NCBI GenBank assembly: GCA_021739765.1
Contig: JAIPBD010000011.1
Coordinates: 1-64,000, forward strand
Reading direction: 5' to 3'
DNA length: 64,000 bases
Source: Melioribacteraceae bacterium
GTDB taxonomy: Bacteria > Bacteroidota > Ignavibacteria > Ignavibacteriales > Melioribacteraceae
Under the pieces are notes generated by a model that was given only the letters and a program-made list of their open reading frames with translations, searched no databases and was not told the origin of the DNA. Below, piece after piece: positions 1-64,000 of the stretch (within the stretch, counting starts at the first letter, position 1; each line of letters begins with the position of its first letter). Both the position numbers and the translations under genes were made by a program.

Positions 1-1111
1 AATAAATTCCCGTACTTAGATTTGAAGCGTCAAACTCAACGGTGTGTATCCCACTTTCCATTTGTTGATTTGCTAATAATCCGACTTCTTCACCAAGCAT
101 ATTAAATACACTTAATCTCACTTGAGCCGCTTCCGGCAAGGTGAATTTAATATTTGTCGTTGGGTTAAACGGATTCGGATAGTTTTGAGCAAGTTCAAAT
201 TCAGCCGGTGTTGTAAACTCAACTTCAACTACTTTTGAATATTCGAACTTACCGTCAAAATCTATTTGTTTTAATCTGTATTGAATCATTCCCGCAACCG
301 GACTTGCATCCACAAACGAGTAAGATTTAGGAGAATTAACCGTTCCATAACCTTCAACAAATCCAATCTTCTCCCACAAGGAAGCTGAGCTTGTCGAAGC
401 GTCGATCACATTAGCTCGTTCAACTTCAAAACCATAATTATTCAATTCTGTCGCTGTTTCCCAATTAAGCGAAACCGATTGCCCATTAACAGAAGCTGTG
501 AAAGTTGAGAGTTCGACGGGGAGGGGAGTGAAAGAACCAAACTCACCTAGCTTCAAATTTCCGCTACTGGCATTATCAACTTCTGTCGTTGTATTTTGAG
601 TCCAATTGGAAATAACAAATGACGTACTAGGTTGTATTGCATCTATATTTCTTGTAAATGAAGTATTTGCACCCCAAGTAGTACCATCTCCAACTACGTC
701 GATTCTATTAGCCCATGCAGTTGCGTTATCGGCTGTTGAAATAATAACAAGATCGTCACCATTAAAATTACATACCGACCCAGAAGTTTGATCGGCTGCT
801 GCATATGCAGGGGCGGCAGCACTTGTATGGGAGAAGAGCAATATTCCTCCTGCTTCGAGAGAACCCGTCAAAGCTAATGTGGCAGTCGGACTTTGGCCAT
901 CAGGAGAATCCGCGGACGAATTATTAAAAGCGCATAGATAGAGTTGTGGACTGGTTAGATCAAGCGTAGCATCGCCAACATTGGTGATTTCAACCCATTT
1001 GTCAAAGCTGGCACCTTCATAATATTGTGTGAGAATCACAAATCCTTGTTGGGCGAAGGCATTGCTAGTTATAACAAGAATAGTAATTAGTAGAGCTATC
1101 TTCCTCATCAT
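1..1111 (-). CDS. Secreted lamin-tail-domain protein with type IX sorting domain (partial, 3' end off the left edge)
   Basis: The reading frame is open from the ATG pair at 1106-1111 to the window edge, giving 370 codons without a stop. It starts MMRKIALLITILVITSNAFAQ, a signal peptide ending in AFAQ. The following residues (FVILTQYYEGASFDKWVEITN) look like a lamin-tail domain, a beta-sandwich found in bacterial exported proteins. The C-terminal part has VELSTFTAS, then YPNPFNPTTNIKFTLP, and reaches DASNLSTGIY at base 1, so only about the last 20 residues of the sorting domain are missing. A GGAGG at 1113-1117 lies just upstream; spacing favours the second ATG (1106-1108). The protein is probably exported by the Por/type IX route to the surface or medium. 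Its substrate or ligand cannot be read from the sequence. Confidence 0.85.
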   Translation of the reverse strand, partial: MMRKIALLITILVITSNAFAQQGFVILTQYYEGASFDKWVEITNVGDATLDLTSPQLYLCAFNNSSADSPDGQSPTATLALTGSLEAGGILLFSHTSAAAPAYAAADQTSGSVCNFNGDDLVIISTADNATAWANRIDVVGDGTTWGANTSFTRNIDAIQPSTSFVISNWTQNTTTEVDNASSGNLKLGEFGSFTPLPVELSTFTASVNGQSVSLNWETATELNNYGFEVERANVIDASTSSASLWEKIGFVEGYGTVNSPKSYSFVDASPVAGMIQYRLKQIDFDGKFEYSKVVEVEFTTPAEFELAQNYPNPFNPTTNIKFTLPEAAQVRLSVFNMLGEEVGLLANQQMESGIHTVEFDASNLSTGIY

Positions 1112-1195
1112 TCCTCCAAATTAAATTAGTGTTTTTGTTCTGTTTTCAAGTCTAGGAAAAAAATAAAAACCGTTTGTTAAGTCGACATTATTTTT

Positions 1196-1234
1196 AAAAA
1201 TAATAGGATTCCACGAGAAAATCTCATGGAATCC
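1196..1234 (-). terminator. Rho-independent terminator of the 773-residue secreted protein gene
   Basis: An inverted repeat at 1206-1234 (arms 1206-1218 and 1222-1234, three-base loop) pairs over 13 positions on the minus strand. Its one non-Watson-Crick position is a G.U wobble on the minus strand but an A.C mismatch on the plus strand. On the minus strand it is followed by TATTATTTTT (1196-1205). It lies 17 bases past the stop of the gene at 1251, as expected for its terminator. Confidence 0.8.
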
Positions 1235-1250
1235 ACAATACCGCTGATAT

Positions 1251-3530
1251 TTATTTGATTAAAATCATTTTTTTCAATTCAGAGAATGAAGTCGTTTCCA
1301 GCCTGTAAAAATAAATTCCACTCGATAAATTATTTGCGTCGAAAGTAACCGTGTGAACACCGGGGGAAAGTTCAGAATTTACTAACTCGGCGACTTGCTC
1401 ACCCAAAATGTTAAAAATTCTAAGAGAAGTGGTGTGCAAATTATCAAACGCCGGCAATGAAAAACGAATTGTGGTTACCGGATTAAACGGATTCGGGTAA
1501 TTGTCAAATAACTCGTATTTCAATTCTGTATCAAGCTGAATTTCAACAACATTCGAATATTCGAATTTGCCGTCAAAATCTATTTGTTTTAAGCGGTACT
1601 GAAACGTTCTATTAACACCTTCGAAGTTTTCAAAACCCTCGGAAGTTTTAGTATCTATAAATGAGTAGGATTGAGGAGAATTGGTTGTCCCATGTCCTTC
1701 CACAAACCCAATCATCTCCCAATCGAATTCACTTTTATCGGCGGCTGAGCCTGTCGAAGCCCTTTCCACCTGAAAACCATAATTATCAATTTCAGTTGCC
1801 GTGTTCCAACTAAGCAAAACCGCATTCTCACTAACCGAAGCTGAGAAGGAGATTAGTTCTACAGGGACTTCCAGACTTCCACTGGTTTGTCCACTATTCA
1901 ATGCTCCGGGAGTCGCAGCTGAGGAAGTCCAGCCCGATCCGTCATCACCAACAACATTGTTTGGTGCTTGCAAACTATTGTCGTTAGCTTCATCTGAAGG
2001 GAGTACTGTCAAATAAAATCTTGAAATAGCTGCAACCGCAATTGATACCGTTCCCGGATCGTCATCAGCTAAATCTCCGGCTCCTCCCCATGCAACCGCA
2101 TCCAATATATTATCATCGGAATCGTAAAGGACTATGCCATCGGGCCCATTTTGCAAAGATGCGGGAATAGTTTCATCACTATTTGTTACTCCAACATCAC
2201 TTAAAACATAATATCCAAGAGAAGTGCCACCGTTGTCAGTTATGCCGTCATCAGGAATCGAGAAGGAACCAATGGTATGAGAAAATATATCAGTATCAGT
2301 TGTTTCTGCCCCGTTATAATGAATAATTTTATATCCGGTAATATCCAGTCCGGCAGGACCCACTAATTCAATAAACTGTGCATCATCAGTTCCCTCATCA
2401 TCAGCCCTTACTTCATTGATGAATAATCTTGGATGATCTGTCGTTTCCGATGCTGTTTGGATTGTACCATCAGTTTTATAATCTATATTAACATCAGAGT
2501 TTGTATAAGAATAAATTTTGAAAAAATACTCTGTCAGTTGAGATAATCCTGTCCAACTATATGAGCCAATTCCGTGTGAAATATTGATTGCACCGGAACC
2601 ATCACTAAGGTCGGTATCGTCACTTTCGACTGTTCCATCAGATGGATCAGATATCGCAACCAAACTTGTTGTACTAACTTTAATTAAATATCCAACAGGT
2701 GAGGGAGAACCAATTGCGTCAGTCCATGACAAATCAATTTGTGAAGTGCCAATTTTAGATGCTGAAAATAAAGTTGGATGATTAGCAGGTTCTGCAGTAG
2801 CTAGTGTTGCATTAACTATAATATCATCAAGTGCAATTTCGTCAATGGAGCCAGAGCCGGTTCCTTCATCAATTGTCCACTTTAAATAAAAATCTGACCC
2901 GCTTGCTAAAGAAATTGAACTGATTTCTGTATTTCGATCATTTGAAGTCCAGCTTGGGAGACCATCTGCTACTTCGGTCGATGTAAAATCGAGGGCGCCA
3001 ATACTTGTATAAATTGAATTATCTGATGAATAGGAAAAATTGAAAGTAACGCTTTTATCTTGGTCGTTAAGTATCCATATTTTATAATCAAGATTTATTG
3101 CCGAAATTTTGTTGCCTGAATTATTAGTAATTTTTAGAATGATATCACCTGAAGTAAAATCAGTACCAGTTGGCTGCACTCCTATAGCATAATTACTCGC
3201 TCCCACCAGAAAAGCATAAATGCCACCGGTAGTTACTCCATCTCCATCAGTACCCCTTGCAAAATCACCTGTGTTGTACGTTCCTCCAAACGCCATTGTG
3301 CCATCACTTGCCCCCGTCACAATCAGACCATCTGAATCAATTTGACCTGAAGCGGGAGAAGGTGCAAATCCGGAAGCATCAAATATCCCATTATTTACAC
3401 CGGAAACGGTGTTATCGAAATCAATTGTAAAATCAGTAGAACCGCTTGTTATGGAGAGCTGTCCGTATGAATTTAGTCCATACCCAAAAAAGACAATTAG
3501 TATTAATTTAAGTGTAGTATTCCTCATCAT
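1251..3530 (-). CDS. Secreted multidomain protein: fibronectin III-like, lamin-tail and type IX sorting domains
   Basis: The protein has about 759 residues when started at the MMRN pair (3525-3530), which is followed by a signal peptide (NTTLKLILIVFFGYGLNSYG). The frame stays open to an ATG at 3572, but that would put 14 charged residues before the signal peptide, so I reject it. Domains in order are an N-terminal beta-rich region with Asp/Gly-rich turns, a fibronectin III-like segment (QIDLSWTDAIGSPSPVGYLI), a lamin-tail domain (LFINEVRADDEGTDDAQFIE), a spacer, and the sorting domain (NYPNPFNPVTTIRFSLP ... GIYFYRLE ... KKMILIK). It is probably a surface or secreted protein of unknown function. 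It lies in tandem with the partial gene to its left, whose C-terminal half is clearly related. A hairpin terminator follows it. Confidence 0.9.
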   Translation of the reverse strand: MMRNTTLKLILIVFFGYGLNSYGQLSITSGSTDFTIDFDNTVSGVNNGIFDASGFAPSPASGQIDSDGLIVTGASDGTMAFGGTYNTGDFARGTDGDGVTTGGIYAFLVGASNYAIGVQPTGTDFTSGDIILKITNNSGNKISAINLDYKIWILNDQDKSVTFNFSYSSDNSIYTSIGALDFTSTEVADGLPSWTSNDRNTEISSISLASGSDFYLKWTIDEGTGSGSIDEIALDDIIVNATLATAEPANHPTLFSASKIGTSQIDLSWTDAIGSPSPVGYLIKVSTTSLVAISDPSDGTVESDDTDLSDGSGAINISHGIGSYSWTGLSQLTEYFFKIYSYTNSDVNIDYKTDGTIQTASETTDHPRLFINEVRADDEGTDDAQFIELVGPAGLDITGYKIIHYNGAETTDTDIFSHTIGSFSIPDDGITDNGGTSLGYYVLSDVGVTNSDETIPASLQNGPDGIVLYDSDDNILDAVAWGGAGDLADDDPGTVSIAVAAISRFYLTVLPSDEANDNSLQAPNNVVGDDGSGWTSSAATPGALNSGQTSGSLEVPVELISFSASVSENAVLLSWNTATEIDNYGFQVERASTGSAADKSEFDWEMIGFVEGHGTTNSPQSYSFIDTKTSEGFENFEGVNRTFQYRLKQIDFDGKFEYSNVVEIQLDTELKYELFDNYPNPFNPVTTIRFSLPAFDNLHTTSLRIFNILGEQVAELVNSELSPGVHTVTFDANNLSSGIYFYRLETTSFSELKKMILIK

Positions 3531-3680
3531 TCTCTCACTTTTTCTTATTAAATTAGTAAAGAATCCTATCAATTGAAAATATTTAGTGCTTTTCTTGTGT
3601 TAAGAAATCGTAATATTTTGTCAAAGTATTTATTCTTGTGAATTCTTGAAATATGTCGTATTTTTAGTGTTCTTAATTAT

Positions 3681-3702
3681 CGCCCCTTAGAGGGCGTTTT
3701 TT
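3681..3702 (+). promoter_or_regulatory. Terminator-like hairpin and U-run directly before rimP (possible attenuator)
   Basis: CGCCC (3681-3685) pairs with GGGCG (3692-3696) across a six-base loop and is followed at once by six T (3697-3702). The rimP ATG is at 3709, only six bases later, so no separate Shine-Dalgarno site fits between hairpin and start. Position and form suggest a terminator or attenuator controlling the rimP-nusA-infB operon. It could instead end a short upstream transcript. Attenuator leaders upstream of rimP are known in Bacilli; any link to this one is inference. Confidence 0.6.
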
Positions 3703-3708
3703 ATTTGT

Positions 3709-4161
3709 ATGGATTCGATTAAAAAAAATATTGCCCAAAAATTTGACGACATTGTTCGGGCGCATGATCATTTCCTAATTGAATTGATTGTTCGTGGTGA
3801 CAAAAACTTACCGATTATTGAAGTTTTTGTAGATAATGTGGATGGAGTTACCACAACCGGATGCGCGGCTATCAGTCGTGAATTGGATGAGTATCTTCTT
3901 TCAACAAAGTTTGTAAATGAAAAATACCGTCTTGATGTTTCTTCACCCGGTGTAGAAAGACCACTGAAATTTCTTGAGCAATACAAAAAGCATATTAATC
4001 GTAAATTTGAAGTGAAATACATAATTGATGAAAATAAAGCTCTTTTAGAAGGCAAACTTATTCGGATTGAGAACGATAAATTGTTTTTCCTTACTAACGA
4101 GGGTGAAATACATGTGCGATTTGAAGATATAACTTCAGCCATGGTTCAAATTAGTTTTTGA
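3709..4161 (+). CDS. rimP: Ribosome maturation factor RimP
   Basis: A 150-residue protein, the usual family length, needed for maturation of the 30S subunit. The family signature DVSSPGVERPL is at about residues 76-86, preceded by the N-terminal alpha/beta domain (VFVDNVDGVTTTGCAAISREL). The C-terminal part (GKLIRIENDKLFFL) is the Sm-like barrel. It is first in the rimP-nusA-infB-rbfA-truB-ribF-rpsO-pnp cluster, 15 bases before nusA. The start ATG sits just after a hairpin and U-run with no clear Shine-Dalgarno site. Confidence 0.95.
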   Translation: MDSIKKNIAQKFDDIVRAHDHFLIELIVRGDKNLPIIEVFVDNVDGVTTTGCAAISRELDEYLLSTKFVNEKYRLDVSSPGVERPLKFLEQYKKHINRKFEVKYIIDENKALLEGKLIRIENDKLFFLTNEGEIHVRFEDITSAMVQISF

Positions 4162-4176
4162 TAACGGAGGAGATAA

Positions 4177-5424
4177 ATGAACAGTGCTATAGTTGAATCG
4201 TTTACCCAAATGGTTCGAGAAAAAAATCTTGACAAGGATGTACTGGGCGGAATTATTGAAGAAATTTTCGGCTTACTTGTTAAAAAGAAATATGGCCAGG
4301 ATGCGAAATACGATGTTGTTGTTAATATGGATAAAGGTGATATTGAAATATTCCTTGAACGAGTTATAGTAGATGTTGTTGAAAATCCAGAGTTCGAAAT
4401 CAGTATTGATGAAGTAAACGAAAAAGGGAACGACGAAGAACTCGAAGTTGGCGAAGATTATGTTGAAAAATTAGAATTGATTGATTTTGGCAGAAGGTTA
4501 ATAAACCTTGCGCGACAATCGCTTAATCAGAAAATACGCGATATTGAAAAAGAGATAGTTTATAATGAATATTCTGAAATGGTCGGCGAAATTGTTGTCG
4601 GAGATATTTATCAGGTCAGAAGAAACGATTTACTTGTAAATCATAACAAAAATGAACTGCTGCTTCCTCGAAGTGAACAAATCCCACGAGAAAGATACCG
4701 TAAAGGTGATACCGTAAGAGCGGTTATTAAAGAAGTGAGAAAAACCAATAACGGACCGGTTATAATTATTTCGAGAGGTGATAACGAATTCTTGAGAAGG
4801 TTGTTTGAAATCGAAATCCCGGAAATTTATGATGGCGTGATTGATATTAAAGCAATAGCTCGAGAGCCGGGCGAAAGAGCAAAAGTCGCAGTAGAATCTC
4901 AAGATCAGAGAATTGATGCTGTCGGTGCTTGCGTTGGAATGAAAGGTGTTAGAATTCACGCGATAGTACGCGAACTTAACAATGAAAATATTGATGTAGT
5001 TAATTTTAGTGATGACTCAATCACGATGATTCAACGGGCACTTTCACCGGCTAAATTGAAACAAATCGAGTTAGATGAAGAGGAAAAAGTTTGTACTGTT
5101 TATGCCGATAGCGACCAAGTTTCTTTAATAGTTGGAAGGAACGGTGTTAATATTAGGCTTGCAATGAAGTTAACAGGTTATCATATTGATGTAATCAGAG
5201 AAGAAAAACCTTTTGAAGAATATGAAGATGATATCGAATTAGTTGATCTTAAAGAAGAATTAACAGCGGAAATTGTTGAAATATTGATAAACAACAGAAT
5301 TGATACTGCCGTTGAAGTGCTTCAAGAAGGTGCTGAAAAGATTGCCGAGTTTGAAGGAATTGACTTAGCAAAAGCTGAAGAGATTATTGAGATTATAAAA
5401 AACCAATTTGAAGAAGAGGAATAA
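4177..5424 (+). CDS. nusA: Transcription termination/antitermination protein NusA
   Basis: NusA binds RNA polymerase and nascent RNA and controls pausing, termination and antitermination. The 415-residue product has the N-terminal polymerase-binding domain (to about residue 130), an S1 domain (about 135-200, [15 protein letters not shown]...[13 protein letters not shown]) and two KH domains (around [12 protein letters not shown] and [16 protein letters not shown]). A short acidic helical tail (about 360-415) ends in EEEE. The start has a good site, GGAGG, eight bases before the ATG. Other NusA proteins autoregulate their operon, which fits the hairpin before rimP; this is inference. Confidence 0.96.
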
Positions 5425-5441
5425 TACCCGGGTATTTTTTT
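5423..5441 (+). promoter_or_regulatory. Perfect palindrome plus T7 run abutting the infB start codon
   Basis: AATACCCGGGTATT (5423-5436) is a perfect 14-base palindrome. Its last T bases are part of a run of seven T (5435-5441) that touches the infB ATG at 5442. As RNA it could form a five-pair stem with a CCGG loop followed by the U-run, a weak terminator-like form. It overlaps the nusA stop codon. No Shine-Dalgarno site is present, so the U-run may itself help ribosome binding. Confidence 0.5.
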
Positions 5442-8141
5442 ATGGCTGAACAGACTAAACCAAAAAAACTGAGAATTTATAAGTTTGCTGCGGAATATAA
5501 TTTATCAACAGAGATGTTAATTGAATATCTGCAGGCGAAAGGACATACCGTAAAGGGTCACATGTCTTTGTTAACTGATGAAATGATCGCAGATATCTCC
5601 GAGCACTACAAAAAAGATATTGAAAGTGCCGAAAAACATTATCGTAAAATATCCGAGTTTCACAAACTTCATTCAGATGGAGAAGAGCCGGAAGCCGAAA
5701 GACCCGCGATTGAAGAAAATGAACCGGCAGCGGAAGAAACTAAACATGAAGAAGTTGTTGCCCCTGAAACTGAAGAAGTTGAAGTATTAGAAGAAAGTTC
5801 TGAAGAACAACCCGATTCTCAGGAAACGCAACCTGAAGAACAAGCTGTTTCAGAATCTGAACCCGAAAAAGAAGAAACTGAATCTGAAAAAGAAGTTGTC
5901 GCCGAAGAACCGGAGGAAATTGAAATCGTTGATGAATCAGAAGAGAAAGCAGACTCATCAAGCTTTATAACAGATTCAGAAAAAGAAATTCATGGCAGAA
6001 AACGTGGTTTAACCGTAGTCGGTAAAATTGATCTCGAAAAGGATAAACCCAAAAAAGCCGTAAAACCGAAACAAGAAGAGACTCCAAAAACCGAAAAAGG
6101 CAAAGTCGATTTAGACAAACCGAATGAAGCCGCTTCGAAAAAGAAAAAACTAAAAGCCAAAAAGAGACCGAAAACGGATGAGGTTGATGATACTCCGGCA
6201 GCTAAAAAGAAGAAAAAAGTTAGAAAGTTTGAAGTTGATAAGCGGGAAGTTGAAGCCGCTATTAAAAGGACTATGCTGAGTATTGATGAATCCAACGCAG
6301 GCGATAGAGCCGCGAACCGAAAAAAGAAACGAAAAGAGAAGCAAGAAATTCAAGAGAAAATTCAAGAGGAAAGAGAATTAACCCAAAGTACCTTAATCAA
6401 GGTAACCGAATTTATTGCGGTTAGTGAGCTGGCAAACTTGATGGATGTAAATGTATCCGAAGTAATTGCAAAATGTATCGAACTCGGATTGATGGTTTCT
6501 ATCAATCAAAGATTAGATCAAGAAACAATCGGATTGATTGCTGAAGATTTTGGTTTTGAAATCGAATTCCAAAAAGAATATACAGCGGACGCGCTCGAAG
6601 ATCATGATGATCCGGAGGAAACTCTAAAGGAAAGAGCGCCGGTAGTTACTATCATGGGGCATGTTGATCACGGTAAAACTTCACTGCTGGATTTTGTCCG
6701 TCACACTAATGTAGTTAGCGGTGAATCAGGAGGAATTACTCAACATATCGGAGCGTATAAAGTTTCAAGCCCGGATGGTAAACATATCGCCTTCTTGGAT
6801 ACACCTGGTCACGAAGCTTTTACAGCTATGCGTGCTCGCGGTGCCAGAGTTACCGATATAGTTGTGTTAATAGTTGCGGCAGATGATGCGGTTATGCCTC
6901 AAACCGTTGAAGCGATCAACCATGCGAAAGCTGCCGGAGTTCCTATTGTGGTTGCTATAAATAAAATTGACAAACCCGCCGCGAATCCCGAAAGAATCAG
7001 GCAGCAATTAGCCGATCGGGATATTTTAGTTGAAGACTGGGGTGGTAAATATCAAGCCGCCGAAATCTCGGCTAAAACCGGATTAAATGTCGATTCGTTA
7101 TTGGAGAAAATTGTTCTCGAAGCCGAAGTTTTGGAGCTAAAAGCAAATCCGAATAGAAAAGCACGGGGAACCGTTGTTGAAGCTCAACTTGATAAAGGCC
7201 GCGGAATAACTGCTACAGTTCTTGTTCAGAAAGGTACACTTAAAGTTGGTGACCCTTTTGTAGCCGGAAATACTTACGGCAGAGTAAGAGCAATGTTTGA
7301 TGAAAGAAATCTTAAGGTGGAGGAAGTAGGGCCATCAACGCCTGTCTTGGTGCTTGGTTTCGAAAGCGCTCCTCAAGCCGGCGATACTTTTGTGATAGTC
7401 GGTTCAGAACGTGAAGCTCGAGAAGTCGGACTAAAACGTCAACAACTAAAACGTGAACATGACAACAAACAAGTTAAACATCTTACACTGGATGAAATTG
7501 CCGATCAAATCAGCCAAGGCGGATATCAAGAATTACCGATTGTAGTTAAAGGTGACGTGGATGGATCGGTTGAAGCTTTATCCGATTCATTAATGAAATT
7601 ATCAAATAACGAAGTTGCTGTTCGAGTTATTCATAAAGGAGTTGGTGCTATATCGGAAGGTGATGTTTTGTTAGCCGCAGCATCAAGAGCTATTATTGTT
7701 GGTTTCCACGTACGTCCGCATACTAACGCGAGAAAAATTGCTGAAACCGAAAAGGTAGATATCAGACTTTACAGTGTTATTTATGACGCGATAAACGAAG
7801 TAAAATCTGCCCTTGAAGGTATGCTTTCACCGGTAGTTTCTGAAGAAATGGTAGCAACAATTGAAGTTCGAGAGACATTTAAAGTTCCTAAAGTTGGAAC
7901 AATCGCGGGATGTTATGTGCTCGAAGGTAAAATAAAACGTTCGGATAGAATTAGATTAATTCGTGAAGGAATTGTGATTTACGAAGGTGAACTCGCAACT
8001 CTTAAACGATTCAAAGATGATGTAAAAGAAGTTGACGCCGGTTATGAATGCGGACTTAATATCCACAATTTTAATGATATTAAAGTAAGTGATATTATTG
8101 AGGCGTATAAACTTGTAGAGACTAAGAAGAAGTTAGTTTAA
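5442..8141 (+). CDS. infB: Translation initiation factor IF-2
   Basis: A GTPase that brings initiator tRNA to the 30S subunit. The 899-residue product opens with an IF2_N domain ([21 protein letters not shown]). A long low-complexity linker follows: residues about 75-180 are very rich in Glu, and about 195-320 very rich in Lys. A second IF2_N module ([20 protein letters not shown]) comes next. The G domain has GHVDHGKT (about 406-413), DTPGHEAF and NKID, followed by the beta-barrel domains and C-terminal IF-2 domains. The stop overlaps the rbfA start (TAATG). Confidence 0.97.
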
Positions 8142-8503
8142 TGGCTAATGTAAGATTGGAAAAAATCGCGAGTCGTGTGAAAGAGGAACTGAGTTTAGTT
8201 TTTCTTCATAAAATTCAAGATCCGCAACTTGGTTTGGTAACTATTACTAAAGTTAAAGTTAGCCCCGATCTTGCTCAGGCAAATGTTTACATATCGGTTT
8301 ATGACAGAGAAAATCGAGAATTAATTTTAGAAAAAGTAAATTCGATTAAAACTTTAATTCGAACCGAACTTGCTCATAAATTAAAAAATATGAGAAAAAT
8401 ACCGGATTTGAATTTTTTGATTGACGATACTCTGGATTACGTGGAGAAAATGGAGAATTTGTTTAAACAAATTCATGAGAATGATAACGGTAAAAAAGAC
8501 TGA
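8141..8503 (+). CDS. rbfA: 30S ribosome-binding factor RbfA
   Basis: A 120-residue KH-fold protein that binds the 5' end of 16S rRNA during 30S maturation and cold adaptation. The family pattern is clear: RLEKIASRVKEELSLVFLHKIQDPQLGLVTITKVKVSPDL, with the KIRH-like C-terminal helix IPDLNFLIDDTLDYVEKMENL. It overlaps the infB stop by one base, so translation is probably coupled. Its end overlaps the start of truB. Confidence 0.95.
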   Translation: MANVRLEKIASRVKEELSLVFLHKIQDPQLGLVTITKVKVSPDLAQANVYISVYDRENRELILEKVNSIKTLIRTELAHKLKNMRKIPDLNFLIDDTLDYVEKMENLFKQIHENDNGKKD

Positions 8504-9194
8504 CTTTAGTGATATAGATTTTGCCGCGGGGCAAGTTATTTTAATTGATAAGAGTATTGGTGACACATCTTTCGATGTGGTTTATAAAGTTCGAAAAGCG
8601 GTTGGTGTGAAAAAAGTTGGCCACGCCGGCACTCTCGATCCCAGAGCTACAGGTTTATTGATAGTTTGTACCGGAAAAAAAACCAAAGAAATTTTTCGTT
8701 TTCAAGATTTATCCAAAACTTACTTCGGCAAAATTACTCTCGGTAAATCAACATTTTCTTATGATGCGGAGTCGGATTTTTCATCCGAACGCGGAATTGT
8801 GAATGTTACACCGGAGAAAGTTTTAGCAGCTCGCGATATGTTTTTAGGTGATATCGAACAAATTCCGCCAATGTATTCCGCTCTAAAACATAAAGGAAAA
8901 GCACTTTACAAATATGCTCGGAAAGGCGAAGAAGTAATAAGGGAACCAAGAAAGGTTACTATATATTCATTTGATATTTTGGATATAAATCTGCCCGAAG
9001 TCTCTTTTAGAATAGAATGCTCAAAAGGAACTTATATTCGATCGATCGCGAACGATCTGGGCGAAAAACTTGAATGCGGTGGATATTTGAGCGAATTAAG
9101 AAGAGAAAAAATTGGTGATTATTCAGTGGATGAAGCTTTTAATATCCATGATTTTGTGGATTTAACAGCCAAAAAGTCTGTTAACGTTCAGTAA
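8481..9194 (+). CDS. truB: tRNA pseudouridine(55) synthase TruB
   Basis: Makes pseudouridine 55 in the T loop of tRNAs. The catalytic motif GHAGTLDPRATGLL contains the nucleophile Asp; further family motifs are YDAESDF, QIPPMYSALKHKGKALYKYAR and CSKGTYIRSIANDLG. The frame stays open upstream within rbfA, but the family begins at about the first lysine-rich residues, so I take the ATG at 8481 (MITVKKTDF, 237 residues); the ATG at 8475 is also possible. The gene overlaps the end of rbfA by 23 bases. The ribF start is five bases past the stop. Confidence 0.94.
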   Translation: MITVKKTDFSDIDFAAGQVILIDKSIGDTSFDVVYKVRKAVGVKKVGHAGTLDPRATGLLIVCTGKKTKEIFRFQDLSKTYFGKITLGKSTFSYDAESDFSSERGIVNVTPEKVLAARDMFLGDIEQIPPMYSALKHKGKALYKYARKGEEVIREPRKVTIYSFDILDINLPEVSFRIECSKGTYIRSIANDLGEKLECGGYLSELRREKIGDYSVDEAFNIHDFVDLTAKKSVNVQ

Positions 9195-9199
9195 GCTAA

Positions 9200-10138
9200 A
9201 TGAAAATATATACAGATATAAATGACATAAAAATAGATGGTTACGTAGCGTTAACAATTGGAACGTTTGATGGTGTACACAATGGACACAAAGAAATACT
9301 CAAAGTTCTGCTAAATGACGCAAAATCGAATAATGGTGAATCATTTGTCGTTACTTTTTTCCCTCATCCCAGAAAAGTGATTTCAAAAAATTTTCCGATT
9401 AAGTTGTTAACAACAAGGGAAGAAAAAATTGAGCTGTTTCGAAATACGGGAATTGATAATCTTTTGATAATAAATTTCACTGAAGATTTTGCTAAACTTG
9501 GTTACGATGAATTTGTCAAAGAATATTTGGTTGACGCAATTAAGGTTAACAAGGTAATAATCGGTTTTGACCATAAATTTGGAAAAGATCGGAGTGGTAA
9601 CGAATCAAAATTGAGAGAATTAGGGAAACAAAACGGATTCGATGTTGAAGTTGTAGATGAGCAGACCGTGAGATCCGCTTCGGTAAGTAGTTCAATTATT
9701 CGGGATGCTTTGTGTAACGGTAAAATTGAGACTGCCAACGAACTTCTCGGAAGCACTTATAAACTTCACGGAAAGGTTGTCGAAGGCGCTAAACGAGGAA
9801 GAACGCTCGGCTTTCCAACCGCGAATATTGAATTAAATAATGATGACAAATTGATTCCACAAGCCGGAGTTTATTTTACCGGAATCTATTTGGGAAATGA
9901 AAAATTTTATGGAATAATGAATATCGGCTACCGTCCAACTTTCGATGATGAATTGGGCATTGTAATCGAAGTTCACATTCTTGATTTTAATCGTGATATT
10001 TATTTTGAAAAAATTAGTGTTGAGCTTCTGTATAGAATGCGTGATGAGAAAAAGTTTTCTTCAAAAGAGGACTTGATTGCACAAATAACAGAAGATAAAA
10101 ACACAGCTATAGAAAAACTTAAACTAATAGTTAATTAA
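9200..10138 (+). CDS. ribF: Bifunctional riboflavin kinase/FAD synthetase
   Basis: Converts riboflavin to FMN and FMN to FAD. The 312-residue protein has the N-terminal nucleotidyltransferase domain (TIGTFDGVHNGHKEIL at about 18-33, with the HxGH-type motif as HNGH, and FFPHPRKVI) and the C-terminal flavokinase domain (VVEGAKRGRTLGFPTANIEL). The length is typical. Its position between truB and rpsO is the common arrangement. Confidence 0.95.
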   Translation: MKIYTDINDIKIDGYVALTIGTFDGVHNGHKEILKVLLNDAKSNNGESFVVTFFPHPRKVISKNFPIKLLTTREEKIELFRNTGIDNLLIINFTEDFAKLGYDEFVKEYLVDAIKVNKVIIGFDHKFGKDRSGNESKLRELGKQNGFDVEVVDEQTVRSASVSSSIIRDALCNGKIETANELLGSTYKLHGKVVEGAKRGRTLGFPTANIELNNDDKLIPQAGVYFTGIYLGNEKFYGIMNIGYRPTFDDELGIVIEVHILDFNRDIYFEKISVELLYRMRDEKKFSSKEDLIAQITEDKNTAIEKLKLIVN

Positions 10139-10140
10139 TT

Positions 10141-10162
10141 AACCTCGGTTGGTTCTGGGGTT
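10141..10162 (+). promoter_or_regulatory. Hairpin in the rpsO leader (possible S15 autoregulatory site)
   Basis: AACCTC (10141-10146) pairs with GGGGTT (10157-10162), including one U.G pair, around a ten-base loop GGTTGGTTCT. No T-run follows, so it is not a terminator. S15 of several bacteria represses its own mRNA by binding leader structures with G.U/G-C features, and this stem lies 35 bases before the rpsO ATG. The assignment is tentative. Confidence 0.35.
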
Positions 10163-10196
10163 ATATCGTACAACTTATTTCAAGGAGAAATAAAAA

Positions 10197-10466
10197 ATGG
10201 CTTTAACAAACGAAGATAAGCTGGCTATCGTAAAGAAATACGGTGAAAATGAAAGCGACAGTGGAAAAACCGAAGTGCAGATCGCAATTCTGACAGCCAG
10301 AATTAATCAATTAACTTCACACTTCGAAAATCATAAAAAGGATCATGCTTCCAGGAGAGGTTTGATGCAGATGGTGGGTAAAAGAAGAAGATTGTTGGAT
10401 TATTTAGCCGACAGAAATATTGAACGCTATAGAGCGATAATTAAAGATCTAAAAATTAGAAAATAA
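10197..10466 (+). CDS. rpsO: 30S ribosomal protein S15
   Basis: An 89-residue primary binding protein of the 16S rRNA central domain. The family sequence is plain: [48 protein letters not shown]. It has a strong Shine-Dalgarno site (AAGGAGA, spacing about eight) and is directly followed by pnp, the usual pairing. Confidence 0.98.
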
Positions 10467-10478
10467 GAGGAAGTTTTA

Positions 10479-12608
10479 ATGGTTTACACAAAAGAAGTAG
10501 AAGTTGGCGGCAAAATAATTTCGATTGAATATGGAAGATATGCGCGCCAATCTAACGCGGCCGTTATGGTAAGATGTGGAGATACAATGGTATTTGTCGC
10601 AGTTACCGCCGCAGCTGAAGCGAGAGAAGGAATTGATTTCTTCCCGCTATCAGTCGAATACAGAGAAAAAGCTTTCGCTGCCGGAAAATTCCCGGGTGGA
10701 TTTTTTAAACGTGAAGGTAAACCGACCGAAAAAGAAGTATTAAGTTCAAGGTTGATTGATAGACCTATCAGACCCCTATTTGCGAAGGGTTTCCAAAATG
10801 AAACTCAGATTATCGCATCAGTTTATTCCTTTGATGGAGACAATGATGGGGATGTTTTGGCGGCAATTGGTGCATCTGCTGCGTTAACAATTTCTGATAT
10901 TCCCTTTCTTGAGCCAATCGCTGAAGTTAGAGTGGGTAGAATTAATGGTGAATTTATTGTTAATCCGACACATAAAGAGATCGCTGAAAGTGATATTGAA
11001 TTAACTGTCGCAGGAACAGAATCATCAATTATGATGGTTGAGGGCGAATCTACTGAAGTTAGTGAAGCGGATCTACTCGAAGCATTAAAAATTGCTCACG
11101 TTGATATTAAAAAAATTGTTGCAATGCAAAACGAGTTTAGAGCAGAATGTGGTAAAGAAAAAATGGTTGTTCAACCGGCTGAAATCGATTCTGAATTATT
11201 AAACGCGGTTAATGAACTCGCGCACGATAAATACAAAGAGTTGGTCAGTACGGTTCTCGCGAAAAAAGAACGATCACAAAAGAATTCCGAATTAAACGCA
11301 GAAGTTCTTGCCGCGTTGGAAGAAAAATTCCCCGATCAGGAATCAACGATAAAAACAATTCTTCATGATCTTGAAAAAGATCTTATGAGAAAACAAATTC
11401 TTGAAAATGGAAACCGTTTGGATGGAAGGAATACAACCGAAATCAGACCAATTACCATTGAAGTCGGTATTCTGCCTCGCGTTCACGGATCGGCATTATT
11501 TACCCGCGGTGAAACTCAAAGTTTAACCACACTTACATTAGGTACTAAATCAGATGAGCAAATCATCGATGGATTGATGGAAGAATATAAAAAACGATTT
11601 ATTCTTCATTACAATTTCCCGCCATTCAGTGTTGGTGAAACCGGAAGATTCGGATTTACGGGAAGAAGAGAAATTGGTCATGGAAACTTGGCCGAAAGAG
11701 CTCTCAAATGTATGATGCCGGAAGAATCAAAATTCCCTTATAGCATTAGAATTAACTCCGATATATTGGAATCGAACGGTTCTTCATCAATGGCTACAGT
11801 TTGTGCGGGTTCTCTTGCATTGATGGATGGAGGAGCGCCTATTGAATCCGGAATCGCCGGAATTGCGATGGGATTAATTAAAGAAGACGATTCTTTCGCG
11901 GTCCTTTCGGATATCTCCGGAAATGAAGATCATCTCGGTGATATGGATTTCAAAGTTGCCGGAACGGAAAAAGGTATCACCGCATTCCAAATGGATATCA
12001 AAATCCAAGGAATTTCTTATGAAATTATGGAAAAGGCATTAGCGCAAGCAAAAGAAGGACGTACACATATCCTCGCTAAAATGGCTGAAGCTCTCCCTGC
12101 ATCTCGCGAATCAATTTCAACCCATGCGCCAACCTTACTTTTTACCAAAGTAAAAGTTGAAAAAATCGGGGCGGTTATTGGACCGGGCGGTAAAGTGATT
12201 CAAGGAATCCAAAAAGAATTTGGTGTTGATGTTTCTATCGAAGATGATGGAACGGTTAACATTGCAGGTAATAATAAAGAAATGGCGCAAAAAGCCAAAG
12301 AATATATCAAACTTCTTGTCGCTGAGCCCGAAGTCGGTAAAACTTACAATGCTGTAATTAAAAAAGTAGCTGATTTTGGAGCATTCGCGGAATTTATGCC
12401 CGGAAATCAGGGTCTCATTCATATTTCACAATTGGATATTAAACGTGTCGATAAAGTATCGGATGTAGTGAAAGAAGGTGACGAAATAAGAGTTAAATTG
12501 ATAAAAATTGATGATCAAGGCAGAAAAAACTTGTCGAGAAAGGCAGTTATGGAAGCCGAGTTGAAGAATGAAAATAATTCAGAAGTTACTGAGAACCCTG
12601 AGAATTAA
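10479..12608 (+). CDS. pnp: Polyribonucleotide nucleotidyltransferase (PNPase)
   Basis: A 3'-5' phosphorolytic exoribonuclease, trimeric and often part of the degradosome. The 709-residue protein has the first RNase PH domain (KFPGGFFKREGKPTEKE), the all-helical linker, the second RNase PH domain (RVHGSALFTRGETQSL; GFTGRREIGHGNLAERAL), a KH domain with GPGGKVIQGIQ at about residue 570, and an S1 domain from about 618 (GKTYNAVIKKVADFGAFAEF). A short acidic tail closes the protein. The rpsO-pnp junction is only 12 bases. Confidence 0.97.
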   Translation: MVYTKEVEVGGKIISIEYGRYARQSNAAVMVRCGDTMVFVAVTAAAEAREGIDFFPLSVEYREKAFAAGKFPGGFFKREGKPTEKEVLSSRLIDRPIRPLFAKGFQNETQIIASVYSFDGDNDGDVLAAIGASAALTISDIPFLEPIAEVRVGRINGEFIVNPTHKEIAESDIELTVAGTESSIMMVEGESTEVSEADLLEALKIAHVDIKKIVAMQNEFRAECGKEKMVVQPAEIDSELLNAVNELAHDKYKELVSTVLAKKERSQKNSELNAEVLAALEEKFPDQESTIKTILHDLEKDLMRKQILENGNRLDGRNTTEIRPITIEVGILPRVHGSALFTRGETQSLTTLTLGTKSDEQIIDGLMEEYKKRFILHYNFPPFSVGETGRFGFTGRREIGHGNLAERALKCMMPEESKFPYSIRINSDILESNGSSSMATVCAGSLALMDGGAPIESGIAGIAMGLIKEDDSFAVLSDISGNEDHLGDMDFKVAGTEKGITAFQMDIKIQGISYEIMEKALAQAKEGRTHILAKMAEALPASRESISTHAPTLLFTKVKVEKIGAVIGPGGKVIQGIQKEFGVDVSIEDDGTVNIAGNNKEMAQKAKEYIKLLVAEPEVGKTYNAVIKKVADFGAFAEFMPGNQGLIHISQLDIKRVDKVSDVVKEGDEIRVKLIKIDDQGRKNLSRKAVMEAELKNENNSEVTENPEN

Positions 12609-12639
12609 TATCGGGGCCGTATAAGATAAATTAAATAAC

Positions 12640-12679
12640 AGTGAGCTGAATAGAAGATTTCTATTCAGCTCTAACTGAA
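12640..12679 (+). terminator. Long inverted repeat after pnp
   Basis: Arms 12644-12656 and 12660-12672 are perfectly complementary over 13 pairs with a three-base loop. The stem extends by four more pairs (12640-12643 with 12676-12679 beyond a small bulge). It lies 31 bases past the pnp stop at the end of the large cluster. It has no T-run, so it may act as a 3' stability hairpin or a Rho-independent terminator of weak form. Confidence 0.6.
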
Positions 12680-12788
12680 AGCTCTTTCGGAATGTCTCCA
12701 TTTGAGCTGGTTCATATAAATTTTAATCGGCCCAATATTACAAACAAATTTTGGAGACGGTTGTTGCTTGTTCAACAGCTGTTGGATT

Positions 12789-13865
12789 ATGAAAATTGGG
12801 AATATAGATTTAGGTGCTAAGCAACTACTTGCTCCTATGGCTGAAGTTACGGATACTCCCTTTAGGACTATCGCGAAACAGAATGGAGCGGGACTGACTT
12901 TTACGCAAATGGTCAGTGCCAGAGGTGTGATCGATAATGAATTCGAAACGCTCCAGAATCTGTCATTTTCTAATTCCGAAGCCCCAATCGGTGTACAAGT
13001 ACTTGGCAATAACGCTCGAACAATTGGTTACGCCGTAAAAGAGATTGCGAGGTTCAAACCTGCCTTGATCGATCTGAATTGCGGTTGCCCGGTTACCAAA
13101 GTTACCAAACACAATATGGGCGCCAGCCTTCTAAATGATACAGAAAAAATCAGCTCTTTAGTTAAATCAATGGTTGATAATTCTGACGGAATTCCAATTT
13201 CGGTAAAATTACGACTTGGTCTTACCGATAGGAATATCAATATTATCGAAAACGCGAATGCGGTGAAAGAAGCGGGCGCTGCCTTAATATTCGTTCATGC
13301 GCGTACAAAACAAGATCGCTACGATGAAGAGCCGGATTGGAATTGGTTGAAAGTACTGAAACAAGAAACTGACATCCCAATTGTCGGAAATGGATCTATT
13401 TTTACTCCCCAAGATATTAAGGAAATGCTAGAACAAACCAAATGCGACAGTGTTTTAGTTGCTCGAGGCGCGTTAGGAAATCCTTTTATATTCTCACGTT
13501 ATAATGCTTTGGTCGAAACCGGCTATGATCCCGGACCACCAGATATACTGGAAGTTGGAAGAACGGTAACAAAACACCTCGATTTGCTGGTTCAAAACTA
13601 TGGCGAGTTTAAGGCGTTGCCAAAGACCAAGAAAAATATCGTGTGGTATTTTAGAAATTATGACGGAATTTCTGTTTTACTCGCCGATATTTTTGCAATA
13701 AACGAAATTGAACAATTAAAAAATTATGTTCTGAATCATTCCGAAAAAATTAAAGAAAACTATTTCGAGAAGGAAGATTTAGAGGAAATTGACGAAAAAT
13801 TTAAACAAAAGGTCTTATTCTGGCTGTTGGAGAAAAAAGACATTTATGAAGATTTATACATATAA
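12789..13865 (+). CDS. dusB: tRNA-dihydrouridine synthase
   Basis: An FMN enzyme that reduces uridine in tRNA to dihydrouridine. The opening LLAPMAEVTDTPFRTIAKQNGAG is the DusB-type N-terminus, and the catalytic Cys is in NCGCP (Cys100). QVLGN, SVKLRLG, VHARTKQDRY and VGNGSI are the flavin and substrate barrel motifs. The frame stays open to a TTG at 12768, but MKIGNIDLG from the ATG at 12789 aligns with the family start, so I use 358 residues. It stands alone after the pnp hairpin, and the RNase G/E gene follows after 16 bases. Confidence 0.92.
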   Translation: MKIGNIDLGAKQLLAPMAEVTDTPFRTIAKQNGAGLTFTQMVSARGVIDNEFETLQNLSFSNSEAPIGVQVLGNNARTIGYAVKEIARFKPALIDLNCGCPVTKVTKHNMGASLLNDTEKISSLVKSMVDNSDGIPISVKLRLGLTDRNINIIENANAVKEAGAALIFVHARTKQDRYDEEPDWNWLKVLKQETDIPIVGNGSIFTPQDIKEMLEQTKCDSVLVARGALGNPFIFSRYNALVETGYDPGPPDILEVGRTVTKHLDLLVQNYGEFKALPKTKKNIVWYFRNYDGISVLLADIFAINEIEQLKNYVLNHSEKIKENYFEKEDLEEIDEKFKQKVLFWLLEKKDIYEDLYI

Positions 13866-13881
13866 AATTTTGATATAAAAT

Positions 13882-15477
13882 ATGAAAAAAGAAATTGTAA
13901 TTAATTCCAGTTCCTCGGTAAACCGGGTTGCAATAATAGAGGATGGAAATCTGGCAGATTTTTTTGTCGATCACCCGGAAAAAGAAAGAATGGTTGGCGA
14001 TTTGTATTATGGAACTGTCGCGAGAGTTTTGCCGGGCATTAGAGCGGCGTTTATAAATATCGGATTAAAACACGATGCTTTTTTGCATTTTTCGGATATT
14101 GGTGATTCCCTCGAAGACAATAAAGGAATGTTTGACGATGACGATGGCGGGGATGAGGAATCTGATCCTCCAGTTCAAAAACCTGTCGCGGCACAACAAA
14201 AAAAGAATTCCGACCCTAACTCACCGGAAGTCCGAGCCGAGAACAGAAGACGAGTTCCCAATCTCAAAAAAGGTGAAGAGATAATCATTCAGATTATCAA
14301 AGAACCTGTAAAAGATAAGGGTGTTCGAGTCTCATCCTCAATTTCATTACCCGGCAGGTTTTGCGTTCTGCTCCCTTTCGATAATAAAATCGGTGTCTCG
14401 AAGAAGATTTATGACTTTAAAGAACGAAAAAGATTACGCCGAATTGCACGCGGTATTTTACCAAAAGAGTGCGGATTAATAATTCGAACCGCGGCCAAAA
14501 ATCAAGATGAGGATATTCTTGCCGCAGATTTAAAATATCTTGTTAAAATTTGGGAAGATGTTCAAGAGGAAGTAAAAACTTCGGAACCGCCGAAATTAGT
14601 TTATAAAGATCTAAGCACAACAATTTCAGTAATAAGAGATTTATTTACTACCGATATTTCAAAAGTTGCGATCGATTCTAAAAAACTTTATCGGGAAGTG
14701 AAAAACTATCTAAAGTTCGTTCAACCTTCCTTGATGGATAAAGTTGAGTATTTCAAAAATGATCAGCACATTTTCGAATTTTTCAAAGTGAATGAACAAA
14801 TTGAATTGCTGATGGGAAGGAAAGTTCCTCTTCCTAGCGGTGGTCATATTGTTATCGATCATACCGAAGCGATGATTGTAATTGATGTCAATAGTGGCAG
14901 ATATGCCGCGAAAAAAGATCAGGAATTGAACTCTCTTAAAACTGATTTAGAAGCATCACGGGAAATTGTGCGCCAACTTCGGCTGCGTGATATCGGCGGT
15001 TTGATCGTAATTGATTTTATCGATCTTGAAGATGAAAAAAATCGTAAGAAAATTTACGACGAACTAAAAAAAGAATTCAAAAAAGACCGGGCAAAAACAG
15101 CCTTATTGCCAATGACGGACTTTGGAATTATCCAAATTACAAGACAAAGGATTCGTGAGAACATTCTCCAATCGATGACTGAAGCTTGTATTTATTGCAA
15201 TGGAACGGGTGTGATGACAAAGAAATCGAACCTCGTTCATGATATCGAACAATGGTTAAAGAGATACAAACTGGAAGGCAAATACAAACATCTTGAATTG
15301 GTTGTTCACCCTTCCCTTGGGCGTATTCTTAATGAGGGGTACATTACGCCAAGGTTTAAACTTCAGTGGAAATTTGCCATTCGACTGAAAGTTACACCGA
15401 GCGAAAAAGTTAACCCGCAATCATTTAAAATATTATATGCAAAAACGGGTGAGGATTTAACCGAAGAATTCGCGTAA
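13882..15477 (+). CDS. rng: Ribonuclease G/E family endoribonuclease
   Basis: Single-strand endoribonuclease of rRNA and mRNA processing. The 531-residue length fits RNase G rather than the longer RNase E. Features are an S1 domain (GDLYYGTVARVLPGIRAAFINIG...AFLHFSDI) interrupted by an acidic/basic insert (about 85-120), the DNase I-like catalytic domain with IVIDVNSG and LIVIDFIDLE carrying the metal-binding Asp residues, and the Zn-link Cys pair CIYCNGTG. Acting next to pnp it would contribute to RNA decay. Confidence 0.94.
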   Translation: MKKEIVINSSSSVNRVAIIEDGNLADFFVDHPEKERMVGDLYYGTVARVLPGIRAAFINIGLKHDAFLHFSDIGDSLEDNKGMFDDDDGGDEESDPPVQKPVAAQQKKNSDPNSPEVRAENRRRVPNLKKGEEIIIQIIKEPVKDKGVRVSSSISLPGRFCVLLPFDNKIGVSKKIYDFKERKRLRRIARGILPKECGLIIRTAAKNQDEDILAADLKYLVKIWEDVQEEVKTSEPPKLVYKDLSTTISVIRDLFTTDISKVAIDSKKLYREVKNYLKFVQPSLMDKVEYFKNDQHIFEFFKVNEQIELLMGRKVPLPSGGHIVIDHTEAMIVIDVNSGRYAAKKDQELNSLKTDLEASREIVRQLRLRDIGGLIVIDFIDLEDEKNRKKIYDELKKEFKKDRAKTALLPMTDFGIIQITRQRIRENILQSMTEACIYCNGTGVMTKKSNLVHDIEQWLKRYKLEGKYKHLELVVHPSLGRILNEGYITPRFKLQWKFAIRLKVTPSEKVNPQSFKILYAKTGEDLTEEFA

Positions 15478-15560
15478 AATTTTTAGTAATTATACCTACT
15501 CTAAATCACAAACTTATTTGTAGTTTTTGGATAGCTTCTTTTCTTTTGGAGGGAAAAAAT

Positions 15561-16640
15561 ATGAAACGCACAAAATTTTATGATATTCATAAAAATCTTG
15601 GGGCAAAACTCGTAGATTTTGCCGGATTTGAAATGCCGGTTCAATATTCATCTATTATTGCGGAGCATAAAGCTGTTAGAAATTCTGTTGGTGTTTTTGA
15701 TGTTTCACACATGGGCGAGTTTTTTGTATCGGGACCGGAAGCTGAAAAATTAATCCAACATGTTACCGTAAATAACGTCGCGAACTTAAATGACGGCAAA
15801 GTGCAGTATTCTGCAATGTGTTATGAAGATGGCGGAATTGTTGATGATTTATTGGTTTATCAAATTTCGGATCAAAAATTTATGCTTGTTGTAAACGCTT
15901 CAAATATAGAGAAAGACCTCGCGTGGATTAATTCAAATAATCGATTCGATGCAAAAATCGAAAATGAAAGCGATGACTATTCGCTGCTGGCTGTTCAAGG
16001 TCCGAACTCAAACATGGTTATTAATAAGTTTTTAGGGAAAGAAATTGATATTGAATATTATACTTTCCTTACCGAAGATTACGAAGATTTAGAAATGATT
16101 GTTTCACGAACCGGTTATACCGGAGAGCTCGGATTTGAGCTCTACTTTAAAGGAAATGTGGAGCAAGCCGCAAAAATTTGGAACGCGATATTTAAAGCGG
16201 GGGAGGAATTCGAAATTCGACCTGTCGGACTCGCGGCACGGGATTCTCTCAGACTGGAAAAGGGATTTTGTCTTTATGGCAACGATATCGATAAAACAAC
16301 AAATACTATTGAAGCGGGACTAGGCTGGATTACCAAGCTAAAAAAAGAAGATTTTATTGGAAAGGAAGTTCTGGTCTCTACGAAATCAATTGGTCCGGAA
16401 AGAAAATTGGTCGCGATGGTAGCTGAAGAAAAAGCATTTCCGAGACAGGGATATGAAATCGCGGTTAACGGTGAGATCGTAGGTAAAATTACCAGCGGAA
16501 CCGTAAGCCCGATTTTAGAAAAACCTATCGCGCTCGGATACGTCAATACTGAATGTGCTAACCTTGATAGTGAAATGAATTGGATAATTAGAAATAAAGA
16601 AATAAAAGTGAAGATTGTTAAACTTCCCTTTGTAGGATAA
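15561..16640 (+). CDS. gcvT: Glycine cleavage system T protein (aminomethyltransferase)
   Basis: Transfers the aminomethyl carbon from the H protein to tetrahydrofolate, releasing ammonia. The 359-residue protein shows FAGFEMPVQYSSIIAEHKAVRN, VGVFDVSHMGEF, SRTGYTGELGFELY and LAARDSLRLEKGFCLYGND. The ATG at 15561 has GGAGGG nine bases upstream; a frame extension to a TTG at 15546 reads through that site and is rejected. The P and H genes are not in the window. comB begins one base after its stop. Confidence 0.95.
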   Translation: MKRTKFYDIHKNLGAKLVDFAGFEMPVQYSSIIAEHKAVRNSVGVFDVSHMGEFFVSGPEAEKLIQHVTVNNVANLNDGKVQYSAMCYEDGGIVDDLLVYQISDQKFMLVVNASNIEKDLAWINSNNRFDAKIENESDDYSLLAVQGPNSNMVINKFLGKEIDIEYYTFLTEDYEDLEMIVSRTGYTGELGFELYFKGNVEQAAKIWNAIFKAGEEFEIRPVGLAARDSLRLEKGFCLYGNDIDKTTNTIEAGLGWITKLKKEDFIGKEVLVSTKSIGPERKLVAMVAEEKAFPRQGYEIAVNGEIVGKITSGTVSPILEKPIALGYVNTECANLDSEMNWIIRNKEIKVKIVKLPFVG

Positions 16641-16641
16641 A

Positions 16642-17391
16642 ATGAAAATACACACACTTTTTTCACCCTTGAATGCAGATGAGCTTTATTTTACCGGCAG
16701 AACAACGGTAGTAATCGATGTACTAAGAGCGACTTCAACTATTGACACGGCCCTTTCAAACGGAGCCAAAGAAATTATTCCTGTCGATAGTGTAGAATTC
16801 GCGATGAAAATTTCCGGGAATGCTTTTGGAGGTCAAACCCTTATTGGTGGTGAAAGAAATACGAAAAAGATTGATGGATTTCATTTGGGTAATTCTCCTT
16901 TGGATTATAGTGTGGAGAAGGTTTCGGGAAAATCGATCATTCTATTTACTACCAACGGTTCTAAAGCAATTGTAAGAGCAAAATTTTCCGAAAACTTGCA
17001 CACTTGCAGCTTTTTAAATTTATCCGCGATGGCCGAATATCTATACAATCTTGGAAATGAAGTTACGATTCTTTGTGCCGGATTTAATGGAATGTTCTGT
17101 CTCGAAGACACTATTTGCGCGGGCAAACTTATAACCGAAATTGAAAAGTTTAAAGAAAATATTGAGTTGACGGATGCTTCCAAGGCTTCCATTTCGCTTT
17201 CAAAATCATTTGGCCGGGGCATTAAAAAAATGCTGAGCGAGACTCAGCATGGAAAGCTTTTAATTGAAAATGGCTTTGAAGATGATATTGAGGCGTGTTC
17301 ACAATCAAATTCGAGCAGCTCAATTCCATTTTACAGATCAGGTGTAATTAAATTGCCGAAGGAAAATCCTGAAGTGAAAACTGGATTATAA
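16642..17391 (+). CDS. comB: ComB-like 2-phosphosulfolactate phosphatase
   Basis: The 249-residue protein matches the ComB family: TTVVIDVLRATSTIDTALSNGAKEIIPV, LIGGERNTKKIDGFHLGNSP, and ILCAGFNGMFCLEDTICAGKLI. ComB hydrolyses 2-phosphosulfolactate to sulfolactate in coenzyme M synthesis of archaea; bacterial homologues also occur without that pathway, and no ComA or ComC is nearby. It lies in a tight row gcvT-comB-ftsK. The family call is firm; the true substrate here is uncertain. Confidence 0.85.
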   Translation: MKIHTLFSPLNADELYFTGRTTVVIDVLRATSTIDTALSNGAKEIIPVDSVEFAMKISGNAFGGQTLIGGERNTKKIDGFHLGNSPLDYSVEKVSGKSIILFTTNGSKAIVRAKFSENLHTCSFLNLSAMAEYLYNLGNEVTILCAGFNGMFCLEDTICAGKLITEIEKFKENIELTDASKASISLSKSFGRGIKKMLSETQHGKLLIENGFEDDIEACSQSNSSSSIPFYRSGVIKLPKENPEVKTGL

Positions 17392-17409
17392 AAACGTTAT
17401 ATTTTGAAG

Positions 17410-19854
17410 ATGCCACAGAAAAGAAAGAATAAAACCTCGGAAGAGGATGATGTTTTTATAATACCGACTGAAAAGAAAACCAAACTAATTGGATTTTTGC
17501 TTACAGTTATAGCACTGCTTCTAATATTAAGTATTTTATCTTACTCCAGATTCGATCAAGCCAATTTACGTTTTGTTTTTACCGATCTTTTTAAAGTTTT
17601 TTCCCAAGACCCGGAATTCCAGATCAGAGTTGAAAGTACACATAACTGGTTAGGAATTTTTGGATCGTACATTTCGAACTTTTTCATCAATAACACAATC
17701 GGATTTTTCTCACTCATCTTCCCAATAGTAATTTTTATCTGGGGTTATACGATAATTAGGGAAACCAACCGAAAAACAGCCGTTTATATTTCAAATTTTT
17801 TAATTGTGCTTGGGGTTATTCTCTCAACATTTTTTGGAATGTTGAGAAGAGAATTTGAAATATTTTATGATGAATTCGAAATTGCCGGAAAGGTTGGCGA
17901 CTTTTTAGGAATGGGAATAGGAAGATTGTTCGGCGGTCTCGGCGGAGCCATATTTTTGTTGGCAATCTTATGTGTCTCAATTTTTATTGTATTTGATATC
18001 AAACTCGAACATATTAAAATATTTTTGAGAAAAATTGGTATCAACTTAGATAAAAACGAAACTGAATCGGAAGAAAAACCTTCCGAAATAACAATCAAAA
18101 AAGAGAAACCACCGGCAAAAGAGAAAAAGAAAATACTAGATGTTCTTAAACCCGGTAAATTAGAAGATGAACCTGCCAAAGAAACTATAATTGAAATCGT
18201 TAAGAGAGAACAGGAAAGAACTGAAGCTCCACCGGAAATGGTACAAATCGTCCCCGAAAAATTGTCCGAAGATTTCAAAAAATCGAAAGGTGAAATCGAA
18301 GATTTAGATTTGACGGAGATTGATAAGGATGAAGAAGGAAAACTTCCCGAGCAATGGGAAGAGAAGATAAAATTCAATTTCCCCAAAATTGATTTACTGG
18401 AAAAGATTGAATCGGAAGATATCCAAATTCCGGAAGTTGAATTAAAACGAAACGCAGAACAATTAAAAGAAAAATTAGCGCTTTTTGATATCGAAATTGA
18501 AAGTGTTTCAGTTACACCCGGACCGGTGGTTACATTGTACGAAATTGTACCTGCGCCCGGTGTAAAAATTAGCAGAATTGTCGGACTTGAGCACGATATC
18601 GCTTTAGCTCTCGCAGCCAGAGGAATAAGGATAATTGCTCCTATTCCCGGTAAAAGCGCAATAGGTGTTGAAATACCAAATACCGAAGCTTCTATGGTAA
18701 GCGCCAGATCGGTTCTTTCCAAAATTAAGGATTCAAAAGCCCAGTTGCCTCTTGCACTCGGTAAAACGATTTCGGGCGATATTTATATAACAGACTTAGC
18801 CTCAATGCCTCATATGCTTATCGCCGGATCAACAGGTTCCGGTAAAAGCGTCGGCATCAATATGATAATTACATCTTTAATTTACAGCAAGCATCCTTCC
18901 GAAATTAAGTTTGTGATTATTGATCCCAAGAAAATTGAGCTGTCTTTTTATGGAAAATTAAATAAGCACTACCTTGCAGTTTCGCCCGATCTTGATGAAG
19001 AAATTATAACGAATCCACAAAATGCTTTATTGCTCCTAAAATCCGTTGAGCATGAAATGGAAAAACGATACGACAAGCTGGCAAAGGTTGGTGTAAGACA
19101 CATTATTGATTATAACGCTCGAATCAGCGATCCGAAAAAACGTCCTCAGGACACTGATAAAATGAAGCATTACAAGATGCCGTATTTGATTGTGATTATT
19201 GATGAACTCGCAGATTTAATGATGACTTCTGGAAAGGAAGTTGAAGAACCCATTGCCCGTCTTGCGCAGTTGGCAAGAGCTGTCGGAATTCATTTGATTG
19301 TTGCTACACAACGTCCTTCCGTTAATGTAATTACAGGTGTAATCAAAGCAAACTTTAGCGCGAGAATTGCTTACCAGGTCGCCACGAAAATTGATTCGCG
19401 AACCATTCTTGATATGAACGGCGCCGAACAATTATTGGGTAAAGGCGATATGCTTTTTCTCCCGGGAGGAATGCCAAAACCGGTTCGGATTCAAAACGCG
19501 TTTATCTCTACTGAAGAGGTCGAAAGGGTAACAAATTTTATATATGTGCAAGAAGGATTTTCGAAGAGATTTTTCCTTCCTTCAATGTTTGAGAAAAAAG
19601 CGAGTGCCCAGGGAAGCTTCTTGGCAGATATTGATCCGATGTTTAATGATGCTGCCGAAGTTATTGTGAGGCATCAGCAGGGCTCGGTTTCATTATTGCA
19701 GAGAAGATTAAAATTAGGTTATTCACGGGCGGCAAGAATTGTTGATCAATTAGAAGAGGCAGGAATTGTGGGTCCTTCCGAAGGAAGTAAAGCTCGGGAA
19801 GTACTGGTCGAAACTGATGATCAACTTCAATTAATACTAAAAAATTTATCGTAA
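17410..19854 (+). CDS. ftsK: DNA translocase FtsK/SpoIIIE
   Basis: A septal ATP-driven DNA pump that clears chromosomes from the closing septum and works with Xer recombinase (a Xer gene lies at 37.5 kb). The 814-residue protein has N-terminal membrane segments (from about residue 25 to 195), a charged linker (about 210-320), the alpha/beta motor domains with Walker A GSTGSGKSVG near residue 475 and Walker B LIVIIDELADLMM, and a C-terminal gamma winged helix (SLLQRRLKLGYSRAARIVDQLE). I choose the ATG at 17410 over the TTG six bases earlier. Confidence 0.95.
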   Translation: MPQKRKNKTSEEDDVFIIPTEKKTKLIGFLLTVIALLLILSILSYSRFDQANLRFVFTDLFKVFSQDPEFQIRVESTHNWLGIFGSYISNFFINNTIGFFSLIFPIVIFIWGYTIIRETNRKTAVYISNFLIVLGVILSTFFGMLRREFEIFYDEFEIAGKVGDFLGMGIGRLFGGLGGAIFLLAILCVSIFIVFDIKLEHIKIFLRKIGINLDKNETESEEKPSEITIKKEKPPAKEKKKILDVLKPGKLEDEPAKETIIEIVKREQERTEAPPEMVQIVPEKLSEDFKKSKGEIEDLDLTEIDKDEEGKLPEQWEEKIKFNFPKIDLLEKIESEDIQIPEVELKRNAEQLKEKLALFDIEIESVSVTPGPVVTLYEIVPAPGVKISRIVGLEHDIALALAARGIRIIAPIPGKSAIGVEIPNTEASMVSARSVLSKIKDSKAQLPLALGKTISGDIYITDLASMPHMLIAGSTGSGKSVGINMIITSLIYSKHPSEIKFVIIDPKKIELSFYGKLNKHYLAVSPDLDEEIITNPQNALLLLKSVEHEMEKRYDKLAKVGVRHIIDYNARISDPKKRPQDTDKMKHYKMPYLIVIIDELADLMMTSGKEVEEPIARLAQLARAVGIHLIVATQRPSVNVITGVIKANFSARIAYQVATKIDSRTILDMNGAEQLLGKGDMLFLPGGMPKPVRIQNAFISTEEVERVTNFIYVQEGFSKRFFLPSMFEKKASAQGSFLADIDPMFNDAAEVIVRHQQGSVSLLQRRLKLGYSRAARIVDQLEEAGIVGPSEGSKAREVLVETDDQLQLILKNLS

Positions 19855-20099
19855 TTCTTATTGGTTTAACTCAAAAGTACAAGATTATTGTAAGTCTGTT
19901 TTGAGTTTTAGTTTAAAACAAAAAGTAAAATTTTAACCACATTTGAACAAAACATCCCGTAAAAAAATCAAAAAAAACATCAAATACCGTAAAGTGAAAA
20001 GATCAATAAATCTAAATATTTACGTGAAAAATTGGAATAAGTCGAATATATTGTCTGTTCTATTATAATTACTGTTGAGAAGTCTCACATAGGAATTCG
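19855..20099 (+). other. 245-base intergenic region after ftsK
   Basis: An AT-rich spacer without an ORF. ACTCAAAA (19869-19876) can pair with TTTTGAGT (19899-19906) around a 22-base loop, followed by a T-rich stretch, so a weak ftsK terminator is possible. The rest probably holds the promoter of the following gene, but I cannot point to a convincing -33/-7 pair. Confidence 0.4.
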
Positions 20100-21167
20100 G
20101 TGAAAGATAAAAACGCAAAAAATCTTATAAAACAAATTCTGCGAATTGTAATCCCCTTTATACTCACAATCGTTTTTTTATATATAGCATTTCGCAATAT
20201 CGATATCGAGATTGCGTTTGATTATATCCTACATGCCGAATTATACGGAATCGCTTTATTTGTATTACTTTTTATGATCTCCCACTGGTTACGCGCTCTT
20301 CGCTGGAAAGTAATGGTACATTCTGTTAAAGAGGATGTCTCATTGTTAAATCTATTCGGGGCAACAATGATCGGGTACGGAGTTAATGCTGTTGTGCCAA
20401 GGCTTGGTGAACTTTACCGCGCTTTTTTCCTCGGCAAGTGGGAAAATTTATCCAGATCTTCAATGTTCGGAACAGTTCTTCTCGAGAGAATTATTGATAT
20501 TCTTGCCCTTGGTATTGCTGTTATGATAAGCATCTTTTTGTATGACGGAAACCTTTACGACGAGATTGAATGGTTGGAATCGACGGTAATATTAGGATTT
20601 TCAGCTATAGGAATATTGATTTTGATGATACTTTCACTCGTAATATTCAGAGAAAGATTTTCGCAATTTATCGTAAAATTTGTTGGTAAAATCTCTCAAA
20701 AAGCTGCTGATAAAGTAAATTATGTTTTTGATATGATGACAGATGGATTTTCTACTCTGAACAGCAGGGTACTATTTTTCAAAGCGTTCCTTTTAACTGT
20801 GTTAATAATGGTTTTTTATGCCGCTGCAAGTTATGCCGGATTTTTTATGATCGGCATGGATCAGGCGGAAAAAGTTACTTATTCAATGGCTTGGATATTT
20901 ATGTCAATTGGCGCATTTGGAATTGTGATTCCCACCCCTGGTGGAACAGGTTCTTATCATGCAATATCAATTTTTGTCTTAACAACTTTGTACGGATTTA
21001 CGAGTGAAATTAGTGCGGCATACGCGATTCTGACCCATTTTATTTCCTACATAATTTTTATTATTTCCCCAACATTTTTCGTCTATTTGATCAATAATAT
21101 TAGGAAAAAACAAGGGAAAGAAACCGTCAACTTCATGACTGTCTTTAAATCAGGAGTCGAAGATTAG
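20100..21167 (+). CDS. Lysylphosphatidylglycerol synthase TM-like flippase-type membrane protein
   Basis: A 355-residue multi-pass inner membrane protein of the LPG_synthase_TM family (UPF0104/AglD-like): FRNIDIEIAFDYILHAELYG, LRALRWKVMVHSV, MIGYGVNAVVPRLGELYRAFFLGKWE, ERIIDILALGIAVM, and PTPGGTGSYHAISIFVLTTLYG. About eight hydrophobic segments are visible. Members are thought to move or modify lipids; no substrate can be assigned. The start is GTG at 20100 with AGGAATTC upstream. Its TAG stop overlaps the apparent ATT start of the next gene. Confidence 0.85.
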   Translation: MKDKNAKNLIKQILRIVIPFILTIVFLYIAFRNIDIEIAFDYILHAELYGIALFVLLFMISHWLRALRWKVMVHSVKEDVSLLNLFGATMIGYGVNAVVPRLGELYRAFFLGKWENLSRSSMFGTVLLERIIDILALGIAVMISIFLYDGNLYDEIEWLESTVILGFSAIGILILMILSLVIFRERFSQFIVKFVGKISQKAADKVNYVFDMMTDGFSTLNSRVLFFKAFLLTVLIMVFYAAASYAGFFMIGMDQAEKVTYSMAWIFMSIGAFGIVIPTPGGTGSYHAISIFVLTTLYGFTSEISAAYAILTHFISYIIFIISPTFFVYLINNIRKKQGKETVNFMTVFKSGVED

Positions 21168-21807
21168 ACCATTAATTCTTTTTTTTCTTTTACTCGTTTC
21201 ATTACCGGTATTCGGTCAGATCGAACTCTCAGCAGGAATGGGAGTTGCGATGATAAATTCTTCTTCTCCCAAAGATTATGTAAATAGTAACTTTGCTCCT
21301 GCGGGGGACAGACTCTCAACGTTTAATACTGCCGCCGATTTTTTTGGTGAAATCGATTTCCCGATTAATGAAAAATATCATCTGGCTGTTGAATATTCCT
21401 ATCTGATCTCGTCATACACAACCACTTCATTTTTAGGTGTTTATGATCTTTCATTAAATTTGCACCGGCCAAGTTTGTTGGGCTATTACGAAATTCCGGG
21501 CAAAGGTTACAAATTTAAATTTGGTGCCGGAATCGGATATCGTTTAGTGAATGTTACCGAAAAATTACCCGGTTCTAATAATGAACCCGAATATAGTTCG
21601 GGAGGGATGGGATTTCTTTTAAAAGCTCAAGGTAATACATTGCTAAGTGATCGAATTTACGCACTAATTGCGCTCGATTTGCGATTGGACTATCCGGGCG
21701 AACCGGAATCGGAAGGGGCAAATATTAAATATAATTCGACGGGTGAAGTTGTGAACTTTAATATGCTTTCGATCGGAATTAAATTAGGCATTTCATACTT
21801 ATTATAG
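21163..21807 (+). CDS. Outer-membrane beta-barrel protein with apparent AUU start
   Basis: The first ATG in frame (21238) would cut off a perfect signal peptide: codons from 21166 read RPLILFFLLLVSLPVFGQ, followed by IELSAGMGVAM. The only start-like codon before it is ATT at 21163, which overlaps the upstream TAG and lies six bases after AGGAG (21152-21156). I therefore annotate 214 residues from ATT. The mature part alternates short hydrophobic strands and ends in LSIGIKLGISYLL, typical of a small outer-membrane barrel. No function can be assigned. It sits between a lipid flippase-like gene and uppP and seems translationally coupled to both. Confidence 0.8.
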   Translation: MRPLILFFLLLVSLPVFGQIELSAGMGVAMINSSSPKDYVNSNFAPAGDRLSTFNTAADFFGEIDFPINEKYHLAVEYSYLISSYTTTSFLGVYDLSLNLHRPSLLGYYEIPGKGYKFKFGAGIGYRLVNVTEKLPGSNNEPEYSSGGMGFLLKAQGNTLLSDRIYALIALDLRLDYPGEPESEGANIKYNSTGEVVNFNMLSIGIKLGISYLL

Positions 21808-21817
21808 GATAAACGAT

Positions 21818-22666
21818 TTGGATATTATTGAAGCTATCATTCTGGGAATAGTGCAAGGACTCACCGAATTTTTACCAATCAGCAGTACAGGACATCTAAC
21901 CCTTTTCGGAAATTTTATGAATTTAATTGATCAACAGCATCCGGAACGGTGGACCGCGTTTATTGCTGTAATTCAATTAGGTACTCTTGTCGCCATTCTT
22001 GTTTACTTTTGGAAGGATATTTGGAATATTGTTGTAGATTTCCTGAATTATAATGTTGTTAAACCGAAAAAATTTAATGAACAATCTTTTAATTCAAAGT
22101 TAGGCTGGTTTATTATTATCGGTACAATTCCGGTCGTAATAATTGGATTAGGATTCAAAGATTTTATCGAAGGTGCATTTACAAAAAATTTAGTTGTTAT
22201 CGCCAGCAGTTTGATTGTACTCGGTGTAATATTGGCAATAGCCGAAAGAGTTGGTAAATTCAACAAAAAACTTGAAGATATTACTTGGAAAGATGCATTA
22301 TTGGTTGGATTGGGACAATGCCTCGCCTTAATCCCGGGTTCGTCACGATCAGGAACAACAATTACCGCCGGTTTATTTATAGGGTTCGAAAGAGAAACCG
22401 CGGCGAGATTTTCGTTCCTATTAAGCGTTCCGGCAATTTTAGGCAGTGGTTTATTGGAGTTTTACCACTCTCTCGAATATATTGATGGCGATGGTTTGCT
22501 GACTTTAATCATTGCAACAGTTTTTTCCGCAATTAGCGGGTATTTAACAATAGAATTTTTATTAAGATTTTTGAGAAAAAATACCACCTACGTTTTTGTT
22601 TTTTACAGAATTATAATAGGTGTCACAATTTTAATTTTAATCGCAAATAATATCATTAAACCATAA
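21818..22666 (+). CDS. uppP: Undecaprenyl-diphosphatase UppP (BacA)
   Basis: Recycles undecaprenyl pyrophosphate to the monophosphate carrier for peptidoglycan and polysaccharide export. The 282-residue protein shows the family motifs [17 protein letters not shown] and [17 protein letters not shown], with about eight membrane segments. The start is TTG (21818); AGGA about ten bases upstream serves as ribosome site. It follows the barrel gene by 10 bases. Confidence 0.96.
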
Positions 22667-22676
22667 GGAGAGTATT

Positions 22677-23285
22677 ATGAAAAAATACCTTTTGTTTCTG
22701 TTAATCGGTTTGTTCTTTGCTTGTGGTTCGGAAGAAAAAAATCCTAAAAAGACAAGTGAGGTTACTTTGGATGATGTAAAAGCTGTAAAGGAAAATGAGA
22801 TGGTTGTAGCGACAATGGTTACAAATATGGGAACTATGGAGTTAGAGTTGTTCGCACAGCAAGTGCCCAAAACAGTAGAAAATTTTGTCGGACTCGCGAA
22901 TAAAGGTTACTACGATGGATTAATCTTTCACCGCATTATGGATAATTTCATGATTCAAGGCGGGGATCCCACAGGAACAGGCATGGGAGGAGAAAGTGTC
23001 TGGGGTGGAAAATTCGCAGATGAATTTGATCGGTCTTTGCGTCATGACGGACCCGGTATTTTATCCATGGCGAACGCAGGCCCAAATACAAACGGAAGTC
23101 AATTTTTTATTACTCTTGTTCCAACACCTTGGCTTGATGGCAAACATTCGGTATTTGGAAAAATTATTTCCGGAATGGATGTTTTGAGAAGTATCGGGAA
23201 AGTTTCAGTTGCTCCGGGTACTAATCGTCCACACAGCGACGTTGTTATGGAATCGGTGACAATCGATACACGCGTAAAAAATTAA
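22677..23285 (+). CDS. Cyclophilin-type peptidyl-prolyl isomerase lipoprotein
   Basis: The 202-residue protein has a lipoprotein signal ([16 protein letters not shown], Cys16 the lipidation site) and a short charged linker. A cyclophilin domain spans about 42-198: [39 protein letters not shown], and [21 protein letters not shown]. It probably assists folding of proline-containing proteins in the periplasm. Its ATG has AAGGAGAG upstream. The transporter gene follows six bases later. Confidence 0.94.
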
Positions 23286-23291
23286 GAACTT

Positions 23292-24758
23292 ATGAAGCAG
23301 CAAGAATTTTTCACTTCTCGCTGGACTCTAATTCTATCTACTTTAGGAATTGCGATCGGGACGGGCAACATTTGGCGGTTTTCGCGAATTGTTGCCCAGA
23401 ACGGCGGCGGTTCGTTTTTAATTCCGTGGGTTATTTTTCTTCTCATTTGGTCAATTCCTCTAATTATCTCAGAATTTGCAATTGGTAAAAAAACGAGAAT
23501 GGGTCCGATTGGAGCAATTTCCAAAATTGCCGGTCCTAAATTCGGTTGGATGGGCGGATTTATCGCCGTTGTTTCGACTTCAATCATGTTTTATTATTCG
23601 GTTGTTGCCGGATGGTGTATCCGTTATTTCTATTCTGCGGTAAGCGGAGATCTTTTTCAGACTGAAAGCCGGTTACAATATTGGAACGATTTTTCAACCG
23701 GCTATGAGCCGGTTTTTTTCCATTTTATCGCGATGCTCATCGGTTCTTATATCATTTATCGAGGTGTCGTAAAAGGAATTGAAAAGGCGAATAAAATTCT
23801 GGTAAGTTCTTTAATTATAATTCTACTTGTGTTGCTTATCAGAGCGGTTACACTTCCAAACGCGCTGCAGGGCATCGAATACTTTTTTACGCCTTCTTTG
23901 GATACGTTGTTGGATCACAAAGTATGGCTGAATGCGCTAACACAAAACGCTTGGGATACCGGAGCCGGTTGGGGTTTAATACTCACATACGCCATTTATA
24001 TGCGAAAGAAGGAAGATATTTCGGTCAACGCAGCGTTAATCGGATTCGGGAATAATTCAATTTCACTTATTGCGGGAATCATGATTTTCTCCACCGTTTT
24101 TGCACTGAGCTCATCTGATGCGATTGCTCAAATCTCTCAATCTGGACCTGCGAATACAGGGTTGACTTTTATCTACCTTCCCGTATTATTTTCAAAACTT
24201 TCTGAAAATGCTTTCGTAAATACTATTTTTGCGTCATTATTTTTTCTCGCAATCTCCTTTGCCGCGATATCATCACTAATTTCCCTTATCGAACTTACTA
24301 CAAGAACATTCATTGATCTTGGGATAAAGAGGAAAAAAGCAATTCTGATAGTGGGGAGTCTTGGTTTTCTTTTTGGTATTCCTTCCGCACTCGATCTGAA
24401 TATTTTTGCAAATCAAGATTGGGTTTGGGGTGTCGGATTGATTCTTAGCGGAGGGTTTATCGCATTTTCGATAATTCGATACGGTGTCGATAAATTTAGG
24501 ACCGAGATAATAAATTATGACGGAAGCGATATAAAAATTGGAAAGTGGTATAATTTTATAATAACATACTTAATTCCCTTACAGGCGATTGTGCTATTAG
24601 TTTGGTGGCTTGTTTCATCAATATCATGGGATCCTGAGTGGTGGAATCCGTTCCATGCCGAAAATCTTGGAACTTGTCTGATGCAGTGGGGAATTGTTAT
24701 CGGGCTCCTCATAATTTTTAATAAATATCTTGTTCAAAAAACATTGTCGGAAAAATGA
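23292..24758 (+). CDS. Sodium-dependent transporter of the NSS (SNF) family
   Basis: A 488-residue protein with about 11-12 membrane segments. The family opening is clear: TLGIAIGTGNIWRFSRIVAQNGGGSFLIPW, which holds the unwound TM1 sodium/substrate site. Relatives take up amino acids with sodium. The stop overlaps the start of a 38-residue MetS-like peptide, which suggests a MetP-type methionine/alanine transporter; the substrate is inferred from that pairing. Confidence 0.92.
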   Translation: MKQQEFFTSRWTLILSTLGIAIGTGNIWRFSRIVAQNGGGSFLIPWVIFLLIWSIPLIISEFAIGKKTRMGPIGAISKIAGPKFGWMGGFIAVVSTSIMFYYSVVAGWCIRYFYSAVSGDLFQTESRLQYWNDFSTGYEPVFFHFIAMLIGSYIIYRGVVKGIEKANKILVSSLIIILLVLLIRAVTLPNALQGIEYFFTPSLDTLLDHKVWLNALTQNAWDTGAGWGLILTYAIYMRKKEDISVNAALIGFGNNSISLIAGIMIFSTVFALSSSDAIAQISQSGPANTGLTFIYLPVLFSKLSENAFVNTIFASLFFLAISFAAISSLISLIELTTRTFIDLGIKRKKAILIVGSLGFLFGIPSALDLNIFANQDWVWGVGLILSGGFIAFSIIRYGVDKFRTEIINYDGSDIKIGKWYNFIITYLIPLQAIVLLVWWLVSSISWDPEWWNPFHAENLGTCLMQWGIVIGLLIIFNKYLVQKTLSEK

Positions 24759-24871
24759 ACTTAAGTTCCATTATAACTATGTTGGTTGTCTGCGGCCTTG
24801 TCTGGGGCGGCCTTTCATTCTTCATTACGAAAGCTGTATCCTCTGAAAACCGGAAAAAACAAGATGGCTAA
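24755..24871 (+). CDS. metS: MetS-like small subunit of the NSS transporter
   Basis: A 38-residue ORF beginning at the ATG that overlaps the transporter stop (ATGA) reads MNLSSIITMLVVCGLVWGG, then LSFFITKAVSSENRKKQDG. One hydrophobic helix with the conserved WGG turn, then a short basic tail, is the form of the MetS family of NSS small subunits. In the MetPS pair this peptide is needed for transport. Its end overlaps the start of holA by eight bases. It is too short for normal gene finding. Confidence 0.8.
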   Translation: MNLSSIITMLVVCGLVWGGLSFFITKAVSSENRKKQDG

Positions 24872-25880
24872 ACCAAGACCCAAAGTCCCTTCAATTTATG
24901 AAGTAGCAAACTTTTTGAAAGAAGGCTCAATTCTTCCAATTTATTTTTTTGCAGGAACAGATTTACATACGATTGATAATGCTGTAAAAGCTGTTGAAAA
25001 GGTAGTCTCACCACTTGTTGATTCGGAATTTGACCGTGAAACAATTTCTTTAGATAAATCAAACTCCATCCAACAAATAATGGATCTCGCACTGTCGTTC
25101 CCATTTGGTAACGGAAAAAAATTGCTGATTCTTAAAAATTTCAACAGTATTAATGATAAAAAACTATTTGCGGAGTATGTAAAATCACCTGCTGAATTCA
25201 CCATTATGATAGTTACCCATCCCGGAAAATTGGGAAGCGTAACCGGCGAACCATTTAAATCATTGCTTTCCAATAAGTTTCTTTTTGAAGCAAAGGAATT
25301 ACAAGGAGAGGAATTAGTCAGATGGTTAATAAAACAAGCCGCTAAAGCCGGGATGAATATAGCACGAAATGATGCTGAGTACTTAGTTGATATGGTCGGT
25401 GAGGATAAGTCATTACTCGAGATGCAGATTGAAAAATTCAGCACTTATCTCTCCGGTGAAAAAACGATTGATAAAGATATTATCGACAAACTGGCATCAG
25501 AAACTAAAGAGTATACCATTTTTAATTTACAAGAAGCTCTTGGCAAAGGTGATAGACACAAAAGTTTGGTAATCATTTACAATTTGTTGGATAATGGTAA
25601 AGATTTGGTTTTTATCAATGCGATGCTTATTAAATTCATCATTACACTCGCTAAAATTTTGGAGCTCTCGGGAGAAAAAATTAATGACTTTGAAGCTGCC
25701 GGCAAGGCGAATTTGAATCCATTTTACTATATGAATTGCAGAAAAGCTCAATATTTATTGAAGGAAAAAAGAATTCATCAAGCGGCAAAAGCTCTGTATA
25801 ATTCTGAACTCGCTTTAAAAACCTCTGCGCAAGATCCTAAAACTTTAGCTACAATTATGATTAGCGATATTTTAAATTAA
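24864..25880 (+). CDS. holA: DNA polymerase III delta subunit
   Basis: The clamp-loader subunit that opens the sliding clamp. The 338-residue product starts MAKPRPKVPSIYE; motifs are LPIYFFAGTDLHTIDNAVKAVEK, LLILKNFNSINDKKLF, FEAKELQGEELVRWL and FNLQEALGKGDRHKSLVIIYNLL. A longer frame to 24786 would run through the MetS-like gene and begins with unrelated residues, so I reject it. Sequence divergence is normal for this family. Confidence 0.9.
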   Translation: MAKPRPKVPSIYEVANFLKEGSILPIYFFAGTDLHTIDNAVKAVEKVVSPLVDSEFDRETISLDKSNSIQQIMDLALSFPFGNGKKLLILKNFNSINDKKLFAEYVKSPAEFTIMIVTHPGKLGSVTGEPFKSLLSNKFLFEAKELQGEELVRWLIKQAAKAGMNIARNDAEYLVDMVGEDKSLLEMQIEKFSTYLSGEKTIDKDIIDKLASETKEYTIFNLQEALGKGDRHKSLVIIYNLLDNGKDLVFINAMLIKFIITLAKILELSGEKINDFEAAGKANLNPFYYMNCRKAQYLLKEKRIHQAAKALYNSELALKTSAQDPKTLATIMISDILN

Positions 25881-25984
25881 TCCCATTTCATCTTTTTTGT
25901 AAATAATGCTTATTTTCACAAATAGACTGATATTTTTTAATACCATTACTGAAACATTTTTTCACAACCCGAGTATAATTCATA

Positions 25985-26569
25985 TTGAAAAAGCAACTGT
26001 CAACGCTGACTGATGAAGAGTTAATTAAAGAATTTCAGGACAATAATACAATTGAGGCGTACGAACTACTCGTAAAACGTTTCAAAGATCCTTTAATTAA
26101 TTTCGTCTACAGATTTTTAGGCGATAAAGACGCATGTATTGATGTTGTTCAGGATACAATGATCAAATTCTATCTGAACAAAGATTCTTATAAATCATTT
26201 GCAAAATTTTCTACTTGGATTTATACCATCGCAGGAAATTTGGCTAAAAATGAATTAAAGAGAAGAAGGCGGAGAACCATTCTCAGTCTCTCGAATGATG
26301 ACGAAGAAAGATCGATTCAAGTTGAAGATAAAGCTATTATTCAACCCGATCGTGCGGCAGATAATGAAATAAAAAGCGAAATGGTTCAGAGGGCTTTAAT
26401 GAGAGTAAAAGCGGTATATAGAGAAGTAGTAATATTGAGAGATATTCAAGGACTTTCATACGAAGAAATATCTGAAATGACCGGTTTATCGCTTGGAACT
26501 GTAAAATCAAGGATCAATAGAGGAAGATCACAACTTCAAGAATTATTAAAAAACATTTATAAAGACTAA
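25985..26569 (+). CDS. ECF-type RNA polymerase sigma factor
   Basis: A 194-residue sigma-70 of the extracytoplasmic function type. Region 2 is at about 10-85 (YELLVKRFKDPLINFVYRFL, DVVQDTMIKFYLN, FSTWIYTIAGNLAKNELKRR) and region 4 at about 130-190 (LRDIQGLSYEEISEMTGLSLGTVKSRINRGRSQLQELL). The start is TTG at 25985. The next gene, six bases on, encodes a one-pass membrane protein that may be its anti-sigma partner. Confidence 0.93.
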   Translation: MKKQLSTLTDEELIKEFQDNNTIEAYELLVKRFKDPLINFVYRFLGDKDACIDVVQDTMIKFYLNKDSYKSFAKFSTWIYTIAGNLAKNELKRRRRRTILSLSNDDEERSIQVEDKAIIQPDRAADNEIKSEMVQRALMRVKAVYREVVILRDIQGLSYEEISEMTGLSLGTVKSRINRGRSQLQELLKNIYKD

Positions 26570-26575
26570 TGGCCT

Positions 26576-27202
26576 ATGAAAAACATCTACGATTCTGAAC
26601 AAAATGAACACCCTATATCAAAGATTTTGGCGCAAATGCCGAAACTTGATGCTCCGGATAATTTTGAATACAACCTGATGGTTAAAATAAATAATGGTAA
26701 TTTTGATACCCATGACTCAAGTGAAGCAGGGTGGAAATTATCATGGTTGTATGCCCCGATTACAGCCTTAGCCTCTTCTGTATTCCTCTTGTTTTATCTT
26801 TATTCACCAATAAATGATTCCACACTTCCTCTAATTACGGATGACGCGCAAACTATCTCGAATAATTCAGTCTCGAAACAATTTGTCTGGGCTGAAGAAG
26901 TTGGAGAAAAGTTTGACAAATCGGATGAACAAAGTGAAGAAATAGTAAATGATGCTTATCAAGTTGTTCTACAACCAAATGATGTTGTAGAAACTAGGAA
27001 AATTGATCCCTCCATTCTGAAAGGGAAAGGTTCCGAACTCGATGTTGATCTTAGCAATAAAGGTCTCAAAGCCTCCAGAGGAAGAGGAACATTGGTTAGC
27101 GCGGGAGGGGTTTCCCAATTTAATTTTGATGGGTTTTATGTGATTATTGATGAAAAAGCAGATTCGAGTAAAGCCGAAATTAATGAGAAAAATGAGAAAT
27201 AA
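26576..27202 (+). CDS. One-pass membrane protein, possible anti-sigma partner
   Basis: A 208-residue protein of no family I can name. The N-terminal 55 residues are cytoplasmic in style (ILAQMPKLDAPDNFEYNLMVKINNGNF). A membrane segment follows (about 60-80, LYAPITALASSVFLLFYLYSP), then a polar Ser/Asp/Glu/Lys-rich domain. It lacks the His-Cys-Cys zinc motif of common anti-sigma factors. Position right after the ECF sigma gene and topology suggest regulation of that sigma factor, but this is inference. Confidence 0.65.
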   Translation: MKNIYDSEQNEHPISKILAQMPKLDAPDNFEYNLMVKINNGNFDTHDSSEAGWKLSWLYAPITALASSVFLLFYLYSPINDSTLPLITDDAQTISNNSVSKQFVWAEEVGEKFDKSDEQSEEIVNDAYQVVLQPNDVVETRKIDPSILKGKGSELDVDLSNKGLKASRGRGTLVSAGGVSQFNFDGFYVIIDEKADSSKAEINEKNEK

Positions 27203-27266
27203 TTTTTGAATTAGACCTATAATCTTGGTATATTCTAGGTCTAAATTTTTAGCAAGAGGACTCTAA

Positions 27267-27524
27267 ATGAAAAAAGGTATTCATCCGTCAAGTTATCGCC
27301 CGGTTGTTTTTAAGGATATTTCGATTGATTATTCATTCCTGGTAAGATCAACTGTAGAAACGAAAGATACGATTGAATGGGAAGACGGAAATACTTACCC
27401 ATTAGTTAAGTTGGAACTTTCCCACAAGTCGCATCCTTTTTTCACCGGTAAACAAAAAATGGTCGACTCTGCCGGTCGAGTGGATAGATTTAATAAAAAA
27501 TATGGCAGAACACCAAAAAATTAG
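27267..27524 (+). CDS. rpmE2: 50S ribosomal protein L31, type B
   Basis: An 85-residue L31 that lacks the zinc-binding Cys pairs of type A. Motifs are [59 protein letters not shown]. Type B copies often replace the zinc form under zinc limitation, or are the only copy. Shine-Dalgarno AAGAGGA lies eight bases upstream. A strong terminator follows, so it is probably a single-gene transcript. Confidence 0.95.
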
Positions 27525-27543
27525 TTTGTATCAATCTTATTTT

Positions 27544-27578
27544 AAGGCTGCAACTTTTGTTGCGGCCTTTTTATTTTT
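27544..27578 (+). terminator. Rho-independent terminator after rpmE2
   Basis: Arms 27544-27554 and 27559-27569 form 11 pairs (one T.G) around a TTTT loop. The T-rich tract TTTATTTTT follows. It begins 20 bases past the rpmE2 stop and separates it from rsmB. Confidence 0.88.
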
Positions 27579-27662
27579 AAATAAACTTTACCCCGTTATG
27601 AACAATTAACTTCTTTTCTTATTTTTAGCTCCTACTTAGATAATTCAGGATAACGTTTTTTT

Positions 27663-29027
27663 ATGAATGATGTACGTGATTACACCGGGTTGAATCTTTA
27701 TCAAGGCGTTCGTGGACTATCAGTAAAAATTCTTAATCGAATTGATAGAACTGATGCTTACCTGGATAAAATGCTCGATATCGAAATTAAAAATTCGGAT
27801 TTATCCGGTCAGGATAAAGCTTTGCTTTTTGAAATTGTGCATGGAGTTATCAGATGGTTGGGCCGGATCGACTGGATACTTACCGGCTTTTATAAGGGTC
27901 AATTCTCAAAATGTATTCCCAATGTAAAAAATGCAATGCGTGTTGCTTTGTATCAAATATTATTTTTGGATAGGGTTCCGGATCATGCGGCTGTGAATGA
28001 AGCTGTGAATTTTGTGAAAAAATTGCAGGGTCAAAAGTCCGCTGATTTAACCAATGCGGTTTTGAGAAATATTATTCGAAACAAAGATGGCATCAGGTAT
28101 CCGAAACCCGATGATGACTTAGCCGGTTATTTTTCTGCATATTATTCACACCCGAGTTGGTTGGTTAAACGTTGGCTGAAAAGGTACGATAGAGAGTTTA
28201 CAGAAAATTTACTAAAGGCAAATAATCAAAAACCTACATTAACACTCCGGGTAAATACGAACAAAATCGATATTGAAGAATTCAAGACTCTGCTTCAGAA
28301 AGTTGATCTAAAATATTCTCAAGGTGAATTTTTACCGGAATTTTTCAAAATGCACGTGCTTTCAAATATTACAGACTGGGAATATTTTGCTAAAGGGTAT
28401 TTCACAATTCAAGATGAAAGTACGGGAGTTCCTTGCAAATTGCTCGGAGCGAATGAGTCGACCAGAGTTTTGGATTTATGCTCCGCTCCGGGTGGTAAAG
28501 CCGCTTTTCTTTCCAACATAATGAAAAATCGCGGTGAAATAATTGCACTCGATAAATTCGCCGGAAGAATCAAAATACTTGAATCCAATATGCAAAGATT
28601 AGCGGTTGATAATGTTAAAATTGTAGAGGCAGACGCTCTTCAATTTTCGGATGAAAATGGATTTGACAGGATACTGATTGATGTTCCATGTTCAGGACTT
28701 GGAACCCTCACTAAAAAACCGGATATCAAATGGAAAAGAGATATTGGGGATTTTCGTAAATTAGCATCATTGCAACTCGACCTACTCAAGAAGGGGGCAT
28801 CCTTATTGAAAAATGATGGTGTGCTTGTGTATTCGACATGCACAATTGAACCGGATGAAAATTATAATGTTGTTCAAAAATTCTTAACAGAACATCCTGA
28901 ATTTGAATTGCAGAATGCCGCGGAGTTCGTCCCGTCTAATCTGGTTGACGAAAACGGTTGTGTACAAACTTTTCCAAATAAACACGGGCTTGACGGTTCA
29001 TTTTCCGCAAGATTAAAAAGAAAGTAA
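27663..29027 (+). CDS. rsmB: 16S rRNA cytosine-C5 methyltransferase (RsmB)
   Basis: Methylates C967 of 16S rRNA with S-adenosylmethionine. The 454-residue protein has an N-terminal NusB-like helical domain (about 10-145), then the methyltransferase fold: SAM motif VLDLCSAPGGKAAFLS, DALQFS, the IDVPCSGLGTLTKKPDIKW motif and catalytic Cys in YSTCTIEPDEN. Seven T directly precede the ATG with no close Shine-Dalgarno site. The rodZ-like gene starts two bases after the stop. Confidence 0.94.
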   Translation: MNDVRDYTGLNLYQGVRGLSVKILNRIDRTDAYLDKMLDIEIKNSDLSGQDKALLFEIVHGVIRWLGRIDWILTGFYKGQFSKCIPNVKNAMRVALYQILFLDRVPDHAAVNEAVNFVKKLQGQKSADLTNAVLRNIIRNKDGIRYPKPDDDLAGYFSAYYSHPSWLVKRWLKRYDREFTENLLKANNQKPTLTLRVNTNKIDIEEFKTLLQKVDLKYSQGEFLPEFFKMHVLSNITDWEYFAKGYFTIQDESTGVPCKLLGANESTRVLDLCSAPGGKAAFLSNIMKNRGEIIALDKFAGRIKILESNMQRLAVDNVKIVEADALQFSDENGFDRILIDVPCSGLGTLTKKPDIKWKRDIGDFRKLASLQLDLLKKGASLLKNDGVLVYSTCTIEPDENYNVVQKFLTEHPEFELQNAAEFVPSNLVDENGCVQTFPNKHGLDGSFSARLKRK

Positions 29028-29028
29028 T

Positions 29029-29904
29029 ATGGCAAAAGATTTATTAGAAAGTTTTTCGAAAGAATTAAAAGCAAAAAGAGAAAAAGCTGAAATATCAATT
29101 CAGCAAATTCATTTAAAAACAAGAATCGATCCTAAATTTTTGGAAGCAATTGAAGAGAATAACTTTGATATCCTTCCCGAAGTTTATATTCGTGCTTTTA
29201 TCAGAGAATATGCTCAAACCATCGAACTTGACCCCGAAGCTACAATTGAAAAATTTGAAAGAGCGAGATCCGGGCAATCATTTTCAGATACAACGGTTAG
29301 TAAAAAAACGCAAGTCAAAAAAACTTCTACCGAGAATGAAACCCCAAAAGTGATTGATGTCCAATCACCTAATGAATATCAAACTCAACGAGAGACTGAA
29401 ACTTCGATGAGTAGTAATACGATATTGCTGCTCGGGTCAGTTGGCGTAATTATAATTGCCCTTTTAATCTATTTCATCTTCTTTAATTCCAGTCCTAATC
29501 AAATTGTAACAGAAAGACCATTTGATGAAGTAATCAAGGAGCAAACCGAAAGATTTAAGGTTGCCGATTCTGAGAAAGAAAGCTCCGCCTCAAACGTGGA
29601 ATCAACGGAAGTCGCTACCAAACTTTTTAGCGTAAATATTGTTGCTCAAGATTCATCATGGATGAGAATTGAAGTGGATCAGTTGGAAACCTTCGAAATC
29701 ATTTTACTCCCCGGTAGAAATCGATCAATTGAGGCGAGCAAAAACGTGAAAATATTAGTCGGCAATTCCGGAGCGGTTCAGTTTTTTCTTGATAATCAGA
29801 GACTGGATTTCGAAGGAAAATCGAAATCTGTGCGATATGTTCAGATTGATCCGACAGGACTGAAACTGCTAAATCCTTCAGATGAAAAGAAGAATGATGG
29901 CTAA
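29029..29904 (+). CDS. RodZ-like helix-turn-helix membrane protein
   Basis: The 291-residue protein has an N-terminal HTH domain of the RodZ type (about 5-75: LKAKREKAEISIQQIHLKTRI, FLEAIEENNFDILPEVYIRAFIREYA). A polar linker, one membrane segment (about 131-152) and a periplasmic DUF4115-like beta domain (about 200-285) follow. RodZ links MreB to the envelope and governs rod shape; this homologue fits that layout. It overlaps ligA and probably shares a transcript with rsmB. Confidence 0.87.
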   Translation: MAKDLLESFSKELKAKREKAEISIQQIHLKTRIDPKFLEAIEENNFDILPEVYIRAFIREYAQTIELDPEATIEKFERARSGQSFSDTTVSKKTQVKKTSTENETPKVIDVQSPNEYQTQRETETSMSSNTILLLGSVGVIIIALLIYFIFFNSSPNQIVTERPFDEVIKEQTERFKVADSEKESSASNVESTEVATKLFSVNIVAQDSSWMRIEVDQLETFEIILLPGRNRSIEASKNVKILVGNSGAVQFFLDNQRLDFEGKSKSVRYVQIDPTGLKLLNPSDEKKNDG

Positions 29905-31915
29905 CGTAAAGGATAATATTGAATCTCTGCGTTCCAAGATCAGGAAACATGAATATCAATACTATGTGCTCGGCGAACCTCTTATCGCTGATTTTGAATT
30001 CGACCAATTATACAAATCCTTAGAAAAATTAGAACAAGAAAATCCAAATTTAATTACTCCCGATTCCCCAACCCAACGTATCGGTTCCGACCTGACTAAA
30101 GAATTCCGAACAATTCGGCATAAAGTATCTATGCTGAGTCTCTCTAATACGTATAATGAAGATGAATTGATCGCATTTGACAATAGAATTAAGGAAAACG
30201 TCGACTCGCCTGAAGAAGTCTCCTATGTGGTTGAATTAAAAATTGATGGTGTCTCGGCAAGTCTGATTTATGAAGATGGTAAACTCAAAACTGCCGTAAC
30301 CAGAGGCGACGGAGTGAGTGGTGAAGAAATCACTAATAATGTAAAGACAATAAAATCTGTCCCACTTTCAATTTCCGAGAATAAATGGAAGGCTATTGAT
30401 TTATATCAATTTGAAGTACGTGGCGAAATATTTATGGAAATAGATGCTTTCCAAGAATATAATTCGGAAAGAGAAAAACGAGGTGAAAAGACTTTCGCGA
30501 ATCCAAGGAATTCTACGGCGGGGACAATTAAAATGCAAGACCCGAAGATTGTTGCCGAGCGACCTCTTGATATTTTCACTTATTATTTGATTGCTGATTC
30601 TAGAAATATTCAAACTCATAGTGAAAGTCTGGAGTTACTTGCTGAATTAGGCTTTAAAGTCAATAAAAATTACAAACTTTGCAATAATATTAATGAGGTA
30701 GTTGATTATTGTAACTTCTGGGAAAATGAACGAGTAAAATTACCTTACGAAACCGACGGCGTGGTTATAAAAGTTAATTCTCTAGATCAGCAAAGCGAAC
30801 TCGGCACTATTGCAAAATCACCAAGATGGGCGGTTGCTTATAAGTTTAAACCAAAACAAGCCACTACAAGAATTAAAGACATCCGTTGGCAAGTCGGTAG
30901 GACGGGCGCTGTCACACCGGTAGCTGATCTCGAACCGGTATTATTAGCCGGATCAACAATTAGCCATGCAACTTTACACAATATGGATGAAATTCGGCGC
31001 AAGGATATTCGATTAAATGACAAAGTTATTATTGAAAAAGGTGGTGATGTAATCCCTAAGATTGTAAAAGTTATTGATGAAGAAAGAAATGAATTTTCCC
31101 AAAAGCTGCAACCACCCAAAGTATGTCCTGTTTGTTCTTCAAAATTATTTCAGCCTGATGGAGAGGTTGCGATCTATTGCCAAAATCCAAATTGTAGGGC
31201 ACAGATAAAAGGTAATCTTGAACATTTTTCCTCACGCGGCGCAATGGATATTGAAGGAATGGGAAAAGCAATAATCGATCAATTTGTTGAGTTGGAATTA
31301 TTAAAAAATATTGCAGATATCTACAATCTTAAAACTAAAAGAGATGAACTTATTTCGATTGAGAGATTAGGCGAAAAGAGCGTCGATAATTTATTGAACG
31401 CAATTGAAGAGAGTAAAAATAAATCTTTCGAAAAAGTGTTGTTTGCGCTCGGAATACGATATATTGGAGCGGGAGTTGCTCAAAAGTTATCAGATTCCTT
31501 TAAAAATATTGATGAAATCATCAATGCTGATGAGGAGAAGGTAACTTCAATTCATGATATTGGACAGAGTGTTTTTTATTCTTTAAGGCAATATTTTAGT
31601 ATCGATCAAAATTTAGATCTAATTAAAAAATTAAAACTTGCCGGACTAAATTTTGAATCTTCGAAAGTAGAAAAATCCGGTTCGAAATTGGATGGCTTGA
31701 AATTCGTAATTACCGGAACTTTACCGACTCTTTCGAGGGAGGAAGCAAAAAGTTTGATTGAAAGCAATGGTGGTTCGGTGGTTACAACCGTAAGTAAAAA
31801 TACGAATTTACTTTTGGCCGGCGAAAAGGCAGGGTCGAAGTTATCAAAAGCAGAAAAGTTGGGAATAAATATAATCGATGAATCCGGTTTATTCAAAATG
31901 ATACAAAATGATTGA
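29897..31915 (+). CDS. ligA: NAD-dependent DNA ligase
   Basis: Seals nicks in replication and repair using NAD. The 672-residue protein has domain Ia (YYVLGEPLIADFEFDQLY), the adenylation domain with the active Lys in ELKIDGVS (about residue 114), GVSGEEITNNVKTI, the OB fold, a four-Cys zinc finger (CPVCSSKLF...CQNPNC), helix-hairpin-helix repeats and a C-terminal BRCT domain (LKFVITGTLPTLSREEA). The start is the second of an ATGATG pair inside the end of the rodZ-like gene. The frame opens earlier, but those residues are not ligase-like. Confidence 0.96.
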   Translation: MANVKDNIESLRSKIRKHEYQYYVLGEPLIADFEFDQLYKSLEKLEQENPNLITPDSPTQRIGSDLTKEFRTIRHKVSMLSLSNTYNEDELIAFDNRIKENVDSPEEVSYVVELKIDGVSASLIYEDGKLKTAVTRGDGVSGEEITNNVKTIKSVPLSISENKWKAIDLYQFEVRGEIFMEIDAFQEYNSEREKRGEKTFANPRNSTAGTIKMQDPKIVAERPLDIFTYYLIADSRNIQTHSESLELLAELGFKVNKNYKLCNNINEVVDYCNFWENERVKLPYETDGVVIKVNSLDQQSELGTIAKSPRWAVAYKFKPKQATTRIKDIRWQVGRTGAVTPVADLEPVLLAGSTISHATLHNMDEIRRKDIRLNDKVIIEKGGDVIPKIVKVIDEERNEFSQKLQPPKVCPVCSSKLFQPDGEVAIYCQNPNCRAQIKGNLEHFSSRGAMDIEGMGKAIIDQFVELELLKNIADIYNLKTKRDELISIERLGEKSVDNLLNAIEESKNKSFEKVLFALGIRYIGAGVAQKLSDSFKNIDEIINADEEKVTSIHDIGQSVFYSLRQYFSIDQNLDLIKKLKLAGLNFESSKVEKSGSKLDGLKFVITGTLPTLSREEAKSLIESNGGSVVTTVSKNTNLLLAGEKAGSKLSKAEKLGINIIDESGLFKMIQND

Positions 31916-32435
31916 TACTGTAAAAAAAAATATAGGGCAATACTTACTCACGAGGAGCACTAAAAAAGTAAAGCGTGAAGTAGTGTTGTTTAATGGATTT
32001 TTAAAAAAGAGCAAAACTATTTTAATGATATTCCCGGAAGAGGAAGTACTGTTTACTCCGGCGTTTCATATTCTCAGGCTTTTCGATTTTAATAATCCGC
32101 GTATAACCGTTATTGTAACAAATTTTATTAAACCACTGATTCCTGATAAATATCATATCACAAAAATAGTGCCTGATGAGCAGGATATTAATTCTTACGG
32201 GTTACCCTCAACTTCTTTTCTTGCCAAAGTAAATTCAAAGTATGATACAGTGATAAATCTAGAAACAAAAATCTCACTTTTTCATTTGGGAGTAGTTGCT
32301 AACGTCGAGAAAAAGTTCAGCATCGGATTTATCAACGATAGAGCGAAAGGGATTTATAATTTCCAAGTCCCGTTAGATTCGATTGTACCGGAAAATTCTT
32401 ATAAAAATTTGTTAAATTCGTTAAAAATGTTTTAA
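31908..32435 (+). CDS. Small protein resembling half of a GT9/heptosyltransferase fold
   Basis: A 175-residue protein overlapping the ligA end by eight bases. I see VVLFNGFLKKSKTILMIFPEEEVLFTPAFHILRLF (strand-helix pattern), a central ITVIVTNFIKPLIP, and YDTVINLETKISLFHLGVVANVEKKFSIGFINDR, which recalls the DLVIDL...L.....A..RIGF pattern of family 9 glycosyltransferases. It is far too short to be a complete one. It may belong to a short Bacteroidota domain family of unknown function (DUF6913-like). No function is assigned. Confidence 0.7.
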   Translation: MIDTVKKNIGQYLLTRSTKKVKREVVLFNGFLKKSKTILMIFPEEEVLFTPAFHILRLFDFNNPRITVIVTNFIKPLIPDKYHITKIVPDEQDINSYGLPSTSFLAKVNSKYDTVINLETKISLFHLGVVANVEKKFSIGFINDRAKGIYNFQVPLDSIVPENSYKNLLNSLKMF

Positions 32436-32492
32436 TTCTATTAGAATTTTTGCTTACTATTACAATTTACTAACTAATTCAAATTATGCCTT

Positions 32493-32852
32493 ATGAGTGA
32501 AAATATAAACTTCGAACTGAAACGTGATGGTGATATCTCAATTTTTAAGCTAAACGAAAAAAGATTCGATGCAACCATTGCCGGATTAGTAAAAGGCGAG
32601 TTTACTATTATTTTACATGCTGATGAAGTCGGCAAATTAATTATCGACTTGTCCGAAGTTGAATATTGCGACTCCTCCGGATTAAGTGCAATTTTGCTTG
32701 CATTTAGAATATTGCAAGCCGAAGAAGGTCATATTAGAATTGCCGGTCCTACCAAAAGTGTTAAAACTCTAATCGAAATATCTCAGCTTGATCGTATTCT
32801 ACCCATTTGTGATAATGTTGATGAAGCTGTAAAAGAACTACAGGATATCTAA
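32493..32852 (+). CDS. STAS-domain anti-sigma factor antagonist
   Basis: A 119-residue SpoIIAA-like STAS domain protein. The phosphorylatable serine lies in LIIDLSEVEYCDSSGLSAILLAFR; the strands FELKRDGDISIFKL and HIRIAGPTKSVKTLIEIS complete the fold. Such proteins bind a serine kinase/anti-sigma partner; none is adjacent. The symporter gene follows after three bases, so regulation of it is possible. Confidence 0.88.
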   Translation: MSENINFELKRDGDISIFKLNEKRFDATIAGLVKGEFTIILHADEVGKLIIDLSEVEYCDSSGLSAILLAFRILQAEEGHIRIAGPTKSVKTLIEISQLDRILPICDNVDEAVKELQDI

Positions 32853-32855
32853 TAC

Positions 32856-34292
32856 TTGTCAGGAATTTTTCTCGATTATTTTGTAATTGTAGCTTACTTG
32901 GCAATTATTACATTTATCGGTCTGTTTTTTAGTGGTAAAAAAGAAAGCGTAAACGATTTCTTTCTGGGTGGCCGAAATGTAAAATGGTGGGCGGTAGCTT
33001 TATCCATATTAGCCGCTGAAACCAGTACGTTAACCTTTATTTCCATCCCCGGACTTGCTTATAAAACAAACCTCAATTTCCTCCAAATTACGATTGGTTA
33101 TTTAATTGGTCGAATTATCGTCGCAAAATATTTGCTGCCACTTTATTACAAGGATAAACTTAGCACGGCATATTCATTTCTCGAATTGCGATTTGGTAAT
33201 AAAACAAAAATTTCCGCATCGGTAATATTTATGTTTACAAGAGTTGCTGCTGATGGAGTAAGGCTTTTTGCGACCGCAATTCCGTTAAAATATCTTCTTG
33301 GAATCGATTATATCTACGCTATCATGATAATCGGATCAATTTCTTTAATTTACTCCAGTTTCGGGGGAATTCGAGGAATCATTCTGATCGATGTTGTTCA
33401 AATGATCGTTTATATTCTCGGTGCGTTGATCGCGTTTAACTTAATAGTTTCTTCCGAGGCGGTAAATGGTATATCGAATTTGTTGCACGTTGCAGCCGAA
33501 AATGAGAAACTCTCGATTTTTAATTTTGAGATGGCAACATCTCTCTCCGAGTTTTTTGGAAAACCTTACACATTGATAGCAAGTTTAATAGGGGGAATTT
33601 TCCTTTCGATGGCGTCGCATGGAACGGATCAATTTATTGTTCAAAGATTGTTAACTATTAAAAAATTAAAAGATGCGCAAAAGGCGATTATCTCGAGTGG
33701 TGTATTGGTCGTTTTTCAATTTTTCCTTTTTTTAATGGTTGGAATCGCGTTATATGTTTTTTATGGAAATCTGGATCTAAAACCGGATGAAATATTCCCG
33801 ATGTTTATTGTAGACGAAATCTCGCCCGGCTTAAGCGGCTTTTTAATTGCCGGAGTATTGGCCGCGGCTATGTCATCCCTTGCCGGTTCAATAAGTGCGT
33901 TATCATCCTCGACGGTTTATGATATTTTGCCCATTTTCAGATTAAATATTAAAGATGAAAAAACGGTCTCAATTATAATTTCGATTTTCTGGAGTATCGT
34001 TTTGGTAATTTCAGCAATGTTATTTATTGAAATGCCAAGATCGGTTGTAGAGATAGCATTAGGAATCGCATCCTTTACATATGGAGGACTGCTCGGAACA
34101 TTTTTGTTGGGGATACTAAACAAAAAAGCGAACGAGACACAAGCTCTAATCTCTTTTTCATTCGGAATACTTGGGATGGCGATTCTTATTTCCCTAAGTC
34201 TTGTGGCTTGGACCTGGTTTACATTTATCGGAGTTGGAATAACATTATCGACAGGATATTTACTTACTGCTTTTGCCGGGTCGAAAGACTAA
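32856..34292 (+). CDS. Sodium:solute symporter (SSS family)
   Basis: A 478-residue protein with about 13 membrane segments. Family motifs are FFLGGRNVKWWAVALSILAAETSTLTFISIPG and IASFTYGGLLGTFLLGI. LAAAMSSLAGSISALSSSTVYDI carries the sodium-site serines. It takes up an unidentified solute with sodium. The start is TTG at 32856, three bases after the STAS gene. Confidence 0.92.
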   Translation: MSGIFLDYFVIVAYLAIITFIGLFFSGKKESVNDFFLGGRNVKWWAVALSILAAETSTLTFISIPGLAYKTNLNFLQITIGYLIGRIIVAKYLLPLYYKDKLSTAYSFLELRFGNKTKISASVIFMFTRVAADGVRLFATAIPLKYLLGIDYIYAIMIIGSISLIYSSFGGIRGIILIDVVQMIVYILGALIAFNLIVSSEAVNGISNLLHVAAENEKLSIFNFEMATSLSEFFGKPYTLIASLIGGIFLSMASHGTDQFIVQRLLTIKKLKDAQKAIISSGVLVVFQFFLFLMVGIALYVFYGNLDLKPDEIFPMFIVDEISPGLSGFLIAGVLAAAMSSLAGSISALSSSTVYDILPIFRLNIKDEKTVSIIISIFWSIVLVISAMLFIEMPRSVVEIALGIASFTYGGLLGTFLLGILNKKANETQALISFSFGILGMAILISLSLVAWTWFTFIGVGITLSTGYLLTAFAGSKD

Positions 34293-34372
34293 GCTAGAAT
34301 TTCGAAACTCACTCCAATTTCGTTGGGCATTTCCTGACCATTAATGATACATGTCACTTTAATTTATTTAAA

Positions 34373-34388
34373 GATTTCTTAAGAAATC
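34373..34388. promoter_or_regulatory. Perfect 16-base palindrome between symporter and HAD genes
   Basis: GATTTCTTAAGAAATC is self-complementary. It lies 80 bases before the HAD phosphatase ATG, in a 175-base gap without other features. It could be a dimeric repressor site or a weak hairpin. AT-rich palindromes also occur by chance, so confidence is low. Confidence 0.3.
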
Positions 34389-34467
34389 CTTATCTTTACC
34401 CACTCATTTTATAGTACACTAAAACTGAAAATTGTTCTTGGATTCAATTGTAAACGAATAGTAGTTT

Positions 34468-35310
34468 ATGGACACACTAAAATTAAAAAATCTAAAGCTA
34501 ATTGTATTCGATTTGGACGGCACCCTATTGAATAGTGAAGGTAGGGTGGGCGAAGAATCAAAAAGATTGATAAAAGAGCTTAGAAAACATAATGTGAAGT
34601 TTTCAATTGCAACCGGACGATTACACAGCGCTGTTGTTGATATTGCATCTGAATTGGAAATCACAACTCCGCTCATTTCACTCGATGGATCTATCATAAA
34701 AAGTTTCCCGGAAGATAACATAATCTTTGATTCTTACATTCCGGAAAAATATGTTAAAAAGGCTGTCAGACTTGCAGACGAACATTTATTGAGGATTGCT
34801 TTGTGTCATGCGGATTCAATTTATTACACTGAGCATAACTCAACCATTAAAGAGTTGTTAGAAAAATTCGGAGCTCAATACACAGAAGTATCCGAATACA
34901 AAAATTTAATGGATAAAGTTTTGGAAATTGTAATTGTTGGCGATATGAAGGATTCTATTAAGTTTGTTGACAGTAGACTAACATTTCCGTTCGGATTTGG
35001 ATTAAATACTAATTTGTATAAGTCACAATCTCACCCGGGGATTTATTATCTTGAAATCCGAAAGCATGGATGCACAAAAGGAACCGGATTAAAAAAACTT
35101 GCTAAAGGTTTAGGAGTTCGGATAGCAGATTCTGCTGTTCTTGGAGATTGGTATAATGACCGTGAACTTTTCGAAACAAACGCTTTAAAAGTTGCAGTTG
35201 CTAATGCAGTACCTGAAATTAAATATCTCGCCGATCACGTCACAGAAAAGACCAACGAAGAAGATGGTGTAGCCGAATTCCTCGAAATGGTCCTAAAAGC
35301 AAAAACATAA
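34468..35310 (+). CDS. Cof-type HAD-IIB phosphatase
   Basis: A 280-residue haloacid dehalogenase hydrolase. The nucleophile motif is VFDLDGTLLNSEG (about 13-25), motif II is FSIATGRLH, a cap domain lies in the middle, and the acidic end motif is VLGDWYNDRELFE with a conserved Lys in GCTKGTGLKKL. Relatives dephosphorylate sugar phosphates and cofactors. Nine bases separate it from the HD membrane protein; shared function is not evident. Confidence 0.9.
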   Translation: MDTLKLKNLKLIVFDLDGTLLNSEGRVGEESKRLIKELRKHNVKFSIATGRLHSAVVDIASELEITTPLISLDGSIIKSFPEDNIIFDSYIPEKYVKKAVRLADEHLLRIALCHADSIYYTEHNSTIKELLEKFGAQYTEVSEYKNLMDKVLEIVIVGDMKDSIKFVDSRLTFPFGFGLNTNLYKSQSHPGIYYLEIRKHGCTKGTGLKKLAKGLGVRIADSAVLGDWYNDRELFETNALKVAVANAVPEIKYLADHVTEKTNEEDGVAEFLEMVLKAKT

Positions 35311-35318
35311 AGAAAATA

Positions 35319-37520
35319 ATGTCTTCAAAAAACAAATTTGTAACCAGTGTAAGATTAAAACTGCTTATTGGTTTTATTACTTCGATTCTCATTTTATTAA
35401 TGTTTCCCAAAGGTGAATCTTTAGAGTCGGAAGTTAATATTGGATCGGTTTGGATTCAGGAGGATTTAATTGCCTCTCAAACGTTTGAAGTTTTAAAGAG
35501 CAGTGAAGACTATAACAAAGAATTGACCAATGCCGAGAAAAAAATTAAGCCGATTTTTACCATAAATGAAGATGTGTACCAATCAGTTCGCGATTCACTG
35601 AAAGCGTTTGCGCCAATATTAAAAAAAATGCTTGATGACGAAATTCTTTTTGGAACCAGTCAATTTCCACGAATGCAATTTTTATCACCTTCTTCTTTCG
35701 AATATTTATTAACGATACGAAAAAATCAAAAGAACCCTGAGATACCAACGGAATTTAATCTGTCCGATTTCCAACGAATTGCTTCAAATACAGTTTCCAC
35801 AATCTATCGAAAAGGGCTGCTAAATAAACTATATAATGAAATCGGTGCCGATACTATTTCGATCCGTGATGGGAAATTTCAACGGGAGTATCCAGCTACA
35901 AGATATTATGATCGGAATGGTGTCGATAATTTATTAAACAGCAACGCGATGATTTATCTTTCCAGAAATGCCGAAGCCGTAAAAGTATTTAAAGAGTATT
36001 TGAGTTACTTTTTGGTTCCGAATGTTGTTTATAGCCAAGAGCTCACTAATGTGGCAAAAGAGATTGCGCGTGAATCGGTTTCAAAAAATATTGATATAGT
36101 AACCGAGAATGAAAGAATCGTCGCAAAACATGATAGAATTACACCGGAGATTAAAAGAAAAATTGATTCTTACCGAATTTCAAAAGGAAATGAAAGTACG
36201 TTTTGGAACCGTATTTTGCAGTCAACGGGAAAACTATTTCACATAATTATAATTTTCAGTTTTTTCAGTTTATACCTTTCATTATTTCGAAAAGAGATAT
36301 TTGACGATAACGTTAAAATTCTCTTCATTTCCATTATAGTTCTTCTAACAACATTTTTTGCATACATCGTTTCACTGATCGATGTAAGTTCTCCGATTGA
36401 ATGGCTGATATTTATTCCGGTTGGTTCAATGTTACTTACAATCTTTTTTGATTCCCGAATCGGTTTTTATGGAACGGTAATAATCGCTTTGGTTGTGGGT
36501 GCTTTACGAGGGAATGATTACGTATTCGCGATGATAAATATTTTTGCCGGGGGATTAGCGTCATACACGGTTCGAGATATTAAAAATCGAACGCAAATAT
36601 TCCGATCGTTTCTATTTATTTTATTCGGATACATTGTTGGTTTATTAGCATTCGGATTCGAACAATTTGCCACATGGGAAGTAATGCTTGTACAGTCCGC
36701 CTTTGCAGGGACAAATGCACTCATTAGCCCGATTTTAACTTTTGGACTAATAATTTTCTTTGAAAAAATCTTCAAATTTACAACCGATTTAACTTTGTTG
36801 GAGTTAACAGATTTTAACACCGGGTTGCTCAAAAATTTGGCGAAATCGGCACCTGGTACATTTACTCACTCCATGACAATAGGAAATATGGTTGAAAACG
36901 CGGCGGAGGTAATCGGAGCCAGTCCAATATTAGCTCGAGTCGGAGCATATTACCATGATATTGGAAAAACTTTTCAACCGGATACATTTGTTGAAAATCA
37001 AATGGGCAATGAAAATGTTCATGACGCACTTGCCCCAATTGAAAGCGCAAGTAGAATTATTGATCATGTAACAAGAGGAATTGAACTCGCCAAAGAAAAC
37101 AACTTACCTGAGGAAATTGTCGATTTTATTCCAATGCACCACGGCACTCAAGTTATAAAGTACTTTTATGAGAAGGAAAAAGCGGAAAATACAGAGAAGG
37201 AAGTTTTAATTAATAACTTTAGATACCCCGGTCCTAAACCCAACAGTAAAGAAACCGCATTGGTAATGTTAGCTGATGCCTGCGAGTCTGCTGTGAGATC
37301 AATGGTGGAACCGACGCCCGAAAAAATTGATAACCTCATCACCAATCTTATTAAAGCGCGAGTAGATGACGGACAGCTTGATGAAGCGCCCATTACATTT
37401 GCCGATTTAAAGATTATTAAAAATTCATTTTATGAAGTATTGGTAAGCCAACATCATAAAAGAATTCGTTATCCCAAACAAGATGAAATGGAAAACGAAT
37501 CTACTAAATCTCCAAAATGA
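35319..37520 (+). CDS. pgpH: 7TM-HD cyclic di-AMP phosphodiesterase, PgpH type
   Basis: A 733-residue protein with an N-terminal membrane anchor (about 12-30), an external domain of some 270 residues (7TMR-HDED type), seven membrane helices (about 300-480) and a cytoplasmic HD domain. Metal ligands are visible in FTHSMTIGNMVENA, YYHDIGKT, VHDALAPIES, IPMHHGTQ and LADACESA. PgpH hydrolyses c-di-AMP in Firmicutes, and homologues are widespread in Bacteroidota. Its stop overlaps the Xer gene start (ATGA). Confidence 0.9.
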   Translation: MSSKNKFVTSVRLKLLIGFITSILILLMFPKGESLESEVNIGSVWIQEDLIASQTFEVLKSSEDYNKELTNAEKKIKPIFTINEDVYQSVRDSLKAFAPILKKMLDDEILFGTSQFPRMQFLSPSSFEYLLTIRKNQKNPEIPTEFNLSDFQRIASNTVSTIYRKGLLNKLYNEIGADTISIRDGKFQREYPATRYYDRNGVDNLLNSNAMIYLSRNAEAVKVFKEYLSYFLVPNVVYSQELTNVAKEIARESVSKNIDIVTENERIVAKHDRITPEIKRKIDSYRISKGNESTFWNRILQSTGKLFHIIIIFSFFSLYLSLFRKEIFDDNVKILFISIIVLLTTFFAYIVSLIDVSSPIEWLIFIPVGSMLLTIFFDSRIGFYGTVIIALVVGALRGNDYVFAMINIFAGGLASYTVRDIKNRTQIFRSFLFILFGYIVGLLAFGFEQFATWEVMLVQSAFAGTNALISPILTFGLIIFFEKIFKFTTDLTLLELTDFNTGLLKNLAKSAPGTFTHSMTIGNMVENAAEVIGASPILARVGAYYHDIGKTFQPDTFVENQMGNENVHDALAPIESASRIIDHVTRGIELAKENNLPEEIVDFIPMHHGTQVIKYFYEKEKAENTEKEVLINNFRYPGPKPNSKETALVMLADACESAVRSMVEPTPEKIDNLITNLIKARVDDGQLDEAPITFADLKIIKNSFYEVLVSQHHKRIRYPKQDEMENESTKSPK

Positions 37521-38407
37521 AAGTATTTCTTAAAGAGTATTTAATTGTGCTTAAATTCGAGCGCAATCTGTCCGAGAATACTCTCCAATCCTACAAAAAT
37601 GATATTGAATCGTTTCTTACTTTCCTTGATAATGAAGGTTTGGCCGATGCTTCGGAAATAACCTATAATCTACTTTTAAAATATTTCGAGCATCAAAAAA
37701 AAGCTGATAAATCAAGCTCGAGCAATGCCCGGTATTTGTCATCGATTAGGGGATTCCTTACTTACTTGTATGATTCTAAATACATCGAGAAAAATCCCTC
37801 CGAAACTCTCCCATCTCCCAAATTACAAAGGAAATTGCCGGTTGTTTTATCGATTGATGAAGTGAATAAAATTTTATCGCTTCCCGATAATTCAACTGTT
37901 CTGGGGAAAAGGGATAAGGCTATGTTGGAAGTGTTCTATTCATCCGGATTGCGTGTTTCCGAACTGATAAATCTTAAAACCGGGGATATGTTTTTGGATG
38001 AAGAGCTTTTACGTGTATTGGGAAAGGGGAATAAGCAGCGTCTTGTTCCAATCGGTTCAAGCGCGATTAATGCGGTTACGGATTATATGCTTTATGCGCG
38101 TCCTTCACTCGAAAATAAAGTTTTGAGCAAGGGCTTTATATTTCTTAACCGGCGACATAAAAACCTTTCACGAATGGGAGTTTGGAAACTGATTGATAAA
38201 TACACAAAAGAAGCCAATATCACAAAAGAAGTTCATCCGCATACATTTCGTCATACTTTCGCGACACATTTAATAAATGGCGGGGCTGATTTACGTGCGG
38301 TTCAAGAAATGCTCGGGCATTCGGATATCTCGACAACTCAAATTTATACACATATTGAAAAGGATTATGTGAAACAGATGCACCGCGATTTTCATCCTCG
38401 TGGTTAG
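37517..38407 (+). CDS. xerD: Tyrosine recombinase XerC/XerD
   Basis: A 296-residue recombinase that resolves chromosome dimers at dif with FtsK. The N-terminal SAM-like domain covers 1-90. Catalytic residues are visible: Arg in SSGLRVSELINLK, Lys in GKGNKQRLVPIG, His and Arg in HPHTFRHTFATHL, His in GHSDISTTQIYTH with the active Tyr. Full length, housekeeping context and no att-like repeats argue against a phage integrase. XerC versus XerD cannot be settled from one gene. Confidence 0.93.
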   Translation: MKVFLKEYLIVLKFERNLSENTLQSYKNDIESFLTFLDNEGLADASEITYNLLLKYFEHQKKADKSSSSNARYLSSIRGFLTYLYDSKYIEKNPSETLPSPKLQRKLPVVLSIDEVNKILSLPDNSTVLGKRDKAMLEVFYSSGLRVSELINLKTGDMFLDEELLRVLGKGNKQRLVPIGSSAINAVTDYMLYARPSLENKVLSKGFIFLNRRHKNLSRMGVWKLIDKYTKEANITKEVHPHTFRHTFATHLINGGADLRAVQEMLGHSDISTTQIYTHIEKDYVKQMHRDFHPRG

Positions 38408-38465
38408 TAATTTAGATTTCTGAAAATGATTATTTATCTTTCCAGTTTATGAGCAAGCACAACTT

Positions 38466-40322
38466 ATGAAAACCTATTTCCGAATACTGACATACGTAAA
38501 ACCTTTTTGGAAACATTTAACTATCTCGGTTCTTTGCACAATTCTGTACGCGCTTCTGAACGGGGCCTCAATATATCTTACGATTCCTTTGCTTGATACA
38601 TTATTCCAGCAGAAACAAAATGTTGAGATAAATGATGAACAAAAAGTCGGTTTAAATGAAACTGATATTTTACCCGAATCAATCACTGAAGATCTAAGCT
38701 CAGTTAAAAAATCGTTTAATGATTTCGTTTTTGATGGGAGCATATCGGAAGTTTTGATAAGAATATGTTTGCTTATTCTGTTCGCTTTTATGGGCAAAAA
38801 CCTTTTTGGTTATTTACAATCGTACTTTCTGGCATTTGCCGAACAAGGAGTTATCAGAGATATAAGAAATGATGCGTATGCTCATTTACACAGATTACCG
38901 ATGGCATATTTTAAGAATGAAAAAACCGGAAATTTAATCTCCAGAATTACGAACGACGCTACTATTCTTCAAAACAGCATATCAGCCGTGTTTCTCAATC
39001 TGGTCCGAGAACCTTTATCAATAACGGTTTTTCTTGCAATAGCGATATCGATCAGTTTTGAATTGACGCTTTTTTCGATTGTTGTTCTTCCGTTTTCATT
39101 GGGGATTATTAGCTGGATTGGATTAAAACTAAGAAAGCAGAGCGCGATACTTCAAAGGAAAATGGCGGATATAACGACCGTTCTCCACGAAACAATTTCA
39201 GGTGTGAAAATTGTAAAAGCGTTTGGAATGGAAAAATATGAGAACGAAAAGTTTAATAACGAAACAAATAATTTTTTCAAAATTGTGCTAAAGATGGTAA
39301 GGGTAAGGAATGCCGCGAGTCCTTTAACAGAATTTTTAAGTATAGTTGTCGGCGTGGCCATTATTTACTACGGTGGATTATTAGTGCTCGAAACTAATGA
39401 ATTAAAGGCGAGTGAATTTCTTGGATTTTTATTCGCGATATTTCAATTGATGCCGCCGATTAAGGAGCTAAGTTCAGTAAATAATAGAATCCAAGAATCG
39501 AGTGCCGCGGCTGATAGAATATTTGAAATAATTGATTTGGAACCGGATATAAAAGACATCCTCAATCCAATTAGAGTTAGTGAATTTAAGGAAAAAATTG
39601 AGTTTAAAGGAACATCATTTTTCTATGAAAATTCATCTCAAATGATTTTGGACAATATCAATTTTACGGTAAAAAAGGGGGAAATAATTGCTCTGGTCGG
39701 GAGCAGCGGAGCAGGTAAAACTACTCTGGTTGATTTACTTCCACGATTTTACGATCCGACAAGTGGTGGAATACTCATCGATGGCATAGATATAAAAAAT
39801 ATAAAACTAAGCAATCTTCGAAGAATGATGGGAATTGTTACCCAGGAAACCGTTCTATTTAATGAATCGATCCGGGATAATATTGCGTACGGTTTAAGCG
39901 AATACCCGATGGAAAAAATAATTGAAGCCGCTAAGTCGGCAAACGCTCATCGATTTATTGTCAAACTTTCGAAAAAGTACGATACGATAATCGGCGAGAA
40001 AGGAACGAAGCTATCCGGAGGACAGCGCCAACGGATTTCAATAGCCCGTGCTTTGTTAAAAAATCCACCGATAATGATTTTTGACGAAGCAACTTCCGCA
40101 CTCGACAATGAATCCGAAGTACTGGTTCAGGAAGCCATTGAGCGGCTGATGGAAGACCGAACGACATTTGTTATCGCGCATAGATTGAGTACAATTCGAA
40201 ATGCAAGCCGGATTATTGTTCTAGACAAAGGTAAGATTGTACAGGTTGGCAACCATGAAGAACTGCTTGCAGATGAAAATGGCATTTATAAAAAGTTGTA
40301 TGAACTTCAGTATAGGGATTAA
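38466..40322 (+). CDS. MsbA-like ABC exporter (fused permease and ATPase)
   Basis: A 618-residue half transporter with six membrane segments (about 15-320) and an ATPase domain. Walker A is GSSGAGKTTLVDLL (about 413-425), signature KLSGGQRQRISIARALL, Walker B IMIFDEATSALD and H-loop VIAHRLSTIR. A large loop with an acidic insert lies between TM1 and TM2. It sits next to an O-antigen ligase gene, so export of lipid A-core or a lipid-linked glycan is likely. Confidence 0.92.
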   Translation: MKTYFRILTYVKPFWKHLTISVLCTILYALLNGASIYLTIPLLDTLFQQKQNVEINDEQKVGLNETDILPESITEDLSSVKKSFNDFVFDGSISEVLIRICLLILFAFMGKNLFGYLQSYFLAFAEQGVIRDIRNDAYAHLHRLPMAYFKNEKTGNLISRITNDATILQNSISAVFLNLVREPLSITVFLAIAISISFELTLFSIVVLPFSLGIISWIGLKLRKQSAILQRKMADITTVLHETISGVKIVKAFGMEKYENEKFNNETNNFFKIVLKMVRVRNAASPLTEFLSIVVGVAIIYYGGLLVLETNELKASEFLGFLFAIFQLMPPIKELSSVNNRIQESSAAADRIFEIIDLEPDIKDILNPIRVSEFKEKIEFKGTSFFYENSSQMILDNINFTVKKGEIIALVGSSGAGKTTLVDLLPRFYDPTSGGILIDGIDIKNIKLSNLRRMMGIVTQETVLFNESIRDNIAYGLSEYPMEKIIEAAKSANAHRFIVKLSKKYDTIIGEKGTKLSGGQRQRISIARALLKNPPIMIFDEATSALDNESEVLVQEAIERLMEDRTTFVIAHRLSTIRNASRIIVLDKGKIVQVGNHEELLADENGIYKKLYELQYRD

Positions 40323-40325
40323 TTA

Positions 40326-41489
40326 ATGGATAAAGTTAATTCCAGATTTAATCATAAACTGATTTTTATCCTTTTTGCTTTATCCATCGCAAGCTATCTG
40401 CTCTCCTTTTTATTACTTCAAATTGCTACAATATTTCTGTCCTTGCTCTATCTGTTTGAAAAAATGACTGAAAAAAGAAAAGGTCTTAATTCATTTCTCA
40501 AATATTTTGCGCTGTTTGGAATGGTGAGATTGCTCTCGATTTTTACATCGGAATATTTTGATTTGTCAATTGTCGCCGTACAGCGAGAAATACTGTTTTA
40601 CTTAACGCTATTTAGTTTTTCATATTATTTAAAAATGATGGATAAAGACTATCGTGACGCTTTAGTAAAAATATTTCTGGCAGCCGGAATTTTAGTTGCG
40701 ATTATAGGATTTTTGATCTTTATTTTTTATCCGATTCAACGGGCGCAATCTATAACTTCGGGTTATCATACATTCGCGGATTATCTGGTAGTGATTTTTA
40801 TAATGTTGCTTGCTTATAAACCATCGCGAAAGGAGTATTATTACTGGATTGTCGGAGCAGCATTTACGTTAAATGGTGTTTTAATTTCTCTCGGAAGAGT
40901 CAGCGCAGCACTTGCAATCGGCGCCTTATTTCTGATTTGGTTTTTATTTAGACTTAAATGGAAAAGTGTTGTGATGATAGTGGGATTAACTACAATATTA
41001 AGCTTATTTTCATTCAAATTAAATGATGCCGGATTTATTGAAAATCGAGTTGCCAATCCATCCCAACTTTCTGATCGGGATATTCTATATTCCGGTTTTT
41101 TTGAACTTGCCGAAGAACATCCTTTGCTTGGATTCGGTCCCCGAACTTTCAGAGAAATATTTCCACTTTTAAATGAAATGAAGGATGAAAAAGTTGGTTC
41201 ATGGCATAACGATTTAATTCAAATTTATATTGAAAGCGGCGTATTCCTATTAATTCTTTATTTAATTATTTGGGGTAAATATTTTTTAATGGGTTGGAAA
41301 ATATTCAGAAGTCAGAATTCGACCGAAAGAGAAACCGGCATTGGAATTTTTCTTGGACTCGGATCACTATTTATAACCGGTTTAACGAGCAGCGTTATAT
41401 TTTCGCCAGTACTTTATCTGCTGATTGCATTTTTAATTCCACTATTTGTCGAATACTATTTAATATCAACGTCTGAATTAAAAAATTAG
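40326..41489 (+). CDS. O-antigen ligase/polymerase family membrane protein
   Basis: A 387-residue protein with about ten membrane helices. It has the Wzy_C/WaaL signature region: an Arg-containing loop (SLGRVSAALAIGALFLIW), ENRVANPSQLSDRDILYSGF, and HPLLGFGPRTFREIFP...VGSWHNDLIQIYIESG. It either joins O-antigen to lipid A-core or polymerises repeat units. The 3' end overlaps the convergent WcaJ-like gene by four bases. Confidence 0.88.
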   Translation: MDKVNSRFNHKLIFILFALSIASYLLSFLLLQIATIFLSLLYLFEKMTEKRKGLNSFLKYFALFGMVRLLSIFTSEYFDLSIVAVQREILFYLTLFSFSYYLKMMDKDYRDALVKIFLAAGILVAIIGFLIFIFYPIQRAQSITSGYHTFADYLVVIFIMLLAYKPSRKEYYYWIVGAAFTLNGVLISLGRVSAALAIGALFLIWFLFRLKWKSVVMIVGLTTILSLFSFKLNDAGFIENRVANPSQLSDRDILYSGFFELAEEHPLLGFGPRTFREIFPLLNEMKDEKVGSWHNDLIQIYIESGVFLLILYLIIWGKYFLMGWKIFRSQNSTERETGIGIFLGLGSLFITGLTSSVIFSPVLYLLIAFLIPLFVEYYLISTSELKN

Positions 41490-42883
41490 ATACCTTTGTT
41501 TTTGCCGCTAAAAATTTGCCAAAAAGTTTCAAACAAAATTTGAACATCCAGTTTTAGCGACCAATTTTCAATATACCAGATATCAAACTCTATTCTCGAT
41601 TTTGTGTTACTTCTATACATTGCGGGATCCTCAACATCCCCCCGGAGACCATGAATTTGAGCCCATCCGGTGATTCCCGGTTTTACACGGTGCCGTAGTT
41701 TTATCTCATCAACAATCTCTTTGTATTCGTTATGAAACGAAAGAGCGTGGGGTCGTGGACCGACAATAGACATTTGTCCGACTAACACATTTAAAAATTG
41801 TGGTATTTCATCCAAGTTAGTGGCCCGCAAAAATTTACCAATCTTTGTTATTCTTTCATCATCTTCCACCGTACGGTTCATTTTTTCTTCCGAATATGAT
41901 TTTTGTCTCATTGTGCGGAACTTCAAGCACGAAAAATTAACATCGTTCAAACCTACTCTTTTCTGTACAAAAATCGGATTTCCCTTTGAATCAATTCGAA
42001 TTAAAAGGGAAATAATTGGAATCAGCCAGCTCAGTATAAAAATGGTTACGATGAACGACAATATTAAGTCGAGACTTCGTTTTAAAAATCTGTAGTAGAA
42101 TAAATCGAGTGGATTGTTTCTGACGCTAAGTGTCGGAAATTGACCAAAAGAGATAACGTTAAACTTATTCGAAATATATCGTATTGAATCGGGCAACAAA
42201 TAAGCCTTTATCGCGTGTATATCACAAATCTTAATTATACGATCAATAATATTGCTTTCGGACAATGGCAGAGCAATTACTACTTCGTCAATTTTATTTT
42301 TTGAAATGGTGGTCTCAAAATTTTCAAGTGTGCCGATATTTTCACTCATTCTTTCTTCTGAAGTTGAGATAAAACCGGCAAACCGATAACCAAGTTGAGT
42401 GTTTTCTAGAAGCATTGATCTGAAACTTTCCGCCAATTCACCACTTCCTATTATAGCAAGCGATATTAAATTTCGACCTTTGCGGTTTTTACGCTGTAGT
42501 AATTTCCGGTGCAAAAAATTAAAAATCAGCAGTAAAATTAAAGCAGATGCCGAAAAGTAAAGTATAAAGTTTCTGGTAAAAAGATTTTCTTTGCTGAAAA
42601 ATATGAATGAAATCGAGAATAGAGTAATAATCAGAATATGGCGAATAATTATCAGTGACTGCATCGAAAATTTGCGAACAAAAAAATCATCCGTCTTGGA
42701 ATCGTGTAGAAAACTAAATAGCCAGATTAATGTGACGAGCAGTTGCAGAAAAAACATTTGCGGTTTTGAAACTAATATATCCAAACTCTGAGCGGAAATA
42801 GCCGAGAAAAAAAACGCGGCATTTAATAAAATAATATCAATCGTTATGCGAAAGGATGCTTCAGATTTATTGTACTTGTTCAT
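41486..42883 (-). CDS. Polyprenyl glycosylphosphotransferase (WcaJ/WbaP type)
   Basis: A 465-residue enzyme that starts glycan repeat assembly by moving a sugar phosphate to undecaprenyl phosphate. It has four N-terminal membrane helices (about 10-125), a nucleotide-binding-like middle domain (LAIIGSGELAESFRSML), another helix (SFIVTIFILSWLIPIISLL) and the catalytic sugar-transferase domain (FVQKRVGLNDVNFSCLKFRTMRQ, LDEIPQFLNVLVGQMSIVGPRPH, VKPGITGWAQI). The transferred sugar is unknown. It is last in the minus-strand glycan operon. Confidence 0.94.
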   Translation of the reverse strand: MNKYNKSEASFRITIDIILLNAAFFFSAISAQSLDILVSKPQMFFLQLLVTLIWLFSFLHDSKTDDFFVRKFSMQSLIIIRHILIITLFSISFIFFSKENLFTRNFILYFSASALILLLIFNFLHRKLLQRKNRKGRNLISLAIIGSGELAESFRSMLLENTQLGYRFAGFISTSEERMSENIGTLENFETTISKNKIDEVVIALPLSESNIIDRIIKICDIHAIKAYLLPDSIRYISNKFNVISFGQFPTLSVRNNPLDLFYYRFLKRSLDLILSFIVTIFILSWLIPIISLLIRIDSKGNPIFVQKRVGLNDVNFSCLKFRTMRQKSYSEEKMNRTVEDDERITKIGKFLRATNLDEIPQFLNVLVGQMSIVGPRPHALSFHNEYKEIVDEIKLRHRVKPGITGWAQIHGLRGDVEDPAMYRSNTKSRIEFDIWYIENWSLKLDVQILFETFWQIFSGKNKGI

Positions 42884-42886
42884 AAT

Positions 42887-44014
42887 TTAATTATTCTTAT
42901 AAAAATCATCAGCTTTTTGTTTTACGAAATTCGAAATATTTCGTTCAAATATTGATCTATCGAATTGAAGTGCGTGCTTACGAATTTCCGACGGCGAGAA
43001 CATATCTAAATTTTTCTCAAACTCTTCGATTGTTTTTTTTAGGGAGTCCGGAGTTTGTTTCTCGAACAACATTCCGGTTTTATTGTGAAGAACCGTCTCC
43101 CTCGCTCCACCAACTCCGAATGCTATAACAGGCGTTCCACACGCTTGCGCTTCAACATTCGTAATTCCAAAATCTTCTTCGGCAGCGAATAAAAAGGCCT
43201 TCGCATTTTTCATCAATTTTATAAAATTTTCATCATTCTGATGTCCGACCAATTCAACATTTTTGCCGGCAATTGATTTAATCTTTGCGAGTTCGGGACC
43301 ATCGCCGATTACGATCAGTTTTTTATCTTGCATTCCCTTAAAAGCTTCGACTATCAAATCGACTTTTTTATAAGGAACAAAGCGTGCCGCAGTTAAGTAG
43401 TAGTTTTCTTTCTGCTCAGCCAATCCAAATTTTGATGTATCCACCGGAGGATAAATGACATCCGCATTTCTATTGTATATTTTCTTAATTCTTTTAGCTA
43501 CATGATTTGAATTCGCAATGAAATGATCTACTCTGCTGGTTGAAATTAAGTCCCAAATTCTAATTTTATGCAAAATCTTCTGCGCGATAAATCCTTTAAC
43601 TCCTTTTTGAAGTTTTGCCTCTTTGATATACTGATGATATAAGTCCCAAGCGTAACGAATTGGAGTATGACAATAACAAATATGCAGTTGGTTTGAATTA
43701 GTTAGGGTTCCTTTTGCGACAGCGTGCGATGATGATAAAACAACATCATATTGACTCACATCTAATTGCTCGATTGCAAGAGGGAATAACGATAAATATT
43801 GCCGGTGTTTCTTTGAAGCAAAAGGCAATTTCTGAATAAAACTGGTTGTGACCGATTTCCCTTTAAGGATTTGCTCTCGATGCGACGTTTCTAAAAAATC
43901 AACTAAGGAAAAAATATCCGATTCGGGGAAAATGTTCACAAACGATTCGACGCACTTTTCCGAACCCATATAATTTACAAACCATTCGTGTACTATCGCT
44001 GTCTTATAATTCAT
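42887..44014 (-). CDS. Family 4 glycosyltransferase
   Basis: A 375-residue GT-B enzyme. Visible features are the N-terminal AIVHEWFVNYMGSEKCVESF, a middle LHICYCHTPIRYAWDLYHQY, DVIYPPVDTSKF, YYLTAARFVPYKKVDLIVEAF and the donor site FAAEEDFGITNVEAQACGTPVIAFGVGGARE with its E-x7-E motif. Its start shares one base with the stop of the preceding glycosyltransferase gene. It adds one sugar of the repeat unit; donor and acceptor are unknown. Confidence 0.92.
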   Translation of the reverse strand: MNYKTAIVHEWFVNYMGSEKCVESFVNIFPESDIFSLVDFLETSHREQILKGKSVTTSFIQKLPFASKKHRQYLSLFPLAIEQLDVSQYDVVLSSSHAVAKGTLTNSNQLHICYCHTPIRYAWDLYHQYIKEAKLQKGVKGFIAQKILHKIRIWDLISTSRVDHFIANSNHVAKRIKKIYNRNADVIYPPVDTSKFGLAEQKENYYLTAARFVPYKKVDLIVEAFKGMQDKKLIVIGDGPELAKIKSIAGKNVELVGHQNDENFIKLMKNAKAFLFAAEEDFGITNVEAQACGTPVIAFGVGGARETVLHNKTGMLFEKQTPDSLKKTIEEFEKNLDMFSPSEIRKHALQFDRSIFERNISNFVKQKADDFYKNN

Positions 44015-45126
44015 TATTCTGCCAATACTGATTCTATTACTGAATTTAATTTATTGCCAAATTTTGCCCACGTGTACTCTAATACAAGTTCATTCCCCTT
44101 CGCGATCAATTCATTCCTTAGATCTTTATCATTTAATATCGTAAGAATATTTGCCGCGATCTGTTCGGGATTTAGCGGATTAAAGTAAAGCACCGCATCC
44201 TTACAAACTTCCGGTATTGAAGCGCGATCGGAGGATGCAACCGGAATTCCTGCGCACATCGCTTCGAGTGGTGGAAGTCCAAATCCTTCGTATAGAGAGG
44301 GGAAGACCATTATAGAGGCCTTTTGAATGATGACCGGTAAATCCTCATCGTCCACGAATCCGGTAAATATCACAGAATTATTAAGATTGGCATTCGCGTT
44401 TAAAATTCTTAGAGATTCATTATCACCGGTAATAAATCCATCTTTTTTCCCCACAACTACTAATTTGATGTTTTTATTTTCAGGCAAAATTAATAGCAGC
44501 GCCAGCAGTAAATTTTTTAAATTTTTATTTGGTTTGAGGTTTCCGATAAATAAAAGGTATTCTTCAGGAAGTTTATATTTTGCTTTTACCAATTCACTTT
44601 CTGACGATGTGAAAATCTTATTGAATAATTCCTTTTCCACTCCGCAATAATTAACAACCAATTTTTGATCATTAACTGCTGTGAAATGTTGAATTCGCTC
44701 TTTAGAAAAATTAGATATAGTTACCACTTTTTTTGATTTTCGCACTGCAGATTTTACCAAAAGGGAAGCAGCCATTCTTTTGATTGCCGGGAAATCCGAA
44801 TCTTTTTCTAAGTGGTACATATCATGAACAAATGATATCAGCCTTTTAATTTGCGGTGCGAAAACCGGAGCATTATAATGAGGTGAAATGAATAAATCGC
44901 AAGCGGGAATTTTCGAGAAATAACCAAACTGTTCAGATAATGAATAACCTTTGGAATCAAATTCAATTATTTCCTCAATATTATTAAAATTCCAATTATT
45001 AAGTTTGTTTTGATTGCCAAGTAAAGTGATTTTCCATTTTTGCGATATGGTCGGAATGCAGTTTTTAATTATACTACCGATTCCCGAATCGTTGATTTTG
45101 CGTGCGTCAAAAATAATTTTAGGCAT
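44014..45126 (-). CDS. Family 4 glycosyltransferase
   Basis: A 370-residue GT-B enzyme: the N-terminal [63 protein letters not shown] and the donor motif [34 protein letters not shown]. It resembles mannosyl/rhamnosyl transferases of O-antigen clusters. It overlaps the flippase gene before it by eight bases and the next transferase by one. Confidence 0.93.
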
Positions 45127-46516
45127 TTCTACCAGATGTTTTTATTAATTGTTGGAAAAGTTCTTTATTAAAAACTAAGGTTGCAATAAGCGCTAAGAAA
45201 AACACTACGATCAGCAAAGGAGTATCTAACATTAGAGTAAAATAAGTAAATACTGTACAAAATATAATCCCGATTATCAAAACGTTCCATTGAACATCTT
45301 TCATTGTAACAAAGGAGTCCGATCCGAATAAACGGATAATCCATAATAACATAAAGGAGAAAAGTGTTGAAACCGTCGAGCCCCACAATCCAAAACGAGG
45401 AATGAGGAGAATATTCAGCACTACATTAATTCCGCTTCCGATTAATGATGTGACGAGCGCCGCATTTGTTCTCTTTTGAACTTGATACTGCATCCCGTAA
45501 AAAGCGGCGAATGAAGAAAATGCAGCGCTTCCGATTAGAATCGGTGCATATTCAAGGGCTGAGTAATAGCTCATGTCAATAAAATTATCCATATAAATTT
45601 TCGTTAAAGGGATAATCATTAAATAAACGCTTAGTTGAATTTTCATGAACCGATTAAATATCGAAGCATTTTTGTCCGATTGTCCCTTCGCTCCCGCATT
45701 CTTGATTGATTCCTCTTGCCAAACCATATAGAAAACCACATTCGCAAATAAGAGCGTCGCTGAAAATTTATAAGCAACGGCATAGATTCCAACAGCTTCC
45801 AGATCCAAAAAATACTTTAACAAAAATCTATCCGACAAATTCATTATCCACCAACACACAGCATCAAACAGTAGTGGTAAGGAATATTTTAAAATCATGA
45901 GGAATTTTTTGAAATCAGAATTTCTCCACGACAAATAATCGTGAAACGAAATTTTAATCCAAAGAATAATCACTACCAACAAGTTTGAAAAAACGTACGA
46001 CAATAAAACGTATTTCAGATTAATTTCGTCGGTGAAAAAGAAAATCAAACTGAAAATTGCAATCCCAAGTCCATACAAAAAACTCCCGATTGAATACATC
46101 TCTCGTTTGTCTAAAGTCCGGAGTATGTTCATTAAAAATTGATTGATAATAAAGAGATAAAGGAAAGCAGTTACGACATCGATGTAACGAATTTCTGTAA
46201 AGCCTTTCATAAATTGAATGATGAAGAAAAGCAGAATCAATAATCCGGCTAGAAAAAATGACGCGGAAGAAATAATAGATTTTTTCTCTTCCTCGGTTCC
46301 GGTGATGGCAAATCTGAGAATTCCTTGCGAAATTTGAAAGGAGAGAATTGGGGCCATAAGCAAGATTGTGGAATGAACAATTTCGAAATAACCATAATCA
46401 CTTTTTGATAAATACCTGGTAAATAGAGGAAGCAGCAACACGCCTACGAACCGGGACAGCGCGGTACCGATAAAATATATCACATACGCTTTTGATATTG
46501 ACTTCGTCTGGTCCAT
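45119..46516 (-). CDS. Wzx-type polysaccharide flippase
   Basis: A 465-residue membrane protein with about 12-14 helices of the MATE-like polysaccharide export superfamily. The N-terminus IGTALSRFVGVLLLPLFTRYLSKSDYGYFEIVHS is characteristic. It moves lipid-linked repeat units across the inner membrane. The start ATG is one base from the stop of the KpsS-like gene; it overlaps the next gene by eight bases. Confidence 0.92.
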   Translation of the reverse strand: MDQTKSISKAYVIYFIGTALSRFVGVLLLPLFTRYLSKSDYGYFEIVHSTILLMAPILSFQISQGILRFAITGTEEEKKSIISSASFFLAGLLILLFFIIQFMKGFTEIRYIDVVTAFLYLFIINQFLMNILRTLDKREMYSIGSFLYGLGIAIFSLIFFFTDEINLKYVLLSYVFSNLLVVIILWIKISFHDYLSWRNSDFKKFLMILKYSLPLLFDAVCWWIMNLSDRFLLKYFLDLEAVGIYAVAYKFSATLLFANVVFYMVWQEESIKNAGAKGQSDKNASIFNRFMKIQLSVYLMIIPLTKIYMDNFIDMSYYSALEYAPILIGSAAFSSFAAFYGMQYQVQKRTNAALVTSLIGSGINVVLNILLIPRFGLWGSTVSTLFSFMLLWIIRLFGSDSFVTMKDVQWNVLIIGIIFCTVFTYFTLMLDTPLLIVVFFLALIATLVFNKELFQQLIKTSGRNA

Positions 46517-47731
46517 TTATTTGTTATCGATCCTTGCTCTCGATATTAACTCTGAAACCTCAGAGAGTTCGATTTTTTCAGTTGCCCAAAAATCAATATT
46601 CAACAAATAAGATTGAATATACTTTGCCAAGTGTTCCTGACTAAAATCTGAATAGTATGCTCTAGATAATGTTTCGAAATCTTTCTGAAGGATTAAACTT
46701 TGCAGACCGACAGTCGAATTTATAGTTACAACTTTTTCAGATTTTTTTATGAATGCGAGGGTGTTTCCTCCAACAAATTTAAAAGAAAGTTTTTCTTTTA
46801 ATCGCGTAATTGAGTGAATGTAAGAAAAGTTTCTCTCGGCAGGATGCGGTTTCACGAAGAGTTGAAGCCCTTCCTTTTTTGCTTCATCGGCAACAATTTC
46901 GAGCGCTTTTATATTGTCAATTTTGCTGTGAACCAAGAGTTGAGCATCGTCGCTTACCTGCATTGGATAAAAAATAAATCGATCTGCTTCAATATCAAAA
47001 TCGTCGTAGTTAAAACTGGAATATCTCCGGCGCAATTTATTCATGAGTTTTGTATATGTAAGAACCGGTTCAAACTTCAGCAAATTTGAAGTTCTAAATC
47101 CGTACAGATCTTTTATATTTTTGAAATAATCAATGGATGCGACATTTGAACTTTGGGGCACCGATAAAACTGTAGAATTTTCGGCGATATAATTTTTACG
47201 CCATTCTTCAAACTGATTCTTATCGCTTCGAAAATTTAGGAGAATGTTCGGATTTTTGGCGAGAAGCGACTGCGCGTTTGTTCCCTCCGGATCAGCGAAG
47301 ATTTTCCCCGGGAAGTTACCGATTTCAAAAAATACGGTTCGGATATCATGAGTGATCGCAAACTCTTTTGCGGTTGCGTCAATTAATCGAATTCCGCTCC
47401 AAATAAACATCAGCTCAATTCCGCGGGTTTTATGAAATTGTTGGATTAGCTCGTAGGTCCTGCTGTAAAGTGTTATCGCTTCATCTTCGGTAAGTGTTCC
47501 GCTCGGTTTTTCCAAAAAAACCGGCAAGTCGGTTTTCCTTGCCGAGGGCATGTTTTTAATTGGAATAAATTCGATATCTTTCTTTTTGCATTCGAGAATT
47601 ATTGAGTATTTATTGGTTAAAAACACCGGATGATAACCTAATTCTTTAAGCGAATTTATCATTCTTTCGTAGAAATGAAAAACGTCGTTAAATATTGATA
47701 CAATAAGGATATTTTTATTTTCTGAGGTCAA
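46517..47731 (-). CDS. KpsS/KpsC-like capsule polysaccharide transferase
   Basis: A 404-residue protein started at TTG (47729-47731). The C-terminal half fits the capsule synthesis family that contains Kdo-linker transferases: RFIFYPMQVSDDAQLLVHS, LFVKPHPAERNF, KVVTINSTVGLQSLILQKDFETLSRAYY. The N-terminal domain (ILIVSIFNDVFHFYERMINSLKELGY) is the other Rossmann lobe. It may transfer Kdo or a related acid sugar onto a lipid or glycan. It is first in the minus-strand glycan operon, divergent from the GT2 gene across 64 bases. Confidence 0.78.
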   Translation of the reverse strand: MTSENKNILIVSIFNDVFHFYERMINSLKELGYHPVFLTNKYSIILECKKKDIEFIPIKNMPSARKTDLPVFLEKPSGTLTEDEAITLYSRTYELIQQFHKTRGIELMFIWSGIRLIDATAKEFAITHDIRTVFFEIGNFPGKIFADPEGTNAQSLLAKNPNILLNFRSDKNQFEEWRKNYIAENSTVLSVPQSSNVASIDYFKNIKDLYGFRTSNLLKFEPVLTYTKLMNKLRRRYSSFNYDDFDIEADRFIFYPMQVSDDAQLLVHSKIDNIKALEIVADEAKKEGLQLFVKPHPAERNFSYIHSITRLKEKLSFKFVGGNTLAFIKKSEKVVTINSTVGLQSLILQKDFETLSRAYYSDFSQEHLAKYIQSYLLNIDFWATEKIELSEVSELISRARIDNK

Positions 47732-47795
47732 AAACCGGACAAAATTAATTTTGGAATAAGAGTAAATCTAACGATTTAGAAGTATGTAAACCACA

Positions 47796-48566
47796 ATGAG
47801 TCTCAAATTAAGTTCCATCATAATCGCCAAGAATGAAGAGCAAAACATCGCGCGCTGCCTGAAAAGTCAGCTCGATTGCATTGATGATATTGTTCTAATA
47901 ATCGATGATAAATCCAACGACAGAACAAAAGAAATCGCATCCGAATTCAAAGAAGTTCGCATCTTTTATTCTGAGTGGATGGGATATGCGGAAACCAAAG
48001 AGATTGCTTTATCAAAAACTAAAAATGACTGGATTTTGTGGATTGATGCTGATGAACAGATTACTCCGGATTTGGCGGAAGAATTGAACAAATTTAAGAT
48101 CTCTTCCACAGAATTTTCGGCTTATAAAATTGCGAGACGAGCTTATTTTTTGGGCAAATGGATTAAACATTCTGGTTGGTATCCCGGATTTGTCACACGA
48201 TTGTTCGATAAAAGGAAAGCAAAATTTGTCCGGAATAATGTTCATGAATCTCTGAACATTGATGGCGAAACCGGGAAATTGAAAAATGATCTAAACCATT
48301 TTACCGATCCGAATATTTTTCATTATTATGAAAAATTTAATAAATACACTAGTTTGGCCGCTGAGGATCTTGTGAAAAAAGATCGTAATGCCGGAGTGAG
48401 TGATCTGGTTATTCGGCCCATAATAATTTTTCTCAAAATGTACATTATTCGATTTGGTTTCTTAGACGGAATTCAAGGTTTGATGCTGGCTGTTTTTTCA
48501 GCGAATTACGTTTTTACAAAATATTCAAAACTGTGGGAAAAGAATATTATAAAAGGTGGTAAATGA
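47796..48566 (+). CDS. Family 2 glycosyltransferase (WaaE/KdtX-like)
   Basis: A 256-residue GT-A enzyme with SSIIIAKNEEQNIARCLKS, metal site WILWIDADEQITPDLAEEL, and SGWYPGFVTRLFDKRKAKFVRNNVHESL, the pattern of lipopolysaccharide core beta-1,4-glucosyltransferases. It is separate from the minus-strand glycan operon and overlaps nadK by four bases (ATGA). Confidence 0.92.
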   Translation: MSLKLSSIIIAKNEEQNIARCLKSQLDCIDDIVLIIDDKSNDRTKEIASEFKEVRIFYSEWMGYAETKEIALSKTKNDWILWIDADEQITPDLAEELNKFKISSTEFSAYKIARRAYFLGKWIKHSGWYPGFVTRLFDKRKAKFVRNNVHESLNIDGETGKLKNDLNHFTDPNIFHYYEKFNKYTSLAAEDLVKKDRNAGVSDLVIRPIIIFLKMYIIRFGFLDGIQGLMLAVFSANYVFTKYSKLWEKNIIKGGK

Positions 48567-49456
48567 CAATTGGATTAGTCCCAAACAGCAAGAAGGAAAA
48601 TGTTGATAAAATAATTCTGGATCTCATCAATAAATTGGATGAGAATAACCTGGAATGGATTTTGTCCGATACAATCCTTGAGACCAAAAGCGAAGAGCTG
48701 AAAGCTGTTCAGGAAAAGATGAGTTCGCTCGAAGTTTTATGTCAAAAAAGTGATTTTATATTTTCAATCGGGGGCGATGGAACAATGTTGAACACGGCTT
48801 ACGCCATACGCAACTATTCCATACCGATTGTCGGAATTAATATCGGCAAACTTGGCTTTTTGGCAGAATTTGATATGTTGAATCTGGACGGACTAATCGC
48901 AATTCTCAAAACGGGCGAATATTCGATCGAAGAAAGAATCGCTCTTCAAGCGCGATCGGGCGATGGAAATAATTCTTACTTTGCTGTAAATGATTTTGTA
49001 ATCGATAAAGGCAAATGGCCCAAGATGATCGAAATTTTATTAAAAGTTGATGATGATTATGTCTCTTCCTTTTCCGCCGATGGAATTATTATTGCTACTC
49101 CAACCGGATCAACGGGATATTCTTTATCAACAGGAGGACCGATAGTTTCTCCGAAAACAAAAGCTTTTACGATTAGTCCGATTTCACCACATTCTTTAAA
49201 TATGCGCCCGTTGGTAGTTTCGGATGACCAGAAAATTGAACTGATTATTAATTCTTTGGGTGAAGATGTTCAATTGAGCAGTGATGGTCAAAGAGTTTAT
49301 CCCTTTACGCCGCCCATAAAATTTGTAATTAAAAAAAGCGAAACTCCGATTCGATTAGTTCATTCTAATTTTACTAATTATTATGAGATTCTTAGAAAAA
49401 AACTGTTTTGGGGTCTTGATATTAGAAGTGAACTTAATAACAGAAATGGAATTTAG
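48563..49456 (+). CDS. nadK: NAD kinase
   Basis: Makes NADP from NAD and ATP. The 297-residue protein has the GGDGTMLNTAYA motif (about residues 73-84), GINIGKLGFLAEF, and IATPTGSTGYSLSTGGPIVSP. Length and motif spacing are typical. Coupled to the glycosyltransferase gene upstream by overlap. Confidence 0.96.
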   Translation: MTIGLVPNSKKENVDKIILDLINKLDENNLEWILSDTILETKSEELKAVQEKMSSLEVLCQKSDFIFSIGGDGTMLNTAYAIRNYSIPIVGINIGKLGFLAEFDMLNLDGLIAILKTGEYSIEERIALQARSGDGNNSYFAVNDFVIDKGKWPKMIEILLKVDDDYVSSFSADGIIIATPTGSTGYSLSTGGPIVSPKTKAFTISPISPHSLNMRPLVVSDDQKIELIINSLGEDVQLSSDGQRVYPFTPPIKFVIKKSETPIRLVHSNFTNYYEILRKKLFWGLDIRSELNNRNGI

Positions 49457-49565
49457 CACAAGACCAAAAACACCGGTGCGGATCTAAATCCATTATTCCA
49501 TTAACCGATTCTATAGAAAGAAAATTCCTCGAGAAATTTGGCTCAGCAATCTTAATTATGCTTGA

Positions 49566-50717
49566 TCAACATTGATTAACCGTTTCAACCTGAGTTCGTA
49601 AATGCTTTGGTTCGCCGAGTGATTTATCGTTCTCCTTCGTAACTTCAATCTTTATTTTTGCGGAATCAACTTCATCTTTGATGTTTTTGTAAGTGTAGAC
49701 TTCGTTTTTGTAATTTCGCATAATTATGCGATCCTCATCTTGATGCAGCACATACTTTGGAAGTAAGGGAATCTTTCCACCACCACCCGGAGCATCAATA
49801 ACAAAATGGGGAACAGCCATCCCGCTTGTATGTCCGCGAAGTTTCTCCATAATTTCAAGACCTTTTTCGATTGAAGTCCGGAAGTGTTTAGTCCCTTTTG
49901 TTTGGTCTGCCATAAATAAATAATATGGACGAACACGTATGTACAAGAGCTTTTGCATCAGTTCTTTCATTACATCCGGATCGTCGTTTACACCTTTCAT
50001 CAATACCGCTTGATTATTGACCGGACAACCGGCATCCATCAACATTGAACAAGCTTTTGTGCTTTCCTCCGTGATTTCCCATGGGTGATTGAAATGGGTG
50101 TTGATGTATATCGGATGGTATTTTTTAATTACTTCGCACAATGACTTTGTAATTCTCTGCGGTAGAACACATGGCATTTTGGTTCCAAGTCGAATTATCT
50201 CTACATGCGGAATTTCCCTCAACCGTTTCAAAACTTTTTCGAGCATTACATCGGTTAACATTAAAGGATCGCCGCCGGAAAGAATAACATCACGAATCCC
50301 CGGATTATTTTCTATATAGTTGAAGGCGGATTCGAGCGATTTCATCGAAATTTTTTCATAATCTCCAACTTTTCGTTTTCTTGTACAAAAGCGGCAGTAC
50401 ATTCCACACTGTGAAGTGACAAGAAAGAGGCAGCGGTCCGGGTAGCGATGTGTAATATTAGGAACGGGACTCATGTCATCTTCGTTTAACGGATCATCAA
50501 TCCCGTCGAAATCTTCTAACTCATCAATATCCGGGATACATTGTTTCCAAATTGGATCACCGGGATAACGTATAAGACTTAAATAATAGGGATTGATCCG
50601 AGCTTGAAAATGCTCATCTAAATCTTCGGCAACCTGTCTATCCAGATTGAATCGATCCACTAATTCATCAACTGTATGAACTGAATCCCTAATTAATTGT
50701 TGCCATACTTCCATCAA
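49566..50717 (-). CDS. kamA: Lysine 2,3-aminomutase (KamA family, radical SAM)
   Basis: Converts L-lysine to L-beta-lysine with an iron-sulfur cluster, SAM and PLP. The 383-residue protein has the radical SAM cluster Cys104-x3-Cys108-x2-Cys111 (CGMYCRFC), SGGDPLML, and the PLP lysine in PGGGGK (Lys315). Two Asp that hold the lysine side chain in known enzymes appear conserved: Asp271 in YLFMADQ and Asp308 in VIDAPGG. Glutamate 2,3-aminomutases change both, so lysine is the likelier substrate. It is last in a four-gene operon with a GNAT and two ATP-grasp genes. Confidence 0.92.
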   Translation of the reverse strand: MMEVWQQLIRDSVHTVDELVDRFNLDRQVAEDLDEHFQARINPYYLSLIRYPGDPIWKQCIPDIDELEDFDGIDDPLNEDDMSPVPNITHRYPDRCLFLVTSQCGMYCRFCTRKRKVGDYEKISMKSLESAFNYIENNPGIRDVILSGGDPLMLTDVMLEKVLKRLREIPHVEIIRLGTKMPCVLPQRITKSLCEVIKKYHPIYINTHFNHPWEITEESTKACSMLMDAGCPVNNQAVLMKGVNDDPDVMKELMQKLLYIRVRPYYLFMADQTKGTKHFRTSIEKGLEIMEKLRGHTSGMAVPHFVIDAPGGGGKIPLLPKYVLHQDEDRIIMRNYKNEVYTYKNIKDEVDSAKIKIEVTKENDKSLGEPKHLRTQVETVNQC

Positions 50718-50731
50718 TTTTCCTTTTCTTT

Positions 50732-51205
50732 CTATAAGTACTTTGCGTAAATAATTAAATCATTTCCGTAATTATAAAAATCTTTAATTTTTGAAACAAT
50801 CGAATAAGAATTATTTTCATAAAATGATCTCGTGCCTATGTATTCATCCAATGAAGATGTTTCAACTAAGATTAATCTTCCATTTACTGATGCAATTTGC
50901 CCTTCACAATGCGTGAGTAAAATTTTCCCAATTCCTTTATTTTGAAATTCTTCGTCAATCGCGATCCAGTATAAATCATAAACTCCATTTGTTAAAGCGC
51001 GTGGACCATAACAATAATATCCGACTACGAAACTGTTATGCTCAATGACATAAATTGAATAATCTTCTTGATATTTATTATGAATACTCTCGTCTATTAT
51101 TTCAATTGCTACCTTTTTTTCTTCTTGAGTGAAGAGTCTAATTCCGTTAATAATTTCGACCAATCTGTTTCGGTCACTTGTCGTGCAGTTTCTGATAATA
51201 TTCAT
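50732..51205 (-). CDS. GNAT-family N-acetyltransferase
   Basis: A 157-residue protein with the acetyl-CoA binding segment DLYWIAIDEEFQNKGIGKILLTHCE (Q/R-x-x-G-x-G as QNKGIG) and the C-terminal FYENNSYSIVSKIKDFYNYG. I start it at MNIIRNCTTSD (51205); the open frame reaches 51220. It overlaps the end of the ATP-grasp gene by 32 bases and precedes kamA by 14. By analogy with AblB it might acetylate beta-lysine, but it is shorter than the AblB proteins I know and need not be one. Confidence 0.85.
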   Translation of the reverse strand: MNIIRNCTTSDRNRLVEIINGIRLFTQEEKKVAIEIIDESIHNKYQEDYSIYVIEHNSFVVGYYCYGPRALTNGVYDLYWIAIDEEFQNKGIGKILLTHCEGQIASVNGRLILVETSSLDEYIGTRSFYENNSYSIVSKIKDFYNYGNDLIIYAKYL

Positions 51206-52232
51206 TTCTATCCAACGCAAAATTCGTAAGCTGATTTATTAATTCTTCGTATGATATTCCCGCCGCCTTGCACGATCTGGCAAATCCGCTATCGATCGAA
51301 ATATCGGGGTTAGGATTGACTTCAATCACAAAAGGAATATTATCTTGGTTTACCCTTATATCGATGCGGACATAATCTCTGCATCCAAGTGCATGAAAAG
51401 CATCCACGGCAATTCTTTCGATAGTTTCTTTAAGTGAATCGGAAATTTGAGCCGGACAGGAAGGGATTGTTGATTTGTAATATTCACTTTCCGGGTCCCA
51501 TTTCCCTTCATACGTAACGATGTTTGGCAAATTTTTTGAAAGGCCTTGAAACATAATCTCTGAAATTGGGAGTACTTTATTTCCAAGAATAGCCGCATTA
51601 AATTCTCTGCCTTCAATATATTCTTCAACCAAAACATCCTGATTAAACTCTTTGAAAATATAGTTGATCTGTTTCGATAATGAATTCAAATCGAAAACGA
51701 CCGAATTTTCAGAGATTCCGATACTTGCGTCCTCGCGTGCTGGTTTTACAATTAATGGAAAATCCAACTGAATATTTGATATTTCTTTATTATTTGATTT
51801 TGTCAAATATTTATAATTAGGAGTATTGATATTAAATGATTTTAATATTTGTTTGGCCCTTTTCTTGTGCAATGAATTACCGAGGCAAATTGAAGTATTC
51901 CCCGAAAAACCATATTGCAAAATTTCTAATAAACCGGCCGCTGCAGATTCATAATTCGCGTCTCCTCCAATTGATTCAACAAAATTAATAATTGCATCCG
52001 GAGAGAAGTTTTGAATGCTTCTGCCGGTTTCAACGATATTTGATGTAAATGGAAGCAATTTGACATTTTCGAATCGTTTTAACAGCAAATCTTTTATAAT
52101 TAATAGATCGTCTCCAAAACTTGTTTCAGAAAGATCGATACTGTTTGAACCATTTGTCTCTTTACCGGTATAATTTTCGTAAAGGCAGTCGGGTTCATTA
52201 TAACAGATTAGAATCTTTTTGTTTTCTTTCAT
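51174..52232 (-). CDS. ATP-grasp ligase resembling D-Ala-D-Ala ligase (second copy)
   Basis: A 352-residue ATP-grasp enzyme. Motifs are FPLIVKPAREDASIGI (ATP-binding Lys), VLVEEYIEGREFNAAILGN, and the metal-binding end RIDIRVNQDNIPFVIEVNPNPDIS. The N-terminal lobe (KILICYNEPDCLYENYTG...INFVESIGGDANYESAAAGLLEIL) lacks the usual Ddl opening motif, and true cell-wall ligases are not paired like this. It probably joins two amino acids or amines. Start overlaps the first ligase stop (ATGA). Confidence 0.88.
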   Translation of the reverse strand: MKENKKILICYNEPDCLYENYTGKETNGSNSIDLSETSFGDDLLIIKDLLLKRFENVKLLPFTSNIVETGRSIQNFSPDAIINFVESIGGDANYESAAAGLLEILQYGFSGNTSICLGNSLHKKRAKQILKSFNINTPNYKYLTKSNNKEISNIQLDFPLIVKPAREDASIGISENSVVFDLNSLSKQINYIFKEFNQDVLVEEYIEGREFNAAILGNKVLPISEIMFQGLSKNLPNIVTYEGKWDPESEYYKSTIPSCPAQISDSLKETIERIAVDAFHALGCRDYVRIDIRVNQDNIPFVIEVNPNPDISIDSGFARSCKAAGISYEELINQLTNFALDRNEYYQKLHDK

Positions 52233-53302
52233 AACAGATTATACCTTTTCGCCGCATGAAGTAAAACTTGATTTATTAAGGCATTGTACTCAATTCCATA
52301 AGTTCGTGCAGCTTTCGGATAGCAAGAATTATCACGCGGATCTGGCAGAATTCCCGGAAGTGGGTTTACTTCTATTATGTTAGGCTCTCCGTTTTTGTCC
52401 AGGCGTACATCTATTCTACTCCAATCCTTGCAGTTTAATATTTGATATGCATCTTTTGATATTGTACGAATTTTTGATTCAAGACTTTTATCAATTTTTG
52501 CGGGACATGAATATATGTTGAGTGGATTATCAATTCTATCCAAAATCCACTTGGCTTCGTAGGAATATATTGGTGTCATCTCTTCCGGTAACTCTAAAAA
52601 ATTCAGTTCGATAATCGGCAAAACAATCAAATCGGATCCATTTCCTAGTATCGCCACAGTAAATTCTCTACCCGGCAAATATTCTTCGAGTATAATTGGC
52701 TGTTGATAATCATTTAACCTTTTTTGCACAAGTTTGGAAAGTGTTTCGGAGTCTTTCACCAATGAATTGTCAAAAATTCCTTTACTGGAGCCTTCTCCTA
52801 TAGGTTTAATAAAAAGAGGGAAATCCAATTCCAAGTTGTTCAATTCATCATGATGCCTAATGACTCTAAATTTAGGATTGGGAATATTGTGATATGATAA
52901 TATTTCCTTTGTTCTTGATTTATCGAGACAAATAGCTAAGGTCAAAGGATCGGAGCCTGTATATGGTATATTTAGAAAATCAAGCATCGCAGGAATTTGC
53001 GCCTCACGACTAATACGATTTATACCTTCGGAAACATTAAAAACGATATCAGGTTTTACCGTTTGAAATTTATCAAATGCCTTAGCATTTGCCTCAATCA
53101 TAATTACATCATGATTTTCGGCGAGCGCAGCCCTAATCGCATTTACCGTTTCTTCCGTATCCCATTCGGCAAATTTATCATTGTACTGATGCGCTTGATT
53201 AATGGAACGTTCAGAAAATTCAGCGATGAAATCGGAGGGTCTAAGATTATATGTTAACGCTACTTTAAATTTTTTATTTGTTTCTATAGTATTAAAGATG
53301 AT
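52229..53302 (-). CDS. ATP-grasp ligase resembling D-Ala-D-Ala ligase (first copy), start unresolved
   Basis: Motifs FPLFIKPIGEGSSKGI, IILEEYLPGREFTVAILGN and RIDVRLDKNGEPNIIEVNPLPGI mark an ATP-grasp ligase. The first ATG (53101) would lose the front of the N-lobe: upstream codons, open back to a TGA at 53321-53323, read KFKVALTYNLRPSDF and ETVNAIRAALAENHDVIMIEA, clearly this family. No ATG, GTG or TTG lies in that stretch. Candidates are ATC at 53302 (AAAGG five bases upstream) or ATA at 53287. Alternatively an ATG at 53324 would read in frame if one T of the TTTT at 53315-53318 were absent. I mark 53302 provisionally. First gene of the KamA operon. Confidence 0.82.
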   Translation of the reverse strand: MIFNTIETNKKFKVALTYNLRPSDFIAEFSERSINQAHQYNDKFAEWDTEETVNAIRAALAENHDVIMIEANAKAFDKFQTVKPDIVFNVSEGINRISREAQIPAMLDFLNIPYTGSDPLTLAICLDKSRTKEILSYHNIPNPKFRVIRHHDELNNLELDFPLFIKPIGEGSSKGIFDNSLVKDSETLSKLVQKRLNDYQQPIILEEYLPGREFTVAILGNGSDLIVLPIIELNFLELPEEMTPIYSYEAKWILDRIDNPLNIYSCPAKIDKSLESKIRTISKDAYQILNCKDWSRIDVRLDKNGEPNIIEVNPLPGILPDPRDNSCYPKAARTYGIEYNALINQVLLHAAKRYNLL

Positions 53303-53392
53303 TAATACCTTTGGAAAATTTCATGCAATATACGCTATTCTTGAAAAATTACAGCGATAAGGAATCGTAAAAAGTTGTAATTAATATTCGTT

Positions 53393-55561
53393 TTATGCAA
53401 TGCTTGAATAGGCGAGATGGTCCCGAAAATTATTTCTTAGGATTTCTCTAATTATCACATTCTCATCATTTTTAAGTTTTGGATCAGTTTCTATAATAGA
53501 AAAAGCAGCTTCTTTCGCGTTAACTAAAATTTCAAAATCCTCTGTCAAGTCGGCGAAATTAAATCTTGGTAATCCGCTTTGCTGTGTGCCGAATAAATCA
53601 CCCGGACCTCTTAGTTTTAAATCAATCTCTGATAATTCGAATCCATCAGAAGTATTCATCATTGCATTTATTCGAATTCTTGAACGATTCAATTCAATTT
53701 GCGTGCGACTCATTCCGCTCAAATCAATTTTCATTTTGCGGATGTTATTTTCATTTCCGATGAGAACGCAATATGCCTGCTGCTCTCCTCTTCCTACTCT
53801 GCCCCGCAATTGATGCAGCTGCGATAATCCGAATCGAAAAGCATCGTTGATCACAATTATATTTGCGTTCGGAACATCAATTCCAACTTCAATTACAGTT
53901 GTTGATATTAATACATCATACTCATGTTGAGCGAATTTGAGCATAATTTCTTCTTTTTCATTCCACTTCATTTTCCCGTGGATCAATCCGACTCTAAGAC
54001 CTTGAAGCTCTGTATCTTTCAATTTATGGTAATAAGTCTCTGCGGCTTTTAATTCAAGTTTGTCCGATTCCTCCACCAACGGATAGACTATAAAGGATTG
54101 ATAACCATCCAAAGATTTATCCCTGATAAACTCGTAAATCTTGGGTAATGCTTTTTCCGTTCGAGCGGTTGTAATAATTTGCTTCCTGTCGAGTGGCATA
54201 TCCTTAATTATCGATACATCGAGATCACCATATACGGACATTGTTAATGTTCTCGGAATCGGGGTTGCGGACATGATTAAGACATCAGGTCGAACTCCTT
54301 TTTGGATTAGGCGCGATCTTTGATCCACACCAAACCGGTGTTGTTCATCAATGATTATTAAACCGAGATTATTGAACTCAACCTGTTCTTCAAATAATGC
54401 ATGGGTTCCGATAATTAACTGAGTTTTGCCCGAACCAATTTTCTCCAGTATATCAATTCGCTCTTTCTTCTTCTGTCCGCCGAGTACCAATCCGATATTA
54501 ATATTGAGATCTGCAAAAAACTTGCTGATACTCAAGTAATGCTGATGAGCTAAAATTTCTGTAGGAGCCATCAATACTACCTGGTATCCACTATCAATAA
54601 CAATTTTTGCAGCGATGAGTGAAACTATTGTTTTTCCGCTTCCGACATCACCCTGAAGTAATCGGTTCATCGGTTTCGGCGATTTTAAATCTTCGATGAT
54701 TTCTCGAATGGAAGATTTTTGTCCATTGGTTAAATTAAAAGGAAGTGAAGTTATAAATGATTTTATCGAATCTATATTGATGGCAAACTTAATTCCACGA
54801 ACCTCATTTTTAATCAGATTTCTCCTAAGCGCGATAAGTGTTTCGATAAAAAATAATTCTTCAAACTTGAGGCGATTTACCGCTTTAAGAAGCATTTCGT
54901 TCGAAGAAGGGTGGTGCATATTTTTAACGGTTTCAACGATATCCAGCAATTGATATTTTTGAACAATGTTTTGAGGGAGGCTTTCACTTAAAAATTTCGC
55001 ATAATCGTTCACGGCGTTCGATAAAATTTGGCGAATGCTCATGTCGCCAATATTGCCGGACCTTAATTCTTTTGGCAAACTATAAAACGGGATTATTTTC
55101 CCGGTGTTTTTAAAATCCCTAGATTCCTCATTTTCAAGTTTATCAAAGTCCGGATGAGCAAATTGTAAATTACCATAACGTGTTACCACCGGTTTTGCCG
55201 AAACAGCGTAAACTTCATTATAATTGAAACGGTTTTTAAAGAATTTTACTCCTTGAAACCAAACACATTCAAATTTACCGGTATCGTCTGATAGTATTAC
55301 TTTGTAAATCTCCTTTTTGCCGTATCGGATGAGTTCGGTATCTATAACAGAACCTATTATTGTTACCTCGCCTTCGTATCCATTTCTGACATTGCCGTAG
55401 ACTTGAATTGAGCTTAAAACATTAGTGCGGTCAAGATGTTTTGAAGGAAAATAAAAAAGAAGATCACGAATTGTTTTTATACCAATCCGACTAAAAGCTT
55501 CTGCCCGTTTAGGCCCAACGGATTTAATATATTGAACTGAGTCAGAAAGATTTGCCGACAT
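53393..55561 (-). CDS. recG: ATP-dependent DNA helicase RecG
   Basis: Regresses stalled forks and branch-migrates Holliday junctions. The 722-residue protein has the N-terminal wedge/OB domain, Walker A LLQGDVGSGKTIVSLIAA, VLMAPTEILAHQHY, IIDEQHRFGVDQR, MSATPIPRTLTMSVYGDLD and the C-terminal helicase motifs (IEVGIDVPNANIIVI, QLRGRVGRGEQQAYC, LRGPGDLFGTQQSGLP). Full length for the family. Confidence 0.96.
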   Translation of the reverse strand: MSANLSDSVQYIKSVGPKRAEAFSRIGIKTIRDLLFYFPSKHLDRTNVLSSIQVYGNVRNGYEGEVTIIGSVIDTELIRYGKKEIYKVILSDDTGKFECVWFQGVKFFKNRFNYNEVYAVSAKPVVTRYGNLQFAHPDFDKLENEESRDFKNTGKIIPFYSLPKELRSGNIGDMSIRQILSNAVNDYAKFLSESLPQNIVQKYQLLDIVETVKNMHHPSSNEMLLKAVNRLKFEELFFIETLIALRRNLIKNEVRGIKFAINIDSIKSFITSLPFNLTNGQKSSIREIIEDLKSPKPMNRLLQGDVGSGKTIVSLIAAKIVIDSGYQVVLMAPTEILAHQHYLSISKFFADLNINIGLVLGGQKKKERIDILEKIGSGKTQLIIGTHALFEEQVEFNNLGLIIIDEQHRFGVDQRSRLIQKGVRPDVLIMSATPIPRTLTMSVYGDLDVSIIKDMPLDRKQIITTARTEKALPKIYEFIRDKSLDGYQSFIVYPLVEESDKLELKAAETYYHKLKDTELQGLRVGLIHGKMKWNEKEEIMLKFAQHEYDVLISTTVIEVGIDVPNANIIVINDAFRFGLSQLHQLRGRVGRGEQQAYCVLIGNENNIRKMKIDLSGMSRTQIELNRSRIRINAMMNTSDGFELSEIDLKLRGPGDLFGTQQSGLPRFNFADLTEDFEILVNAKEAAFSIIETDPKLKNDENVIIREILRNNFRDHLAYSSIA

Positions 55562-55619
55562 AAATAAAGTGATTTATTAAAGAAGTTGAAAATTAAAGAA
55601 ATGTTTTCGAATAGAGAAA

Positions 55620-56618
55620 TTAATGTTCAGCTTTACTGTCGCGGGTCATTAATCCAAAAGTTACTTTCTGAGGGTCTTTATCTAAAAATAATATTCGATA
55701 TACCGCATCTGCTATCGGAGTATCGACATTCAATTTTGCGGCTAAATTGTGCACAGAGCGTGCGGTTTCAACCCCTTCGGCAACCATCTGCATTGAAGCA
55801 AGAACTTCTTTTAATTTTTTGCCTTTCCCGATTTGCTCTCCAACGTATCGGTTTCGGCTATGACGGCTGGCGCAAGTAACAATAAGATCACCGATGCCGG
55901 ATAAACCGGAGAAAGTTTTCGGGTCAGCACCGAGCTCAGTTCCGATTCTTGCAATTTCGGCTATTCCGCGCGTCATAATAGCCGCTTTTGTATTGTCACC
56001 AAAACCCGCTCCATCAATAATCCCGGCTCCAATCGCAATGACGTTTTTTAATGCTCCGCCTAATTCAACCCCCAGCAAATCAGTTGAATAATAAACTCGA
56101 AAATAAGAAGTTATAAAAGCTTCATGAATTTGTTGGGCTGTTGATAAATCGTTTGAAGCTGCAACTACTGCGGTTGGAATTTTCTTTGATACTTCCTCCG
56201 CATGACTTGGTCCTGAAAGTACGCCAATATTTTCATCATTCAATGTGGGAATTACATCTTTTAGAATTTGTGAAACAGTTAGTAAAGTATCCTTCTCGAT
56301 GCCTTTTGAAACACTTACAAGAGTCGTGTCGTCATAATCTAAATGTTTTACTTGCTCCATCACACTTCTTACAAATTGAGTAGGAACCGCGATTACTATC
56401 ATGTGTTGATTATCGCAAGCTTGCTCCAGCGAATGTGTGATAATCATTTCTTTCGGGATGTTTACATCAGGGAGGTAAATACTATTAATACGAGATTTGT
56501 TCAGCGCTTTAGCGTAAGCCTTTTTATATTCCCATAAAGTTACTTCATGACCGTTGTGATGAAGTAATATGGCTAAGGTTGTACCCCAGCCGCCGGCACC
56601 AAGTACTGATACACGCAT
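55620..56618 (-). CDS. gpsA: Glycerol-3-phosphate dehydrogenase [NAD(P)+]
   Basis: Reduces dihydroxyacetone phosphate to glycerol-3-phosphate for phospholipid synthesis. The 332-residue protein has VLGAGGWGTTLAILLHHNGH, VSVSKGIEKDTL, GVLSGPSHAEEV, and ELGGALKNVIAIGAGIIDG with the catalytic Lys. It starts seven bases after plsY, the next step in the pathway. Confidence 0.97.
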   Translation of the reverse strand: MRVSVLGAGGWGTTLAILLHHNGHEVTLWEYKKAYAKALNKSRINSIYLPDVNIPKEMIITHSLEQACDNQHMIVIAVPTQFVRSVMEQVKHLDYDDTTLVSVSKGIEKDTLLTVSQILKDVIPTLNDENIGVLSGPSHAEEVSKKIPTAVVAASNDLSTAQQIHEAFITSYFRVYYSTDLLGVELGGALKNVIAIGAGIIDGAGFGDNTKAAIMTRGIAEIARIGTELGADPKTFSGLSGIGDLIVTCASRHSRNRYVGEQIGKGKKLKEVLASMQMVAEGVETARSVHNLAAKLNVDTPIADAVYRILFLDKDPQKVTFGLMTRDSKAEH

Positions 56619-56625
56619 TTACATT

Positions 56626-57291
56626 TTATGATTTATTTTTTGAAAAAGATACCCGGTTTTCGTTTCCGCTGATCAGTCTTGTAATATTAGTTCGATGCGT
56701 AAAAATTACCAGCAAAGCTAATATAATACAAAACGGTAATATCGTGTGATAACCCGGAATATCGATTCCGAAGAAATTTTCGCGGACTGCCATGATTATT
56801 GGAATAGAAACAGCCGCAGAAATTGAGCCTAACGAAATATATTTTGAAAAATACACTACAATTACAAATACACCTAAAGCAAGAAGTAAATCAACCGTAA
56901 CTATTGAAATCATAAATCCAAGTCCGGTTGCGATTCCTTTACCGCCTTTAAATCCGGCAAATACAGTCCAAATGTGTCCAATAACAGCAACCAGACCGGC
57001 TAAAATTTGTACAAGGGTAAAATCATCAAATGGAGTTGCATTGGGGAAAGGGAAACTACCTAAATATAAACGTGAAATAACTACAACGGCTAAGACACCT
57101 TTAAAAGCATCCAGCACAATCGTTAAAACACCATATTTCCATCCTAATAACCTAAGAACATTCGTTGCTCCCATGCTTCCACTACCGTGGTCGCGTGGAT
57201 CTATTCCTTTTGCCATTTTACCGATAATTATTCCGGTGGGGATTGAACCGACAAGATAAGATAAAACGAGTATTACAATTAAGTTTAGCAT
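56626..57291 (-). CDS. plsY: Acyl-phosphate glycerol-3-phosphate acyltransferase PlsY
   Basis: An inner-membrane enzyme that acylates glycerol-3-phosphate from acyl-phosphate. The 221-residue protein has the three family motifs: YLVGSIPTGIIIGK...HGSGSMGATNVLRLLGWK, VFAGFKGGKGIATGLGF and IFTHRTNITRLISGNENR, with about six membrane segments. Upstream of gpsA in a two-gene glycerophospholipid unit. Confidence 0.96.
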   Translation of the reverse strand: MLNLIVILVLSYLVGSIPTGIIIGKMAKGIDPRDHGSGSMGATNVLRLLGWKYGVLTIVLDAFKGVLAVVVISRLYLGSFPFPNATPFDDFTLVQILAGLVAVIGHIWTVFAGFKGGKGIATGLGFMISIVTVDLLLALGVFVIVVYFSKYISLGSISAAVSIPIIMAVRENFFGIDIPGYHTILPFCIILALLVIFTHRTNITRLISGNENRVSFSKNKS

Positions 57292-57358
57292 ACATTAAGT
57301 CCTATATAGTCTTCTAATGTAACTTATTTTTAATTTAATCACAACATTGAACAAATTA

Positions 57359-58039
57359 CTAAATAGAATTGCTAATCATCCGAAAAAGTTCAATATCATC
57401 TTGAGTGGTGATTTTAAAGTTGAAAGCGGAACCCTCTACGATTCTAACTTCATTTCCGAAATGTTTTACAATGGTTGATTCATCAGTGCCTTTTAAGTTT
57501 TCATTTTGAGCTTTAACAAGTGCATCATATAAAATTTTATATTCAAAAACCTGCGGAGTTTGTGCGTAATAAATATTGGAACGGTCAACAAAATCGGTCA
57601 CTATTCCATTTCCTCTTAACAAAGTATCTTTTGCTTTTATCGCGACTACGGCGGCTCCGTATTTTTCGGCGGCTAATATTGAAGATTCTAGAGAATTTTG
57701 AGGTAAAAGTGGCCTGGCGGCGTCGTGCACGGCTACAATATCTTTGTTTTCCGCAACTATTGATTTTAACGCATTAAAAACAGAATCCTGTCTTTCTTGA
57801 CCACCTTCGACGATATTCATGATTTTTGTAAAATGGTACTTAAGCTTAATTTCTTCAAGAAGGTCAAAATATTCCGGTTGAGCGGAAATAATAATATCGT
57901 CGATCAACCGGCTATTTTGAAAAGCATCGAGAGTGTATGCTATTAACTCTTTTCCGTTAAATTTCAGATATTGCTTCGGTTCGGCCGAACCGGAACGTTT
58001 ACCTGAACCGCCTGAAGGAATAATAGCAAACCGTCTCAT
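57359..58039 (-). CDS. ispD: 2-C-methyl-D-erythritol 4-phosphate cytidylyltransferase
   Basis: Third step of the non-mevalonate isoprenoid pathway. The 226-residue protein has IPSGGSGKRSGSAEPKQYLKFNGKELI, VEGGQERQDSVFNAL, VAVHDAARPLL, YAQTPQVFEY and TDESTIVKHFG. It starts directly at the queA stop. Confidence 0.95.
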   Translation of the reverse strand: MRRFAIIPSGGSGKRSGSAEPKQYLKFNGKELIAYTLDAFQNSRLIDDIIISAQPEYFDLLEEIKLKYHFTKIMNIVEGGQERQDSVFNALKSIVAENKDIVAVHDAARPLLPQNSLESSILAAEKYGAAVVAIKAKDTLLRGNGIVTDFVDRSNIYYAQTPQVFEYKILYDALVKAQNENLKGTDESTIVKHFGNEVRIVEGSAFNFKITTQDDIELFRMISNSI

Positions 58040-59077
58040 TTATATAATTATCATCGCATCGCCATAACTGAGGAAACGATAATCTTCTTTTAGTGCTTTT
58101 TTGTAACTTTTCATTAGAAAATCATAACCGCCGAATGCTGCTGCCAACATCAAGAGAGTTGATTCAGGTTGGTGAAAATTAGTTATGAGTTTTTTTGTTA
58201 TTGCGAATTCATATTGTGGGAATATAAATTTATCCGTCCAGCCAAAATTAGGTTTTGAAAAACCCTCTGCTGTAACGCTGCTCTCCACAGCACGTGTCGC
58301 ACTGGTACCGACAACAAAAATATTCTTTTTCTTGTCCAATGCCGTATTTATTACTTCAGCAGATTCATCAGGAATTTCGAAATATTCAGAATCCATTTTA
58401 TGTTTTGTTAAATCTTCAACTTCAACCGGTCTGAATGTTCCCAACCCGATATGTAATATTACCGGAACTACTTTTATTCCTTTTTTCTTGATTTTTTGAA
58501 TCAATTTGGGGGTAAAATGTAAACCCGCAGTCGGTGCAGCAACTGATCCGTCATATTTTGCAAATACAGTTTGATAATTATCTTTATCCTCCTCCACAAC
58601 ATCACGTTTAATATAAGGTGGGAGAGGCGTTGTTCCGATATCTTCAATCGCTTTGAAAATATCTCCTGCTTCTTCATTAAATCGGACAGTTCTTCCACGT
58701 GAAGTTGTATTATCGATTACTTCACACCATAAATTATCATTAAAATAAATCCTGTTTCCGATACGAACTTTTCTTGCCGGATCAACAATTACATCCCAGA
58801 TGTTCTCTTCCTGATTCAATTCCCGCAGCACAAAGACTTCAATTTTTGCATTCGTTCTCTCTTTGTTACCGAAAAGTCTTGCTTGCATCACCTTGGTTTC
58901 ATTCACAACAAGCACATCGCCTTTTGACATATAATCCACAATATCTGAGAATTTTTTATGCTCAATTGATTGATTTGCTCTATCGAGAACCATTAATTTA
59001 GCCTCGTCACGAGGTTCAACCGGAAATTTCGCAATGGCTGTTTTCGGTAAATTATACCTAAAATCCGATAGTTTCAT
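58040..59077 (-). CDS. queA: tRNA preQ1(34) S-adenosylmethionine ribosyltransferase-isomerase QueA
   Basis: Forms epoxyqueuosine in tRNA. The 345-residue protein has FRYNLPKTAIAKFPVEPRDEAKLMVLDR, DVLVVNETKVMQARLFGNK, YDGSVAAPTAGLHFTPKL, HIGLGTFRPVEVEDLTKHKMDSEYF and NFHQPESTLLMLAAAFGGY. Strong AAAGGAGAA precedes the ATG. Upstream is a small hairpin and the ppdK terminator. Confidence 0.97.
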   Translation of the reverse strand: MKLSDFRYNLPKTAIAKFPVEPRDEAKLMVLDRANQSIEHKKFSDIVDYMSKGDVLVVNETKVMQARLFGNKERTNAKIEVFVLRELNQEENIWDVIVDPARKVRIGNRIYFNDNLWCEVIDNTTSRGRTVRFNEEAGDIFKAIEDIGTTPLPPYIKRDVVEEDKDNYQTVFAKYDGSVAAPTAGLHFTPKLIQKIKKKGIKVVPVILHIGLGTFRPVEVEDLTKHKMDSEYFEIPDESAEVINTALDKKKNIFVVGTSATRAVESSVTAEGFSKPNFGWTDKFIFPQYEFAITKKLITNFHQPESTLLMLAAAFGGYDFLMKSYKKALKEDYRFLSYGDAMIII

Positions 59078-59097
59078 TTATTCTCCTTTATCACTTA

Positions 59098-59119
59098 TTC
59101 TAATACGAAAATATTAGAA
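59098..59119 (-). promoter_or_regulatory. Small hairpin in the queA leader
   Basis: TTCTAATA (59098-59105) and TATTAGAA (59112-59119) pair perfectly over eight bases around a six-base loop, about 20 bases before the queA ATG. I see no preQ1 riboswitch features around it. It may be an operator, an mRNA hairpin or chance. Confidence 0.3.
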
Positions 59120-59133
59120 TTTAACTAAGATAT

Positions 59134-59161
59134 AAAAGATCCCGGACGAGCCGGGACCTTT
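59134..59161 (-). terminator. Rho-independent terminator of ppdK
   Basis: Arms 59135-59145 and 59151-59161 pair over 11 positions. One pair is G.U on the minus strand but A.C on the plus strand, so the minus strand is the functional one. A T-rich tract (TTTTATATC) follows on that strand. It begins 16 bases after the ppdK stop. Confidence 0.85.
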
Positions 59162-59176
59162 CGATTATCTCTTACA

Positions 59177-61969
59177 TTATTTTGCTTTTTTTGACCTTTT
59201 TGCTGCAGTTTTCTTTGCAACCGGTTTGTTAACCACGGGTCTTGGATTTCTTAATGCTGCTCTCGCTGCGGCCAATCTTGCTATCGGCACTCTGAATGGA
59301 GAACAACTGACATAATTTAATCCGGTTCGGTGACAGAATTCTACAGAACTAGGTTCTCCACCATGTTCACCGCAAATTCCAACTTTAAGATCTTCTCTAA
59401 CAGAACGACCTTTTTGAGTACCGATTTCAACCAGTTGTCCAACACCGGCTTGATCCAAGGCTTCGAAAGGATCTCGTGGTAAGATGTCTCTTTCGATATA
59501 ACTTGGCAAGAATGTTCCGGCATCGTCTCTTGATAAACCAAATGTGGTTTGAGTTAAATCATTTGTACCAAAGCTAAAGAATTCAGCTTCCTTCGCTATT
59601 TGATCGGCAGTTAAAGCAGCTCTCGGCAATTCGATCATTGTTCCCACCAAGTAGTCTACTCTTTTACCTTTTTCTTTGAATACATCTTCAGCAACTCGTC
59701 TTACAATAGCATTTTGAAGTTTGAATTCGTTTACGTGACCAACAAGAGGTATCATTATTTCAGGAAGTACTTTGATTTTCTTTTTGGCGACGTTAACCGC
59801 TGCTTCAAAAATTGCTCTTGCTTGCATTTCTGTTATTTCCGGGAAACTAACTCCAAGGCGGCAACCTCTAAATCCAAGCATAGGATTGAATTCATGAAGC
59901 GATGCCATTTTGGCTTTAATTTTTGGTACGGAAACACCAATCTTTTTAGAAAGATCTTTGATTTCTGCTTCAGTATGAGGTAAGAATTCATGTAGTGGAG
60001 GATCAAGGGTTCTAATCGTAACCGGTTTTCCTCTCATTACTTCAAAGATTCCTTCAAAATCAGCTCTTTGGTGAGGTAATAATTTTGTTAAGGCATTTCT
60101 TCTATCTGCTTCCGTATCCGATAAAATCATTTCGCGAACGGCATCAATTCTGTCGCCACCGAAAAACATATGTTCGGTTCTTGTAAGACCAATTCCTTCC
60201 GCACCGAACGCAATCGCGTTTGCTGATTGATCAGGTTGATCCGCATTTGTTCTCACGTTTAATGTACGAACATTATCTGCCCACGTCATCAGATCTTTAT
60301 ATGTTTTGTAAACTGCGGATTTATTTGCCGGCAGTTCTTTTGTGATTAATACTTGAACAACTTCGGATGGTTTTGTATCGATATTACCGCTAATAACTTC
60401 ACCGGTAGTTCCATCGATGGAAATATAATCGCCTTCTTTTACAACAATGCTGGAACCTGCGACGGTCATTTTACCTTTTTTGTAATCGATATCTAAAGCG
60501 CCTGCACCCGCAACGCAAACTTTACCCATTTGTCGTGCAACAAGTGCCGCATGAGAAGTCATGCCACCTTTTGCGGTAAGAATACCTTCTGAAGCATCCA
60601 TTCCCTTTATGTCTTCAGGAGAAGTTTCAATTCGAACAAGAATAACAGGATCACCTTTTGCTGCCATAATTTCGGCGTCATGAGCTGTAAAAGCTACTTT
60701 TCCGGTAGCTGCTCCGGGACCGGCATTTAATCCTTTAGTTAAGAATTTACCTTCATCGATAGCTTTTTGTTTTTGGTCCAGATCGAAAATAGGTCGTAGA
60801 AGCTGATTTAATTGATCAGGATCAATTCGCATCAACGCATCTTCTTTCGTAATTAGTTTTTGTCGTACCATATCAACGGCCATTTTAACTGCTGCAAATC
60901 CGGTTCTTTTACCAACGCGGCATTGGAGCATCCACAATTTACCTTGTTGGATTGTGAATTCGACATCCATCATATCTTTGTAATGTGATTCGAGAGCTTT
61001 TCTAATTCCCATTAACTCAGAATAAAGACCTTTGTTGTCTTTCTTCAATTCTTCAATTTCGTGAGGAGTTCTTGTTCCGGCAACAACATCTTCGCCTTGA
61101 GCGTTGAATAGATACTCTCCATAGAATTTGTTTTCGCCTGAAGAAGGATCGCGTGTAAACGCAACACCGGTTCCGGAATCTTCACCCATATTACCAAATA
61201 CCATAGATTGAACATTTACAGCAGTTCCCCATTCGGCAGGAATCTCATTTAGTCTTCTGTAAACAATTGCTCTTTCATTCATCCACGAACCGAAAACGGC
61301 ACTGATTGCGCCCCATAATTGTTCCATCGGATCATCAGGAAATGCCTTACCAAGTTTAGCTTTGATTTCCTCTTTAAATTCTGCGACAAGTTCTTTCAAA
61401 TCATCCGCTGTAAGTTCAGTATCGAATTCAACTTTTCTCGCTTTTTTCTTTTTCTCGATAATAATTTCAAAAGGATCGCGATCATGTTTATCAACGGGTT
61501 GCAATCCTAAAACAACATCACCATACATTTGCACGAATCTTCTGTAAGAATCGTAAGCAAATCTGGGATTGTCGGTTTTATCAATAATCGCTTGAACGGT
61601 AGTGTCGTTTAAGCCAAGATTCAAAATCGTATCCATCATTCCCGGCATTGAAGCGCGCGCGCCAGATCGAACAGAAACAAGTAAGGGATTCTTTTTGTCG
61701 CCAAACTTTGCACCCATTTCTTTTTCAACTTTCTTCATTGCGTCTAACACTTGTTGCTTAAGTACTTTCGGATACTTTTCACCATTGTCATAATAATAAG
61801 TACACAATTCTGTGGTTATGGTGAAACCGGCGGGGACCGGTAAACCGATATTTACCATTTCCGCAAGATTCGCACCTTTACCACCTAACAGATTTTTCAT
61901 TTCTGCTTTTCCCTCAGCCTTATTTCCTCCAAAGAAATAGACATATTTGGGATCTTTTGCTTTAGCCAT
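59177..61969 (-). CDS. ppdK: Pyruvate, phosphate dikinase
   Basis: Interconverts pyruvate and phosphoenolpyruvate using ATP and phosphate. The 930-residue protein has the N-terminal ATP-grasp ([27 protein letters not shown]), the phospho-His domain [21 protein letters not shown] and the PEP/pyruvate barrel with [22 protein letters not shown] and [16 protein letters not shown]. After the usual end comes a tail of about 25 residues rich in Lys and Ala ([15 protein letters not shown]). It sits between queA and lpxK; its terminator makes it a separate unit. Confidence 0.97.
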
Positions 61970-62001
61970 TTAATAGCCTCCAGTTTGTTTTTACGTTTCG
62001 A

Positions 62002-63048
62002 TTAATAGACGTTATTCAGCATTTGCTGTAAAAATTTTTCTTCCTCGTCAACTTGAAAATCAATTTTGAGATAATAAATATCTATATCATCCAATTCTTT
62101 TGAAAATTTAATTAGTTTAACGGCATCCTTTTGAGTAGTAAGAACCGAATACGAATTGGTTTCATAAAACTCTTTTCGTATCTGCTGCACTTCTTTCTGA
62201 GAGTAATTTTTATGATCGTTAAAAAGCATTTTATTGGTAAAGTCTACATTGTTGTCTTCCAAAACCCGAAGAAATGAGTACGGTTTTGCGATTCCACAAA
62301 CAACCAGACTTTTTTGCCCTAGGAATTCGTTTATATGAAAAAATTCATGGGTTTTTAAATCATAAAAACCGGTTGCTTTGTAACTGCCGAAATACGTTTT
62401 TTCATCCGGCAAGTATTTTTTAATTTTTTGGGGTAAATCCATTTTTTCTGAAAACTTTCGGTTGACAATAATTACATCTGCGCGTTTTGATTCCGAAAAT
62501 CCTTCTCTCATTCTTCCCATCGGTAGCAGATTTTTTTCAAGAGAATTACCTTTGGTTAAAAACTTTTGGTCAAAAATTAGAATGTTGAAATCACGGTAGA
62601 TCCAACGATGCTGATAAGCATCGTCGAGAACAATTGTATCAAGATCAAAAGATTCCAAAAATTTCTTCGCTCCATCAACTCGTTTCTCTGAGACCGAGGC
62701 AGGCACCATGCATTCTTCCGCGGCCAAATAAATTTCATCGCCTGAATCTTCAACATTAAGCAAGTGTTTTTCACCATCGGCGATAATTTTAAATCCTTTG
62801 GTTTTACGGCCGTAACCGCGACTTAAAATCCCGACTTTATGTCCCGACTTTTTTAAAAGGTTGGTTACATAAATCGTTGTTGGAGTTTTTCCGGTTCCAC
62901 CGACAGTAATATTACCGACTGAGATAACTTTTGAATTTACCTTTACGGATTTAAAAACATTTTTGTCAAAGAACAGATTTCTTACTCTAATTACAAAAGT
63001 ATAGATTAAAGTAAATGGAAATAAAAATATGTTAAGTTTTGCTAACAA
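62002..63048 (-). CDS. lpxK: Tetraacyldisaccharide 4'-kinase
   Basis: Phosphorylates the lipid A precursor to lipid IVA. The 348-residue protein has an N-terminal membrane segment, the P-loop SVGNITVGGTGKTPTTIYV, GILSRGYGRKTKG, DSGDEIYLAAEECMVP and DTIVLDDAYQHRWIYRDFNILIFD. Its start overlaps the DUF374 acyltransferase gene by 17 bases, in an lpxB-acyltransferase-lpxK row. Confidence 0.95.
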   Translation of the reverse strand: MLAKLNIFLFPFTLIYTFVIRVRNLFFDKNVFKSVKVNSKVISVGNITVGGTGKTPTTIYVTNLLKKSGHKVGILSRGYGRKTKGFKIIADGEKHLLNVEDSGDEIYLAAEECMVPASVSEKRVDGAKKFLESFDLDTIVLDDAYQHRWIYRDFNILIFDQKFLTKGNSLEKNLLPMGRMREGFSESKRADVIIVNRKFSEKMDLPQKIKKYLPDEKTYFGSYKATGFYDLKTHEFFHINEFLGQKSLVVCGIAKPYSFLRVLEDNNVDFTNKMLFNDHKNYSQKEVQQIRKEFYETNSYSVLTTQKDAVKLIKFSKELDDIDIYYLKIDFQVDEEEKFLQQMLNNVY

Positions 63049-63703
63049 TTTCTTCTGCTTTCTGTTGCATTCGATTCAACTTTTCCTGGCAATTATTAAT
63101 CAGTTTGTTTGTGTCATCATAATTCAAATTGGGGTTAATCAAAATCGGCTCCGAATAAATTGCCACACATTTACTAAACAACATAGGTATATTAAATCTA
63201 TCCCAACTTTTCAATATTTTTTTATTTTTATAAGCACAAGCTAAAAGCAATAAAGGAACATTTGATTTTTTTGCCGCAATCACGGCACCCGCTTTCATTT
63301 CCTGCGAAGGTCCTTTCGGTCCATCTGGTGTAATAGCAATCGAATATCCTTTTTTTGCTGATTCAACTAAAATATTAAGAGCTTCTTTACCTTTTTTACT
63401 GCTTGATCCTCGTTCCACATTGTATTTCCATTTTTTGAGGACTCGAGCTAATATTTCGCCATCTTTGCTGGTGCTTATTAATGCGCTAAATTTTTTATCA
63501 CGATGCAAATACCATGGAACAATCATTTGCCCATGCCAGAAAGCCACTACAAAATTTTGATTCTCCGATTCTAATTTTGATACAACTTCACTGTTCTCAA
63601 TCTTAAGTCGCAATGTTGCGCAAAGAAGTCTTATCAAATGAAAAAGAACAATGTTCCCAACCAACCTCAGAAAATTCCGGTACAGCAGTTTACTTTTTCC
63701 CAT
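63032..63703 (-). CDS. Lysophospholipid acyltransferase family protein (DUF374)
   Basis: A 223-residue protein with an N-terminal hydrophobic segment, VAFWHGQMIVPWYLHRDK (the H-x4-D-like acyltransferase box in this family), ALISTSKDGEILARVLKKWKYNVERGSSSKKGKEAL and IAITPDGPKGPSQEMKAGAVIAAKKS. DUF374 members sit in lipid A clusters and are thought to add an acyl chain. Its position between lpxB and lpxK supports that; the exact reaction is not proven. Confidence 0.87.
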   Translation of the reverse strand: MGKSKLLYRNFLRLVGNIVLFHLIRLLCATLRLKIENSEVVSKLESENQNFVVAFWHGQMIVPWYLHRDKKFSALISTSKDGEILARVLKKWKYNVERGSSSKKGKEALNILVESAKKGYSIAITPDGPKGPSQEMKAGAVIAAKKSNVPLLLLACAYKNKKILKSWDRFNIPMLFSKCVAIYSEPILINPNLNYDDTNKLINNCQEKLNRMQQKAEEIVSKT

Positions 63704-64000
63704 CTACATTCAAAATTAGTGATGCAGCTTCAAACGAAGCATTTTTATTTCCAAGGATTTTTCTAATTCCGGATAATTTATGTTTAGTCTGATCATAGAG
63801 TGATTTATCCAGCAAAACTTTTTCGGAACATTTTACAATATTGTTTTCAGTCACTTCTTCTTGTAAAAGTTCATCAACAACTCTTTCACCAAGAATAATA
63901 TTTGCCATTGCGATATGATCAATTTTAACCAGTCTTTTGCCTATTGCGTAGGAGAGCTTACTCGTTACATAAACAACCACGCATGGTAACTCAAATATTC
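63690..64000 (-). CDS. lpxB: Lipid-A-disaccharide synthase, 3' end (partial, runs off the right edge)
   Basis: The last 103 codons of a frame open to the window edge: FELPCVVVYVTSKLSYAIGK, RLVKIDHIAMANIILGERVVDELLQEEVTENNI. This is the C-terminal region of LpxB, which joins UDP-diacylglucosamine to lipid X. The GTG at 63980 is internal, not a start. The stop overlaps the next gene by 14 bases. Confidence 0.88.
   Translation of the reverse strand, partial: IFELPCVVVYVTSKLSYAIGKRLVKIDHIAMANIILGERVVDELLQEEVTENNIVKCSEKVLLDKSLYDQTKHKLSGIRKILGNKNASFEAASLILNVDGKK

Follow-up and report, generated by a model that had tools for sequence, protein, structure and literature searches.

Beta-lysine is known from a small range of biochemical settings: as an osmolyte, in the modification of EF-P, in lysine breakdown and in a few antibiotics. 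KamA enzymes are known both in lysine breakdown and in EF-P beta-lysylation, and the ablA/ablB system shares with the locus described here a KamA-family lysine 2,3-aminomutase and a GNAT. The N-acetylglutaminylglutamine amide osmolyte pathway uses GNAT and ATP-grasp chemistry to produce an acetylated dipeptide; it is not known to involve an aminomutase, and it includes an asparagine-synthase-like enzyme, which is absent from our operon. An aminomutase-family enzyme adjoins an ATP-grasp enzyme, as it does here, on plasmids of rhizobia and on pTHIMO01 from Thioflavicoccus, but these are other KamA lineages and other ATP-grasp types, and no GNAT or second ligase appears there among the matches listed. 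Plasmid searches with all four of our proteins returned no operon-bearing plasmid among the matches listed. Iyer and colleagues reportedly surveyed ATP-grasp amidoligases by comparative genomics in 2009, and that work could mention related neighborhoods; our own literature search, which included the combination of aminomutase and ATP-grasp and covered titles and the beginnings of abstracts, with subscription papers mostly outside its scope, found no paper on the operon.

The window (the whole 64,000-nucleotide stretch of DNA that was analyzed) holds a minus-strand operon in the order LIG1-LIG2-GNAT-KAM, with the four genes at the positions given in an earlier note on this DNA:

53297..53312, minus strand: Shine-Dalgarno-like AAAGG (53308-53312) and candidate ATC starts at 53302 and 53299
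52229..53302, minus strand: LIG1, the first gene, a D-Ala-D-Ala-ligase-like ATP-grasp enzyme (PF07478, 126 bits; start taken as ATC 53302, alternative ATC 53299)
51174..52232, minus strand: LIG2, a second D-Ala-D-Ala-ligase-like ATP-grasp enzyme (PF07478, 128 bits)
50732..51205, minus strand: GNAT N-acetyltransferase (Acetyltransf_7, 40 bits)
49566..50714, minus strand: KAM, a lysine 2,3-aminomutase-like radical SAM enzyme (LAM_C 85 bits, Radical_SAM 51 bits; alternative TTG start 50717)

The tight packing reported in that note is reproduced: LIG1 and LIG2 overlap by 4 bases (52229-52232), LIG2 and GNAT by 32 bases with ATG 51205 as the GNAT start, and the gap between GNAT and KAM is 14 bases with TTG 50717 as the KAM start and 17 with ATG 50714, the values of 32 and 14 thus depending on start choice. 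Its gene families were also recovered with Pfam, as Dala_Dala_lig_C in both ligases, GNAT domains in the acetyltransferase, and LAM_C with Radical_SAM in the aminomutase.

The upstream end of the operon requires correction. Position 53320, at which the note had ended it, is merely the first base past an upstream stop codon and no gene start, and there is no in-frame ATG, GTG or TTG for LIG1 between 53320 and 53101. Homology, together with the Shine-Dalgarno-like site, suggests that LIG1 begins at a non-canonical ATC, either that at 53302 or that at 53299. Unexpectedly, a conserved non-canonical codon, AUU, AUC or AUA, is the apparent start of LIG1 in 53 of the 83 distinct loci examined. For a metabolic gene such a start would in itself be unusual, and if it is used, LIG1 may be shortened by automatic annotation.

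KAM matches the lysine 2,3-aminomutase structure 2a5h with 411 bits, and in our tree the KAM proteins of operon-bearing genomes form a clade of their own (21 rows, support 100/98). The window KAM and all 21 clade rows keep counterparts of the lysine- and PLP-binding residues of lysine 2,3-aminomutase, namely one Arg, two Asp and one Lys. The lysine-type residues singled out in the earlier note, Asp271, Asp308 and Lys315 (274, 311 and 318 in our numbering), are indeed invariant in 21/21 aligned members. In place of the second Asp, the annotated arginine 2,3-aminomutase BlsG (L266) has Thr. KAM scores below the cut-offs of the AblA (TIGR03820, 468.5 against 525.4 bits), glutamate 2,3-aminomutase (TIGR04368, 451 against 650 bits) and arginine 2,3-aminomutase (TIGR04468, 366.5 against 600 bits) models, and its 242.3 bits against the EpmB cut-off of 369.3 (TIGR03821) rule out membership of that family. 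Assignment of KAM as a lysine-type KamA enzyme is supported.

The closest solved relative of the window GNAT is 2r7h (98 bits), deposited as a 'putative D-alanine N-acetyltransferase', a functional label that is the depositor's guess. The GNAT gave no match to the AblB model TIGR03827 at E<=0.01, where a positive control (L203) scored 338 bits. The operon differs from ablA/ablB in that its KAM falls short of the AblA cut-off and belongs to a separate clade, its GNAT does not resemble AblB by NCBIfam, and a pair of ATP-grasp ligases is present in addition. A genome of the same family without the operon (G345) carries genuine ablA and ablB, its AblA scoring 768.6 bits. The cut-offs, the separate clade and these true ablA/ablB genes rule out classical ablA/ablB membership, as the earlier note had argued.

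The operon could nonetheless make a compatible solute, either a variant of N-epsilon-acetyl-beta-lysine or an acetylated dipeptide of beta-lysine, that builds up during salt or heat stress. The ablA/ablB logic of KamA plus GNAT would accommodate this. The operon is also present in Kryptonia (L117, L132, L139), a group named from hot springs (PMC4737851). We consider a solute role improbable, however, given the AblA and AblB model results and the true ablA and ablB in a same-family genome; N-epsilon-acetyl-beta-lysine itself would need neither ligase, and salinity is, on an informal reading of record titles, no common factor, because these include fen and groundwater samples.

Both ligases share with D-alanine--D-alanine ligase (Ddl) the ATP-grasp fold and the ATP/Mg-binding residues, the latter being present in 21/21 aligned LIG1 and 21/21 LIG2 sequences. 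LIG1 is conserved in its 21 aligned members, and the AlphaFold models of LIG1 (pLDDT 83) and LIG2 (pLDDT 89) match Ddl structures. Neither protein reaches the TIGR01205 cut-off for D-alanine--D-alanine ligase (245.65 bits; LIG1 168.2, LIG2 140.2), and a separate Ddl, a better match than either, is encoded on another contig (C5) of the same genome. The differences from Ddl lie in its Tyr216, which is Trp in both ligases, and in Ser150, Tyr210 and Gly276, which are altered in LIG2; Asp replaces Gly276 in 21/21 LIG2 sequences, and the motif NPNPD stands where NPLPG would be expected, so that the substrate pocket differs. LIG1 retains the residues by which Ddl holds an acceptor carboxylate. LIG1 and LIG2 are distinct ligases, both probably active; the ligase tree was built with FastTree only, has weak deep nodes and leaves out the rows of five near-duplicate loci.

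The four genes keep company well beyond the window. In 80 loci from the LIG1 search, drawn from 563 confirmed relatives found by one scan of genome contigs, the gene order is identical in 76, and one further locus has KAM in two reading frames; the GNAT search gave the same order in 20 of 26 loci. Across both sets, which overlap in 4 duplicate pairs, the figure is 91 of 94 distinct loci, which includes 20 picked for carrying all four genes, and 77 of 80 is the fairer value. Open reading frames were chosen by length, and genes in two loci (L241 and L242) were masked by opposite-strand frames. A recG-like gene lies upstream of the operon in 87 of 101 loci (a count that is not deduplicated), and on this ground a mobile natural-product cluster was rejected.

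Co-occurrence in relatives had been set beforehand as a check on the proposal that the genes form one functional unit. In a phylum sample of 395 genomes, 64 carry the complete set, 321 carry none of the genes and 10 only some of them, counts that ignore kinship and in which the LIG2 search takes LIG2 and a solo paralogue, LIG3, together. The proposal, which the order counts also support, was not refuted. In 9 of the 64 genomes the genes are scattered, so that co-occurrence does not depend on linkage; in these nine the second ligase is not clearly separable from LIG3. A GNAT match without the other three genes was seen in 5 of the 395 genomes. The idea that lone GNATs outside the class are a separate family was dropped, since the genomes concerned (families f15 and f30) carry LIG1, LIG2-type and KAM matches elsewhere. 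By order and co-occurrence the four genes are a unit, in which both ligases keep their catalytic residues; inherited all or none even when far apart, they very probably form one pathway.

The genes could be chance neighbors, held together by a stable chromosome region alone; the recurrent recG-like gene favors this, in that it shows the region to be stable as a whole. All four genes are nevertheless present in the nine genomes in which they are scattered, and they are found side by side elsewhere, both in another phylum (L245) and as a divergent version (L197); barring unrelated paralogues among the unlinked genes, this rules out chance in practice, and we give it almost no credence. It is also very unlikely that KAM serves a different process, lysine breakdown or EF-P beta-lysylation, in one operon with a separate peptide or envelope pathway of ligases and GNAT. 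KamA enzymes do have both of these roles, and other KamA proteins occur without such ligases, for instance beside epmA and efp (L267). The low EpmB score stands against this, as do the 64 genomes, of 395, in which KAM accompanies the ligases and the GNAT; KAM above 500 bits, a threshold set after the scores were known, never occurs without LIG1 in that sample.

The window's gene order was found in one locus of a second phylum (that of genome G395). There, 11 of 16 strong LIG1 loci have LIG1-LIG2 beside polyamine genes instead of KAM. Upstream lie between one and three genes from the families of deoxyhypusine synthase, agmatinase and pyruvoyl arginine decarboxylase, assigned by HMM in the locus L244. 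This neighborhood was unforeseen by the earlier note. Beta-lysine may accordingly not be the sole or true substrate of the ligases, and the product could be an amine conjugate instead of a plain peptide. LIG1-LIG2-GNAT could be a module that attaches a diamine or polyamine to amino acids and acetylates the conjugate, the cationic block being beta-lysine in some lineages and putrescine or homospermidine in others. We regard this as a serious if unlikely alternative. The upstream polyamine genes and the Asp in place of Gly276 in LIG2 favor it, as does a locus (L247) in which a GNAT fused to a histone-deacetylase-family domain adjoins LIG1-LIG2-KAM; the histone-deacetylase family includes acetylpolyamine amidohydrolases. 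Against it, the window operon contains no polyamine gene, none is a recurrent neighbor in the 101 loci (4 duplicate pairs included), and LIG1 retains the acceptor-carboxylate residues of Ddl.

Taken together, these results lead us to favor, by a modest degree, a single biosynthetic pathway that would yield an N-acetylated peptide or amide of beta-lysine; we infer its substrates, product and role, the partner of beta-lysine and the order of steps. KAM would convert L-lysine to beta-lysine, the step for which the inference is strong. LIG1 and LIG2 would then form two successive amide bonds by way of acyl phosphates, beta-lysine being one of the units joined. The GNAT would acetylate an amino group, either on beta-lysine or on the completed product, which would be a small peptide or amide. 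The pathway would be inherited as part of the stable chromosome in many Ignavibacteria, Kryptonia and relatives. More speculatively, and with considerable doubt, these could be undescribed, vertically inherited core metabolites, acetylated beta-lysine amides that are possibly polyamine-conjugated, for which LIG1-LIG2-GNAT takes its cationic block from lysine through KAM or, in other lineages, from arginine through a decarboxylase and agmatinase, the conserved AUU-type start tying output to the state of translation initiation.

The all-or-none unit points to a small molecule in little-studied, partly thermophilic bacteria. The gene set is compact and is carried by a strain record, Stygiobacter electus 09-Me, and its product can be put to a direct test.

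A GNAT-deacetylase protein is a weak candidate for a universal fifth component, being full length in just 3 of 22 genomes tried. A gamma-glutamylcyclotransferase-like frame adjoining a ligase in one locus (L190) is a by-eye suspicion only, with zero NCBIfam matches. Within the window's own family, one genome (G385) has a divergent arrangement, KAM - LIG1-like - LIG3-like - GNAT-deacetylase - GNAT.

The window lies on C10, one of the 37 contigs of a 4.5 Mb genome, and carries on its minus strand four tightly packed genes that overlap by 4 and by 32 bases or leave a small gap, just as the earlier note had described:

52229 to 53302 or 53299, minus strand: LIG1, D-Ala-D-Ala-ligase-like ATP-grasp enzyme (Pfam Dala_Dala_lig_C)
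51174-52232, minus strand: LIG2, D-Ala-D-Ala-ligase-like ATP-grasp enzyme (Pfam Dala_Dala_lig_C)
50732-51205, minus strand: GNAT, N-acetyltransferase (Pfam GNAT domains)
49566-50714, minus strand: KAM, lysine 2,3-aminomutase-like radical SAM enzyme (Pfam LAM_C and Radical_SAM)

All four enzyme families are already known; as far as we have seen, neither the combination of the four nor its inheritance has been described, and a search of the open-access literature found no description of the operon. KAM scores below the model cut-offs for AblA of the classical N-epsilon-acetyl-beta-lysine route (468 bits against 525), glutamate aminomutase (451 against 650), arginine aminomutase (366 against 600) and EpmB of EF-P beta-lysylation (242 against 369). 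LIG1 and LIG2 (168 and 140 bits) fall short of the cut-off of 246 for D-alanine--D-alanine ligase (Ddl), and at E<=0.01 GNAT gives no match to the AblB model. In G345, which belongs to the same family as the window's genome but lacks the operon, a true AblA scores 769 bits and a true AblB 338 bits; the classical route is thus present in this family, and the operon is something else. In G345 the genuine ablA and ablB lie in a single run with a transporter-like ORF in between (L203). The window's genome also encodes a second KamA-like protein, a 462-residue open frame (L144, C12:24508-25542) that scores 133 bits against a family cut-off of 199.

The gene order is conserved. GNAT is present in 27 of the 148 genomes of a phylum sample, and at 20 of the 26 GNAT loci in genomes besides the window's own the genes run LIG1-LIG2-GNAT-KAM on one strand; at the other six, GNAT stands without the other three nearby. 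A scan with LIG1 kept 80 of 563 confirmed relatives, the nearest named of which carry record titles such as Ignavibacteria, Melioribacter, Stygiobacter and Kryptonium, and found all four genes in order at 76 of 80 loci. L132 has them in order with KAM split over two reading frames, L064 and L124 are cut off by the ends of short contigs, and L126 is the single locus with LIG1-LIG2 alone. At 87 of 101 loci, counted without deduplication, the same upstream position is taken by a recG-like gene (RecG in the window), which places the operon at a stable chromosomal address.

To quantify co-occurrence, alignments of the four proteins were each searched in one sample of 395 genomes at thresholds of 1e-70 (LIG1), 1e-90 (LIG2), 1e-15 (GNAT) and 500 bits (KAM), the last picked post hoc to fall in the gap that separates scores of 514 and 467 bits. 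All four genes occur in 64 genomes, none in 321 and a part in 10, counts that ignore kinship. The earlier note had proposed searching for the gene order and had held that failure to co-occur in relatives would tell against its reading; the order is kept, and the genes do co-occur. Among the partial genomes, the KAM match of G133 (429 bits, model positions 7-273) stops one base short of the contig end, G338 is 81% complete, the LIG2 match of G047 ends at model position 277, G156 has a LIG2-type match alone, G362 pairs a weaker LIG1 match with an adjacent KamA, and G385, G283, G231, G254 and G088 have GNAT alone at the chosen thresholds.

In nine of the 64 four-gene genomes (G079, G087, G125, G137, G237, G272, G280, G288 and G390, of families f15, f30 and f51) the genes are unlinked, either on separate contigs or with tens to hundreds of kilobases between them. 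No other single finding speaks as strongly for a shared pathway as this unlinked co-occurrence, in a count that ignores kinship. The second ligase of these genomes scores near-equally to LIG2 and to its solo paralogue LIG3, groups with LIG2 in the tree at weak nodes only, and is not clearly separable from LIG3. In f30, a glutamate racemase gene directly follows GNAT (L050 7503-8816, L052 7898-9320). LIG3 is divergently oriented beside a C39-peptidase-like gene in L148 (C16 of the window's genome), L199 and L200; a paralogue in L202 has no such neighbour.

LIG1 seems, judging from its sequence, to start at a non-canonical codon, AUU, AUC or AUA, that is preceded by a Shine-Dalgarno-like site. 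Among 83 distinct loci anchored by a recognisable first strand (12 more lack the anchor), 53 have an in-frame ATT (41), ATC (6) or ATA (6) after such a site with no canonical codon so placed, a canonical codon with a site occurs in one, and the other 29 show neither. The codon occupies the identical position in 50 of the 53, and in 17 the stretch holds no canonical codon at all. In the window, no in-frame ATG, GTG or TTG occurs from the upstream stop to 53101, whereas the conserved first strand sets in at about 53263; a Shine-Dalgarno-like site and non-canonical codon at 53297-53312 form a candidate start region. Under a near-identical rule, with loci not deduplicated, KAM has a canonical start in 77 of 88 loci and a non-canonical one in 1; the figures are 20 and 1 of 81 for LIG2 (neither in 60) and 16 and 5 of 90 for GNAT (neither in 69), both of which overlap their upstream neighbours in most loci. 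A precedent is reported in Borrelia PncA, an AUU-started enzyme truncated in databases (PMC13398362). Several loci of other families have a LIG1 ATG immediately before the first strand. At L046, L047 (the same as L131), L109, L115, L116, L128 and L133, the leader is a different one, in which GAAAGG is followed by TTGGTACTC, a few bases and a TGA directly before the ATG of LIG1; L130 has a like layout in other letters.

In a tree of 43 rows, KAM falls in a clade of 21 (support 100/98) with Ignavibacteria, Kryptonia, the unlinked families, G410, G574 and G474, separate from AblA of Firmicutes and Fusobacteria and from rhizobial and arginine-type enzymes. In a tree of 85 rows built with FastTree only, the LIG1 proteins group as one clade of 29 (support 99). 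All 21 KAMs keep the Arg, two Asp and Lys at the positions of the substrate and PLP residues of the lysine enzyme (2a5h, to which KAM was aligned), which bears out the earlier statement that KamA retains its residues for lysine; AblA rows keep them also. The second Asp is Thr in an annotated arginine 2,3-aminomutase and Cys in two rhizobial KamAs. The ATP/Mg residues are kept in 21/21 of LIG1 and 21/21 of LIG2. In Ddl numbering, LIG1 keeps the equivalents of Ser150, Tyr210, Arg255 and Ser281, with Trp for Tyr216. LIG2 keeps Arg255, but Ser150 is replaced by Ala (20) or Gly (1), Tyr210 by Val or Ile, Gly276 by Asp and Tyr216 by Trp. Among the 50 matches listed for each AlphaFold model (mean pLDDT 83 for LIG1, 89 for LIG2), Ddl structures match best, with identities of 17-26%. 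From sequence and models, both look like active enzymes, and neither looks like a D-Ala-D-Ala ligase.

The record of L126, titled as a Deltaproteobacteria MAG, leads to genome G395 of a second phylum. LIG1 is present in 8/8 genomes searched in its class and, at 1e-80, in 26 of 237 searched in its phylum, with 16 strong matches (at least 463 bits) and 10 weak ones (274-291 bits). Of the 16 strong loci, 11 (L126, L236-L240, L244, L246, L248, L249, L251) have one to three polyamine genes, detected by BLAST with the ORFs of L126, upstream of LIG1-LIG2; HMMs assign those of L244 to agmatinase, pyruvoyl-dependent arginine decarboxylase and the deoxyhypusine-synthase family. L245 and L247 have KAM in their place, L245 (G574) in the same LIG1-LIG2-GNAT-KAM order as the window; the contig of L250 ends just upstream of LIG1, and in L241 and L242, where opposite-strand ORFs mask the place, no polyamine gene was seen. 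GNAT directly follows LIG1-LIG2 in six strong loci (L244, L246, L248-L251). KamA accompanies eight of the ten weak loci (L252-L256, L258-L260; L257 and L261 are without it), and in G395 lies far from LIG1 (L243). A second KamA clade of 8 rows (support 99/94) comprises the KamAs of the other weak loci and that of G395. At L252, L255, L256, L258 and L260, a second-clade KamA adjoins a LIG3-type gene; a few kilobases off, among sensor and regulator-like ORFs, lies a weaker LIG1-like gene.

We propose that KAM would supply beta-lysine, that LIG1 and LIG2 would form two amide bonds, and that GNAT would perform an acetylation step. Since LIG1 keeps carboxylate-binding residues, an amino-acid acceptor would fit it; for LIG2, a cationic or amine acceptor is plausible in view of the Asp in its acceptor site and of the polyamine genes seen in the second phylum.

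G385, of the window's own family, is without the standard operon and has instead a row of KAM, a LIG1-like gene, a LIG3-like gene, a 584-residue protein and GNAT (L197); its KAM falls outside the window's clade. The 584-residue protein shares 55% identity with the initial part of a 757-residue protein of G410 (L247), in which a histone-deacetylase-family domain is followed by GNAT and which adjoins LIG1-LIG2-KAM. Full-length relatives were found in 3 of 22 genomes tried (G385, G410 and, on a separate contig, G574). The deacetylase-family protein stands in two KamA/ligase clusters (L197 7540-9291, L247 8141-10411), once fused to GNAT. On rhizobial plasmids (L153, L154), a KamA from a different lineage, in which Cys replaces the second lysine-binding Asp, adjoins a gene annotated as biotin-carboxylase-like, which in L153 is weakly similar to ATP-grasp ligases. 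On Thioflavicoccus mobilis plasmid pTHIMO01 (L059), genes annotated for the synthesis of diaminobutyrate and 2,3-diaminopropionate precede a D-Ala-D-Ala-ligase-like enzyme, which stands opposite a divergent KamA.
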